Shown here in pieces: positions 1 to 64,000 of a stretch of DNA of 64,000 bases. The stretch covers positions 1 to 64,000 of the forward strand of contig WQWU01000004.1 of NCBI GenBank assembly GCA_009785215.1, read 5' to 3'. The notes under the pieces were generated by a model. The model was given only the letters and a program-made list of their open reading frames with translations, had not been told where the DNA came from and did no database searches. Numbering within the stretch: position 1 is the stretch's first letter; each line of letters opens with the position of its first letter. This DNA comes from Treponema sp. (lineage in GTDB: Bacteria; Spirochaetota; Spirochaetia; Treponematales; Breznakiellaceae). The translations under genes and the position numbers were made by a program.

Positions 1-317
1 ATGACGAAGACATAGAGGGGAATATTGAATTATATGATAAAATTACCGCTTACCTAAATCCAGAATACATGATGTCTATTTGTTTTAATTATGAACCGCC
101 GGCAGAAATTGATATCAGAGAACGTGAATTAATCAATATAAAAAAAGATTTAAGCTGGAATATCGAAGGTTTTGGTATTATTGAACTAGAAAATGAATAT
201 CTTTGTTATGCAATGCATGAATTGAGCTCTCATAATCACTGGGCGTATCAGGATATTCTAAATATCAAAAAAATCCTGACAGAAATAAGGATAACAAGTT
301 ATGGCGATGAGTTTTGA
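1..317 (+). CDS. 3' part of an unknown protein gene (5' end outside window)
   Basis: The frame is open from base 3 to a stop at 315-317, so the visible 104 codons are the C-terminal part of a longer protein; the first internal ATG at 69 has no clear ribosome binding site and is probably not the start. The product is soluble, fairly acidic, and has no signal peptide or membrane segment. I recognise no family. It ends 9 bp before the convergent end of the DUF3791/DUF3990 cassette. Function unknown. Confidence 0.6.
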   Translation, partial: DEDIEGNIELYDKITAYLNPEYMMSICFNYEPPAEIDIRERELINIKKDLSWNIEGFGIIELENEYLCYAMHELSSHNHWAYQDILNIKKILTEIRITSYGDEF

Positions 318-326
318 TGATTATTT

Positions 327-527
327 TTACTCCATCTCTTCGCAGAACAATGAAAAAACATAGTTTGCACTTTGTCCGTAAAGACCTGTATTGTCATCGG
401 AGTAGCATTCCCCGATATGCGATTCATAAAACATTTTTAGAGCTTCGTTTTCTGAGCAGTTAAAATTTTCCATAATAAGCGGAATTATTGTTTTTAATGT
501 TGCTGCTCTTATTGTTCCATGCCCCAT
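327..527 (-). CDS. small DUF3791-like protein, possible antitoxin
   Basis: 66-residue acidic protein, third gene of a tight operon (1209 down to 327). Its ATG lies 2 bp past the stop of the DUF3990 gene. The helical stretch SENEALKMFYESHIGE followed by DDNTGLYGQS resembles the small proteins that accompany DUF3990 genes (DUF3791-type); this is recalled from family patterns, not searched. Small size, acidity and coupling to a putative ADP-ribosyltransferase-fold protein suggest an antitoxin or accessory role, which is inference. Confidence 0.65.
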   Translation of the reverse strand: MGHGTIRAATLKTIIPLIMENFNCSENEALKMFYESHIGECYSDDNTGLYGQSANYVFSLFCEEME

Positions 528-529
528 AA

Positions 530-1012
530 TTATTCCAAATTGACAGATTCTTTAAAAGTTAAAAATTCCAAAGATTTACCGCTGCAAAAACAATATTGAT
601 TATTGGCGGGCATGAAAGCTAATTTTTGCAAGGCAAAATCATGAGGCATAAGACCATTTACCACAGCCTGTACAGTTTCGCCGACATCGTCGTTTGCTAT
701 TTTTCCGTATACAATATCAAAGCCGTGTTTAAACTGCATATCTTTTCTGCAGTTTATTATTAATTCTAACCATTCAATTCCATAATCATTAAACATTTTA
801 AACTTTAAAGTTTGCAGCGCTTTTTCTGAATCAAATTCATACTTATTCAAAACGGCTGTTTTCTTTCTTATCCGGCTTTGTCTAATTGCCCATTTTTCTG
901 CCTGCTCCTGAATATCTGTGCAATAAAAACCTGTTCCAAAATCACGGCTTGATAATGTTGGGCGTATATCGGGTTTTTCTATAATATCTGTGCCGCCATG
1001 AAACACTATCAT
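530..1012 (-). CDS. DUF3990 family protein, putative ADP-ribosyltransferase-like toxin
   Basis: 160 residues, about the full length of DUF3990 proteins. It shows the family landmarks: FHGGT at residues 4-8, RDFGTGFYCT near residues 23-32, HGFDIVYGKIANDD in the middle and NNQYCFCSGKSLEFL near the end. The order H, then GFY, then Q fits the H-Y-[E/D/Q] triad of ADP-ribosyltransferase folds, to which I believe DUF3990 is related. No signal peptide, so cytoplasmic. Its ATG overlaps the stop of the upstream DUF3791 gene (TAATG), so translation is probably coupled. A toxin role fits the flanking small genes but is untested. Confidence 0.75.
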   Translation of the reverse strand: MIVFHGGTDIIEKPDIRPTLSSRDFGTGFYCTDIQEQAEKWAIRQSRIRKKTAVLNKYEFDSEKALQTLKFKMFNDYGIEWLELIINCRKDMQFKHGFDIVYGKIANDDVGETVQAVVNGLMPHDFALQKLAFMPANNQYCFCSGKSLEFLTFKESVNLE

Positions 1013-1209
1013 TATTTATTATTCTCCATTATTTGTTCTATATCATGCAGAACATAATCAAAACCGTGTCCGTGCAGGATATCGTAGTCTTCGTCAAGCA
1101 TTTTTAGAATGCCGTTTTTTTCGAATAGTGCGTATGCTTCACTGCTAAAAATGGATTTTCGTTCGGCATATAGTTCTATGCAAAATGTTTTAAAAGAAAG
1201 ACGGCTCAT
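1012..1209 (-). CDS. DUF3791 family protein, possible antitoxin
   Basis: 65 residues. The pattern FKTFCIELYAERKS...EAYALFEKNGILKMLDEDYDILHGHGFDYVLHDIE is typical of DUF3791, small helical proteins usually found beside DUF3990 genes. It is the first gene of the three-gene minus-strand operon. There is no Shine-Dalgarno sequence before the ATG; a TTGACT-16-TATACT promoter ends 6 nt upstream, predicting a leaderless mRNA. Antitoxin or regulator role is inferred from context. Confidence 0.75.
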   Translation of the reverse strand: MSRLSFKTFCIELYAERKSIFSSEAYALFEKNGILKMLDEDYDILHGHGFDYVLHDIEQIMENNK

Positions 1210-1215
1210 TATTAC

Positions 1216-1243
1216 AGTATATATCCGTCGATTTATTAGTCAA
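1216..1243 (-). promoter_or_regulatory. promoter of the DUF3791/DUF3990 operon (leaderless type)
   Basis: On the minus strand: -35 TTGACT (1238-1243), 16-bp spacer, -10 TATACT (1216-1221), then GTAATA and ATG at 1209. The predicted transcript starts at or next to the ATG. Confidence 0.7.
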
Positions 1244-1295
1244 GTAAAATTTATCTGTATTCCCCATGCGTGAAACTCTTCTATAAAAACTAAGC

Positions 1296-1327
1296 ACGTG
1301 AGACATCACGTACGTGATATCTCACGT
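1296..1327. promoter_or_regulatory. twin tandem operator-like palindromes upstream of GH3 gene
   Basis: Two abutting 16-bp sites share the form ACGTGA-N4-TCACGT: 1296-1311 with spacer GACA and 1312-1327 with spacer TATC. Together they make a 32-bp near-perfect palindrome with one mismatched pair. The block ends 1 bp before the -35 box at 1329, where an activator, or a repressor touching the -35, would bind. The regulator is not in this window. The half-site GTGA/TCAC recalls CRP sites, but the 4-bp gap differs from the 6-bp gap of CRP. Confidence 0.8.
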
Positions 1328-1328
1328 A

Positions 1329-1357
1329 TTGACCGCATGATAGTTCGCTCTTATAAT
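1329..1357 (+). promoter_or_regulatory. strong sigma70-type promoter of GH3 gene
   Basis: -35 TTGACC (1329-1334), 17-bp spacer, -10 TATAAT (1352-1357). The start point should be near 1364, leaving a leader of about 20 nt with AGGAG at 1374-1378. Confidence 0.8.
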
Positions 1358-1384
1358 ACTCTAATTACTTATCAGGAGCGAACC

Positions 1385-3487
1385 ATGAACCGTGAATCAA
1401 AAATAAAAGAAATGATTTCTAAAATGACGCTGGAAGAAAAAGTTTCCCAGCTGCTTTACAAAAGCCCGGCGATAGAACGCCTTGGCATTCCTGCATATAA
1501 CTGGTGGAACGAATGTCTGCATGGCGTTGCAAGAGCCGGTGTTGCGACTGTTTTTCCGCAGGCGATTGCGATGGCAGCTACTTTTGACGAAAACCTTGTT
1601 AAAGAAATCGCTGTTGCTATATCAGACGAAGCGCGAGCCAAACACAACGAAGCTGTAAAACAGGGAAACCGCGGCCAATACTGGGGGCTTACTTTCTGGA
1701 CACCAAACATCAATATATTCCGTGATCCAAGGTGGGGGCGCGGACAGGAAACCTACGGCGAAGACCCGTATTTAACAAGCCGTATCGGGCTTGCGCTGGT
1801 TAACGGCTTACAGGGCGATGATCCTGAAAACTTAAAAACAGCCGCTTGCGCCAAGCACTATGCCGTACATTCAGGCCCGGAAAAAGACCGCCATACTTTT
1901 AACGCGATTGTTACAAAAAAAGATCTGTGGGAAACATATCTTCCTGCTTTTAAGGCGCTGGTAGAAGGCGGAGTAGAATCCGTAATGGGCGCTTATAACC
2001 GCACTTTAGACGAACCCTGCTGTGCAAGTAATCTTCTTATAAAAGAAATCCTTCGCGGCAAATGGAATTTTAAGGGACACTTTGTTTCCGACTGCTGGGC
2101 AATCCGCGATTTTCATGAGTACCATAAAGTAACCAAAGCGCCGGAAGAGTCCGCCGCAATGGCTTTAAACGCAGGCTGTGATTTAAACTGCGGCTGTACT
2201 TATCCGTTTTTGACAGTAGCGCACAAACAGGGTCTTGTTTCAGAAGAAACAATTAATACATCGCTTGAACGTCTGCTTCGCACACGTTTTAGACTTGGAA
2301 TGTTCGATAAACCCGGCTCCGGAAAATACGGTAAACTAGATCGAAAAATAATTAACTGCGAAAAACACAAAAAACTCGCTCTTAAAGCGGCGCACAAATC
2401 CATCGTTCTTCTTAAAAACGACAACAACCTTTTACCGCTGGATTCCAGCCCCAAAAATATGGTTGTTGTAGGGCCAGCCGCCGCCAATACTCATGCGCTC
2501 CTTGGCAATTATTACGGCATAAGCTCGCATTTTACTACTATAATAGAAGGACTTGCCGAAAAAGTGAGCGGAATGTTCGGTATTAATCTGGATTACCGCC
2601 AGGGCTGTTTGATGTACAGCGAAAACAGCAAATCGCTGGTTCATTACGGCGAGGCAAATGTAACAGATGTTGTCATTGCTGTTATGGGATTGGACGGCGC
2701 AATGGAAGGCGAAGAAGGCGATGCGATTGCTTCGGATTCAAACGGCGATCGTAATACGATAGAGATTCCGGCATGGCAGTTAAAGTATCTGCAGGCAGTA
2801 AAAAATGCCGGCAAAAAAATCATTCTGGTGCTTACAGGCGGCAGTGCAATTGCCTATCCCGAAGAACTTGTTGACGCTGTCATTTTTGCCTGGTATCCGG
2901 GTGAATCGGGCGGCAAAGCTGTTGCGGACATTATCTTCGGCGATGTAGTTCCTTCAGGAAAATTGCCTGTTACTTTCTATGCTTCAACATCCCAGCTTCC
3001 TGCATACGAAGATTATTCCATGAAAGGGCGCACCTATCGCTACATGACAGAAAAACCTCTGTACCCCTTTGGTTTTGGGCTTTCATATACAAGTTTCCGG
3101 TTCGATTCCATCAGTCTTTCAGCCTCTGAAATATCCGCTGGGAGCGAATTAAAAGCCGCTGTGAGTGTGACTAATACCGGAAAAAGAGACGCCGATGAAG
3201 TTGTACAGCTTTATATAACAAAGGACGGCCGCTCCGATAATGAACCGCTTTCTTCATTAAGGGGTTTCCAGCGGGTAACAATCAAGGCTGGAAAGAGTAT
3301 AAAGGTTGATTTTACGCTTCCGGCATCGGCATTTGAAACCGTTGATGCAGACGGCAATTCCAGGCTGGTTCCCGGAACTTACACCGTAATTGCCGCGGAT
3401 GCCGCTCCTGTGCCATCGATATCCAGGTCTGCAGCGGCAGAAAAAGGCGCTCCAGAACCGGTTTCGGCCAAAATTGACATAAAATAA
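1385..3487 (+). CDS. glycoside hydrolase family 3 (beta-xylosidase/beta-glucosidase type)
   Basis: 700-residue enzyme of the GH3 family, which removes single sugars from the non-reducing end of oligosaccharides. The N-terminal barrel carries WWNECLHGVARAG, typical of the xylosidase branch, KHYAVHSGPEKDRH for substrate binding, and SDCWAI with the expected nucleophile Asp236. The alpha/beta sandwich domain follows, then PLYPFGFGLSYT and a C-terminal fibronectin III-like domain. There is no signal peptide, so it probably acts in the cytoplasm on imported oligosaccharides, which fits the ABC importer genes next to it. The start at 1385 is set by AGGAG 6 nt upstream; an earlier in-frame GTG at 1298 lies inside the palindrome and is unlikely. 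Exact substrate cannot be read from the sequence. Confidence 0.92.
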   Translation: MNRESKIKEMISKMTLEEKVSQLLYKSPAIERLGIPAYNWWNECLHGVARAGVATVFPQAIAMAATFDENLVKEIAVAISDEARAKHNEAVKQGNRGQYWGLTFWTPNINIFRDPRWGRGQETYGEDPYLTSRIGLALVNGLQGDDPENLKTAACAKHYAVHSGPEKDRHTFNAIVTKKDLWETYLPAFKALVEGGVESVMGAYNRTLDEPCCASNLLIKEILRGKWNFKGHFVSDCWAIRDFHEYHKVTKAPEESAAMALNAGCDLNCGCTYPFLTVAHKQGLVSEETINTSLERLLRTRFRLGMFDKPGSGKYGKLDRKIINCEKHKKLALKAAHKSIVLLKNDNNLLPLDSSPKNMVVVGPAAANTHALLGNYYGISSHFTTIIEGLAEKVSGMFGINLDYRQGCLMYSENSKSLVHYGEANVTDVVIAVMGLDGAMEGEEGDAIASDSNGDRNTIEIPAWQLKYLQAVKNAGKKIILVLTGGSAIAYPEELVDAVIFAWYPGESGGKAVADIIFGDVVPSGKLPVTFYASTSQLPAYEDYSMKGRTYRYMTEKPLYPFGFGLSYTSFRFDSISLSASEISAGSELKAAVSVTNTGKRDADEVVQLYITKDGRSDNEPLSSLRGFQRVTIKAGKSIKVDFTLPASAFETVDADGNSRLVPGTYTVIAADAAPVPSISRSAAAEKGAPEPVSAKIDIK

Positions 3488-3505
3488 GATTTTTTTAAAT
3501 ATGTA

Positions 3506-3534
3506 TTGATCATTTATTAATAATGTGTTAGCAT
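3506..3534 (+). promoter_or_regulatory. probable promoter of sugar ABC operon
   Basis: TTGATC (3506-3511), 17-bp spacer, TAGCAT (3529-3534). No copy of the upstream ACGTGA-N4-TCACGT operator is seen here, so this operon may be controlled separately from the GH3 gene. Confidence 0.5.
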
Positions 3535-3592
3535 AATCTTAATAAACTAAGACCCTTAAATGGCAGGGGAATTATTTTTTTGGAGGAAAAAA

Positions 3593-4912
3593 ATGAGAAA
3601 ATCACTTTTGCTATTATTAGCACTAGTAATCGTAGGTGGAGTATTATTTACTGGTTGTCCTGGCAGCGGCGGTGGTAATACTATCAATGTATGGAGCTTT
3701 ACAGACGAAGTACCGAATGCATTACTTAGATTTAAAGAAATGAATCCGGAATTCCCGTATGACTTCAACGTCACAATTATTGCAACTACAGAAGGCGCAT
3801 ATCAGCCTGCTCTTGACCAAGCCCTTGCTGGCGGAAGAAGAAGAGCTCCTGACATCTTCACAGCTGAAGCAGCTTTCGTGTTGAAATATACACAGGGTGA
3901 ATTTGCAAACTTTGCATTACCTTACAGTGAACTTGGCATTGATATTGATAATCAATTAAGAGCAGCTCAGATTGCTACTTATATCCATGAACTTGGCACA
4001 AGACCTACAGATAATCAGGTAGTTGGTCTTGCATTCCAGAACACAGGCAGCGGCTTTATCTATCGCCGTTCAATCGCCAGAGACGTTTTTGGAACAGATG
4101 ATCCTAACAGAATTGCAAATATTATCGGCCCAGGCTGGGATAAATATCTTGAAGCAGCCGCTGCTCTTAGAGCAAGAGGTTATTCAATTGCAGCCGGCGA
4201 AGGCGACATTTGGCAGGTTATGAGAAACACAGCTACACGTCCTTATGTTGTAGACGGCAGATTATACCTTGATCCAGCTCGCGAACAGTTCCTTGATGTT
4301 GCAAAATCATTATATGATAATGACTTTACAAACAGAGTTGGCGCATGGTCAGATGGCTGGTTTGCAGGCATGAGAGGCGCTGGCGACAGACAAGTATTCG
4401 GCTACCTTGGCCCAGCATGGCTCATTAACTATGTTATGGCTGGTAACTCAGGCGAAACATTCGGCGATTGGGCAGTTGCAGTACCTCCTGTAGCATTTTC
4501 ATGGGGCGGAACATGGGTTCTTGCTAACAACAGAGGAAATGCTGCTGTTAGAGACGGCGTAAGACAGGCTATTGAATGGCTTACACTTGATACATCTGAC
4601 ACAGGCTTCCAGTACTTATTTGCTAACGGCTTATTAGCTGAAGGCGCAGCAAAAGACGCAGTTGCTTCAGGTGCTGTTATGGCTAGATCAAACGGAACAC
4701 TTGACTTCCTCGGCGGACAGGATATGTTTGACGTATTCATTCCTGCAGGCGCAAATGCAAGAGGCGATTTCTTCTCAGCTTATGATGAAACAATCAGCCA
4801 ACTCTTTAACGACCAGGTTCAGTTATACTTAATTGGCGACAAAACCCGCGCACAGGCTATTGCTGACTGGAGACAGAACGTAGCAGATATTTTGGACATT
4901 TTACCACAATAA
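3593..4912 (+). CDS. ABC transporter sugar-binding lipoprotein
   Basis: 439 residues. A lipoprotein signal peptide runs from MRKSLLLLLALVIVGG to LFTGC, with the lipid-bearing Cys at residue 22, followed by a Gly/Ser linker. The rest matches the extracellular solute-binding protein family 1 (carbohydrate type), e.g. INVWSFTDEVPNALLRF and a C-terminal helical part. It would sit in the periplasm, anchored to the inner membrane, and pass sugar to the two permeases downstream. The start at 3593 follows GGAGG (3582-3586). The downstream terminator would let it be made in excess of the permeases. No ATPase gene is nearby, so a shared MsmK/UgpC-like ATPase elsewhere is likely. Confidence 0.9.
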   Translation: MRKSLLLLLALVIVGGVLFTGCPGSGGGNTINVWSFTDEVPNALLRFKEMNPEFPYDFNVTIIATTEGAYQPALDQALAGGRRRAPDIFTAEAAFVLKYTQGEFANFALPYSELGIDIDNQLRAAQIATYIHELGTRPTDNQVVGLAFQNTGSGFIYRRSIARDVFGTDDPNRIANIIGPGWDKYLEAAAALRARGYSIAAGEGDIWQVMRNTATRPYVVDGRLYLDPAREQFLDVAKSLYDNDFTNRVGAWSDGWFAGMRGAGDRQVFGYLGPAWLINYVMAGNSGETFGDWAVAVPPVAFSWGGTWVLANNRGNAAVRDGVRQAIEWLTLDTSDTGFQYLFANGLLAEGAAKDAVASGAVMARSNGTLDFLGGQDMFDVFIPAGANARGDFFSAYDETISQLFNDQVQLYLIGDKTRAQAIADWRQNVADILDILPQ

Positions 4913-4924
4913 TCTAAAACGACG

Positions 4925-4963
4925 ATTAGGGGGCGGTTTTAAAACCTCCCCCTAATTTTTTTT
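4925..4963 (+). terminator. rho-independent terminator/attenuator between binding protein and permeases
   Basis: Stem arms ATTAGGGGG (4925-4933) and CCCCCTAAT (4948-4956) enclose GGTTTTAAAACC and are followed by a run of eight T (4956-4963). The gap to the permease gene is only 13 bp with no promoter seen, so it probably works by partial read-through, lowering permease expression relative to the binding protein. Confidence 0.85.
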
Positions 4964-4976
4964 AAGAGGGCGGATT

Positions 4977-5966
4977 ATGAAACAAACTCATGTTAGTTAT
5001 GCGAAATATGGTTATATTTTTTCTTTGCCATTTGTAATTACATTTCTTTTTTTTATGCTTTATCCGCTTATCTATACTATCGTTATTGGCTTTACCGATT
5101 TACGCGGAATCGGCAGAACCGACTGGAATTTTTTAGAAAAACCATTTGATAATTTCGTTTCTGTATTAAATAACAATACATTTAGAGTTTCTACAATAAA
5201 TACTTTTAAGATATGGTTTATAAATTTTATCCCGCAGTTGTTTCTTGCTTTGCTGCTTGCTGAATGGTTTACAAATCAAAGACATAGAATTAATGCGCAG
5301 GGTATTTTTAAAGTACTTTTCTTTATGCCTAATATTATTACTGCTGCTTCCATAGCGGTTTTATTTAATGTTTTATTTATGTTCCCCGAAGGCCCTATTC
5401 AGGATTTCCTGGTTATGCTGGGAAACCGCGGAGTAATTGATTTTCAAAAGGGTGAGTTTAACTTTTTAACTAACAGGACTGCGTCTCAGTTTATTGTTGC
5501 GTTTATCCAATTCTGGATGTGGTATGGCTATACCATGTTAATTTTAATATCAGGTATTTTGGGTTTAAATCCTTCTATGTATGAAGCAGCAGAAATTGAC
5601 GGAGCAACAAGCGTACAGCAGTTCTTTTTTATTACACTGCCGAACCTGCGCACAATTATGATTTTCGTTCTTGTTACAAGTATGGTTGGCGGTCTTAACA
5701 TGTTTGACATTCCAAGGCTTTTTAATAACGGTATGCCCGACAATGCCACAAGTACATTAAGCCTTTTTATATTTAATCAGGCCTATGCAGGCAGTTATTT
5801 GTTTAACCGCGCTGCAGCGGCAAGTATGATTGTTTTTATAATTATTGCAGTATTGTCTTCTGCTGTTTTCTTCCTCATGCGCGATAAAGATGCAATAAAG
5901 AGTAAAAAATATTTAAAGCAGGCTCAAAAGGAACTTAAACTTAAAAAAGCAGGAGGAACCCTATAA
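4977..5966 (+). CDS. sugar ABC transporter permease (MalF/UgpA type)
   Basis: 329 residues with about six membrane helices, the first at residues 12-35. The EAA loop reads YEAAEIDGATSVQQFFFITLPNL, the site that touches the ATPase. It forms the inner membrane channel with the next gene product; their genes overlap by one base (TAATG at 5964-5968). The start follows AGAGGG. The lysine-rich C-terminal tail is cytoplasmic. Confidence 0.9.
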   Translation: MKQTHVSYAKYGYIFSLPFVITFLFFMLYPLIYTIVIGFTDLRGIGRTDWNFLEKPFDNFVSVLNNNTFRVSTINTFKIWFINFIPQLFLALLLAEWFTNQRHRINAQGIFKVLFFMPNIITAASIAVLFNVLFMFPEGPIQDFLVMLGNRGVIDFQKGEFNFLTNRTASQFIVAFIQFWMWYGYTMLILISGILGLNPSMYEAAEIDGATSVQQFFFITLPNLRTIMIFVLVTSMVGGLNMFDIPRLFNNGMPDNATSTLSLFIFNQAYAGSYLFNRAAAASMIVFIIIAVLSSAVFFLMRDKDAIKSKKYLKQAQKELKLKKAGGTL

Positions 5967-6811
5967 TGTCAAATCAATATGGTAAATGGGGCGTTTTTAA
6001 GTTTATCGTTTATGCTTCGTGTATTTTTCTTGGTTTTTTAAGTGTATTTCCGTTTGTTGTAATGTTTATTAATGCTACCCGCAGTACCGATGAAATATGG
6101 CGGGAAAGTATATCGTTAATTCCTTCTACTCATTTATTAAGCAATTTTGGAGTATTTGCCGGAAAATCATATAATCCGTTAGTTGGTTTAATGAATTCCA
6201 TGATTATATCTGTTTCTACAACAATATGCGCTGTATACTTTTCTTCTCTTACTGCTTATGGATTGGTTGCATATAGCTGGAAACTGCGTCAGGCATTTTT
6301 TACATTTATACTTGTAATAATAATGATTCCGGCACAGGTAGTAAATATTGGTTTTTATCAGTTCATGCTTCAAATAGGTTTAACGAACAATTTCTTGCCT
6401 TTGATATTGCCTGCAATTGCGTCTCCTGCAATGGTATTCTTTATGCGTCAGTATTTAATGGCAACTTTATCGCTTGATATAGTTGATTCTGCGCGTATTG
6501 ACGGTGCAAAAGAATTCTTTACATTTAACAGGATTATCCTGCCAATGATGAAGCCGGCTATTGCGACACAGGCTATTTTCGTATTTGTCGGAAGCTGGAA
6601 TAACTTCTTCCTTCCTTTAATCTTTTTAACAGACAGCAGTTTATATACTATGCCGATTATGGTAAGTCTCCTTAGAGGTGATATTTACAGAGTTCAGCTT
6701 GGCGCAATTTATTTAGGATTATCGCTTTCTGTATTACCGTTGTTTGTAATTTTCTTCTCATTGTCTAAATACATCATTGCAGGCGTTCAGCTTGGCGGTG
6801 TTAAAGAGTAA
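5966..6811 (+). CDS. sugar ABC transporter permease (MalG/UgpE type)
   Basis: 281 residues, six predicted membrane helices, and the EAA motif in DSARIDGAKEFFTFNRIILPM. It is the partner of the preceding permease. AGGAGG at 5951-5956 serves as ribosome binding site. Its last 11 bp overlap the end of recQ on the opposite strand, so no separate terminator can lie between the two convergent genes. Confidence 0.9.
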   Translation: MSNQYGKWGVFKFIVYASCIFLGFLSVFPFVVMFINATRSTDEIWRESISLIPSTHLLSNFGVFAGKSYNPLVGLMNSMIISVSTTICAVYFSSLTAYGLVAYSWKLRQAFFTFILVIIMIPAQVVNIGFYQFMLQIGLTNNFLPLILPAIASPAMVFFMRQYLMATLSLDIVDSARIDGAKEFFTFNRIILPMMKPAIATQAIFVFVGSWNNFFLPLIFLTDSSLYTMPIMVSLLRGDIYRVQLGAIYLGLSLSVLPLFVIFFSLSKYIIAGVQLGGVKE

Positions 6812-8309
6812 GTTTATTCTTCCACGGAAAAAGAAGCCTCCTAAGCTTTTTGGTTTTTAACAAATAACCAATTACGCGGGAGGCTTCTTCTTCTGACCAT
6901 CTTACAGTTTCGTTTTTTGCCAGAACAGAAGCAGCTTCTTCTCTTGTAAAACGTCTTTTATTTTTCCGGAAAAAATTTAATACTGTTAATTCCTCCCGCA
7001 GAGTAGTGCAATCTGTTCGATTGCCGTATTCCGAAGGATTACAAACATCACAGCAAATATCTTCTGGTACTTCGCCGCCGCTGTCGTAGTTTAACAGAGT
7101 AAGAAGCGAATGTCTGCGGCAGCTTTTGTTATCCCTTGCATATTTTAAAAGTACATTTAATCTTTCGCGATCAATATCTGTTTTGCATCTTTTTATTGCT
7201 GTTTCATCATCCGGCCCCCATAATAAAACAGCATTCGATTGTTTTCCATCGCGCCCGGCTCTGCCGGATTCCTGCAGGTATGCTTCTACAGACGGCGCAG
7301 AATCGCGGTGTATAACTGTCCGTATATCTGCTTTATCAATACCCATTCCAAGCGCACAAGTTGCACATAACACAGCGTTTTTATTATTTAGAAACCACTT
7401 CTCTGTTTCGGCGCGTTCCTGTTTATTTAACCCTGCATGATAAAAGCGGATTTCATTAAACCAGTCATATTTCATTTCTTTTAATTCATAATGCAGATAA
7501 TGAGTTAATTTTTCTGTTCCCGGGCGCGATGAACAGAATACTATTGCAGGGCGGCTGTTTGTTAATAATAAATCACGAACTGCCAGATCGCGGTTAATGC
7601 ATCCTTTTGCAGAATAAGAAATGTTAGGTCTATCGGGGTTTCCGATTATCTGGTTTACTTCGGTTTCTGCAAATATATATTTTTTTATTTTTTCCAGGAC
7701 AGGAGCGCTTGCTGTTGCAGTAAATGCTGTAACAAGAGGCGGGTTTATTTCGTTTATAATATTTCCGATTTCCAGATAAGCCGGCCGGAAACTTTCGCCC
7801 CATTCGCTGACACTATGCGCTTCATCAATTACTATATGTATAATTTTTAAGTTTTTTAATTTTTCTTTTACATTCCGGGTTAACAAGACTTCAGGATTTG
7901 CAATTATAAATTTAGCTTCTCTATTTTCCAGTTTTTGCCAGATTTCTCCGCGTTCTTCGGCATTTTGTTCTCCTCTTAAAAGAACAGGAGAAAAACCGCG
8001 TTCCTGTAAACGCCTTTGCTGATCTGCCATAAGCGAAAGAATCGGGTAGATAACAAGAGTTATACCGTTTATCATCATAGCAGGAAGCTGAAAACATAGA
8101 GATTTCCCTGCGCCTGTCGGAAGAATAACAATTTGTCTGCCTAATGTTTCTCTGTCGGAATGGTAATCATTCGCAGAATGATACGTTTCTTTTTCTGAAG
8201 AATCTGCCGCAGAGGCAGCTTCTAAAATATTTGTTATTACAAGTCTTTGATAAGGGAACAGATAAGAAACCCCAAAAAGGTTTTTTGCTGTTTCGTCCAG
8301 GAAATCCAT
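6801..8309 (-). CDS. recQ: ATP-dependent DNA helicase RecQ
   Basis: 502 residues, superfamily 2 helicase of the RecQ branch, which unwinds DNA in recombination and fork repair. Motifs in order: LPTGAGKSLCFQLPA (Walker A), DEAHSVSEWGESFRPAY (Walker B and aromatic-rich loop), and QESGRAGRDG (motif VI). The RecQ zinc-binding site follows with its Cys residues in SCRRHSLLTLLN and DICCDVC. A short winged-helix part ends the protein and there is no HRDC domain, so it is shorter than E. coli RecQ (about 610). It overlaps the small upstream gene by one base and the permease gene at its 3' end. Confidence 0.92.
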   Translation of the reverse strand: MDFLDETAKNLFGVSYLFPYQRLVITNILEAASAADSSEKETYHSANDYHSDRETLGRQIVILPTGAGKSLCFQLPAMMINGITLVIYPILSLMADQQRRLQERGFSPVLLRGEQNAEERGEIWQKLENREAKFIIANPEVLLTRNVKEKLKNLKIIHIVIDEAHSVSEWGESFRPAYLEIGNIINEINPPLVTAFTATASAPVLEKIKKYIFAETEVNQIIGNPDRPNISYSAKGCINRDLAVRDLLLTNSRPAIVFCSSRPGTEKLTHYLHYELKEMKYDWFNEIRFYHAGLNKQERAETEKWFLNNKNAVLCATCALGMGIDKADIRTVIHRDSAPSVEAYLQESGRAGRDGKQSNAVLLWGPDDETAIKRCKTDIDRERLNVLLKYARDNKSCRRHSLLTLLNYDSGGEVPEDICCDVCNPSEYGNRTDCTTLREELTVLNFFRKNKRRFTREEAASVLAKNETVRWSEEEASRVIGYLLKTKKLRRLLFPWKNKLTL

Positions 8310-8566
8310 TAAACTTCTTCTAAACCAAGTTCATCATTGGAGTTAGATGAGGGAAGTTCTTCAAGGTTTTCCTGTGCTGTAACTGGTTCAGGCGCCTTTT
8401 TATTCATAAAGCTCATTTTTTTTATTTTTATGGAACGGGGTCTATGATACCTTTTTGCAACATATGTGACAATTTTTACATAAAGCAATATTGCTAATGT
8501 AACGGCAATTACCTGCCAGGAAGTGAGAACCTGCTTTAATAAATCAAACATGCCAATTGGGTGCAT
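8309..8566 (-). CDS. small single-pass membrane protein, unknown
   Basis: 85 residues: one membrane helix (about residues 17-35), then a basic stretch (RYHRPRSIKIKK) and an acidic tail. It lies directly upstream of recQ with a one-base stop/start overlap, so the two are co-translated. No Shine-Dalgarno sequence precedes the ATG; GATAAT lies 7 nt upstream, consistent with leaderless expression. Not a recognised family. Confidence 0.65.
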   Translation of the reverse strand: MHPIGMFDLLKQVLTSWQVIAVTLAILLYVKIVTYVAKRYHRPRSIKIKKMSFMNKKAPEPVTAQENLEELPSSNSNDELGLEEV

Positions 8567-8647
8567 TTATTTAATTATCGGATATTTTTCTTTTTATGTA
8601 TATAAAAAATCAGATTTTTGAAAAAACTAAAGTTTTTAAAAACTTAG

Positions 8648-8676
8648 ATGACAATTATAAACAAAATCTGTAGAAT
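8648..8676 (+). promoter_or_regulatory. tyrS promoter (leaderless type)
   Basis: ATGACA (8648-8653), 17-bp spacer, TAGAAT (8671-8676), then ACTGAT and the ATG at 8683. The transcription start is predicted at the first base of the start codon. Confidence 0.75.
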
Positions 8677-8682
8677 ACTGAT

Positions 8683-9948
8683 ATGAACTCAGCATTAGAA
8701 ATATTAAAAACCAGAGGCTTTTTTCAGCAATGTACCGATGCCGATGGCTTATCAAAATTGATGGACGAAGGTCCTATCGCTTTTTATGAAGGTACTGATC
8801 CTACCGGGGGAAGTCTGCATATTGGGCACATGGTTCCTTATTTTGCCTTTAGACATCTTCGCGATGCAGGTCATACAGGTATTGCGCTTCTTGGCGGCGG
8901 TACTGCCCGTATAGGCGATCCTTCGGGCAGAGATGAAACGCGTAAAATGATAGACTATGAAACCATCAATAAAAACGTAGAATCCATTACAGCCCAATTG
9001 GACAATTTTGTCGGCTTTGATGGAAAGACAGCTTTTACAGTAAATAATAAAGATTGGCTTGCAGATTTAAACTATATCGATTTTTTAAGGGAAATTGGCA
9101 GGCATTTTTCGGTTAACCGCATGTTAAGTTTCGAAGCTTATAAAAAGAGAATGGAAACAGGGCTTACTTTTATTGAGTTTAATTACCAGCTTTTGCAAAG
9201 CTACGATTATTTAGAATTATACCGCCGCCATGGATGCCGCCTGCAAATCGGCGGAGATGATCAATGGGGTAATATAGTTGCAGGTGTTGAACTTATCCGC
9301 CGTGTAGAAGGTGCAGAAGCTTTTGGTTTGACATTCCCTCTTGTTACCACATCCGATGGTAAAAAAATGGGCAAAACGCTGAAGGGAGCGCTTTTTCTTG
9401 ATCCTGCTGTAACAAGTCCTTATGACTTTTTTCAATACTGGCGCAATGTTACAGATGAAGATATACATCGATTTTTGCTCATGTTTACATTCCTGCCTGC
9501 AGAAGAATGCCAGAAGCTTTGTACTAAAGAAAAAAACCCCAACGAAGCAAAAGAACGGCTTGCATGGGAAGTTACTGCGCTTATTCACGGCAAAGAAGAG
9601 GCCGACAAGGCTCACGCTGGGGCAATCGCAGCATTTGGCGGCGGTTCGGGTAAACAGGGCGGTGATAAAAGCGCAATGCCTCAATTTAAGATTGATGGTT
9701 CCAAATTTGATACTGGATATAATATAATCGATCTTTTCTGCGATACAGGTCTAACTCCAAGCAAGAGCGAAAGCCGCCGTCTTATTCAGCAGGGCGGAGC
9801 TTTTGTTTCCGATAGTTCCGGCGAAATGTCCGTGATAAACGATCTTTCTGCATTAATTGGTACAGACAGGTTAAATGCAGACGGTGAATTGGTTTTAAGG
9901 GCTGGAAAGAAGCGGTATATTTTGGTTCTTGCGACACGAAAATCATAA
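8683..9948 (+). CDS. tyrS: tyrosine--tRNA ligase
   Basis: 421 residues, class I aminoacyl-tRNA synthetase that charges tRNA-Tyr. The HIGH signature appears as LHIGHMVPY and the KMSKS loop as KKMGKTLKG (Gly for the first Ser, common in TyrRS). GGDDQWGNI forms the tyrosine pocket, and a C-terminal S4 RNA-binding domain begins near IDLFCDTGLTPSKSE. No ribosome binding site is present and the promoter abuts the ATG. The long AT-rich gap to the minus-strand gene at 8566 carries divergent promoters. Confidence 0.96.
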   Translation: MNSALEILKTRGFFQQCTDADGLSKLMDEGPIAFYEGTDPTGGSLHIGHMVPYFAFRHLRDAGHTGIALLGGGTARIGDPSGRDETRKMIDYETINKNVESITAQLDNFVGFDGKTAFTVNNKDWLADLNYIDFLREIGRHFSVNRMLSFEAYKKRMETGLTFIEFNYQLLQSYDYLELYRRHGCRLQIGGDDQWGNIVAGVELIRRVEGAEAFGLTFPLVTTSDGKKMGKTLKGALFLDPAVTSPYDFFQYWRNVTDEDIHRFLLMFTFLPAEECQKLCTKEKNPNEAKERLAWEVTALIHGKEEADKAHAGAIAAFGGGSGKQGGDKSAMPQFKIDGSKFDTGYNIIDLFCDTGLTPSKSESRRLIQQGGAFVSDSSGEMSVINDLSALIGTDRLNADGELVLRAGKKRYILVLATRKS

Positions 9949-9976
9949 AAAAGTTGCAAATTCCCCCATTTTTATT

Positions 9977-10005
9977 TTGACAAATTCTCGATATTTGTAT
10001 ATACT
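9977..10005 (+). promoter_or_regulatory. promoter of acyl-CoA synthetase gene
   Basis: TTGACA (9977-9982), 17-bp spacer, TATACT (10000-10005); start near 10012. Here a leader with GAGG (10023-10026) is present, unlike at tyrS. Confidence 0.8.
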
Positions 10006-10032
10006 GGAGTAATACTACAAGTGAGGTATTAT

Positions 10033-11781
10033 ATGCTGAGAAAAGAAGATTACATTTCTAATCTCCCTGAACTTCCGCAGTCTAATTTTATCCAGTTGCT
10101 TCAGGATCAAGCAAAGAATTTTGCAAACAAAGATATGATCCTCTATAGAGCTGGCAAACAAAGGGAATTTACCCGCTGGACTTTTTCCAGATTCAGTGAT
10201 GAATGCCAAAGAATAGCCCGCGGATTACTTGCGGCAGGACTTACAAAAGGTGACCGTGTTGTTTTATGGGCAGAAAACCGCCCTGAATGGATGTCTGTCT
10301 GGATGGGAACTGTTATTGCGGGAATTTATATAGTACCTGTCGATTTTCTGTCTACAGAACAGGAATGTCTTAATATAATTAAATTAACAAACGCCAAAGC
10401 GTTTTTCTTTTCCGGCAGAAAAAGAGAATTTGCCGGTTCTTTATCTTCTAACGGCGTTTCGGTTTCTGTATCTGTTTGTATAAGCCCTGAAGATGATGAG
10501 AGTTCTTCAGATCAGCAGACAGAATATTTAAATTTCGGCAAAGATAACGGCGGACAGGAACTTCCTTCGCCGGACAGTATACCGTTTGATTATCCGGCTT
10601 CTATTGTGTTTACATCCGGAACTACAGGATTTGCAAAAGGCGTTACGCTCTCGCATAAAAATATAATATCAAATACAAGCGGCGCAATTCGTATATTGGA
10701 ACCAAACGATAAAGATGTGTTTATCGATGTTTTGCCTTTACACCATACTTATGCAACAACATGTTCTTTTATTGCGCCTTTTGCCGCCGGCGTTCCGGTA
10801 GTAATCGTAGAAAAAATTGTAGGCAAGATTGTAATAGACGATATCAGAGACGGCGGAGTAACTTTCCTTATTGGCGTTCCGCTTCTTTTTGATAAAGTAA
10901 AAACAGCTATCGATACAGGTTACAGTAAACTTTCTCCTTTCATCCGTATGCCCTTAAATGCGCTTAGAAGAATTGCCCTAAAAAGAGCTAAGGCGGGCAA
11001 GTTTGAATTCGGACAAAAAGTTTTCAGGTTTATCAGAAAAAAAGCAGGGCTTCAATCTATCAGAATAATGGTTGCAGGCGGAGGCCCTTTAAGCGTTAAG
11101 ACATCGGACTTTTTTGATTCTTTTGGATTTAATATCGTTCAAGGGTACGGTATGAGCGAAAACTCTCCGCTTATAACCGTAAATACTCCGCGTCATAAAA
11201 ATAATGCATCGGTAGGACTTCCGATAGATTATACGGATATAAAGATTCTGGATCCCGGTCCGGACGGCAACGGAGAAATAACATGTAAATCTCCTTCTAT
11301 TATGCTGGGTTACTTTGAAAATGAAGAAGCAACAAAGGAAGTAATAACCGAAGATGGCTGGCTTTTAACAGGCGATTTAGGTTATATCGATGAACAGGGT
11401 TATTTGTTTATTAAAGGACGCAAAAAAAATCTGATTGTCGGCTCCGGCGGAAAAAATATTTATCCGGAAGAAGTAGAATCTCATTTTTTTAGTTCCCGTT
11501 TTATTGCAGAAGTACTTGTTGTCGGAAGAAAGCTTTCCGGCGGAGAGATTATTTATGCTGTAATGGTTCCCAATTATGAAAACATAAAAGAGGATTATCC
11601 GGGCAAAGAAAATGACGAAGGTTTTGTCAAGAACCTTATTAAAACAGAAGTAGAAGAAGCTAATAGATCACTGCCTGTTTACAAAAAAATAGGGGATTTC
11701 TGCATTCGTAAAGAAATGTTCGAAAAGAATGCCCAGCAAAAAATACGCAGGTTCCTCTATAAAAACTACGAGAACCCGTGA
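10033..11781 (+). CDS. AMP-dependent long-chain acyl-CoA synthetase-like protein
   Basis: 582 residues of the ANL (adenylate-forming) family, which activates fatty acids with ATP and joins them to CoA (or another thiol). The P-loop motif reads SIVFTSGTTGFAKGVTLSH; the adenylate motif is NIVQGYGMSENSPL; the hinge LTGDLGYIDEQGYLFIKGR and the catalytic Lys region near the C-terminus are present. Start at 10033 is chosen because GAGG lies 6 nt upstream; a GTG at 10021 is in frame but less likely. It probably feeds exogenous fatty acids into lipid synthesis. Substrate chain length is not readable. Confidence 0.88.
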   Translation: MLRKEDYISNLPELPQSNFIQLLQDQAKNFANKDMILYRAGKQREFTRWTFSRFSDECQRIARGLLAAGLTKGDRVVLWAENRPEWMSVWMGTVIAGIYIVPVDFLSTEQECLNIIKLTNAKAFFFSGRKREFAGSLSSNGVSVSVSVCISPEDDESSSDQQTEYLNFGKDNGGQELPSPDSIPFDYPASIVFTSGTTGFAKGVTLSHKNIISNTSGAIRILEPNDKDVFIDVLPLHHTYATTCSFIAPFAAGVPVVIVEKIVGKIVIDDIRDGGVTFLIGVPLLFDKVKTAIDTGYSKLSPFIRMPLNALRRIALKRAKAGKFEFGQKVFRFIRKKAGLQSIRIMVAGGGPLSVKTSDFFDSFGFNIVQGYGMSENSPLITVNTPRHKNNASVGLPIDYTDIKILDPGPDGNGEITCKSPSIMLGYFENEEATKEVITEDGWLLTGDLGYIDEQGYLFIKGRKKNLIVGSGGKNIYPEEVESHFFSSRFIAEVLVVGRKLSGGEIIYAVMVPNYENIKEDYPGKENDEGFVKNLIKTEVEEANRSLPVYKKIGDFCIRKEMFEKNAQQKIRRFLYKNYENP

Positions 11782-11795
11782 TTTAAAATCTGGTT

Positions 11796-12395
11796 TTAGA
11801 TCTCGTTTCTGCTGGTTATAACCCTGTTTATTAATCCATACTTTACAGCTTCGCCGGCGTTCATCCAGTAGTCGCGGTCTGTGTCTTTTTCTACCTGTTC
11901 TGCCGGGTTTCCTGTTTCATCTGCAATAAGCTGGTTTATTTTTGCCCGCAGTTTTTCCAGTTCCTTGGCATGAATTTCTATATCTGTAGCAACGCCGCGT
12001 ATTCCGGAAAGCGGCTGGTGAATTAAATAATGGCTGTTTGGAAGTCCTAAACGCCTTTCTTTCGGAGATGCAAGCTGAATGATTGCAGCTGCGCTGGCAA
12101 CCAGCCCCATTCCAATTGTCCAAACCTGCGGTTTAATGAAACGAATCATGTCGAAAATTGCATAACCTGCATCTGCATCGCCGCCGGGCGAATCGATAAA
12201 AATACGGATTGGCTCTTCGCTTACGTCTTCCAAAAGCAAAAGCTGGCGGATTGTCTTTTCTGCCAGTTCTTTGTTTATTTCCCCGGAAAGCAGAATGGTA
12301 CGGGTTTTTAACATTTTTGCAGCAAGCAGATCTATAGGTAAGGTTTTTTCTTTATCCTGATCTTCGCTTTCATCTTCGTAATAGAATGGATTCAT
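11796..12395 (-). CDS. clpP: ClpP-family serine protease
   Basis: 199 residues, proteolytic subunit of an ATP-dependent Clp protease. The catalytic Ser lies in GLVASAAAII (in place of the usual GxAASMG), His in HYLIHQPLSG, and Asp in TDRDYWMNAGEAVKYGLIN. The unusual active-site neighbourhood and the lone location away from clpX suggest a divergent second ClpP paralogue, as found in several spirochetes. GGAGG precedes the start. Confidence 0.88.
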   Translation of the reverse strand: MNPFYYEDESEDQDKEKTLPIDLLAAKMLKTRTILLSGEINKELAEKTIRQLLLLEDVSEEPIRIFIDSPGGDADAGYAIFDMIRFIKPQVWTIGMGLVASAAAIIQLASPKERRLGLPNSHYLIHQPLSGIRGVATDIEIHAKELEKLRAKINQLIADETGNPAEQVEKDTDRDYWMNAGEAVKYGLINRVITSRNEI

Positions 12396-12412
12396 TAAGA
12401 GCCTCCGTTTGC

Positions 12413-12441
12413 ATAGTACAAAATTTTATTAATTTAAGCAA
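12413..12441 (-). promoter_or_regulatory. clpP promoter
   Basis: Minus strand: TTGCTT (12436-12441), 17-bp spacer, TACTAT (12413-12418). The site lies between alr and clpP, so clpP can be expressed apart from alr. Confidence 0.65.
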
Positions 12442-12446
12442 TGATA

Positions 12447-13622
12447 TTACTTATAAAGGCGCGGTACTCTCCTGTTTATATTACAGGTAATTTCATACGG
12501 TATTGTTCCAACAGTTTCTGCCAATGCTGCTGCACTATGATAAATAATGGGGAGTTCCGGTTCTTCTGGAACAATGTCAGAACCAAATATGACAGCTTCT
12601 GCCCAGCGTTCTACATTTGGTTTTTCGCCTAAATCTATACAGCACTGATCCATGCAGATTCGTCCGATAACCGGATAAATTCCGCCGCTTATTGAAACAT
12701 ACCATTTATTACTTGCAAGGCGCGGAAGTCCATCAGCATATCCTACAGGAAGAATCGCCATATATGTGTCTTTCCCGGCAATCCATGTTCTGCCGTAGGA
12801 AACCGATTCGCCTTTTTTTATTTTTTTTATAAGCGAGACTGTGCTTCTAAGTTCCATTACAGGTTCTACCATTAAAGATTTTAGTTTCATCAATTTTTTT
12901 AGGTGATTAAGCGGCAGTTCAAATTCCTGAACAGCTTTGTATCCGTAAAGAAGAATTCCGGGTCTTACCATATCGAACCATGCGTCTGGATGAAGTATAA
13001 CAGCGCCGGAATTTGCTGCATGTATAATTCCAGGATCTATACCAGCTGCTTTTATTGCAGTAATAGCTTTTTTAAAACGGGTTATCTGCTGTTTTGTATA
13101 TTCTAAATCCCGTATATCCGCCGAATCTGAAACGGCTAAATGTGTTGCAGTTCCGGTTAATTTTAAAGCCGGGCTCTTTTTAATCTGGCGTGCAAGTTCA
13201 AGAGCTTCCAGCGCCGGGCAGCCGATCCGCCCCATACCTGTATCAATTTTCAGATGAACTTCCAATTTTACTTTTGCGGCTGCTGCCTGTTTGTTTAAGA
13301 TAACGATAAACTCTGAATCAGAAATTATGGGTATAAGATTTGCTTTAATAATTCCTGGAATTTCATTGGGATGCGGCTGAGACAACAGTAAAATGGGCGC
13401 TTTTATGCCCCCTTTTCTAAGTTCCTCCCCCTCCGGAACAGCGGCTACTCCAAAACAATAAACGCCCGCTTTTAAACTTTCTCTTGCTATTTGCAGGGCT
13501 CCGTGACCGTATGCATTCGCTTTTACAGATACGCAAATACGCCTGTCCTGCCCAACTCTTGTTTTAACTAAATTCAGGTTGTTTTTAAAATTGTCTAAAT
13601 ATATTATTGCTTTTGTCCGCAT
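12447..13622 (-). CDS. alr: alanine racemase
   Basis: 391 residues, PLP enzyme that makes D-alanine for peptidoglycan. The PLP lysine lies in SVKANAYGHGA near residue 34, and the second catalytic residue Tyr in SYGRTW in the C-terminal barrel; MGRIGC and RPGILLYGY are family markers. The D-Ala-D-Ala ligase gene lies at 52519 in the same window. No Shine-Dalgarno sequence is seen; TAAAAT sits 6 nt before the ATG, as in other leaderless genes here, although the -35 is weak. Confidence 0.95.
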   Translation of the reverse strand: MRTKAIIYLDNFKNNLNLVKTRVGQDRRICVSVKANAYGHGALQIARESLKAGVYCFGVAAVPEGEELRKGGIKAPILLLSQPHPNEIPGIIKANLIPIISDSEFIVILNKQAAAAKVKLEVHLKIDTGMGRIGCPALEALELARQIKKSPALKLTGTATHLAVSDSADIRDLEYTKQQITRFKKAITAIKAAGIDPGIIHAANSGAVILHPDAWFDMVRPGILLYGYKAVQEFELPLNHLKKLMKLKSLMVEPVMELRSTVSLIKKIKKGESVSYGRTWIAGKDTYMAILPVGYADGLPRLASNKWYVSISGGIYPVIGRICMDQCCIDLGEKPNVERWAEAVIFGSDIVPEEPELPIIYHSAAALAETVGTIPYEITCNINRRVPRLYK

Positions 13623-13665
13623 ATTGATATTTTAACAAAAAAAATTAAAATAAGAAAGTTGATAA

Positions 13666-13693
13666 TTGTTTCATTTAATGATATATTTATACT
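13666..13693 (+). promoter_or_regulatory. promoter of the 13700 gene (leaderless type)
   Basis: TTGTTT (13666-13671), 16-bp spacer, TATACT (13688-13693), then GGATAT and ATG at 13700. No ribosome binding site. Confidence 0.6.
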
Positions 13694-13699
13694 GGATAT

Positions 13700-15175
13700 A
13701 TGTGTTGTAAAAAAATTGATTTAAAATTGATTATTTCTGTATTTCTCGCCTTTTTTTGCGTTTTTTTTACCCGCTGCGAGGCTATGGATTTTCTCTTTCC
13801 TTCTGCCGGCACATACAAGATAAATCTGCTTATAAATGATGTTTCGCTGGACGACTGCTCTTTTATCAGAATAAATGATGAAATCCGCCCTTACTTTGAA
13901 GAATCAATATCTGATGATCCCGATGTTAATGCTTTAATGGTTTTCCTTAGGGATTTCAGAGGCGAGACCATCGGTTCCAGAATTATTTACGGTCTTGAAC
14001 ATGACGATTACTATGACGATGATGTTTTTATTTTAGTAAAAAGCCTGGATGGAAGCCTTCCTAAATTTCCCATACCGGACGATTTACAGAAAGGCAGATA
14101 CACTTTTGTCTCTCAGGTTATGAGCGGAAGAAACATTCTGCAAAGAACAGAAAAATCGATATATTATTTAAGCAGTAATTATTTTAATTACGAGGGCATT
14201 AATGTGTACCTGCCCGGTATTGCAGAAAGTCCGCATCTTATTCCAAAAGAAACTGTAATAATGCTCGAGGTTAAACTGGAATATGAAAGCAGTATAGACC
14301 CGTATATTATCTGGTACGAGGGCAGAAGAAAAATAGGAGAAGGAAAAATTTCCGAGGGCGCAGGGCAGCAGTTTTGGAAAGCGCCGGATCAAAGCGGGTT
14401 TTTTTCTCTGCGTGCAGAAATATTTCCGGCAGCAAATATTGACGGCTTAACCGGGTATCATAACGGAATATCGCTTTTGGTTTCTTCCATGGCAATTGAT
14501 GTTCATCTTGTTTCCCAAGATATTCCCCAGCTGATAAAGTGGTATACATTCGAAGGTGACTTAAACGATTCAAGGACAATGCTTCCTGCATTAAATCCTC
14601 CCATATGGAAAGGAGCAGAAAATACTTATGGAATTGTGACAGGTTACGGTAATATAATGACTTTTCCAAAGACAGATGTCCACAACATGACAGATACATG
14701 GCAGATGCTGTTCAGATTTAAACCGGTAAATGACGGCAGTCTTTTTACTGTGCAATTTGGTTCTTCCCATAATGCAGTTATGCTTTTATCTTTGCAGGAA
14801 GATAACCTTATTTTAACATTAAGTACTAATTCTGAAACTGTTTCAAAGACAAAACCGCTTCCCAAGAAAGCTGAAAACGGCAGTTCTGGTTCATTCATTA
14901 CAGCAGGTATAAAGTTTTCATTTTTATCCGGTGTTTTATCGGCACATATAAATATTTTAGATACTTCTTTAAACGGCGAACTAACAGCGGCTCCCATAAT
15001 CATAAATACAGTAATAGAAGATGATTTTCAAATTATTCTGGGAATTGCAGAGGAAGAATCAAGCCCTGTTTATACTGCACTTTGGGATGAGCTGGCATTG
15101 TATTATATGCCGCCTATGGAGATATTGTTTTCTGTTAATCCTTTGGTAAGCAATAATGATTATCTTCAGAATTAA
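13700..15175 (+). CDS. secreted protein with LamG/concanavalin-like C-terminal domain
   Basis: 491 residues. An N-terminal signal sequence (LIISVFLAFFCVFFTRCEA) suggests export, perhaps as a lipoprotein through the Cys in TRC. The C-terminal part, from WYTFEGDLNDS through ALWDELALYYMPP, has the pattern of a LamG/concanavalin-like beta-sandwich, a fold often used for sugar or protein binding. The middle part is not recognised. It starts a run of overlapping genes leading to mnmE: the next ORF begins 20 bp before its stop. Confidence 0.7.
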   Translation: MCCKKIDLKLIISVFLAFFCVFFTRCEAMDFLFPSAGTYKINLLINDVSLDDCSFIRINDEIRPYFEESISDDPDVNALMVFLRDFRGETIGSRIIYGLEHDDYYDDDVFILVKSLDGSLPKFPIPDDLQKGRYTFVSQVMSGRNILQRTEKSIYYLSSNYFNYEGINVYLPGIAESPHLIPKETVIMLEVKLEYESSIDPYIIWYEGRRKIGEGKISEGAGQQFWKAPDQSGFFSLRAEIFPAANIDGLTGYHNGISLLVSSMAIDVHLVSQDIPQLIKWYTFEGDLNDSRTMLPALNPPIWKGAENTYGIVTGYGNIMTFPKTDVHNMTDTWQMLFRFKPVNDGSLFTVQFGSSHNAVMLLSLQEDNLILTLSTNSETVSKTKPLPKKAENGSSGSFITAGIKFSFLSGVLSAHINILDTSLNGELTAAPIIINTVIEDDFQIILGIAEEESSPVYTALWDELALYYMPPMEILFSVNPLVSNNDYLQN

Positions 15176-15833
15176 ACATTGTATTTTTTTCTTTTTTTTA
15201 TTAATAGTATTGTTTATTTCCTGTACAGGTCAGCAGAGCAGTGTTTTTGCGCCTGTTCCGGATTTTAGTGTTTATGAAAACACACAGTTTTTTAAAATAG
15301 AAAATATTATAGAAAACAGGAATTTGCCTGAATGGCTTCGCGTTTATATTTTTGGGGGAATAGAAGCAGTAGAAAGACTGGAAACCTACAGCAGTAAATA
15401 TGTTTTTATTGCCAATAACGAAGGAACAAATATTTCTGTATTAAGAAAGTGGGAAGAAAATATTTCTCCCATGTTTGATTTTCCAATGCTTGCAGCCAAA
15501 AGAATAGAAAATAGAATGATATCGGCAGCTTTATTATATCCTGACGATGAGTACGGAATGTTTTTTGAATCAATGATGAAAAACGCCTACAGCGATGCGT
15601 ATCATGGAGCTGTAAAGGAAGATTCTCATTGGGTTAAAGTCTGGTATGAAGATGAAGAAACCGGCAATTACATGGAAGAATATATTTCTTTTGTTTTAAT
15701 GACAATAGAAAGAACATCCATGCAGGCAGTTGTAAGGAATATGATGCTAAGATCAAATGCTGCAGTTACGGTTTCTTACAGTCAGGCAGGTTCAATTAAC
15801 CGCCTGCGGCAGAATTTTTTTGAGGGGTTTTAA
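15156..15833 (+). CDS. predicted lipoprotein, unknown
   Basis: 225 residues with a lipoprotein signal: a hydrophobic run FFFFLLIVLFISC with Cys23 as the likely lipidated residue. The mature part is acidic and contains LPEWLRVYIFGGIEAVE and a C-terminal basic tail. It overlaps the 3' end of the preceding gene by 20 bp and ends 1 bp before the next ATG. Not assigned to a family; probably an envelope protein acting with its neighbours. Confidence 0.7.
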   Translation: MIIFRIKHCIFFFFLLIVLFISCTGQQSSVFAPVPDFSVYENTQFFKIENIIENRNLPEWLRVYIFGGIEAVERLETYSSKYVFIANNEGTNISVLRKWEENISPMFDFPMLAAKRIENRMISAALLYPDDEYGMFFESMMKNAYSDAYHGAVKEDSHWVKVWYEDEETGNYMEEYISFVLMTIERTSMQAVVRNMMLRSNAAVTVSYSQAGSINRLRQNFFEGF

Positions 15834-15834
15834 A

Positions 15835-16512
15835 ATGGAATTAATAATTGCCGGGCTGGAAATGAAAATTTTATTTTCTTTATTGGCATTTTCTTTTTTT
15901 ATTTACTGGTGCATTAATGAAAAAATAGGGCTTCAAATATGTTTAACAATTCTTATTTCAATATGGGTTGTGTTAAACTACAGACAATTAAATATTCAAT
16001 GGAATAAATGGCCTGGGTTTAGCTGGGTTTTTATTGCAATAGTATTTGTTGGTTATATTTTATCGCGGGATAAACTGGAATCGCTTCTTTTAAAAGGCGG
16101 GTTCAGGATCTATATGGTTTCTACAGCTGTAATTTCGTTTCTTATGATTCTTTACCGCCCGGATTTTGTAATTGTTATACCTGCCGGGTTTTTTCTTGGA
16201 ATGGGATTGGGTTATAACCTGAATAAAAAATATGTTGGATTCAAAAGCGCATGTATTCTGCAAAAAAAGAAATTAACAATGTATCTGATTTTATTTTCCC
16301 GCTTTGTAACAGGAATACTGGTACTTGTTCTAATATTTTTTAGGGTAGAAAAAATTATTAATAATATACCGGAGAATCAAAATATTTTTCTTTATACATT
16401 TCTTTGCGCCGCTTTTATGGGTTTTTGGGTTTCAATTGCTGCTCCCTGGCTTTTTGAAAAACTTCGCCTTACAAGCAGCCCTACGGGCAATCAGAACACG
16501 GGTCAAAAATAA
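15835..16512 (+). CDS. polytopic membrane protein, unknown
   Basis: 225 residues with roughly six to seven membrane helices and a polar C-terminal tail. The start at 15835 follows GAGGGG by 7 nt; earlier in-frame starts would lie inside the preceding gene. The last base of its stop is the first base of the mnmE ATG (TAATG), so it is coupled to mnmE. No recognised catalytic motif. Confidence 0.7.
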   Translation: MELIIAGLEMKILFSLLAFSFFIYWCINEKIGLQICLTILISIWVVLNYRQLNIQWNKWPGFSWVFIAIVFVGYILSRDKLESLLLKGGFRIYMVSTAVISFLMILYRPDFVIVIPAGFFLGMGLGYNLNKKYVGFKSACILQKKKLTMYLILFSRFVTGILVLVLIFFRVEKIINNIPENQNIFLYTFLCAAFMGFWVSIAAPWLFEKLRLTSSPTGNQNTGQK

Positions 16513-17885
16513 TGTACGGGGATGATTCGCCGATTGCAGCATTTGCAACAAATCCCGGCAGCGGTGCGCTTACAGTTATCCGCTGTTCAGGAAAGGGTTC
16601 TATAGATTTATTATCTTCTGTTTTTTCTGCAGAAAGATTAAAAAGCGCTGCAGGAAACACTGTTGTTCACGGCTGGATTATTTCCGCAGGCGAAAGAATC
16701 GACGAAACACTTGTTTCTGTTTTCCGCGCACCAAAAAGTTATACAGGCGAAGACAGCCTTGACATCTGCTGCCATGGCGGCTCTTCTGCAGGCAAGGCAG
16801 TACTATCAGTTTTAAAAAAAGCCGGTTTTCGTGATGCACTGCCCGGCGAATTTACATTTCGTGCATTTATGAACGGAAAATTTGATTTAACAAAGTGCGA
16901 ATCTGTAATGGAGCTTGTTTGTGCAAAAACAGATACAGGCCGCCGTCATGCTGTGTCGCGCCTTATGGGTTCTCTGGAAAATGAAATAAACGGAATTAAA
17001 CAAATACTGGTACAGGTTCTTGCAGGCGCAGAAATTTATCTTGACTATTCAGAAGATGAAATAAGCGCAGATGCAGAAGAAGCCGCCGGAAAACTGCCCA
17101 GCCGTGAACAAGCAGAAGAAGCATTTATACGCCTAAAAAAATTATCCGGCTCCTGGCAGATTGAGCGTATTTATCAGGAAGGAATAACACTTGTAATTGC
17201 AGGGCCTCCCAATGCCGGAAAGTCCAGTCTTTTTAATTTATTTTTAAAAGAAGACCGCTCTATAGTTACAGAAATTCCAGGCACAACGCGGGATTGGATA
17301 GAAGCTTTTACTTCCATAGAGGGGATTCCTGTCCGGTTAATAGATACTGCCGGATTGCGAAATGCGGATGACTCAATAGAAAAAATTGGAATAGAGCGAA
17401 GCCGTATGCTTTTATATGAAGCGGATATTGTTTTATTTTTATTTGACGGAGCGTTGGGTATAACAAAGGATGACATAGCCGAATGTGAAACACTAATTAA
17501 AAATAAAAGAACAGTTTTCTTGTGGAATAAAAGTGATATATCGCCGCCTGTGCATCCGTTTCCTTTGGCAGGTATTTCTCCAATAAGCATCAGTGTAAAA
17601 ACGGGTGTTGGAATGGATGAACTTTATTCTGCTATAACTTTAATCCTGCCAAAGGAAAATGAATCGATAGATGCCGCAATTGGTACAGAACGTCAGAAAA
17701 GACTTGTAGATGAGGCGTGCCTAACTCTCGGCGAAGCTCTAAAGCTAACAGATGAAGAAGAACCGCTGGATTTAATAACGCCTTTGATACGTCAGGCAGT
17801 AAATTCTCTTGGTGAAATTACAGGCGAAGTTTCTACTGCGGATATTTTAGATGAAATGTTCAGTAAGTTCTGCGTTGGCAAATAA
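16512..17885 (+). CDS. mnmE: tRNA uridine-5-carboxymethylaminomethyl modification GTPase MnmE
   Basis: 457 residues. With MnmG it modifies U34 of several tRNAs. The N-terminal folate-binding domain starts with DSPIAAFATNPGSGALTVIR; the GTPase domain has GPPNAGKSSLFN (G1), DTAGLR (G3) and NKSD (G4); the C-terminal Cys motif reads FCVGK. All functional motifs are intact. The partner mnmG lies 755 bp downstream, separated by one membrane protein gene. Confidence 0.96.
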   Translation: MYGDDSPIAAFATNPGSGALTVIRCSGKGSIDLLSSVFSAERLKSAAGNTVVHGWIISAGERIDETLVSVFRAPKSYTGEDSLDICCHGGSSAGKAVLSVLKKAGFRDALPGEFTFRAFMNGKFDLTKCESVMELVCAKTDTGRRHAVSRLMGSLENEINGIKQILVQVLAGAEIYLDYSEDEISADAEEAAGKLPSREQAEEAFIRLKKLSGSWQIERIYQEGITLVIAGPPNAGKSSLFNLFLKEDRSIVTEIPGTTRDWIEAFTSIEGIPVRLIDTAGLRNADDSIEKIGIERSRMLLYEADIVLFLFDGALGITKDDIAECETLIKNKRTVFLWNKSDISPPVHPFPLAGISPISISVKTGVGMDELYSAITLILPKENESIDAAIGTERQKRLVDEACLTLGEALKLTDEEEPLDLITPLIRQAVNSLGEITGEVSTADILDEMFSKFCVGK

Positions 17886-17953
17886 AAGCTGTATTTTAAA
17901 GGGGCTTGCAGGACATAGATAAAAAATACATACTAAGGCAAAAGAGGATTTTT

Positions 17954-18631
17954 ATGGCAGAAAATAACGAAAACAATGAAGATAACAAAAAAGAAAAAAA
18001 AGAAAAGAATGAAAAAGTCATAATAAGAGATAAAAAATCCCCCTTAATTCCCGCTTTGATAATCTCTGTAAGCTTGTTTCTTATACTATTAATAATTGTT
18101 GTATGGACTGCGGCAAGAAAACCTCTTGTTATTAAGCAGTTAATAGAAACAAATATAAGTACTGTAGTAATGGAAACACTGCCAGCTTCTGAATATGTAT
18201 GTATGGTTTATAATTACCAGTCAATAACTCAGCGGGCATATAATCCCGGGAACTGGCTTAATGCAAGAAATCTGCTTATTGTACTGGATGGTACAATTAA
18301 ACTGGGTTTTAACTGCGCAGATATTACTGTAAGACAAAATGGTTCACGTTTGTTTTTAAGCATGCCGCCCATTAAAATTCTGGCTCATGAACAATATCCG
18401 GAACGTGCAAGGTCGTATGAACTTGCCGGAAGCGGTCTTTTTCCGCGTCCAATAAAGCCGCAGGAAGTTCTTGACTTATTGGGAGATTCAAAAGCTGATC
18501 AGGAAAGGCAAGTAGAAGAAAATATTGAATTAATTTTACAGGCGCGGGAATCTGCAGAAGCGCTTTTTAAACCTTTATTAGAGATGAATCCTTCCATAAG
18601 AGGAACTTATACAATTACTTTTGTGTGGTAA
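17954..18631 (+). CDS. DUF4230 domain membrane-anchored protein
   Basis: 225 residues: a charged Asn/Lys/Glu-rich cytoplasmic head, one membrane helix (about residues 37-59), and a periplasmic DUF4230 domain (LIVLDGTIKLGFNCADITVR, LSMPPIKILAHE). The start at 17954 is set by AGAGG 6 nt upstream; a TTG at 17906 is in frame but has weaker support. It sits between mnmE and mnmG, 9 bp before mnmG, so it is probably co-transcribed. The role of DUF4230 proteins is unknown. Confidence 0.8.
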   Translation: MAENNENNEDNKKEKKEKNEKVIIRDKKSPLIPALIISVSLFLILLIIVVWTAARKPLVIKQLIETNISTVVMETLPASEYVCMVYNYQSITQRAYNPGNWLNARNLLIVLDGTIKLGFNCADITVRQNGSRLFLSMPPIKILAHEQYPERARSYELAGSGLFPRPIKPQEVLDLLGDSKADQERQVEENIELILQARESAEALFKPLLEMNPSIRGTYTITFVW

Positions 18632-18640
18632 AAAATTGTT

Positions 18641-20380
18641 ATGGATTATGACTGTGTAGTGATTGGCGGCGGTCATGCCGGAATCGAAGCATCTTTGGCA
18701 GTTAGCCGCCTTGGTTTCTCTGTTATTCTGATTACTCAAAACCCTGATTGTATTGGAGCGCTATCGTGCAATCCCGCGATTGGCGGTTTATCCAAGGGTA
18801 ACCTTGTGCGGGAGATTGATGCACTTGGCGGCGAGATGGCAAAACTTATCGATGTGTCGATGATTCAATACCGGATACTTAACCGTTCCCGCGGCCCTGC
18901 AGTGCAGGCTCCAAGAGCGCAGGCGGACAAACATGTTTATCAAAAAGCAGCCCGCGCTGTTTTAGAGAGGCAAAAAAACCTTACAATTTTTATGGATACG
19001 GTTACCGATTTAACAGCAGAAAATAATAATATAACAGGGGTTATAACACAGCGCGGTCATCGTATTACTGCAAAAACAGTTATCCTTGCGGCAGGAACCT
19101 TCATGGAAGGAAAAATATTTATAGGTGAGTATGACGCGCCGCAGGGAAGGCTTGGAGAAGAAGCGGCTGCCGGATTGGGTAAAGCTCTCCGCCGGTTTGG
19201 CTTTTCTATGGGAAGGTTAAAAACAGGAACGCCTGCGCGGATTGCAGGAGACACAATCGATTTTTCCAGGCTGGAAAAACAGGACGGAGAAGAGATGCGG
19301 CCGTTCTCGTTTAATTATTCTGAAGCGCCGGTTTTGCATGACAGAACATTTACTTCTGCACCCTGCTGGGTAACATATACTAATTTAAAAACACACGAGA
19401 TTATCAGAAACAATATTCACCGCTCTCCGTTATATAGCGGAAAGATTTCCGGTACAGGTGCGCGTTACTGCCCGTCCATAGAAGATAAAGTAAAACGTTT
19501 TCCGGATCGTGAACGTCATCATATTTTTATTGAACCGGAAGGTTTTTCGACCAACGAAATGTATATAAACGGCGCGTCCAGTTCTCTGCCGGAAGATGTG
19601 CAGCGGGATTTTATTCATACCATAACAGGTTTGGAAGAAGCCTTTCTTGTCCGCCCGGGTTATGCAGTTGAATATGATTATATTGATCCTCTGGAACTGT
19701 ACCCGTCGCTGGAATCTAAACGATTATCCGGATTTTTTTCTGCAGGTCAAACAAATGGGTCATCTGGTTATGAGGAAGCGGCGGCTCAAGGATTAATGGC
19801 AGGTATTAATGCCGCAATGAAATTATTAAACCAGCCGCCGCTTGTACTTGGACGCGCAGAAGCTTATATTGGCGTGCTTGTAGATGATCTTACAACTTTG
19901 GGAACAAAGGAACCGTACCGTATGTTTACAAGCCGCGCCGAACACCGCCTTATGCTCCGTCACGACACGGCAGATACAAGGCTTACATCCATGGGCAGAG
20001 AAGCCGGTCTTATCTGTGACAGCCGCTGGGAACGTTTCCAGGAAAAGATAAAAATACTGGACGAGATTAATGAGCTTTTAAACCGTCAAAAAAATGCTGA
20101 TCTTTCAATTTATCCCGATGAGCTTATAGAGAGAGTGTATCTCGATAAAAAATATGCAGGTTATATAGAAAAAGAAATACGGTTTGCAGAAAAAGCTGCA
20201 AAAATGGATATTATTAAATTAAGCCCCAATTTGGACTATAAAACCATTGTTGGTCTTTCTGCAGAAGCAAGAGAAAAATTAACATCTGTTAAACCGCTTA
20301 ATGTAGGGCAGGCTGCAAGAATTCCCGGTGTAAGACAGGGAGATATTGCAGTGCTTATTATTCAGGCTAATAAAAAGTAA
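18641..20380 (+). CDS. mnmG: tRNA uridine-5-carboxymethylaminomethyl modification enzyme MnmG
   Basis: 579 residues, FAD-dependent partner of MnmE. It opens with the dinucleotide fold [19 protein letters not shown], then [22 protein letters not shown] and [10 protein letters not shown], and later [10 protein letters not shown] and FTSRAEHRL. Its C-terminal domain ([10 protein letters not shown]...[10 protein letters not shown]) binds MnmE. It is about 50 residues shorter than E. coli MnmG, but all signature motifs are present. Confidence 0.96.
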
Positions 20381-20387
20381 CCAAACA

Positions 20388-20801
20388 CTAACCTTCAAAG
20401 GAATCAAGTAAAGAATAAATAGATTTTCTTATTTCTTCTTTTGTTTCGGACATATTTTTTTCGGATTCTTCTATTTCTTTTTTGTTCTTTTCGCGCTGTC
20501 TTTGCAGTTTGTTTATCTTCCAGTTATTTATTATTTTAAAAATAAATTTTGCAGAATCTGAACTTAACATGTCTATTTGTTTTGTTTTTTCTTCCAGTTC
20601 GCAGTATATTACAGCGCTTCTTTTTCCTGTTTCTTCGAATTCCCGGAATATTTTCTGCAGGTCAATTAATTTTTCTTTTAAATTACCCGTAAAGAGTTCA
20701 TTTTCTTTTTGCTTTTCCCTTAATTTTTCGAACTCTTCCCTTCTTTGTTGTTCAATCTCTTTTTTTCTTTGTTCTCTTTTCTGGAAAAAATTGCCAAACA
20801 T
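20388..20801 (-). CDS. coiled-coil protein, unknown
   Basis: 137 residues, very rich in Glu, Lys and Gln, with long predicted coiled coils at both ends and a short FKIINNWKINKL linker. No signal peptide. It has its own promoter and a GGAG ribosome binding site and lies convergent to mnmG with a 7-bp gap. Function unknown. Confidence 0.7.
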   Translation of the reverse strand: MFGNFFQKREQRKKEIEQQRREEFEKLREKQKENELFTGNLKEKLIDLQKIFREFEETGKRSAVIYCELEEKTKQIDMLSSDSAKFIFKIINNWKINKLQRQREKNKKEIEESEKNMSETKEEIRKSIYSLLDSFEG

Positions 20802-20831
20802 AGTATCTCCGGATTAATTTAACTTTCCTAG

Positions 20832-20860
20832 ATTTTAATCCATCTCATGTTTAAAGTCAA
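20832..20860 (-). promoter_or_regulatory. promoter of the coiled-coil gene
   Basis: Minus strand: TTGACT (20855-20860), 17-bp spacer, TAAAAT (20832-20837), about 30 bp before the ATG at 20801. Confidence 0.65.
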
Positions 20861-20933
20861 CATAAAATAAAATCCAAAACCTCTTAATTTTTTTTTTATT
20901 TTTTTGTACACTAATAAAAGAGAGGTTCCAACA

Positions 20934-21548
20934 TTGATAAAACTTGCTGCTTTCCTCGGCAACCCCGGGCCGGGATATATGCACAACAGGCATAACGCAG
21001 GGCGTATGCTGGCATTATCACTTCCTTTTTATAATTCCCTTTCCTGGCAGAAGAAGTACAATGGGTTATACGCCTCAAAGAACAATTGTCATCTGCTTAT
21101 GCCGGAAACATATATGAACCGTTCCGGTATTTCTGTTCAGGCTGCCGCATCTTTTTTTAAGATAGATATAAAGGAAATTATTATAGTTCATGATGAGCTG
21201 GAAATTCCGCTGGGAACAATTTCTTTAAAATTTTCAGGCGGTCTTGGCGGGCACAACGGGTTAAGATCCATGAAGGAAAACTTCGGCAGCGCCGATTTTT
21301 GGCGGCTTAGAGTAGGAATTGGGCGTCCTTCCAAAGGTGAAGTTTATGACTGGGTATTGTCAGATTTTCAAAAAAACGAACAGGAAACTCTTTTTCCTGC
21401 TCTGGATGCAGGTGTTAATCTTTTAATGCAGACAATGGAATGCGATCCCGAAACTTTGCTTAAAGAATGGGCGAAAAAGAAAATACAAATTTCCGATAAT
21501 AGTGATATAATAGAGAGTATGGAAGGTAAAAAAAATGACAACAAATGA
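20934..21548 (+). CDS. pth: peptidyl-tRNA hydrolase
   Basis: 204 residues. It frees tRNA from peptidyl-tRNA that drops off the ribosome. LAAFLGNPGPGYMHNRHNAG holds the catalytic His, YMNRSG the key Asn, and HDELEIPLG the Asp. The TTG at 20934 is chosen as start because AGAGG lies 8 nt upstream and the protein then begins just before the GNPG motif, as in the family. It overlaps mazG by 14 bp. Confidence 0.93.
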   Translation: MIKLAAFLGNPGPGYMHNRHNAGRMLALSLPFYNSLSWQKKYNGLYASKNNCHLLMPETYMNRSGISVQAAASFFKIDIKEIIIVHDELEIPLGTISLKFSGGLGGHNGLRSMKENFGSADFWRLRVGIGRPSKGEVYDWVLSDFQKNEQETLFPALDAGVNLLMQTMECDPETLLKEWAKKKIQISDNSDIIESMEGKKNDNK

Positions 21549-22326
21549 AGCATTTAAAGCATTATATGACACTGTGGCAAAGCTGCGTGCTCCGGACGGC
21601 TGTGAATGGGATAGAGAACAAACTCCATCGACATTAAGGGGAGCACTGATAGAAGAAACCTATGAGTGTCTGGAAGCTATCGATGAAGATGATCCTGAGC
21701 ATATTTCAGAAGAACTTGGAGATTTATTTTTGCTAACAACGATGATTAGCTACATGTTTGAACAGGAAGGGAAGTTTTCTGTTGCAGATACGCTAAAAAA
21801 AGCAAACAATAAATTGATACGCCGGCATCCTCATGTATTTGGGGATGTAAAAGTAAAAGATACTGAAGAAATCCTTGCCAATTGGGAAACAATAAAAACT
21901 GAACAGGAAGGCCGTAAACCAAAAGACTCGATATTGGATGAAATCAGCTCTGCACTGCCGCCCATGGATCGATCTTTTGCCCTTCAGAAAAAAGCTTCTA
22001 AAGTTGGTTTTGACTGGATTGATAAAGAAGGTATTATTTTAAAAATAAATGAAGAATTTAATGAGGTGCAGGAGGCAGTAAAAGTCAATAAAAAAAAGCC
22101 GGATTTCAGGCTGGAAGAAGAGCTTGGCGACTTCCTTTTTTCTGTTGTCAATCTTTGCCGTTTCTTAAAAGTAGAACCGTCTGTTGCACTTCGCCGTACA
22201 AATGAAAAATTTGTAAAACGCTTTAAATATATAGAAGCAAAAATGAAGGAAAAAGGCCATGATTTAAGCAAAGAAAACCTTGAAATAATGGATTCTTTTT
22301 GGGAGGAATCAAAGTCTTCTACTTGA
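21535..22326 (+). CDS. mazG: nucleoside triphosphate pyrophosphohydrolase MazG
   Basis: 263 residues with two tandem MazG folds. The first has EETYECLEAID and EELGDLFLL, the second EEFNEVQEAVK and EELGDFLFSVVNL; both sets of metal-binding Glu/Asp are kept. It removes abnormal NTPs or lowers (p)ppGpp in known homologues. The start lies inside the end of pth, implying translational coupling. Its stop codon overlaps the -35 box of the pfk promoter. Confidence 0.93.
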   Translation: MTTNEAFKALYDTVAKLRAPDGCEWDREQTPSTLRGALIEETYECLEAIDEDDPEHISEELGDLFLLTTMISYMFEQEGKFSVADTLKKANNKLIRRHPHVFGDVKVKDTEEILANWETIKTEQEGRKPKDSILDEISSALPPMDRSFALQKKASKVGFDWIDKEGIILKINEEFNEVQEAVKVNKKKPDFRLEEELGDFLFSVVNLCRFLKVEPSVALRRTNEKFVKRFKYIEAKMKEKGHDLSKENLEIMDSFWEESKSST

Positions 22327-22351
22327 AAATCCGGTCTTTTTTTTGTATAAC
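22323..22351 (+). promoter_or_regulatory. pfk promoter (leaderless type)
   Basis: TTGAAA (22323-22328, overlapping the mazG TGA), 17-bp spacer, TATAAC (22346-22351), then GTTACT and the ATG at 22358. No Shine-Dalgarno sequence. Confidence 0.75.
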
Positions 22352-22357
22352 GTTACT

Positions 22358-23452
22358 ATGGCTAATCTTAGTGTTACAAAGCGTTTTGGCATATTGACAG
22401 CAGGCGGTGATTGCCCGGGATTGAATGCTGCTATTCGCGGAGTTTGCCGTGCGGCTTATGATCGATATGGCATGGAAATAGTTGGAATTGCCAACGGGTT
22501 TCGCGGACTTATAGAAAATGATACAAAAGTGCTAAAACCCGAAAATTTTTCCGGCATTTTAACGCTTGGCGGAACAATTCTTGGCTCAAGCAGGGAAAAA
22601 CCCTTTGGCGGAACTACCTCCGATAAAGACGAGGTTGACAGCGACAAGGTTTCTGCAATTAAAGATACTTATTCAAAACTCAATCTTGATTGCCTTGTTG
22701 TACTTGGCGGAAATGGTACAAATACTACAGGTTATAAGCTTTCATGTGAAGGATTAAATATAATTGGACTTCCAAAAACAATAGATAACGATATTTTCGG
22801 CACAGACAGAACTTTCGGCTTTCATTCCGCTTTGGCAATTGGCACAGAAGCAATAGACAGACTGCATTCCACAGCACAAAGCCATAGCCGTGTTATTGTT
22901 ATCGAACTAATGGGGCATAAGGCTGGCTGGCTTGCCCTATATGCCGGTGTTGCCGGCGGCGGTGATGTTATTCTGCTTCCGGAAATTCCCTATGATATCC
23001 GTGCGATTGGCCGTCATCTTGTAAAACGTGCAAAATCCGGAAAAACCTTTTCCATTGTTGTAGCTGCTGAAGGTGCAATATCTTTAAAAGAAGCAGATAT
23101 GGATAAAAAGGACAGAAAAAAATACCGGTCGGAAAACGGCCCTTCTGCAGCTTACCGTATTGCCCGCGAAATTCAGGACGAAACAGGCATGGAAACCCGC
23201 GCTACTGTTTTAGGTTATATGCAGCGCGGCGGTATTCCATCTGCTTCGGATCGTGTTCTTGCAACCAGTCTTGGCACTGCTGCAGTTGAATTGCTTGCAA
23301 ACGGAAAATACGGCCGCATGGTCGCTCTTACAGGCAACGATATTGGTTCTATCGATCTTAGCGTTCCCGAAGGTAAAATAAAAAATGTTCCGCTTAACTA
23401 CTATATGATCGATACTGCCAAGGCTGTCGGTACATGTATGGGCGATGAGTGA
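22358..23452 (+). CDS. 6-phosphofructokinase, mixed-substrate group
   Basis: 364 residues, phosphofructokinase A family, catalysing phosphorylation of fructose 6-phosphate. Motifs: GILTAGGDCPGLNAAIRG, GGTILGSSR, GGNGTNTTG, LPKTIDNDI with the catalytic Asp, and IELMGHKAGWLA. The donor-site residues are mixed: Gly in GGNG suggests ATP, while Lys in PKTIDND is typical of pyrophosphate enzymes. This combination is known from the mixed-substrate subgroup, so ATP versus PPi cannot be settled here. The next gene overlaps it by 4 bp. Confidence 0.9.
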   Translation: MANLSVTKRFGILTAGGDCPGLNAAIRGVCRAAYDRYGMEIVGIANGFRGLIENDTKVLKPENFSGILTLGGTILGSSREKPFGGTTSDKDEVDSDKVSAIKDTYSKLNLDCLVVLGGNGTNTTGYKLSCEGLNIIGLPKTIDNDIFGTDRTFGFHSALAIGTEAIDRLHSTAQSHSRVIVIELMGHKAGWLALYAGVAGGGDVILLPEIPYDIRAIGRHLVKRAKSGKTFSIVVAAEGAISLKEADMDKKDRKKYRSENGPSAAYRIAREIQDETGMETRATVLGYMQRGGIPSASDRVLATSLGTAAVELLANGKYGRMVALTGNDIGSIDLSVPEGKIKNVPLNYYMIDTAKAVGTCMGDE

Positions 23453-23658
23453 GTGATTCCTTTTACTTTGGTAAAAAACCCCCACTAAGGCCGCCAAATT
23501 GCCTGAAATGTGTATATTTCAGAGTGACATGGGATCCTGTTTTTCCAAGAGCCTGCGATGCTTTTTCCATTAAATGTGTAAGTCTGCCGTCGCAGGAAGT
23601 GTTCCGGGCTCAGGGAGCGCATTGTCCTTCATTCTGCTTAAAAGAAGGTTTAAAATAG
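23449..23658 (+). CDS. small Cys-rich conserved protein
   Basis: 69 residues starting with GTG in a GTGA overlap with the pfk stop. Pattern: CLKCVYFRVTWDPVFPRACDAF, then LPSQEVFRAQGAHCPSF, i.e. C-x2-C, WDP-x-FP, C and a late C. I recall short proteins with this pattern in many unrelated bacteria; four or five Cys suggest metal binding. Function unknown. It ends 26 bp before the ftsK start. Confidence 0.7.
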   Translation: MSDSFYFGKKPPLRPPNCLKCVYFRVTWDPVFPRACDAFSIKCVSLPSQEVFRAQGAHCPSFCLKEGLK

Positions 23659-23684
23659 CCGAAAATAAAGCAGAGGGGCGCACT

Positions 23685-25913
23685 TTGCAAATTTTCAACG
23701 ATTTTAAACATAGATTTACCACAGATGGATACTTTAAATTCCGCACAATTGCTGTTTTACTGGCGGTCTTTTTCGGGTTTTGTGCGCTCTGGCTTGGGTT
23801 GGCTTTATTTTCGGCGTTCAGCGGAACAGGTTTTTTTCTTGCAGGTCTTGGCAGATTTTTTTCGCGTTCTTTTGGAGTGCTTTCGTTTTTTATTCCTGTT
23901 TATTTCGGCTATGCGGCTTTTATTCTGGCAGATACCAAATGGCGGCCGGACAGAATTTTCTTTTTAAGCGGATTAATTTTTCCGTTTTTAACATTGGGTA
24001 TCGGTTTTGCTCTTATCCGCGATTTTGAAATTCGTTCCATGCAAATTGCGCTTTTAAACTATACGGGAAAAACCGGATTTAGTTTTTTAATTATTTTTAT
24101 TACGGTTATAGAAGTTCTTTTATTGCATATTTTAAGAAATACCATCTTTTTTAAAGGGAACGGAATCTTCCGCCGCCGTATTGGATTACTGCCTTCTCCG
24201 GATTCTGATACCAGGGTTTCATTTGTTCCGATTACCGGAGAGTCAAATATATTTAAACATGTTATTCAGGAAAAGAAAATAAATGCTTCGGCGAAAACTG
24301 TATCAGAAATTGATTTTGCTGTTGATACAGAAGTTATTTCAGAGACTGCTGCCGGGGAAATTCCTGCTATTGATGTAATTGACAGTGAAACTGACGATGT
24401 TGATGCTGTTACTCGTGCGCTGGAAGAAGCGGAAGCAGCAGCCGCCGCTCATGGAGAACAAGTCCGCAGGAAGAATACACAATCCGGCAGCACACGTTAT
24501 AAAAAGTACATGGTACCTGTTGATATTCTGAATGAGTATCCGGACGGCGAATACTGGATTATAGATCAGGCTACCCGTGATGCGGCAATTGCATTAAAAG
24601 AAACACTGGAAGAATTTAAAATAATGGCAGAGGTTACAGGAATACGAAAAGGCCCTGTAATTACAATGTTTGAAATCCTTCCTGCTCCGGGAGTTAAACT
24701 TTCCAGAATTGTTGGTTTACAGGATAATATTGCTCTTCGTCTTGCTGCATCTTCTGTGCGTATTGTAGCTCCGATTCCCGGCAAACATGCAGTAGGTATC
24801 GAGGTTCCCAATGCCAAACGTAATATAGTTTCCTTTAGAGAGATTATAGAAAGCGAGCTTCAGCGTTCAGACTATAAAATGGGAATACCTATTGTAATGG
24901 GCAAGGATATAACAGGCGAAGCGCAGACAGTAGACCTTGTTCAAATGCCTCACTTATTAATTGCAGGCGCAACAGGATCGGGAAAATCGGTTTGTGTAAA
25001 TTCCATAATACTTTCGGTATTGTATCAGCTTCATCCTGCAGAGTGCAGGCTTTTGCTTATCGATCCAAAAATTGTTGAACTAAAACTTTATAATGATATT
25101 CCCCATTTATTAACGCCTGTTATAACGGAATCCAAAAAAGCTTTTCAGGCTCTTCAGTACTGTATATATGAAATGGAACGGCGTTATGCTTGTCTGGATT
25201 CAATGGGCGTGCGTGACATCCGCAGTTACAATAAACGAATAAAAGAAAAAAATATTGCGCAGGAACATATGCCGTATATTGTTGTTATAATAGATGAGTT
25301 TGCAGACCTTATGACAACTACCGGAAAAGAACTTGAATCTACTGTAGCGCGTCTTGCTGCGATGAGCCGTGCAGTTGGTATTCACCTTGTGCTTGCAACC
25401 CAGCGTCCTTCTATCGATGTGATTACTGGTCTTATTAAAGCTAATATTCCAAGCCGTATAGCATTTATGGTCGCCAGTAAAACCGACAGCCGTATTATTA
25501 TCGATATGGTTGGAGCAGAAAAACTTTTAGGCAAGGGTGATATGCTTTATTCCGGCGTTGTTGATCCTTTCCCGATACGTATGCAAGGCGCGTTTATTTC
25601 TGAAGAAGAAGTTGAAGCTGTAGTTGAACATGTAAAATCGTTCGGAGCGCCCGATTATATCGATGATGAAGTTTTCTTTGAAGACGAAGAAGACGAAGCA
25701 GGCGCCTCCCTGTTTTCTGACGGAGGTGATCCTCTGTATGAAAAAGCTCTGGAAATTGTTATGCAGCAGGGAAAGGCAAGCGCTAGTTATATTCAGCGAA
25801 GATTAAAAATAGGATTTAACCGCGCTGCACGTCTTATAGATGAAATGGAATATCATGGAATTGTAGGGCCGGCGCAGGGAAGCAAACCAAGAGAATTAAT
25901 TAGAGCGCACTAG
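23685..25913 (+). CDS. ftsK: DNA translocase FtsK
   Basis: 742 residues. Four N-terminal membrane helices (residues about 20-150) anchor it at the division septum; an acidic linker follows; the motor domain has Walker A in LIAGATGSGKSVCVNS and Walker B in YIVVIIDEFADLM, with ATQRPSIDVITG; the C-terminal winged-helix gamma domain (YEKALEIVMQQGKASASYIQRRLKIG region) reads KOPS-type sequences. The TTG at 23685 is chosen because GAGGGG lies 6 nt upstream; the longer frame from 23574 would overlap the small Cys-rich gene. Confidence 0.93.
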   Translation: MQIFNDFKHRFTTDGYFKFRTIAVLLAVFFGFCALWLGLALFSAFSGTGFFLAGLGRFFSRSFGVLSFFIPVYFGYAAFILADTKWRPDRIFFLSGLIFPFLTLGIGFALIRDFEIRSMQIALLNYTGKTGFSFLIIFITVIEVLLLHILRNTIFFKGNGIFRRRIGLLPSPDSDTRVSFVPITGESNIFKHVIQEKKINASAKTVSEIDFAVDTEVISETAAGEIPAIDVIDSETDDVDAVTRALEEAEAAAAAHGEQVRRKNTQSGSTRYKKYMVPVDILNEYPDGEYWIIDQATRDAAIALKETLEEFKIMAEVTGIRKGPVITMFEILPAPGVKLSRIVGLQDNIALRLAASSVRIVAPIPGKHAVGIEVPNAKRNIVSFREIIESELQRSDYKMGIPIVMGKDITGEAQTVDLVQMPHLLIAGATGSGKSVCVNSIILSVLYQLHPAECRLLLIDPKIVELKLYNDIPHLLTPVITESKKAFQALQYCIYEMERRYACLDSMGVRDIRSYNKRIKEKNIAQEHMPYIVVIIDEFADLMTTTGKELESTVARLAAMSRAVGIHLVLATQRPSIDVITGLIKANIPSRIAFMVASKTDSRIIIDMVGAEKLLGKGDMLYSGVVDPFPIRMQGAFISEEEVEAVVEHVKSFGAPDYIDDEVFFEDEEDEAGASLFSDGGDPLYEKALEIVMQQGKASASYIQRRLKIGFNRAARLIDEMEYHGIVGPAQGSKPRELIRAH

Positions 25914-25931
25914 TGCAGGAAGGACACTAGT
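25909..25931 (+). terminator. hairpin at the ftsK stop codon
   Basis: ACTAGTG (25909-25915) and CACTAGT (25925-25931) form a perfect 7-bp stem with a 9-nt loop over the stop codon. There is no long T run, so it is a weak terminator or an mRNA 3' end structure. Confidence 0.4.
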
Positions 25932-25993
25932 ATTTGTTAGAATATTAATTTTCTGGCTTTTAATTTTTTCTGATAAACGCTATTATAATAAAT

Positions 25994-26980
25994 ATGAATC
26001 GTGCGGCAAAGCTTAAAATAATATTTTTGTTAATCATGTTTATTCTGTGTTTAAATAATATTTTTTGTGAACAGGATATTATTCGGGAAGAAAATGAAAA
26101 TGAAAACGAACAGGAATCTATAAGTAGAACCTTCTTTTTGCCTGCCTTCTCTTATAAATATGTTTCATTTGACAATTTAAAAATGCATAATATTTCAAGC
26201 GGAGCTACAATGCTTCGTTTTAATCCGGCAGACAGGGAAAAAATGTTTTTAATAACAATGATGTATTCACCGCAGATAACATCAGAAATTGATCCAGCCT
26301 ACCCTGATTTATACCACAATGTCTCTTTAACAGTTATGCAAATGTTAAACAAGCATATGTTTTACGGTTCATTAATGGCAATGACAGAAAAGCCGTTATA
26401 CGGCGGTTCAAATTCATATATGAGTATGGCAGGTTATTCTTACAATATAATTAAGGGTGACCATTTTTCCATGAATCTGGGAACTGTTCTGCTTTTTATG
26501 GATATTGGTTATAAAATGGACAATGGAATGCCCTGGTTTATATGGCCGCTTCCAATGATTAATTTGTCCTGGACTTATGAATGGATAGAAGCCGGTTTTA
26601 TTCCAGGCGCGAGAATGACATTATTTCCAAAAGCTCCTGTCAGCTTTACAACAAGGCTTATAACGGATGGTTACGATTTTTTCCTTCAGTATAATACAGA
26701 AAAAGTGATCTCAACTTTCGGGTTTAAAAGAGAAATGTGCAATGTAAATATTTCTGACGGCGGCAGATACGGCATAAAATATTATGCCTTGTACGGCGGT
26801 TTAAAAGTGTTCAAGTTTTTGGATTTAAGCGGAGGCTGGGCATTTAACGGAGAAGAAGAATATAAAAAAAGATCGTGGGATTCGTTATTCAGCTCTTTTG
26901 GATATTCAAGAAGTTCATCGTTTACTGCAGCTGCCGGAAACGGTTATTTTTTTTCTGCTTCGTTTAGATTAGGAATGTAG
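25994..26980 (+). CDS. exported beta-rich envelope protein, unknown
   Basis: 328 residues. The signal peptide runs to about LNNIFC/EQD. The mature protein is rich in alternating polar and aromatic residues typical of outer membrane beta-barrels (e.g. MFYGSLMAMTEKPLYGG, FFLQYNTEKVISTFGFK) and ends in FSASFRLGM. An outer membrane location is inferred. A TATTAT box 7 nt before the ATG hints at leaderless expression. It precedes the moxR cluster but has no clear role in it. Confidence 0.65.
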   Translation: MNRAAKLKIIFLLIMFILCLNNIFCEQDIIREENENENEQESISRTFFLPAFSYKYVSFDNLKMHNISSGATMLRFNPADREKMFLITMMYSPQITSEIDPAYPDLYHNVSLTVMQMLNKHMFYGSLMAMTEKPLYGGSNSYMSMAGYSYNIIKGDHFSMNLGTVLLFMDIGYKMDNGMPWFIWPLPMINLSWTYEWIEAGFIPGARMTLFPKAPVSFTTRLITDGYDFFLQYNTEKVISTFGFKREMCNVNISDGGRYGIKYYALYGGLKVFKFLDLSGGWAFNGEEEYKKRSWDSLFSSFGYSRSSSFTAAAGNGYFFSASFRLGM

Positions 26981-27028
26981 TATTTTCCGGTTAGTTGCGC
27001 CTTTTTGTTTTTTATTTTAGTATATGAT

Positions 27029-28009
27029 ATGGAAACAAATATAAGACCAGCAATTGAATTATTAATTAATAACATTAGGCAGTTAATCTCTGTAGATGCA
27101 GGAAAACTGGAGTATATAATAGCCGCGCAGATTGCAGGCGGACACGTTATTCTTGCAGACTCACACGGCGTTGGAAAAACTTCTTTAGCGCGTGCATTAG
27201 CTCAGTCTATCCGCTGGCGCCCGGAAGACCTTGCAGATGTTAGCGGTGTTAAAATGGAAGGGTTCAGCCGTATTCAGTGTACTGTAGATCTGCTTCCTCA
27301 GGATATTCTTGGGTTTAACCGTTTTATAGGACATTCGGGAGAAATGATATTCAACAAAGGGCCTGTTTTTGCGCACTTTGTATTATGCGACGAAATAAAC
27401 CTGCTTACCCCAAAAACACAAGGTAGTTTTTTCCAGGTTATGGAAGAACAAAGCGTAACCATAGAAGGAAAATCTTATAGTTTAAAGGATCCCTTTTTTA
27501 TAATTGCTACAATGAACCTGAAAGGTGTGCACCTTTTTCCGCTTCCTACGCCTCAGCTTGACCGCTTTATGCTTCGCCTTTCGCTGGGGTATCCTTCTGC
27601 AGAAGAAGAAACAGAAATAATTAACAAGCACGGAAAAATTGATGCCTGGAACAATTTCCAAAGCGTAATAGACAGCGCTGATTTAATTAAATGGAAAAAA
27701 ATGGTAGACGAAGTGCAAATGCACCCAAGCGTTACATCTTACCTTGTTACTTGTGTCCGTTCTACAAGAGCGCATCCGGATATTGAAACTCCTGCAAGTC
27801 CGCGCGCCGGCGTTCGCATTTCGCGGCTGGCAAAATCGCTGGCTCTCTGCCGCGGTATGGATTATGTCTCTGTCGATTTAATAAAAGAAATATTTATTCA
27901 TGCAATGGCTCATCGTATCATAACGCGCGACCCTTCCATTCCGCCGGAAACGCCGCTTAAAAATATACTGGATACGGTTCCTGTAGAAATAAAAGGATCC
28001 GGCCATTGA
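27029..28009 (+). CDS. MoxR-family AAA+ ATPase
   Basis: 326 residues. Walker A reads ADSHGVGKTSLARA (Ser/His in place of the usual GxxGxGKT spacing), Walker B VLCDEINLL, sensor 1 ATMNLKGVHLFPLPTPQLDRF, and sensor 2 SPRAGVRISRLAKSLA. MoxR ATPases act as chaperones for the DUF58/VWA proteins encoded beside them. The ATG at 27029 is chosen; no good ribosome binding site is seen. It overlaps the DUF58 gene by 4 bp. Confidence 0.88.
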   Translation: METNIRPAIELLINNIRQLISVDAGKLEYIIAAQIAGGHVILADSHGVGKTSLARALAQSIRWRPEDLADVSGVKMEGFSRIQCTVDLLPQDILGFNRFIGHSGEMIFNKGPVFAHFVLCDEINLLTPKTQGSFFQVMEEQSVTIEGKSYSLKDPFFIIATMNLKGVHLFPLPTPQLDRFMLRLSLGYPSAEEETEIINKHGKIDAWNNFQSVIDSADLIKWKKMVDEVQMHPSVTSYLVTCVRSTRAHPDIETPASPRAGVRISRLAKSLALCRGMDYVSVDLIKEIFIHAMAHRIITRDPSIPPETPLKNILDTVPVEIKGSGH

Positions 28010-29331
28010 ACATTTACCGGTTTAAGGACACTTTAAATAAAAAGTTTAAAAACTTCCGGTTTATTCTTACTCCTGCGGGTACAGCTTTATTTATTATTTC
28101 GCTGGGAGTTTTAATCCGCGCGCTTTTTACCCGTAATGCATACGAAATTGTACTGACTTCTTCTGCGTTATTTTTAATGCTGGCTCTTGGAATAATTGGT
28201 TTATGGAATACAAGAAAATTTAAATCGATGGAGCCGAACTGGAAACCGCCGTTTCCTGTAACTGCTTTTTCCGGTACTAACATTCCGGGAAGTGAAACAT
28301 TTATTTCCGGCTTTACCGCATTTGTTCCCCTTTTTTTCCGCTTGCACTTTATTATACGCGGACGATTTTTTCCCTTTATTAAAACAGATAAATATAAGGG
28401 TATTAAAATGCGTATAGAGGAATCGATAAAACGCGGCGAAACTTCTTCTAAAATAAATATAAATTTCCCTTTATCCGGAAAATTCGAAGGTGACGGCTTT
28501 TGTCAATTGCGCGACATCTTTGGTCTCTTTACCTTTTATTACGGGTTACCTCAATACAGGACAATTAATGTAAGATGCTCTCCGTGTTATGGAAAAAAAA
28601 CGCAGATAAACGCACAAAGCGGCGCGGAAGATCAGCGGAACAAACCTGCTGCAGACATCGAAAGATATTATATGAGGGAATATACACCCGGAGATCGTTT
28701 CCGCGATATTAACTGGAAGAGTTCAGAAAAAATCGATGCTCTTATAACGCGTATTTCTACAGATAATCAGGAAAAAATAAGCAGACTGGAAATTCATTTC
28801 CGTAATTTTGGCTCTGTAAATCAGGATAACATGGAAGCGATTTGGCTTTTAGATCGCGCCAAAGCCCGTTTAACCTATTTTTTACGAAGCCTTATGGAGC
28901 AAAATGCAAATTATATTTTTGATATTCATTCTGCAGAAAATGTCTGGGAAATAAAAGACGCGGATGAACTTGATGTTTTTTTTGAAGAACTTGCTGTTCT
29001 TTCATTTGTGCCGCCGCGGCACGAAGTGCCAGCATCGCAGAAGAGCGATGTTTATGTTTTTTCGACAGCTTGTGATATTGGTCTTTCATCTTTTGTTCTT
29101 GCAAATAATCTGCGCCCTGTTACGCTGTTCCTTGTTCAGCCATGCGGCGGCACAGACACCGAAACGCAGGAAATTGAATACCTATACTTATCCGGCTTTG
29201 AAGAAAACGGATTTTCTTCATCTTTAAAATGGCTCAGAAAAAACATAAAAAAACTGAATGTTCAAACAGCAAAAACAGAAACATTTTATGCGCAGGTATT
29301 ACTTGGAATAAACAGGGGGATAAAAAAATGA
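28006..29331 (+). CDS. DUF58 domain membrane protein
   Basis: 441 residues with two N-terminal membrane helices (about residues 16-62), a beta-rich region, and the DUF58 signature YYMREYTPGDRFRDINWKSSEK near residue 222. Such proteins are partners of MoxR ATPases. Its start codon overlaps the moxR stop, and its stop shares ATGA with the next gene. No metal-binding VWA motif is obvious after the signature. Confidence 0.88.
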   Translation: MNIYRFKDTLNKKFKNFRFILTPAGTALFIISLGVLIRALFTRNAYEIVLTSSALFLMLALGIIGLWNTRKFKSMEPNWKPPFPVTAFSGTNIPGSETFISGFTAFVPLFFRLHFIIRGRFFPFIKTDKYKGIKMRIEESIKRGETSSKININFPLSGKFEGDGFCQLRDIFGLFTFYYGLPQYRTINVRCSPCYGKKTQINAQSGAEDQRNKPAADIERYYMREYTPGDRFRDINWKSSEKIDALITRISTDNQEKISRLEIHFRNFGSVNQDNMEAIWLLDRAKARLTYFLRSLMEQNANYIFDIHSAENVWEIKDADELDVFFEELAVLSFVPPRHEVPASQKSDVYVFSTACDIGLSSFVLANNLRPVTLFLVQPCGGTDTETQEIEYLYLSGFEENGFSSSLKWLRKNIKKLNVQTAKTETFYAQVLLGINRGIKK

Positions 29332-31448
29332 AAAACTCCCTGGTTATTTTATTCGGCTTGCGGCTTTTTTTATATTTTAGCGTAATTACATTAATTTTTA
29401 TTCATCCGGGAATAGCAGTTTCTTTTGATAAAACCGGCATGGTATTGTGGCTTTTAATAATTCCGGCTCTGGCAGCTATAACTTTTTTTCATTCGTCTTT
29501 AAAAAAATTATGGATAAAAATTGCGGCACTTGAACCTTTCTTTTTGGCATGGGTATGCCTGCGGCTGCTTTCCTTGTCGCGTTCCGGCGAAGAAATTGCA
29601 GAACAAAATATAATGCTAACGCAGTTCATCTTTATTTGGACAGCGGTAGTATTTTTACTGCACAGTGCGGTAATTTATTTGTGTATCTTTCCAAACAGCA
29701 GAATTAAAATATGGAAAGAAGGAACTGCATTTTTATTAACAGCTTCTGCAGTATTTTTTATTTTACTGGTTGTTTTGCCGCCGGATTTTGTACGGAATAC
29801 TGTAATAGAAAATTTGGTAACAGAGAGAATCCCGCAGATAATCCGGCCTTCAGATTTGGAACGCGGTTTGCCTCAAAGGGGGAATAGCCGCAGAACCCGC
29901 CCCGGCGGCAGAGAAGGACAAGGTGTTTTGCGCGGACTTCCCGGAGATGACTGGTCAGATGGCGGCGGAAGAGATAACCGCCAGTATATGATTAAAATTG
30001 TTGCATCGGAAACAGAACCAGTTTACATGGGTGAATCGTTCCGCGGTTTTCTGGATCCTGTTAAAGGTTTTCAGGCAGATTTGACCGATCCTCTGAATGA
30101 TCTGGCACGCCGCAGATTATTTGTTTCATGGTCAAGTAACGAGTTTAATTTTGATATGGGCAGAAATAATCTGGAAGTGTTTTCTCTTTCTACATTACAG
30201 CAGAAATTTTTTCCTTACCGCCCTGTAACAATAGATCCTGTCATTTTAAGCGAAGGTACAGGCCCGCTTCGTTTTATTCATCAGGCGGTTTCCAGCGTAC
30301 ACAAAGATGATCCCCTTAAACTTATACATACTCCAACCCGGCATTTTTATGATTATGAAAAAAGGGAGCTGGCAAAATATCTTGATATTTCCCTGGAAGA
30401 AAGCGATAAAAATGAGTTTATGGTTTACATTAGAAATGCGCTGGAAACATGGAGAAGAAACAGAAATAGTATTATAAGAGAAGATGACAGTTATTTACAA
30501 AGTATATTCATGGAAGGAGATGGCGGCAATGAATATCTGGAAACAATTTTAGCTTTAATGACAAGTTTTTCCTCATATCAGTACAATCTGAACCCGGATG
30601 ATTTCTCAATTGCTTCCATAAAAGATTTTTTATTTGATTCAAAAGAGGGTGACTGTGTTGAGTTTTCCAGTGCGCTTGCGCTGCTTGGACGGCTCTCCGG
30701 AATTCCATCCCGTATTGTAACAGGGTATCTTGCTGCTGAAGGATTACAAACCGAAGCGCACTTGCGGGGGCTTGCCATCATGAGGAACAGCCTCCCCATA
30801 CTGCAGCAATTCCCTTTTGATCATTTATTCATGGTGACAAATCTTCATTCCCATTCATGGACGCAGTTTTACATACCAGATTACGGCTGGCTCGATTTTG
30901 AAGCGACACTTTTTTCCATACCGCCGCAGGGCATGGGCGATTTTAATAACTGGGATGTTGTTATACCTATTTTAGACGGAGAAAGAACAATTTCTAATGC
31001 ACGCGCTTTTCCGTGGCAGGCAGTAGGCAGGGCGGTAATTACGCTTATCTTAATTGCAGTTTTAGGCGCTTATATTTTCCGTTACGGCCGCGAATTTATT
31101 CTTTATTTGGGAGCAAAACGCGGCGGCAGGGCAGGCGCCAGATATTTGTACCTTCTGCTTTTAGCGCGTCTTGCCGCAGACGGTAAACCAATTAAACCTG
31201 TCTCAAAAACAGCGCATGAATATATAAAATTATTCCCGGACAAAATAGAATCAAATGAATATTTTCTGCGTTTTGCGGATATTTATTCAGAAATGCGCTG
31301 GCGGCAATTTGATAACCATAACGAACTGGAAACACGTTTCCTTCTGTTAAAAGATGAATACAATAAAATTTTAACAATATCCCGCCGCCGCGGATTACAC
31401 TGGCAGGTTGTCCGTTTGTTTAACCTGCGGGGACTGGCTTATCTATGA
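29328..31448 (+). CDS. transglutaminase-like membrane protein
   Basis: 706 residues. Several N-terminal membrane helices lead into a periplasmic transglutaminase-like domain with the triad visible as GDCVEFSSALALLGR (Cys), NLHSHSWTQFYIPDYGW (His) and LDFEATLF (Asp). A further membrane helix (about residue 560) and a C-terminal DUF4129-like tail follow. The start at 29328 overlaps the DUF58 stop as ATGA. MoxR-DUF58-transglutaminase clusters are widespread and thought to act on envelope proteins or peptidoglycan; the substrate is unknown. Confidence 0.87.
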   Translation: MKNSLVILFGLRLFLYFSVITLIFIHPGIAVSFDKTGMVLWLLIIPALAAITFFHSSLKKLWIKIAALEPFFLAWVCLRLLSLSRSGEEIAEQNIMLTQFIFIWTAVVFLLHSAVIYLCIFPNSRIKIWKEGTAFLLTASAVFFILLVVLPPDFVRNTVIENLVTERIPQIIRPSDLERGLPQRGNSRRTRPGGREGQGVLRGLPGDDWSDGGGRDNRQYMIKIVASETEPVYMGESFRGFLDPVKGFQADLTDPLNDLARRRLFVSWSSNEFNFDMGRNNLEVFSLSTLQQKFFPYRPVTIDPVILSEGTGPLRFIHQAVSSVHKDDPLKLIHTPTRHFYDYEKRELAKYLDISLEESDKNEFMVYIRNALETWRRNRNSIIREDDSYLQSIFMEGDGGNEYLETILALMTSFSSYQYNLNPDDFSIASIKDFLFDSKEGDCVEFSSALALLGRLSGIPSRIVTGYLAAEGLQTEAHLRGLAIMRNSLPILQQFPFDHLFMVTNLHSHSWTQFYIPDYGWLDFEATLFSIPPQGMGDFNNWDVVIPILDGERTISNARAFPWQAVGRAVITLILIAVLGAYIFRYGREFILYLGAKRGGRAGARYLYLLLLARLAADGKPIKPVSKTAHEYIKLFPDKIESNEYFLRFADIYSEMRWRQFDNHNELETRFLLLKDEYNKILTISRRRGLHWQVVRLFNLRGLAYL

Positions 31449-32668
31449 AAAATAATATGTATTTCCGTGTGATATTCTTCAGCTTAATTCTTCTGTTATC
31501 TGCATGTTCGCGCAGTACCGACTGGGTGCAGTTTCGCGGCGAAGGCGGACGCGGTGTAAGTTTATCGCGTTTAACACCGCCTTTAGGTTTACGCTGGAAA
31601 ATAAAACTGCAAACCGGAAACGAGAGAATCAGGTCTTTAAATCCGCCTGTGGTTTTGGGAGATACAATTTACTTTGGTTCAGACGACGGCAACTTTTATG
31701 CGCTAGATGTAGAAAGCGGTTTTATGCGCTGGGTTTTTAATAGCGGAGCCGAAATTAATTCCATTCCTGCGGCGGATAAGGACAATGTTTACTTTGGCAG
31801 CAAAGACGGAAAGCTTTATGCCTTGTGCCGGAAAACCGGAGAGGAGGTTTGGACATTTCAAACCAGAAGCCAGATAAATTCGCAGGTACAGCGGTACGGA
31901 GATTACATTATTTTTGTAGGAGATGCCGATGCAATTTATTTTTTATCTCCGCAGGGAGTAGAACAATTCAGAATAGATAATCCAGGCTGGATGAAATTTA
32001 CTTTTTTGATAGCAGATGACATCATGTATCATGCTACTACTCCGGTTGTTGAGTTTCTTGGACCTTTCGATATAAATAGAAGGGAATTTTTGTGGTATCA
32101 GTCTTCCCGCGAATTTAATGCAATTTGGTTTTCTGTAAATGCTGTCCGGGGCGACTTGTTATATATGGGCACTGCCGATGTTTATTGGGAAGGCACATAT
32201 CTTGGTTACCATGCTTTTAACAGGCATACAGGCGAAGTTGTCTGGCGGCAGTATTTGGATGGCATATTGTTTAACAATGACTGGGATGATTTATGGGAAT
32301 ATTTCTGGAGAAATTGCGACAAACTGGATTTTATGGCTCCTATTGTATGGAAGGATTTAGTCATTTTTACGGGGGGAGACTGCACAGCGCGTGCTTTTGA
32401 CGCAAATACAGGAGATCTCCGCTGGGAAGAGGTCTTTGAAAGCCCTGTAAGCTCTGCTCCTACCCTTGCTTCCGGGCGTGTTTACTTTGGCTTGCAGGGA
32501 GATGATTATAATCCGCCGAAACTTATGTGTATTTCTGCAAGAACCGGCAAGGTTCTTTGGGAAATGGAGACAGAAGGCTCTATTTTATCTGCCCCTGTTA
32601 TAGCCGGAAAAAGAATTGTTTTTGGCACAGATTTAAGTGTTTTTTACGTTCTTGAGCAGATTTTTTAG
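31445..32668 (+). CDS. PQQ-type beta-propeller lipoprotein
   Basis: 407 residues. Lipoprotein signal ending in LLLSACS (Cys20 region). The mature part has repeated blades such as YFGSDDGNFYALDVESGFMRW, YFGSKDGKLYALCRKTGE and YFGLQGDD, the PQQ-like propeller pattern seen in BamB-type scaffolds; nothing shows that PQQ is bound. It overlaps the transglutaminase gene by 4 bp (ATGA), so it belongs to the same operon and may be a periplasmic scaffold for it. Confidence 0.82.
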   Translation: MKNNMYFRVIFFSLILLLSACSRSTDWVQFRGEGGRGVSLSRLTPPLGLRWKIKLQTGNERIRSLNPPVVLGDTIYFGSDDGNFYALDVESGFMRWVFNSGAEINSIPAADKDNVYFGSKDGKLYALCRKTGEEVWTFQTRSQINSQVQRYGDYIIFVGDADAIYFLSPQGVEQFRIDNPGWMKFTFLIADDIMYHATTPVVEFLGPFDINRREFLWYQSSREFNAIWFSVNAVRGDLLYMGTADVYWEGTYLGYHAFNRHTGEVVWRQYLDGILFNNDWDDLWEYFWRNCDKLDFMAPIVWKDLVIFTGGDCTARAFDANTGDLRWEEVFESPVSSAPTLASGRVYFGLQGDDYNPPKLMCISARTGKVLWEMETEGSILSAPVIAGKRIVFGTDLSVFYVLEQIF

Positions 32669-32698
32669 TTGACTTATCTATAAGAAGCAAGGTAAAAT
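32669..32698 (+). promoter_or_regulatory. promoter of the 32750 lipoprotein gene
   Basis: TTGACT (32669-32674), 18-bp spacer, TAAAAT (32693-32698). The predicted start at about 32705 lies at the foot of the hairpin 32706-32723. Confidence 0.7.
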
Positions 32699-32705
32699 AA
32701 AAGTG

Positions 32706-32723
32706 CGGAATTTTAATATTCCG
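32706..32723 (+). other. 5'-terminal mRNA hairpin
   Basis: CGGAAT (32706-32711) pairs with ATTCCG (32718-32723) across a 6-nt loop. Because the predicted transcript starts next to it, the mRNA would begin with a stem-loop, a known way to protect 5' ends from decay. Confidence 0.5.
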
Positions 32724-32749
32724 TGATAATTTACTTTAGGAGAAGAAAT

Positions 32750-33322
32750 ATGAAGAAATGGGGAATTATTATTGCCATTTTAGGCGCATTGGTATTAGCC
32801 GCATGCGCAAGCACCGGAAGCTTAGTAGACGAAATGCCTGGTGAAAGACTGGACATTTTAAGAGTCGATGTTTCCAAATTTCCTGCTGTAAGGAATGCAA
32901 ATCCTTTTACAAAAAGATTTGATGATTTTATTTTAGATCTTAGCGCTGTTCTTCCGGAAGAAGATGCAGTAAACTGGGCATATTTTAACCGTTTTGTAGT
33001 TAGAGTTCAGTACTTTGATGCAAACCGCAATCCTATTGCTAATGCAAACGACCTTGGTATGATGACTCTTGTTTATGATCTTGCTGTTATTGAAAGACCA
33101 GGCGGAAGAGGCGGAGATCCTGGAGTTAATGTTGGTAATGCAGCTCAGAAACAGTTCAACGTAATGGGAGGCTGGACAACAGCTCATACCAGAGGTTGTA
33201 TCATCAATCTTAGAGCAAGACCAGCAGGTCTTATTTTACAGAATGCTGCTGACCATGTAAGATTTATCGAAATTAAAGAAATTATTTTCTATAACGACGA
33301 TATGATTGAGATTGATTACTAA
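32750..33322 (+). CDS. predicted lipoprotein, unknown
   Basis: 190 residues. Lipoprotein signal peptide MKKWGIIIAILGALVLAAC with lipidated Cys19. The mature part is beta-rich with a Gly/Arg patch (RPGGRGGDPG) and ends in acidic residues. The ATG at 32750 follows AGGAG. It has its own promoter, 5' hairpin and terminator, so it is monocistronic and probably well expressed. Family not recognised. Confidence 0.8.
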   Translation: MKKWGIIIAILGALVLAACASTGSLVDEMPGERLDILRVDVSKFPAVRNANPFTKRFDDFILDLSAVLPEEDAVNWAYFNRFVVRVQYFDANRNPIANANDLGMMTLVYDLAVIERPGGRGGDPGVNVGNAAQKQFNVMGGWTTAHTRGCIINLRARPAGLILQNAADHVRFIEIKEIIFYNDDMIEIDY

Positions 33323-33343
33323 GATTTATTAAATCGATGAAAG

Positions 33344-33386
33344 GCTGTCCGGTAAGTTTTTAAAACTGTCCGGATGGCTTTTTTTT
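33344..33386 (+). terminator. rho-independent terminator after lipoprotein gene
   Basis: GGCTGTCCGG (33344-33353) faces TCCGGATGGC (33369-33378) with an internal TG/TG mismatch, followed by eight T (33379-33386). Confidence 0.75.
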
Positions 33387-33429
33387 GTGCCATGGTTAAA
33401 AACATCTATTAAATACCAAATATTTATAT

Positions 33430-33435
33430 TACAAT
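33430..33435 (+). promoter_or_regulatory. -10 box of the 33442 gene (leaderless type)
   Basis: TACAAT, then CCTAAT and the ATG at 33442. No Shine-Dalgarno sequence; no good -35 is visible. Confidence 0.45.
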
Positions 33436-33441
33436 CCTAAT

Positions 33442-34200
33442 ATGGGAACCCTTTTACGTCATGGTATTAATATGTACAAAAAAACCATGAACCAAGCGCC
33501 TGGTTCAGAAGACGAAACTCCGGTTTTTTTAAAAGAAATAGCGTTGCCAGGATCAAAAACAAAACCCATTGCGCCACTTGTAACATCACAACCTGCGCCT
33601 CAGCAGAAACCCTTAGTACCAAAGAACACTGTGTTAAATAACACTGTGCAAAAGAGCACTGTGCCAAAAGCCGCTGTTAAGGTTAATTCTCAAGCTTCAG
33701 GCGGCATCGAGGCTGCACGCCGTATCTTATATGCTGCAAAGGGAGCAGGAAAGGGCGAAGCGCTTTTAAATAGGGCTGTTCCGGAATCCAGAGAAAACTT
33801 TTTTGGTTTTTTGGACGAGTTTACAACCGACCAGCTGGTTAAGCTTTTTAAAGAAGAAACCGCTCAGACAACGGCGCTTATATTAAGCAGAATGTCTCCG
33901 AAAATTTCTGCCGGTGTAATAAATAAACTTCCAACTTCCGGTAAACTGGATGTATTAAAACGTATTGCGCATCAGGGAAATGTTTCGCCGGAAATACTGG
34001 AACAGGTATCTGCTGCAATAAAGGAAAAGGTTAGGCATTTGGCAGGCGGTTACAAAAATGTTAAAATTGACGGAATGCAGACATTGGCTGCAATTTTAAA
34101 ACAGGGAGACAATTCTTTTGGCGGCAGACTTATTGATGAACTGGAAGAAGATGATCCGGAAATTGGGTGCAGCTTAAAAGAAAAATTATATATACATTAG
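33442..34200 (+). CDS. FliG-like protein without the C-terminal torque domain
   Basis: 252 residues. The first 90 are Pro/Lys/Thr-rich and look disordered. From FFGFLDEFTTDQLVKLFKEE the sequence follows the FliG middle domain: QTTALILSRMSPKISAGVINKLP, then a helical part ending EEDDPEIGCSLKEKLYIH. The FliG C-terminal domain that meets the stator is missing. Spirochetes commonly have two FliG proteins; this may be the shorter paralogue or a relative with a scaffolding role. Expression appears leaderless. It lies 13 bp before the protease gene. Confidence 0.65.
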   Translation: MGTLLRHGINMYKKTMNQAPGSEDETPVFLKEIALPGSKTKPIAPLVTSQPAPQQKPLVPKNTVLNNTVQKSTVPKAAVKVNSQASGGIEAARRILYAAKGAGKGEALLNRAVPESRENFFGFLDEFTTDQLVKLFKEETAQTTALILSRMSPKISAGVINKLPTSGKLDVLKRIAHQGNVSPEILEQVSAAIKEKVRHLAGGYKNVKIDGMQTLAAILKQGDNSFGGRLIDELEEDDPEIGCSLKEKLYIH

Positions 34201-34213
34201 AGGATGTAGTTGT

Positions 34214-37177
34214 ATGACAAAAGGAATGGTTCTGGAAAGCGGATTTAAAATTCTGGATATAGTAGACTTGGGCGAACTTAAAGCAGAGGGCATTTGGGCA
34301 AAACACGAAAAAACCGGCGTAGAAGTTTTTCATATTAAAAATGATGATGCAGAAAATCTTTTTTCTTTTGCGTTTGCAACATTTCCCGGTGATAATACAG
34401 GCGTTGCCCATATTCTTGAACATTCTGTTCTTTGCGGCTCTGAACGTTATCCTTTAAAAGATGCGTTTATTGTTCTTGCGCAGGGAAGCCTTCAGACATT
34501 TTTAAATGCAATTACTTTTCCGGATAAAACAGTATACCCGGCAAGTTCAACAAACGAACATGATTATTTTAATTTAATGTCTGTTTACGGCGATGCAGTT
34601 TTTAGGCCTTTAATTCCCGAGTGGACATTTATGCAGGAAGGGCACAGGCTGGAATACCAAAATGATAAACTTACCGTAACTGGCGTTGTTTACAATGAAA
34701 TGAAAGGCGCTTATTCTTCTTTGGAAACCTATGCCGGGCACTGGTCTGTTAAGGCAATAATGCCGAATACTCCTTACGCTTTTGAATCCGGCGGTGATCC
34801 AAAGGAAATTCCGCAGTTAACATGGGAAGGATTAAAGGAATTTCATAAAAGCCGTTATTCTCCTGCAAACTGCCGGATTTTTTTGGCTGGTAATATTCCT
34901 ACAGAAAAACAATTAAACTTTTTAAATGATGAGTTTTTCTCAAAAATACCTGCGGGAAGCGCCTGCGAGCCGGTTATTAAAACTCAAAGATGGAATGAGC
35001 CAAAAAAATTGCACATACATTGCCCTGCAGGAAACGAAAGAAAATCAACTATTTTTCTTTCATGGCTTTGTTCAGATGTTTCCGATGTAAATGAGAATAT
35101 TGCGCTTGCAGCTCTTACAGAAATTCTTTTGGGTCATGACGGCTCGCCTTTAACCAGAAAATTGATAGAATCCGGTTTAGGAGAAGATATTACTCCGGTA
35201 TCAGGGCTGGAAGGTGAAATACGCGAATTATTATTTGTTGCAGGGTTAAGAAGCATAGAAGGTGATCCGGAAAAAATGGGCGCTGCAGTAGAAGATCTTA
35301 TTTTTACAGAGCTGCGAAGACTTGTTAACGAAGGAATACCGCAGGAAGAAATAGAAGCCGCGCTTTTAGCTTTGGAGTTTTCACAGCGGGAGATTCGCCG
35401 TTCAGGCGGGCCATTTTCCCTTGTTTGGATGCGCCGTTCCTTGCGTGCATGGGTTCATGGCAGTACGCCGTGGGAAAGCCTTTTAATTCATCCTGCCATT
35501 GCAAAATTAAAGGAAGAACTAAACGCAGATAAAAGGTACTTTGAAAAACTTATACAAAAATATTTTTTAGATAATCAGCATCGTGCGCTTGTTATCCTGG
35601 AACCCAGGGAAGATTTTTTGCCAAAACAGGAAGAAGAACTTTCCATTTTACTGATAGATAAAGAAAAAAAATTAACCGCCGGCGAACGGCAGCAGATAAA
35701 GGACAAAACCCTTGAACTGGAAAGAATTCAAAGCGAAGCCGACACCCCCGAAGCGCTGGCTTCCATTCCGCATCTTTCCAGAAAAGACTTATCTGTAAAG
35801 CAGGACAGCATTCCCCGCCGCCACGAAGATTTATGCGGAATTCCGGCTCTTTATCATGAACTTTATACAAACGGCATTACGTATATAGATTTATCATTCC
35901 CTGTGGATGTTTTTTCGTTTGAAGATTATCCATGGCTGCAATTTTTTTCCAGGGCTGTTGTTTCTGTTGGCCTTCCGGGAATGGATTACGGCGAAGTTTC
36001 AAGTTTACTTGCGTGTACTGTCGGCGGCTTTCTTGCAATTCTGCATACAGGTTCGGCTGTAAAAGGTACGCCATGGTCTTTAGAAACAGCATCCGGCGAG
36101 TTCGATCTTGCAGGGCGGGATTGGATTCTTTACCGGCTTAAATGTCTGGACGAAAAAATAACACCAGCGCTGGATATAGCATTGCGTATAATCAGCGAAG
36201 CCGATTTTAAAGACAGCCGGCGGATTAACGATTTAGTTCTGGAAATGAAAAGCGAAGTAGATTCCTGCATTGCGCCGGCGGGGCATATATATTCATCGGG
36301 CAGGGCAGGGCGTTTTAATTCGCGTTCAAAGATGGTAGAAGAAAAATGGGCAGGTCTTTCCCAGATTAAATTTGTGCATCAGCTTGCAAAAATGGAAACA
36401 AGCGAAATTATTAAAAAGCTTTTATACATTCAGGACAAAATTAAGAGAGCGGGTTTCATAACAAATATTACAGGCGGCGCGGAAGGCCTTAAAACTGCAG
36501 GCAGGGAAATTGGAAAAAAATTCTCAGATTTTAGACCGCCTACGCAGCGTGTTTTTATTGAGCCGAGCGCAGAAGCGGCAAAACCCGAAGTTTTTGCTTC
36601 CAGGTCTTTACAGGTAGGTTTTGCGGCAATGACATTAAATGCCGCGCCGTTTGATACTGTTCATCAGATTGCAGAAATGATTTTAACGCATCAGTTAAGT
36701 ACGGGAGCGCTTTGGGAAGATATCCGCATGAAAGGCGGCGCTTACGGCGCATTTGTAAACAGCGACTGTCTGGAAAATTGCATGTCTTTTGCAACATACC
36801 GCGATCCGAATCCTTTGCGTTCTTTGGAAGTATTTTCTCAGATACAAAATGGTAATTCGCCAAGTTATTTAAAACACAGTAGCCAGAAAAATTATCTGGA
36901 AAAATCAATAATTGGCTGTTATTCCAAAGAAACAAGACCGCGCACTGCGGCAGAGGACGGACTTGTAGATTTTTACAGATTCCTTTACGGTATCGAAGAC
37001 GGTTACCGCAAAAATAAACTGGAACGTCTTGTTTCTGTTACACAGGAAGATATCGAAGAAGCATTTTTTGCGCTTGCCAAAAAACAAAAATCCGGCCCTG
37101 TAATTATTACTGGCGAAAAGGCAGCGGAAGAAGCGGCAAAAATTTTAGGAACAGAAGTTCAGCAATTAAATGTTTAA
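34214..37177 (+). CDS. M16C metalloprotease (presequence protease-like)
   Basis: 987 residues, two-lobed M16 peptidase of the PreP/Cym1 branch, which degrades short peptides in a closed chamber. The inverted zinc motif is HILEH (near residue 62), with the distal Glu in the following region and YNEMKGAYSS downstream. The M16C-associated linker covers about residues 470-720, and the second, inactive lobe ends the protein. No signal peptide, so cytoplasmic. AGAGGATG precedes the start. Confidence 0.92.
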   Translation: MTKGMVLESGFKILDIVDLGELKAEGIWAKHEKTGVEVFHIKNDDAENLFSFAFATFPGDNTGVAHILEHSVLCGSERYPLKDAFIVLAQGSLQTFLNAITFPDKTVYPASSTNEHDYFNLMSVYGDAVFRPLIPEWTFMQEGHRLEYQNDKLTVTGVVYNEMKGAYSSLETYAGHWSVKAIMPNTPYAFESGGDPKEIPQLTWEGLKEFHKSRYSPANCRIFLAGNIPTEKQLNFLNDEFFSKIPAGSACEPVIKTQRWNEPKKLHIHCPAGNERKSTIFLSWLCSDVSDVNENIALAALTEILLGHDGSPLTRKLIESGLGEDITPVSGLEGEIRELLFVAGLRSIEGDPEKMGAAVEDLIFTELRRLVNEGIPQEEIEAALLALEFSQREIRRSGGPFSLVWMRRSLRAWVHGSTPWESLLIHPAIAKLKEELNADKRYFEKLIQKYFLDNQHRALVILEPREDFLPKQEEELSILLIDKEKKLTAGERQQIKDKTLELERIQSEADTPEALASIPHLSRKDLSVKQDSIPRRHEDLCGIPALYHELYTNGITYIDLSFPVDVFSFEDYPWLQFFSRAVVSVGLPGMDYGEVSSLLACTVGGFLAILHTGSAVKGTPWSLETASGEFDLAGRDWILYRLKCLDEKITPALDIALRIISEADFKDSRRINDLVLEMKSEVDSCIAPAGHIYSSGRAGRFNSRSKMVEEKWAGLSQIKFVHQLAKMETSEIIKKLLYIQDKIKRAGFITNITGGAEGLKTAGREIGKKFSDFRPPTQRVFIEPSAEAAKPEVFASRSLQVGFAAMTLNAAPFDTVHQIAEMILTHQLSTGALWEDIRMKGGAYGAFVNSDCLENCMSFATYRDPNPLRSLEVFSQIQNGNSPSYLKHSSQKNYLEKSIIGCYSKETRPRTAAEDGLVDFYRFLYGIEDGYRKNKLERLVSVTQEDIEEAFFALAKKQKSGPVIITGEKAAEEAAKILGTEVQQLNV

Positions 37178-37187
37178 CAATATTTAG

Positions 37188-39272
37188 TTATTTCCTTAAG
37201 GATTCCTTAAATATTTTATCTGCATCGATCTTGTCGTCTATGCCGAAAACAGGCGTTATACCTTCGTTATTTACACTGCGGAACAAGGGGCCAGGACGGC
37301 TTCCGTATGCCCAGCTGTTTTCATTGTTAATAATATAGTCCAGTGTTGTAACTGCAGATAACGAAAAGAAAATTAATGTAGCATTCATTCTTTTTTCCTG
37401 CGGCAGCATCATATCTAAACGCTTGGATATGGGATTGGGAACCTGGAAATTATATGATTCCCATGGGTTATTTATTCCGTTACACGGCGCTTTTGCGGCA
37501 GGCCCTCCTGCGCGTGTTCCCTGTTCAATGCCTACAGCAACTGCAGTAAGATATTTTCTAAGCTTCCTTACTTCGCTGTAAATGGGAACAATTTCCTGTT
37601 TAGGAAACGGCGGCGGCCCCATCGATTCAAATTTATAATACGGCAGAAAGTATAACCGTTTAATCCAGTGCAGTTCGTTCAGTGTCTTTCTGGCATAAGA
37701 TGATATTCTTGATTCTTCCGAGTTTTCCAGTATACGGCAATAATCAGCAAGCCGCGGGAGATAATCCCTTGAAAAACTGTCTTCTATGAAACGCCGCCAG
37801 TTGTTTAATGTATCAACAAGTTCATCGCTTACTTTTACAGGTTTTCCGTCCGCTCCTGTTACAATGCCAAAGTTTACATAACGCAATCCGATAAAAAGGT
37901 CTTCCAGTATATGCAGTAATACTGCAACCTGCTGGAGCGGATCCGTAGGAGCAAGCAGTTCATATCCGTGCCTCATGCTGTAAATATTTGTAAAATACGG
38001 ATACAGATCTGGATATTCTTCCAGTTTATCCCATCCCGCTTTGGGATATAAAACATTAAGAGCAGTCCGCGCCTGTTCCAGCGCTTTTAGTTCCGCTTTT
38101 GCAGATTCTTCTTTTGCTCTTTTTTCGATTACTTTTGGATCATTAGGGTCTTCTTCTTTTGGAGCCTGACCTTCGCCGCCCTCTGCAGAATCTTCATCGC
38201 TTTCATCATCGCTCATATTTTTTTGCAGCGATTCAACATCCAGGTTTTCTATTTGCTGCGGACTTAAATCTGATGAATTTAACTGTTCTGTCTCGGAGAT
38301 ATTCAGAAATGCAATAAAACGCCTTTGTCTTTCTATAAAAAAGCGTTCGTAGGGAATGAATCGATCCGATATTAACTTCATTAAAAGCGGATAAAGCCCA
38401 AAGTGAACATTTTTCCGGATGTCCACAAACGATGCTATAATGTTGCGTATAATGTCCTGATACTTTTCTTTTGCATCCATCGGGCTTTCTATGTAAAGTA
38501 TTTTATAAATTAATTTAAATGCAGATTTTATATTTTCTACGTTTAGGTCGTCAAGAATAAACATAGGTCTGTAAATATTGCGGAGTATGTCAGAAAAATC
38601 TGTTACTTTTATGGAACGCGGATGCGCCTGAATTTCTGCAATGCTTTTTGCAAGCGTTTCTATATCCCAGCTGCGGATTGTGTCCAGGATTTTATAAACA
38701 AACGGAGATGTTCTTCTAAGCTGATTGTTGCGTCTTTTATTGCTTTTTGGAAACAGGGTTCTTGCCGCGCTTACAAGTCTTTCTATCTTTGCGTAGTGTT
38801 CATTCATGCGAAGAACAACAAAACGCGGATTTACATAATCTACAGGCTCTTTAAAAAATGAAAAAATAGATGTTAAAACCTGCATGGAGCTTTTTATTTC
38901 GAATACCAGCTGCCCCGAATATTGATCAATTTTTACCCTTTCTGAATAAGACAGTTTTGCCGGAATGGAAGGATCATCGCCGGGGAATGGGCCTGTTTTT
39001 TTGGATTTTGATCTGAAAAAACCAGGTTCATCGTCTGCTGATGCAACGTCTACTCTGCGGATAGCTTTTTTGCCGCCGCCTACCAGTGTATTTTTTCTGT
39101 TTTTTCCTGAATCGTTATCCTCGATTCGTTCTGAACCTACTTCGCCGCCAAGAACCTGCATCATTCGTTTTGCTTCGGCTTCGTCTGTTACGCCCAATTT
39201 ACCGCGTACACGGCTAAGCTCGCCAGGTTCGTATACTGCATTTTTTGAATGCGCATTTTTCTTATTTGCCAT
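37188..39272 (-). CDS. large spirochete-type protein, unknown
   Basis: 694 residues, no signal peptide and no membrane segment. A basic, disordered N-terminus (MANKKNAHSKNAVYEPGELS, then Lys/Arg stretches) precedes a mostly helical body; an acidic Glu/Asp-rich linker with DDESDEDSAEGGEG lies near residue 360. No enzyme motif is seen. It lies 2 bp after the DUF2804 gene on the same strand and about 2.8 kb from flcA. A link to motility, as for large cytosolic spirochete proteins near flagellar collar genes, is speculation. Confidence 0.6.
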   Translation of the reverse strand: MANKKNAHSKNAVYEPGELSRVRGKLGVTDEAEAKRMMQVLGGEVGSERIEDNDSGKNRKNTLVGGGKKAIRRVDVASADDEPGFFRSKSKKTGPFPGDDPSIPAKLSYSERVKIDQYSGQLVFEIKSSMQVLTSIFSFFKEPVDYVNPRFVVLRMNEHYAKIERLVSAARTLFPKSNKRRNNQLRRTSPFVYKILDTIRSWDIETLAKSIAEIQAHPRSIKVTDFSDILRNIYRPMFILDDLNVENIKSAFKLIYKILYIESPMDAKEKYQDIIRNIIASFVDIRKNVHFGLYPLLMKLISDRFIPYERFFIERQRRFIAFLNISETEQLNSSDLSPQQIENLDVESLQKNMSDDESDEDSAEGGEGQAPKEEDPNDPKVIEKRAKEESAKAELKALEQARTALNVLYPKAGWDKLEEYPDLYPYFTNIYSMRHGYELLAPTDPLQQVAVLLHILEDLFIGLRYVNFGIVTGADGKPVKVSDELVDTLNNWRRFIEDSFSRDYLPRLADYCRILENSEESRISSYARKTLNELHWIKRLYFLPYYKFESMGPPPFPKQEIVPIYSEVRKLRKYLTAVAVGIEQGTRAGGPAAKAPCNGINNPWESYNFQVPNPISKRLDMMLPQEKRMNATLIFFSLSAVTTLDYIINNENSWAYGSRPGPLFRSVNNEGITPVFGIDDKIDADKIFKESLRK

Positions 39273-39274
39273 AT

Positions 39275-40333
39275 TTATACCCGTAAATAAAGTTTTTCTC
39301 CCAACCCTAAAAGATTTTTAATCTGTATCTTTTCTCCGTCTGAACTAGCCAGCATTCCATTATAATATCCCAAAGGAGATATAAAATCTGCCGTTGTAAT
39401 GACAAGTTTTGTGCCGCTTCTGCATAAATACTTTGGTGTAAATGTTAAATCGACCATGCCTTCTACATCTTGAATAACCCAATTGCCGTCAGGGCCGTTA
39501 GGCATTGTAATAAGCACCGGCGGAAGAAGTGTAAGTTTACCGTCCAGCCAAAAAGCGTTTTCGTTATTTTTATTGGTTTCTCCTGTTTGATTCTCTGCAA
39601 TATGAAAGCCAAAGCGCCGCTTTTTTTGAACATCTTCATTAAAGCCCATTCCGCTGCATATTGTCGTTTTCATTCTGTAGGGAAAAAACCCTTTATAATC
39701 GCAGAAAAATCCCGAACATGTATCCTGCTTCATATTAATATGATTTCCTGCAAAAACCATATCTCCGCGCACGGGAGCCAAAACCTTATATGCATACATT
39801 GAACAGCGCTTTTCCAAAGCCAAAGATACTGCTATTGGAGCAGTTTCCTGATTATTTAAATTGTATGCAAGATGAACAGTCAGCGAAGGTTGTTTGCGTG
39901 TTCCTTCTATATTGATGTCAAGCTTTATTGCATCGGCATCGAGCCAGCTGTGAATGCGGAAATAAAACCGAGAAATATGGCAGTCTATTGAAGAATTTGC
40001 AAGGCTTTCCGGAAGATGCCAGCCTGTACCCGGCATTATTTTTTTATAGATAAATCTTTGTTCATTTTTTTTATCAAATAAAATGATATGCGCCATTCGG
40101 TACATTTTAACATTGCAAAAAAGCGCTTCCAGCGCGTAATTATCATCATGAGCGCTGAATGATTGCCATTCTTTTATCCGGCAATCTTTTAACCAGCGGG
40201 GAAAAGGATAACCGAAAGGCCTGCGAATTTCCTGTAAATTTACCCTGTCAAAAGCCTTGTTCCACGTTCCAATAATGGAATCCCCATTCTCTACGGGCGA
40301 GGAGGCTGGGGGTGCAAATTCTCTAGTGTACAT
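39275..40333 (-). CDS. DUF2804 family protein
   Basis: 352 residues, beta-rich, with family-type stretches RPFGYPFPRWLKDCRIKEWQ, FHIAENQTGETNKNNENAFW and SPLGYYNGMLAS. DUF2804 proteins are lipocalin-like in overall form and of unknown function. The ATG at 40333 begins MYTREFAPP; a frame reaching 40477 runs across the divergent promoter region and is unlikely. Transcribed together with the 694-residue gene, 2 bp downstream. Confidence 0.8.
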   Translation of the reverse strand: MYTREFAPPASSPVENGDSIIGTWNKAFDRVNLQEIRRPFGYPFPRWLKDCRIKEWQSFSAHDDNYALEALFCNVKMYRMAHIILFDKKNEQRFIYKKIMPGTGWHLPESLANSSIDCHISRFYFRIHSWLDADAIKLDINIEGTRKQPSLTVHLAYNLNNQETAPIAVSLALEKRCSMYAYKVLAPVRGDMVFAGNHINMKQDTCSGFFCDYKGFFPYRMKTTICSGMGFNEDVQKKRRFGFHIAENQTGETNKNNENAFWLDGKLTLLPPVLITMPNGPDGNWVIQDVEGMVDLTFTPKYLCRSGTKLVITTADFISPLGYYNGMLASSDGEKIQIKNLLGLGEKLYLRV

Positions 40334-40403
40334 CTTATTGTGAATTTTAACATATTTTGAGTTTATTTGCGAGTGAAGATAATATAAGAGTGTAACGGAA
40401 TAG

Positions 40404-40432
40404 TTGCAGAATTTGTTATTTCTCTGTATGAT
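40404..40432 (+). promoter_or_regulatory. promoter of thioesterase gene
   Basis: TTGCAG (40404-40409), 17-bp spacer, TATGAT (40427-40432); start near 40439, then a short leader with GGCGG before the ATG at 40453. Confidence 0.65.
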
Positions 40433-40452
40433 CCTTAAATAAGGCGGATAAT

Positions 40453-41265
40453 ATGAACTGTGACCCGGCAAATCCAAAAGGCTCAGGAATTGCAGATGTT
40501 TGGCAGGAAACCATTCCTATAAGATTTGGCTTAATAGACAGGTCGGACAGATTAACCCTAAACGGTGTGTTTAATTTTTTTCAGGAAGCAGCAATCAGCC
40601 ATGCAGAAAATCTGGGTGTTGGGCGCGAAGATATGGCAAGAACAGGTCAGGTTTGGATTATTTCTAGAATGTCAGTTCTTGTAGACAGGCGTCCGAATTA
40701 CCGCGAATCAGTTGCCGTACGCAGCTGGCCTTGCGGCTGGGATAAATTATTTGCCATCCGCGACTATGAAATAAAAGATAACGAAGGCAAAGCGATAGTA
40801 TCAGCGCGCAGTGCATGGCTTATCGTAGATATGGAAAAACGGCGCCCGCTTAGACCTCAATCTGTAATGGATAATCTGCCTCTTAACGAAGATTTAAGCG
40901 CTCTTCCGCCGGAAGCAAACGGAGCCGCCGCTTTAACTGAGCGAGACAGCCTGCAAAAACACATAGAAAGGAAAGCCCTTTATACAGACCTCGATTTTAA
41001 CGGCCATGTAAATAATGTCCGTTATATTCAATGGATAGAAGATGTCATGGATCCCCAGCTCTTGGAAAAAGCAGGAAAAATGCGCTTTGATATAAACTAT
41101 ATAAGCGAAATTATGGAAGGTGAAATAATCGAGTTATTATCTGTTCCTATATATAACGAAGACGGCCCTGAAAATGCCAGCGCCGATTATGCATTTGCAT
41201 TCGAGGGCAGAAAAAAACTAAATAATCAGGCTGCTTTTCGCGCAGAATTACGTCTTTGGTCATAA
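40453..41265 (+). CDS. acyl-ACP thioesterase family protein
   Basis: 270 residues with two hot-dog folds. The first has IPIRFGLIDRSDRLTLNGVFNFFQEAA and the second YTDLDFNGHVNNVRYIQWIED, whose NGHVNN carries the active-site Asn and His of the FatA/FatB-like family. It should release free fatty acids from acyl-ACP, with possible use together with the acyl-CoA synthetase at 10033. GGCGG precedes the ATG. It ends 1 bp before the convergent CBM48 gene. Confidence 0.88.
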   Translation: MNCDPANPKGSGIADVWQETIPIRFGLIDRSDRLTLNGVFNFFQEAAISHAENLGVGREDMARTGQVWIISRMSVLVDRRPNYRESVAVRSWPCGWDKLFAIRDYEIKDNEGKAIVSARSAWLIVDMEKRRPLRPQSVMDNLPLNEDLSALPPEANGAAALTERDSLQKHIERKALYTDLDFNGHVNNVRYIQWIEDVMDPQLLEKAGKMRFDINYISEIMEGEIIELLSVPIYNEDGPENASADYAFAFEGRKKLNNQAAFRAELRLWS

Positions 41266-41266
41266 T

Positions 41267-42025
41267 TTAAGGCACAATAATTTCGCTTGCTGCGCTGCCG
41301 TCTCTTGAATAGATTCTTCTTGGGTTATTTGGGTCTACACGGCGCTGACCGCGGTGAAAAAACACATATTGATACGTTCCCGGCGGCATTGGAATTGTCA
41401 GGCTAAAAACCCCTGCAGGCCCTTCTCTTAATTCATACATAAAGGGATCCCAGCCGTTAAAGCTTCCGGCTACTGTTACAATATCTCCCGGCGGAGCTCT
41501 GTATGTAAATGTTAAACCATCAGGCAGACCATCCAGAGGGTTTGGTTTTACTTGCCTTTGCGGTATGCGCAATACCGATAAAGCAAGGCCGGAAGCTGCA
41601 TCTCTGCGGAAATTTTCATTTAAAGGGTCAATTGTCCATAAACCATTTATAACAATTCTGTATTCCAGTTCCCTTATGTGTGATGGAATCTGGTGCACAT
41701 GAAATTGAATGCCCGAATCCCTGTAAAGATCCGGTTCTTTTTGACCCGGAGGGATAACTGCAAATCTCATATCCTGGGGAACAATTAACTGCCTAAACCA
41801 GTGAACATTACTGAAATTTTCATGGGCAAAAGCAACACCAACCCTTCTATGGCTTGAATCTGCAGTAAAAAGAACAAAATCTTCATGAACAACCGGCGAA
41901 CTTGGCCCGGGTAAAGATAATAAAATATTTACCAGTTCGTAAGATTCCCAATCTGCTGCATTGGCGATTCCTGGCGAAAAAGAGGCAAATATCAATAAAA
42001 TGTAAAAGATTCTAATCGTTTTCAT
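41267..42025 (-). CDS. exported protein with CBM48/AMPK-type glycogen-binding domain
   Basis: 252 residues. Signal peptide MKTIRIFYILLIFASFSPGIANAA. The C-terminal 80 residues form an E-set domain with VAGSFNGWDPF and GTYQYVFFHRGQ, the pattern of CBM48 and AMPK beta glycogen-binding domains; the FNGW core is kept. A related region around residues 100-130 may be a second, degenerate copy. The start at 42025 gives a good signal peptide and has TAGAAT 7 nt upstream with no ribosome binding site. No catalytic domain, so perhaps a binding or envelope protein. Confidence 0.78.
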   Translation of the reverse strand: MKTIRIFYILLIFASFSPGIANAADWESYELVNILLSLPGPSSPVVHEDFVLFTADSSHRRVGVAFAHENFSNVHWFRQLIVPQDMRFAVIPPGQKEPDLYRDSGIQFHVHQIPSHIRELEYRIVINGLWTIDPLNENFRRDAASGLALSVLRIPQRQVKPNPLDGLPDGLTFTYRAPPGDIVTVAGSFNGWDPFMYELREGPAGVFSLTIPMPPGTYQYVFFHRGQRRVDPNNPRRIYSRDGSAASEIIVP

Positions 42026-42058
42026 ACATTCTATTCTATTATCGGTCGATATATGGTA

Positions 42059-42064
42059 TATAAT
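42059..42064 (+). promoter_or_regulatory. -10 box upstream of flcA
   Basis: TATAAT with a predicted start near 42071 and TGGAG at 42078-42082 before the ATG at 42087. The -35 is poor. Confidence 0.45.
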
Positions 42065-42086
42065 TACATAAAACAAATGGAGTTTT

Positions 42087-45000
42087 ATGCCTTCATTAGA
42101 TGCGCTTGGTCAGTTTAAGTTCTCCTTTAATAATATCGCAAACGAGAAGGAAGATGTCATTTCTCAGAAACTCCCGTTTGACGATCTTAAACTTCCCGAA
42201 ATAGAAGCGCCTCCTTTTGAATATGACAGATACAATAAACCATCGATAGATTTTTCCAGCTCGGATGATACTTCCGGTTCCGGTACCGGCTCCGGTACAG
42301 ATGATTTTGATTTTAATGCATTTGTAAACGACCTTCCCGATGATGCAGCTCCGCCGCCTTTGGACTCGCTTATAGAACAGCCGTCTGGCGGAGCTATTTC
42401 CGCCTTTGATGATTTCTTAAATGATTTAAGTTCCGGGTCTTCGGAACAAGATTCGCCTGCGGATTCATCTTTTACAGATGAGCCGCTTGCAGATTCATTT
42501 TCTGCAGATGAGGCGCTTGCGTCAGAGCCGCCTGCGTCAGAGCCGCTTGCAGATGAACCGCCTTTTGATTTTTCGGCATTTGACGCTTCTGCAGATACAG
42601 GTGCTTCTGATGATTTTTCTGCGCCGCCGGAAGATTTACTTGCAGGTTTCTCCGATGAAATAGAATCATCAGGAATGGAGCCTGACGCAGAAATGCAGGA
42701 AGACACTGATGATTATGGTATCGATATGGGCGGCGAAAGTCCTGAAGTTAGTGATGACGCCGCAGAATTTAACATTGATGACTTTGGCAGTGATGATAAC
42801 GGCACAGATTTTAACATTGATGACTTTGGCATTGATGATAGCGGCGCAGACGTAAGCGGCGCAGGCGCAGCTGACACAGGCTCCAGCGATGACGATTTTG
42901 GCTCTATAGATATGGGCGGCGAAAGCATGACCGATGATTTTTCTGCAGGGTTTGATGCTGACGGCGCAAGCGAAGCTAGCGGCGCAGACGCCGATGCAGA
43001 TTTTAACATTGATGATTTTGGCAGTGACGCCGGCGGCGAAGACGCAAGCGGCAAATCTGATGCAGATGCAGATGCAGACGCTGACGCGGGCATAGATCTT
43101 GGCGGCGAATCTCAGGAATATACACCCGACGTTAATGACGATTTTTCCATGGATGGTGTCCTGCCTGCCGGCGATGATTTTGGCGGCGACTTCGGCGCCG
43201 GTATCGGCAGTGATACATTCGATGAAACTCCGCCGGATGAAACAGGGCTTTCAGAAGCGGATTTTTCCGGCTTTGATTCAGGCACAGAATCCGGTTCCGG
43301 CGATGAATCTCCTCTTGATTTAGGCGATTTTGGTGATGACTTTGCCTCCGCCGATATTGAACTTGAAAATGAACCCGCCGCCGCATCCGGCGCCGCATCC
43401 GGCGATGAATCCTTTGGCCATGATGATTATTCCAGCGATGTTTTCGGCAGTGATGACTTTGCTCTTTCCGGCCTTGATGATATTTTAAATAAATCCAAAT
43501 CAACAACAATATCAATGATTCCTGCTCCAAAGAAAAAATTGTTTGGCAGGAAAAAAGCAAAAGCAGCAGAGATTCAGGCGGCAGAAGAAGAAGTAGAAGA
43601 AATTTCCTTAACTCAGGATGATGTTGATAACTTACTGCGGACACTTGCATCTTATCCATTGAATCTAAGAATTATTTGTCAGGAATTAATTGCAGAACAG
43701 GTAATACTGCCTCAGCAATTATCTAAATTGATACGTTTGCTTGTTTACGGTGCTCATGTAAAAGAAACTGCGCTTCATGTTGAATCAATTACCGGTAAAC
43801 CTGTTATTATTCCAAAAAGTTTCGAAAAAGGTTCCGGCGCTGCATTCGAAGCAGAGCAGTCAAGTTTTGCATATATTTTTATTCATAACTTCCTTCCGGT
43901 TTTAAGGCTTTTTGCAGTTTTTGCAGTTTTGTTATTTTCTGTTATTTACCTTGGTTATAATTTTATCTATAAACCTATTGCGGCAGAATCGCTTTATAAA
44001 CGCGGTTATGAAAGAATCTTTGCAGGTGAGTATCAGCGGGCAAATCATTTGTTTCAGGAAGCATTTGACATGCACCGCAAGAAAAAGTGGTTCTATTTAT
44101 ACGCAGAAGCGTTTAGGGATCAGAGGCGGTATACGCTTGCAGAAGGAAAATACGATGAACTTTTAAGGCACTATCCAAGGGATAAAAAGGGTATTCTGGA
44201 TTATGCCGCTTTAAATACTTATTATTTAATGAATTTTGAAAAGGCCAACAGGCTGTTACAGCGGGGGCTTCTGGATTTTTCTCCGAATGATGTTGATAGT
44301 CTTCTTGCCGCCGGTGATAATTTCCTTGCTTGGGCAGATTCAAATCCGGCAAGATTTTTTGACAGATACGAAGATGCGCGTTTCTCTTATGCAAGGGTTC
44401 TGGAATTGCAGGGCTGGCAGCCGCATGTTGTAGAAAGAATGATGAGATACTTTATCCGTATTGATGATTTACGGGAAGTTATTCAATTAAGGCGATGGTT
44501 CGAAAGCAGTTCAAGACGCCGTCTTTCTGCAGAATCTCTTTCGGAGCTTGGCGGTTACCTTTTGGACAAACAACTGGAAAGACCAACAGGTGTTCCCAAT
44601 CCTTATATCGAAAGCATAGAAAGTGTAAGAGATATGCTCTTGCAGGCAGTAATGATGAATACGCTTTTACCGGAGCCGCATTATCATCTTGCACGTTATC
44701 ATCATAATCTTGGCAATACCTATGATGAAAGACTAACTTTGGAAAATGCGATTCGTGCTTTTGATTTAGCAAGGCAGGAATCTATTAAACGCAGGCTCTA
44801 CCGGGTAGATGCGCATTACCGTTATGCAAGTCTTCTTATTAATAACAAAGAATTTTTCCCTGCAGAAGAACAGGTAGTACGGGGCATTGAACTGTTCGAA
44901 GAATTCCATAACAGGAACCTGATTCCCGCTACTCCTCAGCTTGGACAATTGTATGCTGTAAGGGGAGATCTGGAATATTTTGTTAAATCCGGCAATATGC

Positions 45001-45632
45001 GCGCAGCTTTAACCAACTACCACACTGCAGAAAGATACGGCTATTCACCGCCGGAAGTTCAATACCGTATGGGAGCGGCATACTATCAAATTGAGGATTG
45101 GAGAAATGCGCTTGAATACCTGTTTAAAGCATCTGCAGAATTGCCGCTGAACAGGCGAATGCTGTTTGCTCTTGGCAATGCAGCTTTCCAGCGCGGAGAT
45201 TATTTTGCAGCTCAGGGTTACTACAACCGCTTGCTCGACATTTTGGAGCTTCAGCGTATCAGGCTTCCTGTTCTGCTGCCTAACGACAGTATTCAGTTCC
45301 TGGAAACAGGCGAACGCCTTATGATGGCGCGTAATAATGCCGGTGTTGTAAATGAAATGCTTGCAGATCAGACAGGAAACCGCGATTTCCGCTCCAGAGC
45401 TATGGTAATGTATGCAGAATCTGCCCGTGCCTGGGATGCAACTACCCGTAACCCTGAATTTATGACAAGAATGCGCCTGCCAGACAGTCCGGGCGCTCCT
45501 AGCATCAACCTGGGTTATCTTAATGCAAATAATGCTTTGCGCCCCAATAGCAATTTCAGACCGCAAATTTTTGTCAGAATAGACAGGGATGTGCTTGAGC
45601 CGTCAAAATGGGAAGAACTTACAGCGCCTTAA
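42087..45632 (+). CDS. flcA: TPR protein, probable periplasmic flagellar collar protein FlcA
   Basis: 1181 residues. Residues 1-470 are extremely acidic and Gly/Ser-rich, with repeated FNIDDFG and MGGES motifs; a helical region follows (LTQDDVDNLLRTLASYPLNLR); one membrane helix lies at about residues 606-628; the remaining 550 residues are TPR-type helices (e.g. LYKRGYERIFAGEYQRANHL). This layout fits the collar protein known from Borrelia as BB0326/FlcA, needed for collar and stator assembly of periplasmic flagella. The name rests on architecture recalled from that family, not on alignment. TGGAG precedes the start. Confidence 0.7.
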   Translation: MPSLDALGQFKFSFNNIANEKEDVISQKLPFDDLKLPEIEAPPFEYDRYNKPSIDFSSSDDTSGSGTGSGTDDFDFNAFVNDLPDDAAPPPLDSLIEQPSGGAISAFDDFLNDLSSGSSEQDSPADSSFTDEPLADSFSADEALASEPPASEPLADEPPFDFSAFDASADTGASDDFSAPPEDLLAGFSDEIESSGMEPDAEMQEDTDDYGIDMGGESPEVSDDAAEFNIDDFGSDDNGTDFNIDDFGIDDSGADVSGAGAADTGSSDDDFGSIDMGGESMTDDFSAGFDADGASEASGADADADFNIDDFGSDAGGEDASGKSDADADADADAGIDLGGESQEYTPDVNDDFSMDGVLPAGDDFGGDFGAGIGSDTFDETPPDETGLSEADFSGFDSGTESGSGDESPLDLGDFGDDFASADIELENEPAAASGAASGDESFGHDDYSSDVFGSDDFALSGLDDILNKSKSTTISMIPAPKKKLFGRKKAKAAEIQAAEEEVEEISLTQDDVDNLLRTLASYPLNLRIICQELIAEQVILPQQLSKLIRLLVYGAHVKETALHVESITGKPVIIPKSFEKGSGAAFEAEQSSFAYIFIHNFLPVLRLFAVFAVLLFSVIYLGYNFIYKPIAAESLYKRGYERIFAGEYQRANHLFQEAFDMHRKKKWFYLYAEAFRDQRRYTLAEGKYDELLRHYPRDKKGILDYAALNTYYLMNFEKANRLLQRGLLDFSPNDVDSLLAAGDNFLAWADSNPARFFDRYEDARFSYARVLELQGWQPHVVERMMRYFIRIDDLREVIQLRRWFESSSRRRLSAESLSELGGYLLDKQLERPTGVPNPYIESIESVRDMLLQAVMMNTLLPEPHYHLARYHHNLGNTYDERLTLENAIRAFDLARQESIKRRLYRVDAHYRYASLLINNKEFFPAEEQVVRGIELFEEFHNRNLIPATPQLGQLYAVRGDLEYFVKSGNMRAALTNYHTAERYGYSPPEVQYRMGAAYYQIEDWRNALEYLFKASAELPLNRRMLFALGNAAFQRGDYFAAQGYYNRLLDILELQRIRLPVLLPNDSIQFLETGERLMMARNNAGVVNEMLADQTGNRDFRSRAMVMYAESARAWDATTRNPEFMTRMRLPDSPGAPSINLGYLNANNALRPNSNFRPQIFVRIDRDVLEPSKWEELTAP
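42766..43034 (+). repeat. three internal coding repeats in flcA
   Basis: Nearly identical units of about 30 bp encoding FNIDDFG followed by an Asp-rich tail begin near 42766, 42807 and 42998. Two are adjacent with a 42-bp period; the third lies about 190 bp on. Such units can gain or lose copies by slippage. Confidence 0.75.
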
Positions 45633-45666
45633 CGGCTTAATTTAAATCTTTTTACAGAAATTAATG

Positions 45667-45695
45667 TTGACGGTTTGGGGTTCTCGTGTTAATAT
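45667..45695 (+). promoter_or_regulatory. promoter upstream of tatD
   Basis: TTGACG (45667-45672), 17-bp spacer, TAATAT (45690-45695); start near 45702, leader of about 45 nt. Confidence 0.65.
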
Positions 45696-45746
45696 GGATA
45701 ATACCAGTTTGGTAAATATCTAAAATCATATCCTTTGGAAAAAGCT

Positions 45747-46523
45747 ATGCAGTATTTTGATACTCACGCCCATTTGGGGCTTATTATTGAAGACCCAATT
45801 GAGCAGCTAATTGTTATACAGGAAGCCCGTCAGGTTTCTGTAAACCGGATTGTCTCTATTTGCAACAGTCTCCACGACTTTGGTCAAGTTTATGACAACC
45901 TTAAATCTGCAACGAATGTATACCACGCCGTTGGAGTGAGTCCTTCCGAAGTGCAAAACCCGGGCAAGGACTGGCTGCAGCATATTGAACAAAGCGTTCA
46001 GTACCCAAGAGTAGTCGCCATCGGGGAAATTGGTTTGGATTACTACCGGAAATTCGGAGATAAAAAATCTCAGATTGAGCTTTTTATTACTCAGCTTGAT
46101 CTTGCGGCAAAACTTAATCTGCCGGTTATTATTCATAACCGTGATGCAGGTCATGATGTCCTGGATATTCTTCGCGACCGTTTGCCGCCAAGAGGCGGAG
46201 TGTTTCACTGTTACTCCGAGGATGCGGCATATGCCGAAAAAGCGCTGAGTTTAAATTTGTTTTTTTCTTTTGCCGGAAACTTGACATATAAAAATGCAAA
46301 GAATCTGCATGAAACAATCGCTGTTCTGCCTGTAGATCGCATCTTGATAGAATCGGAAGCGCCTTTTATGGTTCCGGCAGATTACCGCGGCAAACGTAAC
46401 ATGCCCAAATATCTGCCGATAACTGCCCGTTACCTGGCAGAAATGCTGGAAATGGAAGAAGAAGCGCTTGCCGCTCAGCTTTGGGAAAACTCCTGTAAGT
46501 TCTTCGGTTTGCCAAACGAATAA
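45747..46523 (+). CDS. TatD-family metal-dependent hydrolase
   Basis: 258 residues, TIM-barrel deoxyribonuclease-like hydrolase. Metal ligands appear as FDTHAHLG, EIGLDYYRKF (Glu), PVIIHNRDAG (His) and GVFHCYS (His), with late RILIESEAPFM giving Asp/Glu. The ATG at 45747 is chosen; a TTG at 45735 is also in frame. It is followed 1 bp later by the dus GTG, so the pair is an operon. Confidence 0.9.
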   Translation: MQYFDTHAHLGLIIEDPIEQLIVIQEARQVSVNRIVSICNSLHDFGQVYDNLKSATNVYHAVGVSPSEVQNPGKDWLQHIEQSVQYPRVVAIGEIGLDYYRKFGDKKSQIELFITQLDLAAKLNLPVIIHNRDAGHDVLDILRDRLPPRGGVFHCYSEDAAYAEKALSLNLFFSFAGNLTYKNAKNLHETIAVLPVDRILIESEAPFMVPADYRGKRNMPKYLPITARYLAEMLEMEEEALAAQLWENSCKFFGLPNE

Positions 46524-46524
46524 A

Positions 46525-47598
46525 GTGTCTCTGTATCGTCCTGTAAAAATTGGCTCTCTGGAAATACCCGGGAATCTCTTTTTGGCGCCTGTGGCAGGTT
46601 ATACCGATCGTGCGTTTCGTTCCATCTGCTGGGATAACGGCGCAAACTTTTCGTTCACAGAGCTAGCCTCCGCCGAAGCAATCTCCCGCAAACATGGCCG
46701 TTATGGACTTGATCCTAAAGACCTCTCGCAGGGACGCAGAGGCGCAGAGAACGCAGAGGAAGATAAGGGTGATGATCCTAATATTATATCTATCAATTTA
46801 ATCCGGCGTGGTGATCGTGAAAAGCTGTATGCGATTCAATTGTTTGGCGGGAACCCCGATACTATTTACCAGGCAGCTTCTCTATTAACGCCGTTAAAAC
46901 CAGATGCACTAGATATTAACTCGGGATGTCCTGTTCCCAAAGTAGTAAAAAACGGCGCAGGATCTGCTCTTATGAAAAACCCCGCCAACCTGGGAAGAAT
47001 AGTAGAAGCCGCCGTGCGTGCTTCGCGCGAAAGTTTGGGAAACATTCCTGTTACAATAAAAATCCGTTCGGGCTGGGATTCGTCTTCTTTAAATTATTTG
47101 GAGTGCGCGCGTATCGCTGTAGAAGAAGGCGCTGCGATGGTTACCTTGCATCCGCGGACAAGAGCGCAGGGTTACGGCGGCAGAAGTGATTGGTCGCACA
47201 TTGCAGAATTGGCTTCCCGTTTAGCAGTTCCTGTTACAGCTTCCGGCGATTTATACACACCCGAGGATGCGCAGCAGATGTTAAGTGAAACAGGGTGCGC
47301 CGCTGTAATGTTTGCAAGAGGTTCAATGGGCAACCCGTTTATTTTTTCTGCCGCCCGCTCGTTTTTAGAAACCGGTTCGTGGGAGCAAGCGCCGTTTTCT
47401 GAACGGATAGCCGCTGCAATGTCTCATTTGGAAATGCTTGCCGCAGACATTGGCGAGCGTACTGCCTGTTTGGAAATGCGTAAACAATTCTGCGCTTACA
47501 CTAAAGGTATTACAGGAGGAGCCGGTCTGCGGGATAAGGTTGTCCGGGCTGCCACGATAGAAGAATACAGGCAAATCGTAAATAGTTATAAATCGTAA
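46525..47598 (+). CDS. dus: tRNA-dihydrouridine synthase, with repeat-derived insert
   Basis: 357 residues, FMN enzyme reducing uridine in tRNA. LFLAPVAGYTDRAFR opens the barrel, LDINSGCPVPKVVKNGAGSALM has the catalytic Cys, and TIKIRSGWD and FARGSMGNPFIF bind FMN. Between the first strands (about residues 66-90) lies a charged insert, QGRRGAENAEEDKG, encoded by a copy of the dispersed CGCAGAG-type repeat; the frame stays open. The GTG at 46525 gives a normal N-terminus; longer in-frame starts lie inside tatD. Confidence 0.88.
   Translation: MSLYRPVKIGSLEIPGNLFLAPVAGYTDRAFRSICWDNGANFSFTELASAEAISRKHGRYGLDPKDLSQGRRGAENAEEDKGDDPNIISINLIRRGDREKLYAIQLFGGNPDTIYQAASLLTPLKPDALDINSGCPVPKVVKNGAGSALMKNPANLGRIVEAAVRASRESLGNIPVTIKIRSGWDSSSLNYLECARIAVEEGAAMVTLHPRTRAQGYGGRSDWSHIAELASRLAVPVTASGDLYTPEDAQQMLSETGCAAVMFARGSMGNPFIFSAARSFLETGSWEQAPFSERIAAAMSHLEMLAADIGERTACLEMRKQFCAYTKGITGGAGLRDKVVRAATIEEYRQIVNSYKS
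46724..46758 (+). repeat. GC-rich dispersed repeat inside dus
   Basis: 35-bp unit built on CGCAGAG. It matches 53519-53553 at 30 of 35 positions and, inverted, 53643-53677. ATCCTAATATTAT follows 16 bp later, as ATCCTAATATAAT follows the copy at 53519, so the repeat unit extends past the core. Confidence 0.8.
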
Positions 47599-47607
47599 TA
47601 TTATCTA

Positions 47608-47636
47608 ATGACAGTCACCCTCTTTTTTATTATACT
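47608..47636 (+). promoter_or_regulatory. promoter of luxR-type regulator
   Basis: ATGACA (47608-47613), 17-bp spacer, TATACT (47631-47636). AGGAGGAGG at 47644-47652 follows before the TTG start. Confidence 0.7.
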
Positions 47637-47661
47637 ATATACATAGGAGGAGGTTTGCATT

Positions 47662-49098
47662 TTGTTAAGCAAATTTACCGCACTAATAACTAAAACATTT
47701 CAGATACGTGATGAACTGTCGTTTAAAAATATCAGAGGTTTTTTATGGCCTGTGTTATTAATTTTTCCATTATCAGTAATTTCAGGAGATGTTCGTTTTT
47801 TTAATTTAGGGATAGAAATGTTCGGATTACATTCCTATCAGTTAATGTTGTATCCATTGGGGCTTGGCTGGCTTGTAATGGCTTTTGTTCCAAAAAACTT
47901 AAGTATGCCCATTCTTAGAACAGCCGCACTATGCTGTGTTTCGCTTCTTCCTTTTCAGATAATGTATCAGTTTTTTATTGATAACGAAACAATACAGCTT
48001 TCATTTTTTATGGTTTATCAGTTTTTTAACGGGATCTGCGCTGCCTGTGCTTTTTCTCTATTCTGTTTTAAGTTAAACAATGTCGAGCGTTTGTTCGGCA
48101 TGATGATGATCCTTTTTTATTACAGTTTATTCTATATTTTCTACAGAAGGTTTCCTATAGTTCAGGAAATTTATAAATCATGGGGCGGCGTAACGGTTGT
48201 TTTAATTTATCTTGTTATTGTTTTTGCGTGTACAAGATTAAAACATGAAGAAATAAATGAAGCAAATGAAAGCGGTAAAAATTCCGGAGCGCTTTTTTGC
48301 ATCATTTTATTTATTGTATATTACATGATAATGTGCATGATCAATTATATTGAATTTGCAGAAGGAATTATCTACGGTCTTCCTTACGGGTTGGGTCAGT
48401 TTGCTGCAATTTTACTTATAGGTTTTATAATGATGATGAAGAGCAATAACGCTCTTTATATATGGCTTATGTTCCTTGTCTTTTCTCTTTTAGGGATAAG
48501 CATTCTTATTTATGATACAAATACCGCTCTTTTCTCTGGTTCGCTGGTTTACGGCATGGGCGACGGTCTTGGTTATATCATTGTTTATTACATTTGCGCT
48601 GGAGCGATAAAGCAGAGTAAATCGTTTAAAGTTTATAAGATTTATTGTTTTGTTTTCTTTATCCAGTATTTTATCATTTCCGGATTATACTCGCTTGCCT
48701 TTGATAATTTTGATGGAGAGGTTCACTTACTGGCGCTTGGTATTGTATTATTTTTATGTTCTGCATGCTTCCTTTTAATTCCGCTTGTCCAGAAAAAATT
48801 ATTCGAGGTTGACTGGAGCGACGGATTATATTTGCGGGATATGGAACAGTATTCTAAAAGCCTTGCAGAAACACAGGCGCAGACAAAAAAAGAAAAATTA
48901 AATTTGACAGTCAGGGAAGAAGAAATTTTAACCATGCTGCTTGGCGGTTCAGCCCCTAAAGAAATTGCATTTATTTTAAAGATTAGCTATGACACAACCC
49001 GTTTTCATCAAAAGAACCTGTACCGCAAATTGGGCATTAAAAGTATTCAGGAACTTTTTACCAGATACGGGGTAGAATCTGCCGTAAAAGCCAAATAG
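47662..49098 (+). CDS. membrane-bound LuxR-type transcriptional regulator
   Basis: 478 residues. About twelve membrane helices fill residues 20-380; the last 65 residues are a LuxR helix-turn-helix: LTVREEEILTMLLGGSAPKEIAFILKIS then the recognition helix TTRFHQKNLYRKLG. It probably senses a signal at the membrane and binds DNA from there. The TTG start at 47662 has a strong AGGAGG 9 nt upstream. Its last six codons (SAVKAK) and stop lie in a 22-bp sequence repeated 942 bp downstream. Confidence 0.88.
   Translation: MLSKFTALITKTFQIRDELSFKNIRGFLWPVLLIFPLSVISGDVRFFNLGIEMFGLHSYQLMLYPLGLGWLVMAFVPKNLSMPILRTAALCCVSLLPFQIMYQFFIDNETIQLSFFMVYQFFNGICAACAFSLFCFKLNNVERLFGMMMILFYYSLFYIFYRRFPIVQEIYKSWGGVTVVLIYLVIVFACTRLKHEEINEANESGKNSGALFCIILFIVYYMIMCMINYIEFAEGIIYGLPYGLGQFAAILLIGFIMMMKSNNALYIWLMFLVFSLLGISILIYDTNTALFSGSLVYGMGDGLGYIIVYYICAGAIKQSKSFKVYKIYCFVFFIQYFIISGLYSLAFDNFDGEVHLLALGIVLFLCSACFLLIPLVQKKLFEVDWSDGLYLRDMEQYSKSLAETQAQTKKEKLNLTVREEEILTMLLGGSAPKEIAFILKISYDTTRFHQKNLYRKLGIKSIQELFTRYGVESAVKAK
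49076..49097 (+). repeat. 22-bp direct repeat, left copy (end of luxR gene)
   Basis: Begins AATCTGCC and ends GCCAAATA; identical to 50018-50039. The match extends to 25 bp with one mismatch on the left side. Confidence 0.9.
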
Positions 49099-49109
49099 TG
49101 ATATTGAAC

Positions 49110-49138
49110 TTGTATTTTTTTGTCTTTTGGTATATGAT
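49110..49138 (+). promoter_or_regulatory. promoter of the 49161 gene pair
   Basis: TTGTAT (49110-49115), 17-bp spacer, TATGAT (49133-49138); it lies entirely inside the segment bounded by the direct repeats, so the insert brings its own promoter. Confidence 0.5.
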
Positions 49139-49160
49139 TAGGCAGAGGGAAGTAAATACT

Positions 49161-49397
49161 GTGCCATTTACAAGAATTATAGAAAATGCAGAAAAGGTTG
49201 TTGGCTTATCTGCAGAAGAAATACGAAAATATTCCCCATGCGAACTAAGGTCTCATTTAGAAATAAAAAACAAGAAAAAGTTTTCATTTAAAACTGAGTT
49301 TCCGGTAATTGGCCGCGGTAATGTACTACGGGATAGTATTATTACATCAGAGGAGATAAACAAGGATATCGATAAGATACTTGCACACTCAAAATGA
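49161..49397 (+). CDS. small unknown protein, first of a pair
   Basis: 78 residues from a GTG with GAGGGA upstream; a longer frame reaches 49098 but would overlap the luxR stop and the promoter. Mixed charge with a Lys-rich middle (IKNKKKFSFK) and an acidic helical C-terminus. Its stop overlaps the next ATG (ATGA). Size and coupling recall antitoxins, but no family is recognised. Confidence 0.6.
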   Translation: MPFTRIIENAEKVVGLSAEEIRKYSPCELRSHLEIKNKKKFSFKTEFPVIGRGNVLRDSIITSEEINKDIDKILAHSK

Positions 49398-49972
49398 CAG
49401 AAAAAGATGTTTATAGTTTCTATAACGAAAAGGTAAAAATATTATACAGCGAAATTGAGGCAAGAGAGAATTCCCTGCCGGTTGAGCTGCTGTTTGAAAT
49501 ACACTCTGCTTTTGACCATCTAAAAAGAATTCATATTGACGGCGAACCGGAAAGCCATTGTGCCGAAAAGGCTTTTTCTCATTTAAAAAGAGGGTTATTA
49601 GATGCCTTTAAGCTAAAGCTCAAGTATCATAACAAAGACTATGCAAAACTACTTACGATGAAAGCCGATTTTCATTTAATTGATAATGGAATGTTCTGGC
49701 CTTCGTTATTAAGTAAAAGAAAAAATATTGTTAGCTTGGCTAAAGAGGCTAGGGTTTGTGAAGGGGGCAAGGGTATAGAAGATGCATTTGAAAAATGGTA
49801 CGAGACATCTGTTCTTATTGACCAATTTGAAAGTGATTATTTTGAATCACCAAAAATTCAATGGGCAAAAAAGCAATATTTTACCCGCCGGTTTTGGGAT
49901 ATTTTAATTGGTCTTATTGTTGGGATAATTGCCAGCACTATTGTTCAATATCTTTTTCCTGGTCTATTTTAA
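49394..49972 (+). CDS. unknown protein with C-terminal membrane anchor
   Basis: 192 residues, largely helical and soluble, with one membrane helix at the C-terminus (FWDILIGLIVGIIASTIVQY). ATGA overlap with the preceding small gene implies coupled translation. A soluble body with a C-terminal tail anchor is unusual in bacteria and occurs in some membrane-acting effectors; function unknown. Confidence 0.7.
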   Translation: MTEKDVYSFYNEKVKILYSEIEARENSLPVELLFEIHSAFDHLKRIHIDGEPESHCAEKAFSHLKRGLLDAFKLKLKYHNKDYAKLLTMKADFHLIDNGMFWPSLLSKRKNIVSLAKEARVCEGGKGIEDAFEKWYETSVLIDQFESDYFESPKIQWAKKQYFTRRFWDILIGLIVGIIASTIVQYLFPGLF

Positions 49973-50017
49973 GAAGAATAGAATACCCCGCTTTTCCAAG
50001 TAGGAATATCAACATAA

Positions 50018-50039
50018 AATCTGCCGTAAAAGCCAAATA
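50018..50039 (+). repeat. 22-bp direct repeat, right copy
   Basis: Second copy of the luxR 3' end, including codons SAVKAK in frame with a TAA. A small hairpin, ACCTAC/GTAGGT, follows at 50047-50066 and could be the original luxR terminator stem. The region 49973-50168 holds no other gene. Confidence 0.9.
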
Positions 50040-50168
50040 AAGCATACCTACCCATTTATGTAGGTAGGCAATAAAATGATTTTCATGTAAGAATTTTTTA
50101 ATCGGCCTGTATGGGTTGAAATACATTTAAAAGTGTTCCAAAAATGGGGCAATTAGAAGGGGAATTTT

Positions 50169-50615
50169 ATGAAAAAATCAGGAATCCAGCTTATGGATGG
50201 CGAACAACTGGTCGTGGAAATTGAAGCAGAAATGTACGATGTAGGCAGCGGTCCATTAGGACGTATTTTGGGAATTTTCTCAAAATTTACTGCAAAATTT
50301 ACAGGAAGCGTTGAAAAAGGATTTTTGGTAGTAACCGACAAGAGAATCATTACGGTTACTGAACAGAAAGTATGCTGTGTTTTCCAAAGAAGCAAAGGTA
50401 TTTCATGTTATTTACCAAACAGTGTTTATAAAATGGGCTGGAGAAAAGAGGGAACACTTCTTTGCTTATGTCCTACTATCAATTTATGGTATAGCACAAA
50501 ACACGGTGATGGAAAGAACATAAGAATGATCGGTGCAACAGAAGATACAGCTATGAAAATAGTTGATGCTTTCTTCAAAATGATTTCACAGTCAAACGCA
50601 TTGATTCGTCAATAA
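50169..50615 (+). CDS. unknown protein with PH-like features
   Basis: 148 residues, no signal peptide. The central part (EKGFLVVTDKRIITVTEQ, then CYLPNSVYKMGWRKEGTLLCLC) has the beta pattern of bacterial PH-like domains. AAGGGGAA precedes the ATG. First of three small genes of unknown role before rhomboid. Confidence 0.65.
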   Translation: MKKSGIQLMDGEQLVVEIEAEMYDVGSGPLGRILGIFSKFTAKFTGSVEKGFLVVTDKRIITVTEQKVCCVFQRSKGISCYLPNSVYKMGWRKEGTLLCLCPTINLWYSTKHGDGKNIRMIGATEDTAMKIVDAFFKMISQSNALIRQ

Positions 50616-50623
50616 TTTCTAAA

Positions 50624-51043
50624 ATGCCAAGATTCCTGTATCTAAACATATATTCCTTTATATTGGTATTTGCAGGAATCCTGGTTATTTTTTTGCCGTT
50701 TTATATGATCAGTAAATGGATACTGATCCCGCAGGGAATAATCGCCTTGTATTTGTTTTATACAGGCTGCAAATTATTCTCGACATGGGATGATAAAAAG
50801 GCAAAAATTGCCATTCTGCTGGGTAAGAATAAAGATGAGTTCCGCCCGGATACATTTAAACAATTTATGGAGGCGCCTTGCGGACGCCTTGTTGTAAGAA
50901 TCGTTCTTGCAGAATTGGGAAAATCCCATGAATATAAGGCATTATTAATAATGAAAAAACCTTTTTTTGTATTATTAAAAGAAAATTGCACGCCTACAGA
51001 AGCAGTTGTGTATATAAACGAAGATTATTTTAATCAAAAATAA
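50624..51043 (+). CDS. two-helix membrane protein, unknown
   Basis: 139 residues: two membrane helices in the first 50 residues, then a cytoplasmic domain of about 90 residues (KAKIAILLGKNKDEFRPDTFKQFM). It lies 8 bp after the preceding gene and 20 bp before the next. Not recognised. Confidence 0.65.
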   Translation: MPRFLYLNIYSFILVFAGILVIFLPFYMISKWILIPQGIIALYLFYTGCKLFSTWDDKKAKIAILLGKNKDEFRPDTFKQFMEAPCGRLVVRIVLAELGKSHEYKALLIMKKPFFVLLKENCTPTEAVVYINEDYFNQK

Positions 51044-51063
51044 AAATATTATTAGGAGTTATT

Positions 51064-51813
51064 ATGCTGTATCTTATTTTATTGCTTTTATTTGTTATTT
51101 TGGCTGTTGTTTTAGGCAATCTTTTTAAAAATAAAATACTTAAAAAATATCCTCAGGAAGGCAGACAAGGTCAGCAGTTTCTTTCTATGTCAATTTTTAT
51201 TGTTGGAGTAATAATTATTTATTCGGTTATATTCGGAGGTTTAGCTTTAAATTCAGCAATAAAAAAACAAACGGAAGTTATGATAGTTCTGCTTAGAACT
51301 CATGAAAGTACAAAAGACCTTGATATTGTAAAAGATGGGATTAATATGGCAGCGATTTCGAGTGACATTGAAAATCTGAATAAAACTGTAAACGAATTAA
51401 ATACTACTTTATGGCCTTATGCTAAAGAACAGGGTATTCCCAAATGGCTTTTTGATGCAGCAATTGAGCAGATTAAACTCCAAATACAGGCAAGGTTAAT
51501 TATTGTAAATGCTGCAGGTAGTGTTGGTAATAAACTAACCGATGATGATGAGATAATAACCATTGAATCTTTATTCAGGAATATACGGACAGGGGTAATG
51601 AATGTTGTAAATATTATAATCATTATTATTGTTGTTATTATTCTGATAGCTGTTGGAATCTATATAATTCTAACTTTACATACAGTTTCAAAAGCCGATG
51701 AAATAAAAAATTCTGTAGTCTTTGGAGAAGCCGGTGCGTCTAATAAATGGAAACTGCCCAACGCGCCAGAGGATTCACAAGAGAAAAATAGAACTGCTGT
51801 TTGTGACGAATAG
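51064..51813 (+). CDS. three-helix membrane protein, unknown
   Basis: 249 residues. Membrane helices at the N-terminus, near residue 45 and near residue 190 (an Ile/Val-rich run) enclose an external helical segment of about 120 residues. AGGAG precedes the ATG. No family recognised. Confidence 0.65.
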   Translation: MLYLILLLLFVILAVVLGNLFKNKILKKYPQEGRQGQQFLSMSIFIVGVIIIYSVIFGGLALNSAIKKQTEVMIVLLRTHESTKDLDIVKDGINMAAISSDIENLNKTVNELNTTLWPYAKEQGIPKWLFDAAIEQIKLQIQARLIIVNAAGSVGNKLTDDDEIITIESLFRNIRTGVMNVVNIIIIIIVVIILIAVGIYIILTLHTVSKADEIKNSVVFGEAGASNKWKLPNAPEDSQEKNRTAVCDE

Positions 51814-51821
51814 GCGATAGG

Positions 51822-51850
51822 TTGACCAAATTCAATTAAGCCTTTATTCT
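51822..51850 (+). promoter_or_regulatory. rhomboid promoter (leaderless type)
   Basis: TTGACC (51822-51827), 17-bp spacer, TATTCT (51845-51850), then TGAATA and the ATG at 51857. One of the clearest cases of this arrangement in the window. Confidence 0.75.
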
Positions 51851-51856
51851 TGAATA

Positions 51857-52501
51857 ATGAATAATATTATCAGGCGGCCTTTCAGATATACATTCAATAA
51901 TACTGTTTTTTGGATTATAGGGATTAATCTTTTCATTTTTGCGCTGACATACTTTTTATTTCCCAGGCAGCAGCAGCTTTTTGTAACCCGAATGTCGATG
52001 ATTCCATTTGCTGTTATAGAATTAAAATGGGTCTGGACTTTTATTACATATATGTTCATGCATGGTTCTATTACTCATATCCTTTTTAATATGCTTGGTC
52101 TTTTTATCTTTGGGCTTCATGTAGAAAGACAAATGGGCAGTAAAGAGTTTCTCCTTTATTACCTATTAACAGGTGTTTTGGCAGGAGTTTTTTCATTTTT
52201 TATTTATTATTTAACAGGTCAATACATTGTTGCTCTTATGGGCGCTTCCGGAGCGTTATTTGCTGTTATGCTTGCTTATGCAATATTTTTTCCCAATTCC
52301 ATTATTTATGTTTGGGGTATTCTTCCTTTGCGTGCGCCTGTAATGGTTATAGGTTATACAGCTTTGGAATTGTTTTTTTCCATTAGGGGAAGCCGCGGTA
52401 ATACTGCGCATTTAACGCACCTTGCAGGTTTTGCTTTTGGCTGGATTTATTTTATGGTGCGCTTTGGCGTTAATCCGTTTAAGCGGCTTTTTGGACGGTA
52501 A
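51857..52501 (+). CDS. rhomboid family intramembrane serine protease
   Basis: 214 residues with six membrane helices. The catalytic Ser lies in MGASGALFAVM and the His in LTHLAGFAFGW; HGSITHILFNMLGLFIFG is the conserved HxxxN helix region. It cleaves membrane proteins within or near the bilayer; substrate unknown. The gene is 17 bp before ddl and probably co-transcribed with it. Confidence 0.93.
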   Translation: MNNIIRRPFRYTFNNTVFWIIGINLFIFALTYFLFPRQQQLFVTRMSMIPFAVIELKWVWTFITYMFMHGSITHILFNMLGLFIFGLHVERQMGSKEFLLYYLLTGVLAGVFSFFIYYLTGQYIVALMGASGALFAVMLAYAIFFPNSIIYVWGILPLRAPVMVIGYTALELFFSIRGSRGNTAHLTHLAGFAFGWIYFMVRFGVNPFKRLFGR

Positions 52502-52518
52502 GGAAAAGGAAAGTTATA

Positions 52519-53496
52519 ATGATAAAAGTCGGCATACTTTTCGGCGGTAAATCTGCAGAGCACGAGATTTCGTTATTATCTGCAGGTAATGTCGTTGATG
52601 CATTGGATAAAAGTAAATTCGAACCCATTTTAATTAAGATTGATAAATCAGGTAAATGGAATTTTAACGATATATTTTCTTGCGATGTTGTATTCCCGAT
52701 TCTGCATGGACCGTTTGGCGAAGACGGCACGATACAGGGTCTTTTAAAACTGGCAGACATTCCGTTTGTTGGACCTAGTGTGCTTGGTTCTGCAGTTGGC
52801 ATGGATAAAGATGTAATGAAGCGGCTTCTGCGTGATGCAGGCATTCCAATCGGGAAATTTATTGTTGTGCAAAAACATGAAAAGTTTCCATCTTTAGCCG
52901 AAGTTGAACTAATACTTGGTTCTGCCGGGAATGATACTCCAATTTTTATTAAACCTGCAAATATGGGATCTTCTGTCGGAATCAATAAAGTCCGTAACGA
53001 AGCGGAATTAACCGCCGCGCTTAAGGAAGCATTTTTATACGACACAAAAGTTATTATAGAAGAATTTATTTCCGGGCGGGAGATTGAATGCGCGGTACTT
53101 GGCAACGAAGAACCAGAAGCTTCTTTACCCGGCGAAATTATTCCAACGCATGATTTTTATTCATACGATGCAAAATATATCGATGATAACGGAGCTGCGC
53201 TGGAAATCCCTGCAAAACTTGACGTGCAAACAACAAAGCGTATTCAAGAACTTGCAAGAAATGTATTTAAAGTTTTAAACTGCGAAGGTCTTTCCCGTGT
53301 AGATTTGTTTTTAAAAGACGATGGTGAATTAGTTGTAAACGAAATTAACACCATGCCCGGTTTTACAAAAATTAGTATGTACCCAAAAATGTGGGAAGCC
53401 AGCGGTTTAAGTTACACAGACCTTATAACACGGCTTATCGAACTTGCAATCAGCCGTTTTGAAAGAGACAAACAATTAAAAACTAGTAAATTGTAA
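52519..53496 (+). CDS. ddl: D-alanine--D-alanine ligase
   Basis: 325 residues, ATP-grasp enzyme joining two D-Ala for peptidoglycan. VGILFGGKSAEHEISLLSAG opens the fold, PILHGPFGEDGTIQGLL binds substrate, KPANMGSSVGINKV binds ATP, and NEINTMPGFTKISMYP holds metal ligands and the second substrate. It works downstream of Alr (12447). GGAAAGG-like sequence precedes the ATG. Confidence 0.96.
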   Translation: MIKVGILFGGKSAEHEISLLSAGNVVDALDKSKFEPILIKIDKSGKWNFNDIFSCDVVFPILHGPFGEDGTIQGLLKLADIPFVGPSVLGSAVGMDKDVMKRLLRDAGIPIGKFIVVQKHEKFPSLAEVELILGSAGNDTPIFIKPANMGSSVGINKVRNEAELTAALKEAFLYDTKVIIEEFISGREIECAVLGNEEPEASLPGEIIPTHDFYSYDAKYIDDNGAALEIPAKLDVQTTKRIQELARNVFKVLNCEGLSRVDLFLKDDGELVVNEINTMPGFTKISMYPKMWEASGLSYTDLITRLIELAISRFERDKQLKTSKL

Positions 53497-53518
53497 AAGA
53501 AATTCTTATAAAAAGAGT

Positions 53519-53677
53519 TCTCGCAGAGACGCGGGGACGCGGAGAACGCAGAGTTGTTGTCCGATGTCGTAATCCTAATATAATCAAATCTTTGATAGCT
53601 CTCTTTGATTTCTTGGGTTTAAGAGAAGATTGCGAATAAAAACACAGCGGTCTCTGCGCCTCTGCGCCTCAGCGAGA
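53519..53677. repeat. inverted-repeat element between ddl and tnaA
   Basis: A 35-bp GC-rich arm built on CGCAGAG (53519-53553) and an inverted related copy (53643-53677) bracket about 90 bp of AT-rich DNA that has no gene. The layout is that of a small non-coding mobile or REP-like element; a single arm also lies in dus at 46724-46758. The stem could also act as a transcription stop for both converging genes. Confidence 0.75.
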
Positions 53678-53704
53678 AATAATCTAGATAATTTTCTACA
53701 TGGT

Positions 53705-55150
53705 TTACAAGCTGTCGCCGAAATCTGCTCTGAACTTCTGCGCCAGTTTTTGCGGCCAGTCGGAAACAGGTTCCAGTCTGCCAAAGAAAAAGCGCAAAAC
53801 TTCAGGTTCAAATGTAAAACGCAAGCCGCCGATTAAATGGCGGTTTTCATGCAGCCATGTAAGCCTGTCTGCAACATATTTAATCTGAGACAAAGTAAAC
53901 ACACGTTTTGGCAGAGCAAGGCGCAGAAGTTCCATCTCGGCATAATGTTCGCTGCCGTCTGCATTGCGGACTTCGCTTATTGTGCCTCGTTCCATTCCCC
54001 TAAAACCGCCTGCTATATATGAGGCGATTGCCAATGCGCCTGCACGGTATTCGCTTTGCGGAATATGTTCGCAAAACTGCATTGCATTTACGTGGCAGCC
54101 AAGACCGCCTGCAGGTGTAACAACAGAAATGCCCGATAAAAGCAATTCTTTTGCCAATGCCTCAACAAATATTGGTGTTTGTTCAATAACATGAAAATCT
54201 AAACTTTCCCGCAAACCTACTGCAAGCGCTTCCATTTCACGCACAGACATTCCGCCGTAGGTTAAAAATCCTTCGTATAATGGAACTAAACTTATCATTT
54301 TATTGTATAAATCTTCGTTATTTGTAATTATTCCGCCGCCTCTTACGCATCCCAATTTTCGTGCAGAAAAATATGCCATGTCGAATAAACTGCCTAATTC
54401 TAAAGTGATATTTCTTAATGGAACATTAGCAAATTCTTTTTCGCGGGTTTTAATAAAATATAAATTGTCAGATAACAAAGATGCGTCAAAAACTGTAAGT
54501 ATTCCTGCTTCTTTTGCAATTTTTGCCGCTTCACGCATATTTGCCATAGAGACAGGCTGACCGCCGACAAGGTTTGTTCCGGCCTCGATTCTAAGAAAAG
54601 CGATTTTGTCTGCTCCATGTGTTTTTATTTCTTCCCGCAGTCTATCAATATCCAGATCGCCTTTAAAAAGTAAATCGCTTTTTACTTCTAATCCTTCTTT
54701 TCTGATAATTTCTACAACTGTTCCTCCGTTTCGCATAATGTGCGCTTTGGTTGTTGTAAAATGATAATTCATGGGAACAATTTGCCCGGGTTTAATAAAT
54801 ACCTGGCTTATAATGTTTTCGCACGCACGGCCTTGATGGCAGGGAAGAAAGTATTTAGTGCCGAATACTTCGGTAAGCGCTTCTTCTACACGGTAAAAAG
54901 TTTCAGAGCCTGCATAAGAATCATCGGCGTTCATCATTGCTGCATATTGCGCCTGACTCATTGCGTTTACGCCGCTGTCTGTCAGCATATCAAGAAACAC
55001 ATCCCTGTTTTTTAACAGGAATGTATTGTTTCCAGCTTCCTGCGAAGCCTTTAATCTATCTTCTACCGGAATTAGGTTCAACCTTTGAACCATACGTGTT
55101 TTGTGCATTTCTAAGGGAATGTTTTCCCCATTATGGAATTTAACTGCCAT
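53705..55150 (-). CDS. tnaA: tryptophanase / beta-eliminating lyase family
   Basis: 481 residues, PLP lyase of the tryptophanase and tyrosine phenol-lyase family. Family regions: SGVNAMSQAQYAAMMNADDSYAGSETF, YFLPCHQGRACENII, FLRIEAGTNLVGGQPVSM, and DASLLSDN. The PLP Lys is most likely in YFSARKLGCVRGGG, which differs from the SAKKD of well-studied TnaA, so the substrate (Trp, Tyr or another) is open. The C-terminal 15-20 residues extend past the usual end. AGAGG precedes the ATG. No TnaC-type leader peptide was seen. Confidence 0.83.
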   Translation of the reverse strand: MAVKFHNGENIPLEMHKTRMVQRLNLIPVEDRLKASQEAGNNTFLLKNRDVFLDMLTDSGVNAMSQAQYAAMMNADDSYAGSETFYRVEEALTEVFGTKYFLPCHQGRACENIISQVFIKPGQIVPMNYHFTTTKAHIMRNGGTVVEIIRKEGLEVKSDLLFKGDLDIDRLREEIKTHGADKIAFLRIEAGTNLVGGQPVSMANMREAAKIAKEAGILTVFDASLLSDNLYFIKTREKEFANVPLRNITLELGSLFDMAYFSARKLGCVRGGGIITNNEDLYNKMISLVPLYEGFLTYGGMSVREMEALAVGLRESLDFHVIEQTPIFVEALAKELLLSGISVVTPAGGLGCHVNAMQFCEHIPQSEYRAGALAIASYIAGGFRGMERGTISEVRNADGSEHYAEMELLRLALPKRVFTLSQIKYVADRLTWLHENRHLIGGLRFTFEPEVLRFFFGRLEPVSDWPQKLAQKFRADFGDSL

Positions 55151-55178
55151 TTTTTACCTCTTATTAGTGTCTTTTAAT

Positions 55179-55206
55179 ATTGTAACGATTAAGAGGGAAT
55201 TGTAAA
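55179..55206 (-). promoter_or_regulatory. tnaA promoter
   Basis: Minus strand: TTTACA (55201-55206), 16-bp spacer, TACAAT (55179-55184). The leader to the ATG at 55150 is about 20 nt. Confidence 0.65.
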
Positions 55207-55241
55207 GCCGAAATTACGTGTTTTATATTGAGAAAATCGGC

Positions 55242-55715
55242 TTAACTTTTTAATAACATTTCCAATTTTTTTGCATTAACTGCTGCCTGACTCTTTGCAT
55301 GATTATTAAAAAATAATTGAACTATTTTTGTGTTTTTTAATAATTCTTTAACAGGTTCAATAAATGTTTGTAATTCGCTGTCGGAATACATGTAATCGTA
55401 GCGTGAAACATTATTGCCTGTGTACCAGTTTTCCAGGCTGCGGCCGTGAAAACGAAGATATGCTATATCGCTTGTTGCAGTAAAATCAAGCTTTAATAAA
55501 TCTTTATGGTTTGGATTATCAGTTATACACCAGCCGGTATTACGCTGATGGAGAGCTTTATATACCTGATCGTTTTGCCACTTAATGTTCCGCATCTCAA
55601 CTATTACTGGATAGTTTTTTAAATGCAAAGCGGTAGTTATGTTATGTTTTTTCAAAAATGCAGTTTTTGACCAGCCTATGCCCCAAATATCGCCGGCAGG
55701 ATAATTATTTAAATT
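55242..55715 (-). pseudogene. chimeric remnant: umuC fragment fused to DUF72 C-terminal half
   Basis: Open frame running out of the transposon end. Its first 30 or so residues (PAGDIWGIGWSKTAFL, then ITTALHLK) match the UmuC/Y-family polymerase region after the palm domain. At about NYP the sequence changes in frame to the C-terminal half of a DUF72 protein (VIVEMRNIKW, YLRFHGR, QLFFNNHAKSQA). Both genes lack their N-terminal halves. A TTG at 55655 could in principle start a 137-residue product, but nothing suggests it is functional. Confidence 0.75.
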
Positions 55716-55739
55716 GGGTATTTACTTGACGGGGTTTTC
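55715..55739 (+). repeat. transposon inverted repeat, HEPN side
   Basis: 14 terminal bases identical to the other end, then partial similarity; about 20 of 26 positions match overall. Confidence 0.85.
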
Positions 55740-55746
55740 ATGTAAA

Positions 55747-56529
55747 TTATTTTCGACTTCCACCACCTTCACTATTTTCTGTAGGAACACCCTGTTGCTC
55801 ATCGTATTGTTTTAAAAATCCAATAGCAGAAAGCTTATTAAAATTATCATTAAAATGCCATGCCTCACATATATTATTATTATAATTCATTCTTATTAAT
55901 AAATAATAATATTTATCATTTTTGCTATTGTATTTATATTTATCAATAATTATTTTATTATTAGTAGCATTTAATCCAGAAATATTTTCTAAATGAATAA
56001 TTTCAGTAATATTTTTTAATTTTTCTGCAATATTTCCGTCTTCTGTTTTATCATATTTTATATGTCCTATAGATTCAATTTTTTCAGGGTCTTGTTTATT
56101 AAATAATATTTCTTGCCAACTAATACCATATTTACTTTCTATTATGTTTCTTATATTTTGAATAGGTTTTAGTATTTTTGTATTTTTTGAAGATGTTAAT
56201 GCAAATAAAACATCATTATCATCTAAATCTATTCTTGAAGGATAACGCAATTTACTAATTATAACATTCATTTGATTACAATTTGTTAGTATATAATTAA
56301 AACTCTTATCATTCTTTTCACATAAAGCAATCAATTTTGAAAGATTATGATCGTAATCAAATTTTATATTATTATATCTTAAATATCCTTTTAAGTATTT
56401 TTCTACAGATTGAGAACAATGATAATATATTGCTTCTTTATTGGGTTTATATGCAGAATTAAGATATTCTGCTGATTTTAAGTCTTCATCTGCAATAAAT
56501 AACCATTCCGCTACTTCTTTAATATCCAT
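55747..56529 (-). CDS. HEPN domain protein with C-terminal extension
   Basis: 260 residues. Residues 1-130 are a HEPN domain: ADEDLKSAEYLN, YYHCSQSVEKYLKGYL, DYDHNLSKLIALC. The canonical RX4-6H RNase motif is not obvious. About 125 further residues (from WQEILFNKQDPEK), very rich in Asn, Lys and Ile, form an unrecognised domain. Overlaps the MNT gene by 11 bp. In known MNT/HEPN modules the HEPN protein is an RNA-cleaving toxin restrained by its partner; that role is inferred here. Base composition is much more AT-rich than in chromosomal neighbours. Confidence 0.82.
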   Translation of the reverse strand: MDIKEVAEWLFIADEDLKSAEYLNSAYKPNKEAIYYHCSQSVEKYLKGYLRYNNIKFDYDHNLSKLIALCEKNDKSFNYILTNCNQMNVIISKLRYPSRIDLDDNDVLFALTSSKNTKILKPIQNIRNIIESKYGISWQEILFNKQDPEKIESIGHIKYDKTEDGNIAEKLKNITEIIHLENISGLNATNNKIIIDKYKYNSKNDKYYYLLIRMNYNNNICEAWHFNDNFNKLSAIGFLKQYDEQQGVPTENSEGGGSRK

Positions 56530-56848
56530 ATATTAATATTCCTTTTTCACTTATAGTTTTTTCAAATGAATGATATTTTTTATATTCTATAAATTTTTTT
56601 TCTTTAATAATAAACAAATCTGCTGTAAATATTTGATAATTATATAAATAATTTGCTATTTTTCCCATTGTCAATGTAATTTTTTTATCAAATGTATCTG
56701 GAACAACAATATATATATCAATATCACTTTTTTCTGTTGGTTTTCCATAGGCGTAAGAGCCAAAAAGATATATATATTTTGCTTGTACTGTATCGAGAAT
56801 TACCTTTTTTATAATTTCTAATTGTTCTGAAATATCATATTTTTTCAT
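56519..56848 (-). CDS. MNT-type nucleotidyltransferase (antitoxin candidate)
   Basis: 109 residues. The polymerase-beta-like motif is YLFGSYAYGKPTEKSDIDIY, i.e. GS-X10-DxD, intact. Minimal nucleotidyltransferases paired with HEPN proteins can AMPylate and silence the toxin in studied systems. It starts 2 bp after the transposase stop and overlaps the HEPN gene, so all three form one transcript. Confidence 0.87.
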   Translation of the reverse strand: MKKYDISEQLEIIKKVILDTVQAKYIYLFGSYAYGKPTEKSDIDIYIVVPDTFDKKITLTMGKIANYLYNYQIFTADLFIIKEKKFIEYKKYHSFEKTISEKGILIYGY

Positions 56849-56850
56849 AA

Positions 56851-57771
56851 TTAAGCTCCTTTTCTTTCAGCAATAGACTTATAAATAGTAGGTTTTATTT
56901 CTGCGGCCTGTTCTATAAGTCTATAAAACAACTTTCCCCTGCTTGCTGATGTTCTCCTATTAAACCTGAAAGTATATTCATCAAGATAATAAGGCATGTG
57001 TTGATCTGATATAGAACCCTGTAAAGTTCCCATAATCCATCTTTTAAGTAATGATATAACTAAATGAACATTTGGCAATATTTTTTCATCATCTTCATTG
57101 CTTTTTTTATCAGATATTTTATGTTTATATCCAATTTCTTTAATTTTGCTATATCCTCTCCATCCATCTGTAATTATTGTAGACCCTTTTTCAACAGAAT
57201 TTTCAATAAACATTTCAAGATTTTCAGAAGAAGCATCAGATATTAAACCCATTCTTACTCTACCTATTTTTTTACCATCCATTTCTACAGCAATAATTAC
57301 TAAAGTTTTATTTTCAGTACCCCTGCCTCTTTTGCCACCAGATTGTTTTCCGCCTATAAATGCCTCATCAACCTCTACAACACCTTTTAACTTATCCCTA
57401 TTTGGTCTTACCATAGCAATTCTTAACTTATGAAGCCAAAGCCAAGCGGTTTTATAACTCCCTATACCTAAAACTCTTTGTAAACCCAATGCGCTTGTGC
57501 CATTTTTCTGTGAAGTAATCCACCACATAGCTCTAAACCACATAGATAAAGGTTTATGGGAATTTTGAAAAATAGTGCCAGACATAAGGTTATATTTATT
57601 TCTGCATTTCTTACATCTTACAGAAATACCTTGTTCAAAACGGTATTCTATACAGCCACAATCTGCACATTTATAGCCGTCTTTGTACTTGAGATTAAAC
57701 AGATAATCCCTACAAGATTCTTCTGTTCCAAACTTCTTTTCAAATTCCATTAAATTCATTGGATACATCAT
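56851..57771 (-). CDS. IS1595 family transposase
   Basis: 306 residues, full length. N-terminal zinc ribbon (CADCGC and CKKC), then DDE-type core: VVEVDEAFIGG (first Asp), IITDGWRGYSKI (second Asp), and a late HxxxN/E region near NVHLVISLLKRWIMGTLQG. No frameshift or stop, so it may be active. Its start lies 47 bp inside the right inverted repeat. Confidence 0.92.
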   Translation of the reverse strand: MMYPMNLMEFEKKFGTEESCRDYLFNLKYKDGYKCADCGCIEYRFEQGISVRCKKCRNKYNLMSGTIFQNSHKPLSMWFRAMWWITSQKNGTSALGLQRVLGIGSYKTAWLWLHKLRIAMVRPNRDKLKGVVEVDEAFIGGKQSGGKRGRGTENKTLVIIAVEMDGKKIGRVRMGLISDASSENLEMFIENSVEKGSTIITDGWRGYSKIKEIGYKHKISDKKSNEDDEKILPNVHLVISLLKRWIMGTLQGSISDQHMPYYLDEYTFRFNRRTSASRGKLFYRLIEQAAEIKPTIYKSIAERKGA

Positions 57772-57793
57772 ACCCTATATTATATCACAAAGT

Positions 57794-57818
57794 CAATGCC
57801 CTGCCAAGTAAATACCCA
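57794..57818 (-). repeat. transposon inverted repeat, transposase side
   Basis: Reads TGGGTATTTACTTG from 57818 leftward, matching the other end. Confidence 0.85.
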
Positions 57819-57914
57819 CTTTATTCAATTCTTCGTCCTGGTTTAGTTCCAGCCAATTACATAATAACCCTGTGCCGGGCTTGCAAAACCTGTAGCTTTT
57901 GTTATTTTGGTCAT
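57818..57914 (-). pseudogene. 5' remnant of umuD, frameshifted and cut by the transposon
   Basis: From the ATG at 57914 the minus strand encodes MTKITKATGFASPAQGYYVIG; one base is then missing, and the next frame continues LELNQDEELNKV up to the transposon. Together these match the start of UmuD (GFxSPAxxY...LxLNQ), just after its self-cleavage site. The rest of umuD and the start of umuC are gone; a umuC piece lies on the far side of the transposon. Confidence 0.75.
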
Positions 57915-57921
57915 ATTGATT

Positions 57922-57950
57922 ATTGTACTACATAACTGTATAGTAAGCAA
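57922..57950 (-). promoter_or_regulatory. relic umuD promoter
   Basis: Minus strand: TTGCTT (57945-57950), 17-bp spacer, TACAAT (57922-57927), then 7 nt to the ATG. The spacer holds an imperfect palindrome (CTATACAG/TTATGTAG region) where a LexA-type repressor site would be expected. The stretch 57772-58076 otherwise carries only this relic and the kinase control region. Confidence 0.5.
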
Positions 57951-58025
57951 TAGGGTATTGAAAAATAAATTTATATAAAGTTAGGCGGTAATGCGCCTAA
58001 AATATAGTTGAATATTTCTTAATAT

Positions 58026-58055
58026 TTGCATACAATGCAAAAAAATTGTATACAA
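58026..58055. promoter_or_regulatory. paired palindromes upstream of hybrid kinase
   Basis: TTGCATACAATGCAA (58026-58040; arms TTGCAT/ATGCAA) and the perfect 10-bp palindrome TTGTATACAA (58046-58055). The second overlaps a possible -10 box TACAAT (58051-58056), so binding there would block transcription. Confidence 0.5.
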
Positions 58056-58076
58056 TGGGCAAAATGCAGTAATTAT

Positions 58077-60545
58077 ATGAAAACAGCTATTGATATTAAT
58101 AGAATTGGAATGGATCTGCTTGAAAATATGCAGGCAGCTGTCGCTTTATTTGAAGTAATTACCGAAAACGACAAAGTAAAAGATTTACGTTTATTGTGGG
58201 CGAATAAATTATATTTATCTGTTATTAAGTTTACGCTGGAAGAGGCGGTTGGCAAATTATTTTCAGAAGTTGCAGAAAAAGATAAAGCATGGATTCCGCT
58301 GTACGGTGATGTCGGTCTAAGAAGACTGGATACACAGATTGTCGAAAGCTACAGCGATTTAAATAATTCGTTTATTCACGTACAGGCATACTCGCCGGAG
58401 CCAGGGCAGGTTGCAACTATATTGCAGATACGCAGCAAGTTTGTTCAATCGGAACTGGAAAAAGAAAAGGAAGAACAAAAAATCCGTTCTATGCTTGGTC
58501 TTTTACCGGAGGGAATCCTATTCGGAAAATTAATTTATGATAAAGACAAAAAATTAATAGATATAAATTGCATGTATGTGAATCAGGCATTCGAAATTAA
58601 TGAAGGCGTCATTGTAAATTCTCTGCAGGGGAAAAATTTTTACGAAATATATCCCGACAGGCATATAGATGATTTGGTAAAATTAGCTGAAGCAGAATTT
58701 TTGCATGAAAAAGTCAGCTACATAAGGAAAAATATTTTCGGCAGAGAGATCGAAATAAATATTTATCCGCAGGGTAACGAACAGGTTTTTGTTATCGAAA
58801 GGGATATTACCGAACGTCTGCGCCTGGAAGCTGCAGATCTTGCAAACCGGGAAAAGGATAAATTTTTGGCGCACATGAGCCACGAGATACGCACGCCGAT
58901 GAACAGCATAATCGGTTTTTCCGAACTTGCAATGGACGATGAAATCTCGCCTAAAACCAGGCAGTATTTTAAGAACATTATGCAAAACTCGCAATGGCTA
59001 TTGCAAATTATAAATGATATACTTGATATTTCTAAAATTGAATCTGGCAAACTGGAACTGGAAAAGATTCCTTTTTCAATGTCTGATTTATTTGAAAGCT
59101 GCCGTACATTAATTTTTCCAAAAGCTGCCGAAAAAGGACTAACTCTGCATTTATATGCAGAGCCCAGCTTAGGCAGAGTTTTAATAGGTGATCCCCTGCG
59201 TCTGCGGCAGGCTCTTGTGAATCTATTATCCAATGCTGTAAAGTTTACAAATTCCGGAATAGTAAAACTGTTCGCAGCAATATCTGATAAAGATGAAAAT
59301 TCCATAACAATGCGTTTTTGCATAAAAGACAGCGGTATCGGCATGACACAGGAACAAGTGGACAGGATTTTTATGCCGTTTTTGCAGGCAGAGGCAGGTA
59401 CAACACGAAAATACGGAGGAACCGGCCTTGGGCTTTCTATAACCAAAAGCATAGTAGAAATGATGGGCGGAACACTCTCTGTTGAAAGTACATCCGAAGT
59501 TGGAAGCAAGTTCAGCTTTGAAATTACTTTTGATACGATAGATGATACAGGGAGCAGCATATTTGAAGAAAAAATAGCGCTTAACAGGCTTGAAAAACCA
59601 GCATTCAAAGGCGAGGTATTGTTATGCGAAGATAATGTCATGAATCAGCAGGTTATAAACGAGCATCTAACGAGAGTGGGGCTTGATACAGTTATAGCAG
59701 AAAACGGAAGGATCGGCGTAGATATGGTTTATGAACGTAAAATAAAAGGTATAAAACAATTCGATTTAATTTTTATGGACATACACATGCCGGTAATGGA
59801 TGGACTTGAGGCATCCGAAAAAATTATTTCGTTTAATACCGGAATCCCGATAGTGGCAATAACTGCGAATATCATGAATAGCGACAAGGAGCTTTATCAA
59901 AAAAGCGGCATGAGCGACTATATAGGTAAACCATTTACATCTCAGGAATTGTGGCATTGCCTTATGAAATATTTTAAACCCGAAAAATGGCAAAAGGAAG
60001 ATAAAAATAAGCAAAAGCAGTCTGATAATGAAATGCGCCGGAAATTAATTGAAAACTTTGTTATTAATAATAAAAACAAAATAGATGAAATAATAAATGC
60101 ATTAAACACAGAGGATATTAAACTAGCATATAGATTAGCACACAATTTAAAAAGCAATGCAGGGCAGCTGGATAAAAATAAACTGAGTAAAGCTGCCGAA
60201 GAAGTGGAATATAATCTTAAAAATGAAGAAAATCATGTTACTTCTGCCCAGATAGAAACGTTAAAAATAGAACTCTCTGCCGTAATTGCAGAGTTTACGC
60301 CAATGATTCGTAAACAAGCAGCGCCTATCAGTACAGAATTAATGGATATAACAGCAGCTCAGAAATTGCTTGATAATTTAAAACCAATTTTAGAAAACAG
60401 AAATATTGATTGTCTGGGTTTTATAGATAATCTTCGGTTACTGCCGGGAAGCGAAGAATTAATCCTGCAAATCGAAGATTTCGAGTTTGCATCGGCATTA
60501 ATAACTCTTGCTGAATTAAAGAAAAAAATGGCTAAAATTTCATAA
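58077..60545 (+). CDS. hybrid sensor histidine kinase with PAS, receiver and Hpt domains
   Basis: 822 residues, no membrane segment, so cytoplasmic. Two PAS-like regions (about residues 10-130 and 155-260), HisKA with phospho-His in FLAHMSHEIRTPMNS, HATPase with NLLSNAVKFTN and GGTGLGLSI, a receiver with phospho-Asp in LIFMDIHMPVMDGLEA, and a C-terminal Hpt with His in LAHNLKSNAGQL. It can run a complete His-Asp-His relay; the final regulator is not nearby. The ATG at 58077 is preferred over a TTG at 58026 that lies in the palindrome. Confidence 0.9.
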   Translation: MKTAIDINRIGMDLLENMQAAVALFEVITENDKVKDLRLLWANKLYLSVIKFTLEEAVGKLFSEVAEKDKAWIPLYGDVGLRRLDTQIVESYSDLNNSFIHVQAYSPEPGQVATILQIRSKFVQSELEKEKEEQKIRSMLGLLPEGILFGKLIYDKDKKLIDINCMYVNQAFEINEGVIVNSLQGKNFYEIYPDRHIDDLVKLAEAEFLHEKVSYIRKNIFGREIEINIYPQGNEQVFVIERDITERLRLEAADLANREKDKFLAHMSHEIRTPMNSIIGFSELAMDDEISPKTRQYFKNIMQNSQWLLQIINDILDISKIESGKLELEKIPFSMSDLFESCRTLIFPKAAEKGLTLHLYAEPSLGRVLIGDPLRLRQALVNLLSNAVKFTNSGIVKLFAAISDKDENSITMRFCIKDSGIGMTQEQVDRIFMPFLQAEAGTTRKYGGTGLGLSITKSIVEMMGGTLSVESTSEVGSKFSFEITFDTIDDTGSSIFEEKIALNRLEKPAFKGEVLLCEDNVMNQQVINEHLTRVGLDTVIAENGRIGVDMVYERKIKGIKQFDLIFMDIHMPVMDGLEASEKIISFNTGIPIVAITANIMNSDKELYQKSGMSDYIGKPFTSQELWHCLMKYFKPEKWQKEDKNKQKQSDNEMRRKLIENFVINNKNKIDEIINALNTEDIKLAYRLAHNLKSNAGQLDKNKLSKAAEEVEYNLKNEENHVTSAQIETLKIELSAVIAEFTPMIRKQAAPISTELMDITAAQKLLDNLKPILENRNIDCLGFIDNLRLLPGSEELILQIEDFEFASALITLAELKKKMAKIS

Positions 60546-60617
60546 TATTATACTTTTAGAGGATAGAAATAGAGTCTTTTCCCAACCTTTCAGGTAAATT
60601 CTTCAAAATTTTGTAAT

Positions 60618-60643
60618 AATACCATCCTGACAATGGTATTTTT
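60618..60643 (+). terminator. terminator after hybrid kinase gene
   Basis: AATACCAT (60618-60625) pairs with ATGGTATT (60633-60640) across a 7-nt loop and is followed by T residues to 60643. Confidence 0.65.
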
Positions 60644-60691
60644 AATAAAAATATGTTATAATTATAAAAATATCATACAGGAATAGTAAAT

Positions 60692-61684
60692 ATGATGCAA
60701 AATAAGAAATATTTTACAAAGAACGTAAAAATGAGCAGAAAATATCTGGTTATACTTATCTTCTTTTTTTGCTCTTCTTTTGCTTTTGGGCAAAATAATG
60801 AGATGGAAGCAAATGATATAGAAATAATCGGGCATTTTATTTTTATACCTGATATAAGCATAACATTTACAAACGAAACTGAAGCTAACAGACGGCTGGA
60901 TAGGATGGCTGCAGATTTAAAAAACCGGAATTTATCGCCAGGTCAGATTCTTGTTTCTGGATTTGCCGCAATGGAACCTACTACTCTTAGCCCGGTAACT
61001 TTATCAATTAATAGATCAAGTTTTATTATCAATGAACTTGTAAAACGCGGTGTTCCATGGGAACTGTTTACTACTCCTGTAGGGTACGGTTATGTAAGTT
61101 TCTGGGGTCCGCTTTACGAGAATAGAAGGGCTGTTGTCAGCATTATAGCTCCCGGAGCAGGCGGCTGCTGCAATTGTGCAGACCTTGTAGAAAGGTTTGA
61201 ACGCCTTTCAGCCGAATGGGATGAAAGCCCGATCCGCACAGGCGCAATTACCGGCTGGTTTGCAGGAGCCGGCCCTGAAGCGAACGCATATACACGTACC
61301 AATTTTTCTGCAGGCGGCTATTTGTCCTGGGGTGTTGAACTTTTTCATCATTATGCTCTGGGTTTAAGAATCGGCTATTATTCCAATTTAAAAGATGGTG
61401 ATGTTCCAACTGACCTTCTTAATCTTAGAACAGACACCTTTGAAGCAGCGTTTTTATTCAGATATTATATGCCGTTTAAAAATATTTTTTCCGGGATATT
61501 TATAGAAGGAAATGTTGGAATGACAAGTTTCCGGGAACTGGGAAATGCTTATATTGCACCGCACGGCGGTATTGCAGCCGGCTGGCGTTTTGAATTTTTA
61601 GAACGCTTTTATATCGATCCTACTGCTCGAATAGGTTCTCCTTTTATGTGGGGATTCGGCGCAGCAATCGGAGTAATTTTTTAA
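60692..61684 (+). CDS. exported OmpA-like/beta-barrel envelope protein
   Basis: 330 residues. A signal peptide lies within LVILIFFFCSSFAFGQ; the n-region is long unless the ATG at 60731 is used. Residues 50-150 have the order of an OmpA-like peptidoglycan-binding domain (ILVSGFAAMEP, SINRSSFIINELVKRGV, NRRAVVSI). The C-terminal 150 residues look like an outer membrane barrel (AGGYLSWGVELFHHYALGLR, ending WGFGAAIGVIF). The domain order is the reverse of classical OmpA. AGGAA precedes 60692. The next gene begins 16 bp later. Confidence 0.72.
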   Translation: MMQNKKYFTKNVKMSRKYLVILIFFFCSSFAFGQNNEMEANDIEIIGHFIFIPDISITFTNETEANRRLDRMAADLKNRNLSPGQILVSGFAAMEPTTLSPVTLSINRSSFIINELVKRGVPWELFTTPVGYGYVSFWGPLYENRRAVVSIIAPGAGGCCNCADLVERFERLSAEWDESPIRTGAITGWFAGAGPEANAYTRTNFSAGGYLSWGVELFHHYALGLRIGYYSNLKDGDVPTDLLNLRTDTFEAAFLFRYYMPFKNIFSGIFIEGNVGMTSFRELGNAYIAPHGGIAAGWRFEFLERFYIDPTARIGSPFMWGFGAAIGVIF

Positions 61685-61700
61685 TAAATAAAGGGAAGAG

Positions 61701-64000
61701 ATGGAGATGAAAATGAAAAAAAGGATTTTATCCATAGCGGTATTTTTTATTATTTTTTTATTGATCGGAGTTATCTCTTGTGATGATCCATGGTCAACTT
61801 TCTATTTGCCGGATTATATAGTAGAAGAAATAGAACAAACTGGTGAGCGCGGAACCAGTTTGGGTCCTGTCAGCATTATTGCCAATGGCGCTCCGGCAAC
61901 CGGTACGTCGCTCACTACAAACTATGCCGGGTCAGATGTTTCATTCCAGTGGGTTATAATAAACCCTTCTGGTACTATCACTGACATTCCTGCTTCGCAA
62001 GGGGGAAACAATTCTGTGTTTTACCCGTCTGAACCGGGAACATATGCTGTAATCATAACTACCAATAATGTTCCCAGTCCTCTCAGTAACCCTATAATTA
62101 TCGGCGGTGATTCATCTTCCGGTTCTCTTCTTGCCAACTCTGTTTCTATTTTTGGTTCAGGCAAACCCGGAGGCAAGTTAACTGCCAGCTGCACTCCCAA
62201 TCTTGATGACGCATCTTACCAGTGGTATTTAAATGGCATACCCATTCCGGCTCCGCAAGGGGTAGGCTCAGAATTCACACCAACTACTTCCGGTTTATAT
62301 ACTGTAAGCGCAATCGTAGACGGACATTATCCTAAGCAAAGCTCACCTGTACGGGTAAGCGAAAGCGGCGGCCTTGGAATAGAAATTAGGCTTACCAGCA
62401 GCTTGGGTGTTATTTCCCCAAGTCTGGCGTTGAATGCTTCCAAGTCACCGGCGACTGTCAGTACTTCTATTACTGCCGCTATCGAACCCAACATCAGCGG
62501 TGTTACATATCGATGGTTTGGCCCCGGTAAAAATCCCAACGCTGATCCTCCTCCTGATCCTGATGGAACCGTTGCTGCTAGCCCATTACTAACACTTGGA
62601 GTTTGGACAGTAGTTGCAACCAATAGTACGACAGGTCAGGTCAGAGAACGCCAATTCCCGGTGACACTTGGTACGCTTGCCGGAACTTTTGAAATTGTCG
62701 GTTCAGGCAAACCTGGTGAGCCGTTAACTGCCAAGTATACTCATTCCACAAACCCACAGCAGACTGGTTCTGTTACCTTTGAGTGGCTCCGTAATGGAAA
62801 TCCGCTTTCTCCAGTTGTAAAAACTGAGGCGATTCCCACATCCGGCACGCCTCCGTCTGCCACGACGCCAGCCTTCTCCCCGACACAACTGGGAGTTTAT
62901 TCGGTAAGGGTGAGCGTTCCCGGATTCTATGACAGGCATAGTAATGCTTCGGACGAAGCTTCTCCTGTAAGAGTAAATGTCACCGATACCGGTGGTCTGC
63001 TCGGACACATTTCTATTAGACACAATATTCCCGGTGTTGGCCTGATTACTTTTGAACCCGAAATTCCAGCTCGTGCAAGTGATACAACAGGTAATACTGT
63101 TACTGCCTTATACAACCCCGCAGGTGAAAGCGGTCCTTTTACATATGAATGGTATAACCCAAATAAAGATGTCAACGCTGTTCCTGCGCCTAGTCCTGAT
63201 CTAACTAACGAAACTGGTGTCAGCCCGATATTAAATGTTCCTGGTCTTTGGACAGTAAAAGCTATAGGTCCAGCCCCGGATCGGCGGGCAATAGAACGTA
63301 CTGTAGAAGTGCTGCCGTCACTATCCGGAACCATTGTTATTAAGGGCTCAGGTAAACGTAATCAACCATTAACTGCAGAATATAGCGGAACCGAACCAGG
63401 CAGATTATACCAGTGGTTAAGAGAGACTGCTCCGGGTTCTCTTAGATATGAACCTATTACTTTAAATGCGACCAATGTTACATATACACCGGCAGCAGAC
63501 GGAAACCATCTCATACGAATAACTGCACCGGGTTATGCACCGTTGATAAGCTCACCTGCCGTTGATGTAAGCCCTACAGGCGGTCTGAAAGGAACTATCA
63601 ATTTAAGTTCACTAAGGGATTACAGAAAAACAGCTACCCTCACATACAACCCCGGCGCTGGTATAGACGCTACCCCCGGCTTTACATATGTGTGGCGCGA
63701 CCCTAACGGCAATGAAAATCATTCTCAAAATCAAAATACACCCGTTCCAAATATATCTAGTGCATTGACTCCGATACTGGAGCCAGATGGACAGTGGATG
63801 TTAATAATAACTGATGCTAACGGGCGTGTAAGAGAACTACCTTTTACGGTGGTGAAACCCAATCTGAATGGAACCCTAACCATTACCGGCTCCGGCAGAC
63901 TTAATGAACCGTTAACTGCTCTTTATATCCACGCTTCAGGGCAGGGGCTTGATGGCGATCCTATTGAGTATCAGTGGTTATTAAACGGAAATCCGCTTGT
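61701..64000 (+). CDS. large lipoprotein with tandem Ig-like repeats (3' end outside window)
   Basis: Open frame of at least 766 codons reaching the window edge. The start has nearby alternatives at 61707 and 61713. The signal peptide ends FLLIGVISC with Cys27 as the lipid site. The mature part is built of alternating Ig-like modules: type A marked by GSGKPGEPLTA and YQWLLNGNP (near 62148, 62695, 63333 and 63875) and type B opening GGLxG and containing YxWxxP (near 62370, 62995 and 63585). The A-to-A spacing is 540-640 bp. Few Lys or Cys, many Pro/Thr/Ser. Probably a surface or periplasmic adhesin-like protein, expressed with the preceding gene. Confidence 0.82.
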   Translation, partial: MEMKMKKRILSIAVFFIIFLLIGVISCDDPWSTFYLPDYIVEEIEQTGERGTSLGPVSIIANGAPATGTSLTTNYAGSDVSFQWVIINPSGTITDIPASQGGNNSVFYPSEPGTYAVIITTNNVPSPLSNPIIIGGDSSSGSLLANSVSIFGSGKPGGKLTASCTPNLDDASYQWYLNGIPIPAPQGVGSEFTPTTSGLYTVSAIVDGHYPKQSSPVRVSESGGLGIEIRLTSSLGVISPSLALNASKSPATVSTSITAAIEPNISGVTYRWFGPGKNPNADPPPDPDGTVAASPLLTLGVWTVVATNSTTGQVRERQFPVTLGTLAGTFEIVGSGKPGEPLTAKYTHSTNPQQTGSVTFEWLRNGNPLSPVVKTEAIPTSGTPPSATTPAFSPTQLGVYSVRVSVPGFYDRHSNASDEASPVRVNVTDTGGLLGHISIRHNIPGVGLITFEPEIPARASDTTGNTVTALYNPAGESGPFTYEWYNPNKDVNAVPAPSPDLTNETGVSPILNVPGLWTVKAIGPAPDRRAIERTVEVLPSLSGTIVIKGSGKRNQPLTAEYSGTEPGRLYQWLRETAPGSLRYEPITLNATNVTYTPAADGNHLIRITAPGYAPLISSPAVDVSPTGGLKGTINLSSLRDYRKTATLTYNPGAGIDATPGFTYVWRDPNGNENHSQNQNTPVPNISSALTPILEPDGQWMLIITDANGRVRELPFTVVKPNLNGTLTITGSGRLNEPLTALYIHASGQGLDGDPIEYQWLLNGNPL

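Follow-up and report, generated by a model that had tools for sequence, protein, structure and literature searches.

The twin palindrome at the GH3 promoter

The window, the whole stretch of 64,000 nucleotides that was analysed, carries on the plus strand at 1385..3487 a gene for a GH3 glycoside hydrolase resembling beta-xylosidases and beta-glucosidases. Its start region consists of AGGAG at 1374-1378 and an ATG at 1385, and it is preceded by a sigma-70-type promoter, TTGACC-N17-TATAAT, at 1329..1357 (+), with TTGACC at 1329-1334 and TATAAT at 1352-1357. Upstream of this promoter lie two 16-bp palindromes on the plus strand, a distal one at 1296..1311 (ACGTGAGACATCACGT) and a proximal one at 1312..1327 (ACGTGATATCTCACGT), both of the form ACGTGA-N4-TCACGT. 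The two copies abut and form a 32-bp palindrome in which 15 of 16 positions are paired. A single A (1328) separates it from the TTGACC -35. This layout, described in the original prediction as twin sites 1 bp before a TTGACC-17-TATAAT promoter, was confirmed in the sequence, and the GH3 gene is the presumed target.

Sugar ABC transporter genes follow at 3488..6811 (+); they have a promoter region of their own, located in 3488-3592, and lack the site. The earlier statement that the downstream ABC operon lacks the site therefore holds, and relatives show that this operon has a separate promoter. The only other 32-bp palindrome of this quality in the window (15/16 or better) lies at 4925-4956, in the gap that separates the ABC binding-protein gene from the first permease gene. 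With a T run after it, this is an intrinsic-terminator-like hairpin, probably for uneven expression inside the ABC operon. On the other side of the twin palindrome, at 318..1250 on the minus strand, is a module of DUF3791, DUF3990 and a small ORF with its own promoter, TTGACT-N16-TATACT. It is absent from this locus in the nearest relative, and we treat it as context and not as part of the operator. At 55747-57771, farther along the window, a toxin-antitoxin-like pair of a HEPN-domain protein and a nucleotidyltransferase adjoins an IS1595-type transposase.

Rarity of the motif and its other sites in the genome

The assembly under study (G000) comprises 1.9 Mb in 54 contigs, is 75% complete and comes from an uncultured bacterium that its gene content suggests to be spirochaete-like. 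The exact motif ACGTGA-N4-TCACGT occurs twice in the window, and these two matches are the only ones in the assembly. None of 300 dinucleotide-preserving shuffles of the window sequence contained the exact motif or a 32-bp palindrome with at least 15 of 16 pairs. The twin arrangement is far above chance. Allowing up to two mismatches reveals no enrichment of the motif in the assembly (15 matches vs. 55 for the control). Thirteen places outside the window match with one or two mismatches, about 10 of them within long ORFs; the intergenic ones are a pair on contig C13 and a single site on contig C24.

The C13 match at C13:39123 is the only one-mismatch match in the assembly, and a second copy lies 25 bp upstream of it. 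These sites precede a PnrA/BMP-type nucleoside ABC operon that includes a nucleoside phosphorylase (pnrA below). The C24 site, CCGTGATATTTCACGG at C24:26634, has two mismatches and lies 3 bp before TTGTCA-N17-TACAAT, the promoter of a NuoE/NuoF/[FeFe]-hydrogenase operon. The same promoter is adjoined by an inverted repeat, TTAGTGTTCTGTAATATTC ... GAATATTACAGGACACTAA around approximately 110 bp (L010, ~1535-1645; G000:C24), which looks like a small mobile element. The shared core CGTGATRTYTYACG, which was refined after the sites had been seen, has exactly four exact matches in the assembly: one at C13, one at C24 and the two in the window, each of them located 3-15 bp upstream of a -35. The original prediction had proposed a genome search that could have revealed random scatter; the strong matches instead sit at promoters.

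The three promoters also share a regular geometry. Aligned on the -35, the half-sites start at -66 (GTGA), -58 (TCAC), -50 (GTGA) and -42 (TCAC) at GH3, at -84, -76, -68, -59, -51 and -43 at pnrA, and at -52 and -44 at the hydrogenase operon, giving four, six and two half-sites, respectively. The GTGA/TCAC half-sites are therefore spaced in steps of 8 bp, save for one 9-bp step at pnrA, and the half-site closest to the -35 starts at -42, -43 or -44 in every case. In the pnrA array, this closest half-site is in the opposite orientation. An operator-plus-promoter pattern with free spacing matches just these three promoters in the assembly. In four relatives, the same pattern gives six matches, five of which are within frames of at least 62 amino acids. 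As is typical of bacterial operators in general, the palindrome occupies a nearly fixed position at several promoters in the same genome.

That the palindromes are chance sequences with no function is improbable. No relative conserves them, and the missing enrichment at two mismatches would fit such an origin, but the exact motif is absent from all 300 shuffles, and all three strong loci sit at a -35. According to a rough estimate, not computed with a tool and assuming that the 15 bp preceding -35 elements make up about 0.3% of positions, the probability of finding both C13 and one of a dozen weaker matches there is approximately 1 in 10,000. Still less probable is a role as RNA, in which the palindrome would form a terminator hairpin for minus-strand transcription. 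The minus-strand fold does have a 15-bp stem and a T-rich tail, CTTAGTTTTTA (z = -6.1). However, the stem is A+T-rich, no minus-strand gene lies upstream to be ended (GH3 is on the plus strand), and the plus strand has no T run after the palindrome. The C13 and C24 sites also lack a T-rich tail, and the C24 site is only 16 bp long.

Comparison with relatives

The GH3 palindrome is absent from all 18 GH3 orthologues of the genus (76-93% identity). The promoter TTGACC-N17-TATAAT is also found before the orthologues in G022 and G019, and the other members of the genus have different -35 sequences. In the nearest relative, G008, the ORF that occupies 3-317 in the window leads straight into the GH3 promoter region. 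The stretch from 318 to approximately 1340, with the DUF3791-DUF3990 module and the palindrome, is missing there, and the -35 region is not alignable. The contigs of G000 (window position 1) and G008 (G008:C14:1) start at exactly the same base, which suggests that a repeat just upstream breaks both assemblies.

The pnrA promoter is mostly kept in about 20 homologues across the genus, none of which has the palindrome. Likewise, the hydrogenase promoter is mostly kept in 29 operon homologues, and none of these has the site. Outside G000, genus-wide matches to the core CGTGATRTYTYACG are only coding-sequence, IS-end or isolated near-matches; in four close relatives, the exact and one-mismatch matches inspected, a set that leaves out some one-mismatch sites, are in open frames of at least 100 amino acids. 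A search of 84,980 genomes for the twin pattern returned one match, in Cellulomonas, which is about the number expected by chance. The twin pattern had no match in viral contigs, and window 318-1400 had none in plasmids. As a separate candidate, ACGTATTGAC-N17-TANAAT was considered as a shared promoter class and rejected, as up to two mismatches gave no convincing set. Since the pnrA and hydrogenase promoters are mostly kept and the palindromes are absent in relatives, the palindromes appear on present data to be a feature of this species, set beside older promoters. The sites probably arose after the split from the sequenced relatives, and we infer gain here rather than loss elsewhere.

The missing segment in G008 bears on two other origins. 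In one, the palindrome is the operator of the DUF3791-DUF3990 module, arrived with it and controls the module instead of GH3. The module adjoins the palindrome, is divergent from GH3 and is missing at the G008 locus. This origin is nevertheless unlikely: five relatives of the module (69-75% identity) lack the palindrome and have their own promoter-like stretch or lie close behind another gene, and no such module is found near the C13 or C24 sites. Moreover, the palindrome is located about 53 bp upstream of the module -35 vs. 1 bp from that of GH3. Members of the DUF3791-DUF3990 family are present in 26 of the 40 genomes in the genus, frequently as several copies per genome and in changing neighbourhoods, and look like a mobile toxin-antitoxin-like unit.

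The other origin is an insertion sequence (IS), two copies of whose tip, joined tip to tip, would have been left beside the -35. A roughly 1.4-kb IS that encodes an integrase-core (rve) transposase and has doubled end motifs TCACGTAAAAACCTAACCAT and the right tip CGTGATGTCTCACGT is spread through the genus (copies L078 at G016:C39:2643-4009, L080, L081, L083 and L060). Its right end in genus mates, CGTGATGTCTCACGTAAAAACCTAACC, shares an identical 15-bp stretch with one half of the palindrome, and the absence of the neighbouring DUF3791/DUF3990 segment in G008 would agree with this origin. However, an IS terminus would go on to share sequence past its outermost 15 bp, into the IS interior, and here the identity ends after 15-16 bp and the interior AAAAAYCTAACC is missing on both sides. 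The IS end has no match in G000 at up to three mismatches, the G016 copy has a different left end, and the C24 promoter region is shorter in G000 than in G008, not longer. We regard this origin as unlikely too. The 15-bp likeness is plausibly a coincidence, because about a dozen near-matches exist genus-wide.

Candidate regulators

The symmetric lac operator, GTGA-GCGC-TCAC, has the same GTGA-N4-TCAC geometry as the sites described here, and a LacI-type regulator was among those originally proposed. LacI-family sites are even palindromes, mostly with a central CG, and about 20% of LacI-family operons have two or more sites upstream (PMC4052901). The even palindrome and the multiple sites are thus further points of likeness. 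In contrast, the centres of the sites found here are AC/AT-, TA/TC-, TG/TT- and TA/TT-like, and none has a central CG. In addition, the LacI DNA-binding domain (PF00356) has no match in G000 (75% complete), G008 (94%) or G022 (99%), in a search that was positive in nine of 14 control genomes. The proposal of a LacI-type regulator accordingly found no support.

The CRP/FNR site is TGTGA-N6-TCACA. It has the same GTGA/TCAC half-sites as the sites found here, the position near -44 resembles that of a class II activator site, and the candidate targets are sugar, nucleoside and energy genes. However, the GTGA-to-TCAC spacer is 4 bp, not 6 bp, at the window, C13 and C24 sites, and the CRP-type helix-turn-helix domain (PF13545) was not detected above the cut-off in G000, G008 and G022, in a search that was positive in all 14 controls. 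One weak match, L207, falls in a protein that does not resemble CRP. The original remark that the spacing does not fit CRP is supported. Both LacI and CRP appear unlikely as the regulator because neither family was detected in G000 or in two relatives, one of them 99% complete.

The met boxes of MetJ are arrays of half-sites with an 8-bp period, bound by ribbon-helix-helix repressors. Regular 8-bp steps and a variable number of units (two, four or six half-sites) are shared with them, whereas the sequence differs, neighbouring units point in alternating directions and a single step measures 9 bp. The original prediction had suggested looking for a regulator near the other matches. A subset of the neighbouring proteins was scanned at the C13 and C24 sites and in the window; none of them was recognised as a DNA-binding regulator, and those near the sites gave no GntR, ROK, TetR or ribbon-helix-helix domain. 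A literature search for a regulator of GTGA-N4-TCAC found none.

A candidate operator family of this lineage

We consider that the twin palindrome is a tandem candidate operator for a predicted dimeric DNA-binding regulator that recognises GTGA-N4-TCAC with the core CGTGATRTYTYACG, and give this reading a probability of roughly 60%. The site is most likely a recently evolved putative regulator site and is ordinary in kind. The reading draws on the four exact cores just upstream of a -35, the selectivity of the free-spacing pattern for three promoters, the near-constant distance of the closest half-site, the 8-bp steps, the intergenic position of the C13 pair and the C24 site, and the conservation of the pnrA and hydrogenase promoters across the genus. 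On the other side, three promoters are a small sample, taken from a 75% complete assembly with a core refined afterwards; the pnrA array has one reversed half-site and one 9-bp step; the GH3 promoter region and its G008 counterpart cannot be aligned; sites common to no relative leave no phylogenetic footprint; and the proteins scanned around the sites yielded no regulator.

At GH3, regulator dimers would bind at -44.5 and -60.5, where they would overlie both the upstream edge of the -35 and the stretch used by the alpha subunits of RNA polymerase. Since the promoter is near-consensus and the site covers this edge, repression is favoured at about 60:40 over activation through class-II-like sigma or alpha contacts. 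The layout does not by itself imply the cooperative, switch-like control originally expected from two adjacent dimers: on abutting 16-bp sites, the dimers are separated by about 1.5 helical turns and would lie on opposite faces of the helix. The proposed control of GH3 would not be limited to this gene, as the same core is present at the nucleoside transporter and hydrogenase operons and in none of the 18 GH3 orthologues. The same regulator may therefore act at the PnrA-type operon and the [FeFe]-hydrogenase operon. We infer the existence and identity of the regulator, the direction of control and the membership of the regulon.

A bolder version is tentative and rather doubtful. According to it, a regulator that is neither LacI nor CRP binds arrays of two, four or six GTGA half-sites in 8-bp steps, the nearest at a near-fixed distance from the -35, and a regulon linking xylan or glucan, nucleosides and hydrogen arose within one species while the promoters stayed conserved. 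If true, this would be a young regulon in which one species has put core promoters under shared new control, and it would allow the study of how operators arise beside existing -35 elements. The palindrome would also provide a bait for isolating the regulator from a lineage that seems to have neither LacI nor CRP.

Follow-up and report, generated by a model that had tools for sequence, protein, structure and literature searches.

Side-by-side genes for an OmpA-type barrel and a lipoprotein with a shared N-terminal tip recur in Treponema genomes

Does a giant Ig-like repeat lipoprotein whose gene begins directly behind that of an OmpA-like barrel protein form one surface apparatus with it, or are the two chance neighbors? 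The question is posed by a Treponema stretch of 64,000 nucleotides (here called the window; bases 1-64000 of contig C4, which has 65834 bases, in an assembly of 1.9 Mb and 54 contigs that is 74.7% complete), for which the original prediction proposed a joint surface apparatus. Many Treponema carry such a two-gene set, an outer-membrane barrel beside a large lipid-anchored protein, and what recurs among them is the barrel pairing and a lipoprotein tip that is shared, not the alternation of modules that marks the protein of the window.

The lipoprotein frame on the plus strand is open from 61701 up to the window edge (61701-63998), as had been predicted, and carries on in contig C4 to a stop at C4:65657. 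The product is complete at 1318 amino acids, 766 of them encoded within the window (61701-64000), and with just 552 residues remaining past the edge it is not the far larger protein that had been thought possible. The sequence past 64000 contains the remainder of module A4 and then B4, A5, and B5, rather than a stop with no further repeats. The predicted 16-bp gap to the barrel gene is correct by the first ATG, but the third ATG (61713) may be the real start because the M5 column is at least 90% conserved in a 56-row alignment of barrel partners, in which N29 is likewise at least 90% conserved and Cys27 is the sole invariant residue. From the third ATG, the signal peptide occupies 61713-61778 and ends in the lipobox V-I-S-C27 called by script, in agreement with the reading as a lipoprotein. 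The acylated Cys27 opens an N-terminal tip, CDDPWSTFYL (61779-61808), which departs from the family pattern (C-x-N-P-hydrophobic-hydrophobic, followed by a looser x-x-hydrophobic-L) in having Asp at +3 and Ser at +6.

In the protein, a single leading module is followed by five A-B pairs, then by a repeat of InlB type, and at the C terminus by an Lcl_C (DUF1566) domain. The Pfam matches are Flg_new (35.8 bits against a cut-off of 27) and Lcl_C (PF07603, 44.2 bits against 34.9, aa 1234-1316), with PKD, BiPBP_C, Filamin, and PEGA marginally above and Ig_2 marginally below their cut-offs; the InlB-type repeat lies at aa 1066-1124. The Lcl_C domain is of a type known as a target of diversity-generating retroelements (DGRs), and it probably has a C-type lectin fold. 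A terminator-like hairpin lies 3' of the gene, and right past it starts a stretch that looks like a group II intron, within which the contig end (L002:5722-5834, the same as C4:65722-65834) falls and which is repeated near the end of contig C9 (L223/L004). Rfam RF02001 scores 126 bits against this stretch in relative L225, 32.9 in L223, and 26.1 in L002, the last being under the gathering score of 32, so that no Rfam match is obtained on L002 at the gathering threshold; the assembly seems to be broken at intron copies. Elsewhere in the window, two minus-strand ORFs (55747-56848) resemble by eye a HEPN and nucleotidyltransferase (MNT) pair, and a transposase-like ORF (56851-57771) adjoins this putative pair. 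A PADLOC scan for defence systems gave no match, and a tie to such systems was therefore dropped.

Module borders were placed by eye from repeated starts, and modules were compared by alignment with 200 shuffles per pair. The leading module M0 (aa 55-142, 61863-62126) is A-like (mean Z 5.21 against A and 2.15 against B). It is followed, on the same plus strand, by A1 (aa 143-224, 62127-62372), B1 (aa 225-325, 62373-62675), A2 (aa 326-432, 62676-62996), B2 (aa 433-540, 62997-63320), A3 (aa 541-628, 63321-63584), B3 (aa 629-721, 63585-63863), and the first part of A4 (aa 722-808, of which 63864-64000 is in the window). Past the window lie the rest of A4, B4 (aa 809-893), A5 (aa 894-977), B5 (aa 978-1062), the InlB-type region (aa 1063-1143), and the C-terminal part (aa 1144-1318). 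The predicted A-B alternation is real, because similarity within a type exceeds that between types: mean Z is 11.65 for A-A pairs (n = 10, 41% identity), 6.25 for B-B pairs (n = 10, 32% identity), and 2.73 for A-B pairs (n = 25, 28% identity), with a spread in which some A-B pairs reach Z 7.1 and some B-B pairs fall to 3.1. The super-repeat had been put at 180-210 residues, to which the units of the window (183, 215, and 181) come close, but the two units that end past it measure 172 and 169. The Ig-like nature of the modules holds for A and is uncertain for B; in the structure predicted for A1-B1 (built from three window units, mean pLDDT 66.5), the modelled A1 matches Ig C2 domains (RAGE 4p2y, VIA-align Z 9.8 over 76 residues, rmsd 2.7), and B1 is modelled as beta with low confidence.

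Profiles of A and B run against the ORFs of 104 loci revealed no further array, with single A-like modules only in L078, L091, and L094. When the array region was searched against 190 family genomes, eight matched besides its own (best E 2e-11), and the alternation is absent from all eight and hence from what was found in the 189 other family genomes. In the best match, the lipoprotein L261, nine A-like modules follow one another without any B; there are three modules in L192 and one or two in each of the remaining matching genomes. L261 starts CPNPTG and is cut off by a contig end, and no barrel was called in its 4-kb contig. The A-B array was accordingly rejected as a shared trait, the alternation being confined to the window protein among all proteins examined.

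The gene before the lipoprotein gene (60692-61684, plus strand) encodes a protein of 330 amino acids that, from its ORF, Pfam, AlphaFold2, and Foldseek, has a signal peptide, an N-terminal OmpA-like domain, and a C-terminal 8-stranded barrel. The OmpA-like domain, of the peptidoglycan-binding type, lies at 60821-61156; its Pfam match (PF00691, aa 63-133) scores 22.4 bits and is below the cut-off of 27.2, which the same OmpA C-type domain passes in relatives L101 (record WQSF01000082.1), L067, and L100. Read by eye against the OmpA positions, the site taken for that of the binding Asp has Ala here and the Arg is kept, and from its sequence the domain looks degenerate. The barrel domain (61247-61678, the region of profile A1 and its 43-row alignment) is modelled with eight long strands in residues 186-329, and from residue 181 pLDDT is 81-96 in 12 of 15 ten-residue blocks (71, 63, and 72 in the others); for the whole chain mean pLDDT is 69.1 and pTM 0.49, and the N-terminal alpha/beta domain is of low confidence. 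The top Foldseek match is the OmpA transmembrane domain 1qjp (E 1.9e-6, TMt 0.71), other top matches being Ail, OprF, and OmpX, and the predicted model is thus an 8-stranded outer-membrane barrel of the OmpA kind, as the original prediction had it. No TPR or Slam family match was obtained for the protein. Among the 43 barrel members, weak Pfam matches (E up to 0.1) to Autotransporter occur in 15 and to DUF3575 in 12, and the barrel profile has no good match among Protein Data Bank sequences (best E 0.024). In other relatives the barrel stands alone or, in L134, is joined by a weak LpoB/CsgG-like match that stays below cut-off.

A protein search with this barrel protein reaches 91 of 195 family genomes, through the barrel or the OmpA-like part. 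Within the order, profile A1 matches 51 of 146 genomes, which all belong to families f1 and f3. Across the phylum it matches 32 of 247, those outside the order with E 3e-6 or worse; the barrel family is thus found in two Treponema families, and three of its members are in the window's own genome. A scan of named genomes with the single window barrel as query found no relative. Those relatives that have names are Treponema or Spirochaetaceae MAGs, plus one labelled Fibrimonadales, and their isolate codes look like termite hosts. The Fibrimonadales-labelled MAG carries a family barrel at L105:4150-5661, the next gene is not called a lipoprotein, and either transfer or mis-binning could account for it.

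Neighborhoods were sampled mostly at high-scoring places and gave 79 unique barrel ORFs after two duplicates were dropped and eight superseded loci excluded. The next gene is on the same strand within 250 bp in 67 cases, on the opposite strand in seven, and distant in two, and three stretches contain none. A lipoprotein is called by script in 53 of these 67 next genes, compared with 59 of 450 other same-strand neighbors in the same loci (p 5e-28, a value that is too small, as are the other p values given here, because genomes and loci are related). Inspection by eye identified one false positive (L109) and five missed lipoproteins (L076, L086, L102, L134, and L140); the barrels in L108 and L112 were missed by the gene caller, so their tip-bearing lipoproteins were counted as unpaired. 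Gaps between barrel and lipoprotein genes range from -112 to 238, with 31 of 53 between -4 and 25 and 26 of 53 below zero, and the 47 complete partners have a median length of 636 residues. The pairing is seen in many genera, with cargo that is unrelated from case to case, and three times in the genome of the window. Its frequency across genomes much strengthens the proposed joint apparatus, of which contact between the two products and their surface exposure are the parts we infer from sequence.

The cargo of the partners is diverse. Among 56 of them, the window protein included, Pfam (E up to 1e-4) finds Flg_new in 18, FGE-sulfatase in 10, YDG in nine, Big_2 in seven, Glug and LRR_8 in six each, CBM_X2 in four, GH8 in three, Lcl_C in two, and alpha-amylase in one; GH8 occurs with CBM_X2 in L064, L102, and L106, and alpha-amylase (GH13) with CBM26 in L135. 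Their tips are nonetheless much alike across this otherwise unrelated cargo. The set of 57 tips (52 called by script and five by eye) reduces to 55 unique ones, of which 53 have Asn at +3, 41 have Pro at +4, all have a hydrophobic residue at +5, and 96% have one at +6; looser positions are hydrophobic in 75% (+9) and 65% (+10). The script-called tips alone (49 unique of 52) give 47, 36, 49, and 47 for these first four positions. Among 73 lipoproteins that have no called barrel within three genes upstream, on the other hand, Asn +3 is present in 12 and CxNP in three, and the longer pattern through +10 is found in five of these 73 as against 29 of the 55 tips. Some tips or tip-like starts have no barrel next to them, in L085, L261 (CPNPTG), L078 (further along a barrel cluster), and L079 (covered without its upstream DNA); within barrel clusters, the tip is also borne by the lipoproteins in second and third place.

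An independent scan of DNA used a lipobox plus CxNPF pattern and was blind to barrels. The mean number of matches per genome was 2.12 where a barrel is present (51 genomes) and 0.83 where there is none (95 genomes; Mann-Whitney p 2.9e-6, or 5.6e-6 without outlier G069), the reversed-pattern control giving 0.49 and 0.33, respectively, so that barrel-less genomes also exceed their control. Of 90 matches tested in barrel genomes, 23 lie at most 1 kb downstream of a barrel, three more at most 6 kb downstream, and 64 in neither range. The outlier G069 has fourteen near-identical matches, probably a multicopy gene family.

The cultured species T. denticola links the pairing to DGRs. Its genome (G240, 2,843,201 bases) has three barrel places, and the lipoprotein behind one of them, at 2,125,639-2,126,709, occupies the exact site given for DGR target TDE2101 in the available part of PMC4891356; a second barrel-linked lipoprotein ends at 2,276,644, as is published there for TDE2239. 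These are two of the seven DGR targets listed in that part of PMC4891356, and the other five are not at the three barrel places. Because TDE2101 and TDE2239 sit behind barrels, DGR-diversified lipoproteins use the pairing in T. denticola. Among solved structures, the variable protein 2Y3C is similar to TDE2101 (148 bits). Of 142 positions compared with the template, the variable region of TDE2101 has 24 changed, 21 of which are adenines in the template; for TDE2239 there are 33 differences, 24 at adenines. The TDE2239 frame (L132:8645-9706) opens upstream of the published start and has CKNPFF after a hydrophobic stretch, and the protein may be a lipoprotein, although it is absent from the lipoprotein prediction in the accessible text of PMC4891356. 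A third barrel-linked lipoprotein, absent from the seven published targets, has a template-like 3' end (L170, G240:C1:853999-854153) with 44 mismatches in 142, of which 23 fall on template adenines; this end may be a variable region that has decayed. In the T. denticola barrels (L131 and L132), a hydrophobic segment at the N terminus is accompanied by a Pro/Lys/Glu-rich stretch that resembles a TonB linker by eye, and the L131 barrel protein has no Pfam match. DGR-like loci in same-genus genomes (L165-L169) contain a reverse transcriptase with YMDD and a small neighboring gene, and several of them contain a lipoprotein with an FGE-domain-like end; no barrel was called in these stretches. The main text of PMC4891356 has no "beta-barrel" and a single "outer membrane", on pertactin, and no account of a barrel partner or pair was found in the accessible portions of the literature on T. 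denticola targets, Treponema lipoprotein sorting, DUF1566, TvpA, and termite adhesins.

We favor, with a probability of roughly 55%, a two-gene surface-display pair in which a lipidated tip docks on the barrel and the cargo is exchangeable. The small OmpA-type barrel would be seated in the outer membrane, with the additional OmpA-like domain at its N terminus possibly turned toward the peptidoglycan; the varied extra domains of family barrels (OmpA-like first or last, LpoB/CsgG-like, or Pro/Lys/Glu-rich) would suit a wall anchor. The acylated Cys and the residues next to it (C-x-N-P-hydrophobic-hydrophobic and the looser x-x-hydrophobic-L) would be a common docking tip that docks on or into the barrel while BamA assembles it, much as happens with RcsF and OmpA, and a barrel fixed to the wall would thereby hold the cargo outside the cell. 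The tip would be the part that is recognized, given the gene order, the barrel fold, and the conservation of the tip on proteins that are unrelated elsewhere. For the window protein, the cargo would be a stalk of eleven Ig-like modules with the InlB-type repeat and Lcl_C at its far end, where Lcl_C would most likely serve to bind some surface or glycan of the gut; we infer the docking, the exposure at the surface, the contact with the wall, and the binding of a ligand. More tentatively, the residues after the acylated Cys might serve as an address for a small barrel dedicated to reading it, and the pair as a Treponema surface-display chassis with exchangeable cargo; if so, the cargo of this chassis would include the Ig stalks and GH8 enzymes of species from termite guts at one end and, at the other, the binding proteins that a retroelement diversifies in T. 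denticola.

Several other explanations were weighed against docking. The two products could be merely co-expressed envelope proteins and the tip a general signal that Lol or BAM, and not the barrel, reads to sort lipoproteins to the outer membrane or the surface. Tips without an adjacent barrel, tips on second and third cluster lipoproteins, and the excess over control in barrel-less genomes (0.83 against 0.33) all agree with such a signal, but the tip is missing from most lipoproteins that are not near a barrel (Asn +3 in 12 of 73) and the pattern is commoner where barrels are present (2.12 against 0.83), and we regard this explanation as rather doubtful. An 8-stranded barrel is too narrow for folded Ig modules, and docking is favored over transport through the barrel because the room inside eight strands is too small. 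That the barrel serves its neighboring lipoprotein as a dedicated export channel (flippase), like Slam, is for this reason unlikely in spite of the adjacent and often overlapping genes (26 of 53 gaps below zero): the partners (median 636 residues in 47 complete ones), if folded, would be too big for so narrow a barrel, and the model has eight strands as against the 14 predicted for Slam. Slam genes do often lie beside those of their substrates, and the available part of PMC7857515 reports none in spirochetes.

It is very improbable that the giant protein is itself a DGR variable protein with an Lcl_C domain rewritten by a retroelement, in the manner of the TvpA-type proteins of T. denticola. 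Lcl_C/DUF1566 is the commonest Pfam domain among DGR targets of human microbiomes (according to the accessible text of PMC4159848), and barrel-linked TDE2101 does differ from its template chiefly at adenines (21 of 24 differences in 142 positions), but in the protein's own 74.7% complete assembly there is neither a template copy of its 3' end (E up to 10) nor an RVT_1 reverse transcriptase, and Lcl_C as a live DGR target here is unsupported. Least probable of all is an ordinary repeat adhesin that lies beside an OmpA homolog by chance; the lack of an alternating array in 189 other family genomes and the fast evolution of such lipoproteins would fit it, but the same pairing turns up across many genera with cargo that is unrelated, and thrice in this genome.

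The surface placement of spirochete lipoproteins is described as an open question in the available parts of PMC11784454 and PMC7857515, according to which no Slam homolog was found in spirochetes and a claim for Borrelia LptD is disputed. A barrel that travels with its lipoprotein, together with a short shared tip, is a candidate for spirochete surface display that can be tested in cultured T. denticola, a candidate that is also linked to the display of DGR variable proteins. The constant lipid-anchored tip and freely varying outer parts suggest that such proteins are kept on the cell surface by a common means, and the pair can be set beside several known systems. Slam is also an outer-membrane protein encoded beside a surface lipoprotein, but it belongs to DUF560 and has N-terminal TPRs and a predicted 14-stranded barrel (as given in the accessible text of PMC7857515), whereas the window barrel has eight strands in its model and no TPR or Slam match. 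Bacterial Ig-like repeat adhesins likewise have tandem Ig-like modules and a terminal domain of possible binding kind; the window protein differs from them in being lipid-anchored and in its two strictly alternating types, the array of nine A-like modules in L261 being uniform. The TvpA-type proteins TDE2101 and TDE2239 also lie directly behind a family barrel and have the tip CKNPFF, but their cargo is an FGE-type C-type lectin diversified by a retroelement, while that of the window protein is an Ig array and Lcl_C with no detectable template. With the OmpA/OprF family the barrel protein shares the 8-stranded barrel and OmpA-like periplasmic domain, in reversed order in the window, where the OmpA-like domain comes first; in L100, L101, and L067 it comes last. 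RcsF is a small stress sensor that is encoded apart from ompA. In E. coli an OmpA-type barrel holds this lipoprotein, which BamA loads (in the available part of PMC7857515), much as is proposed for the present pair. In Treponema, by contrast, the two genes are adjacent, and the lipoproteins are mostly large and varied and have in common an N-terminal tip.
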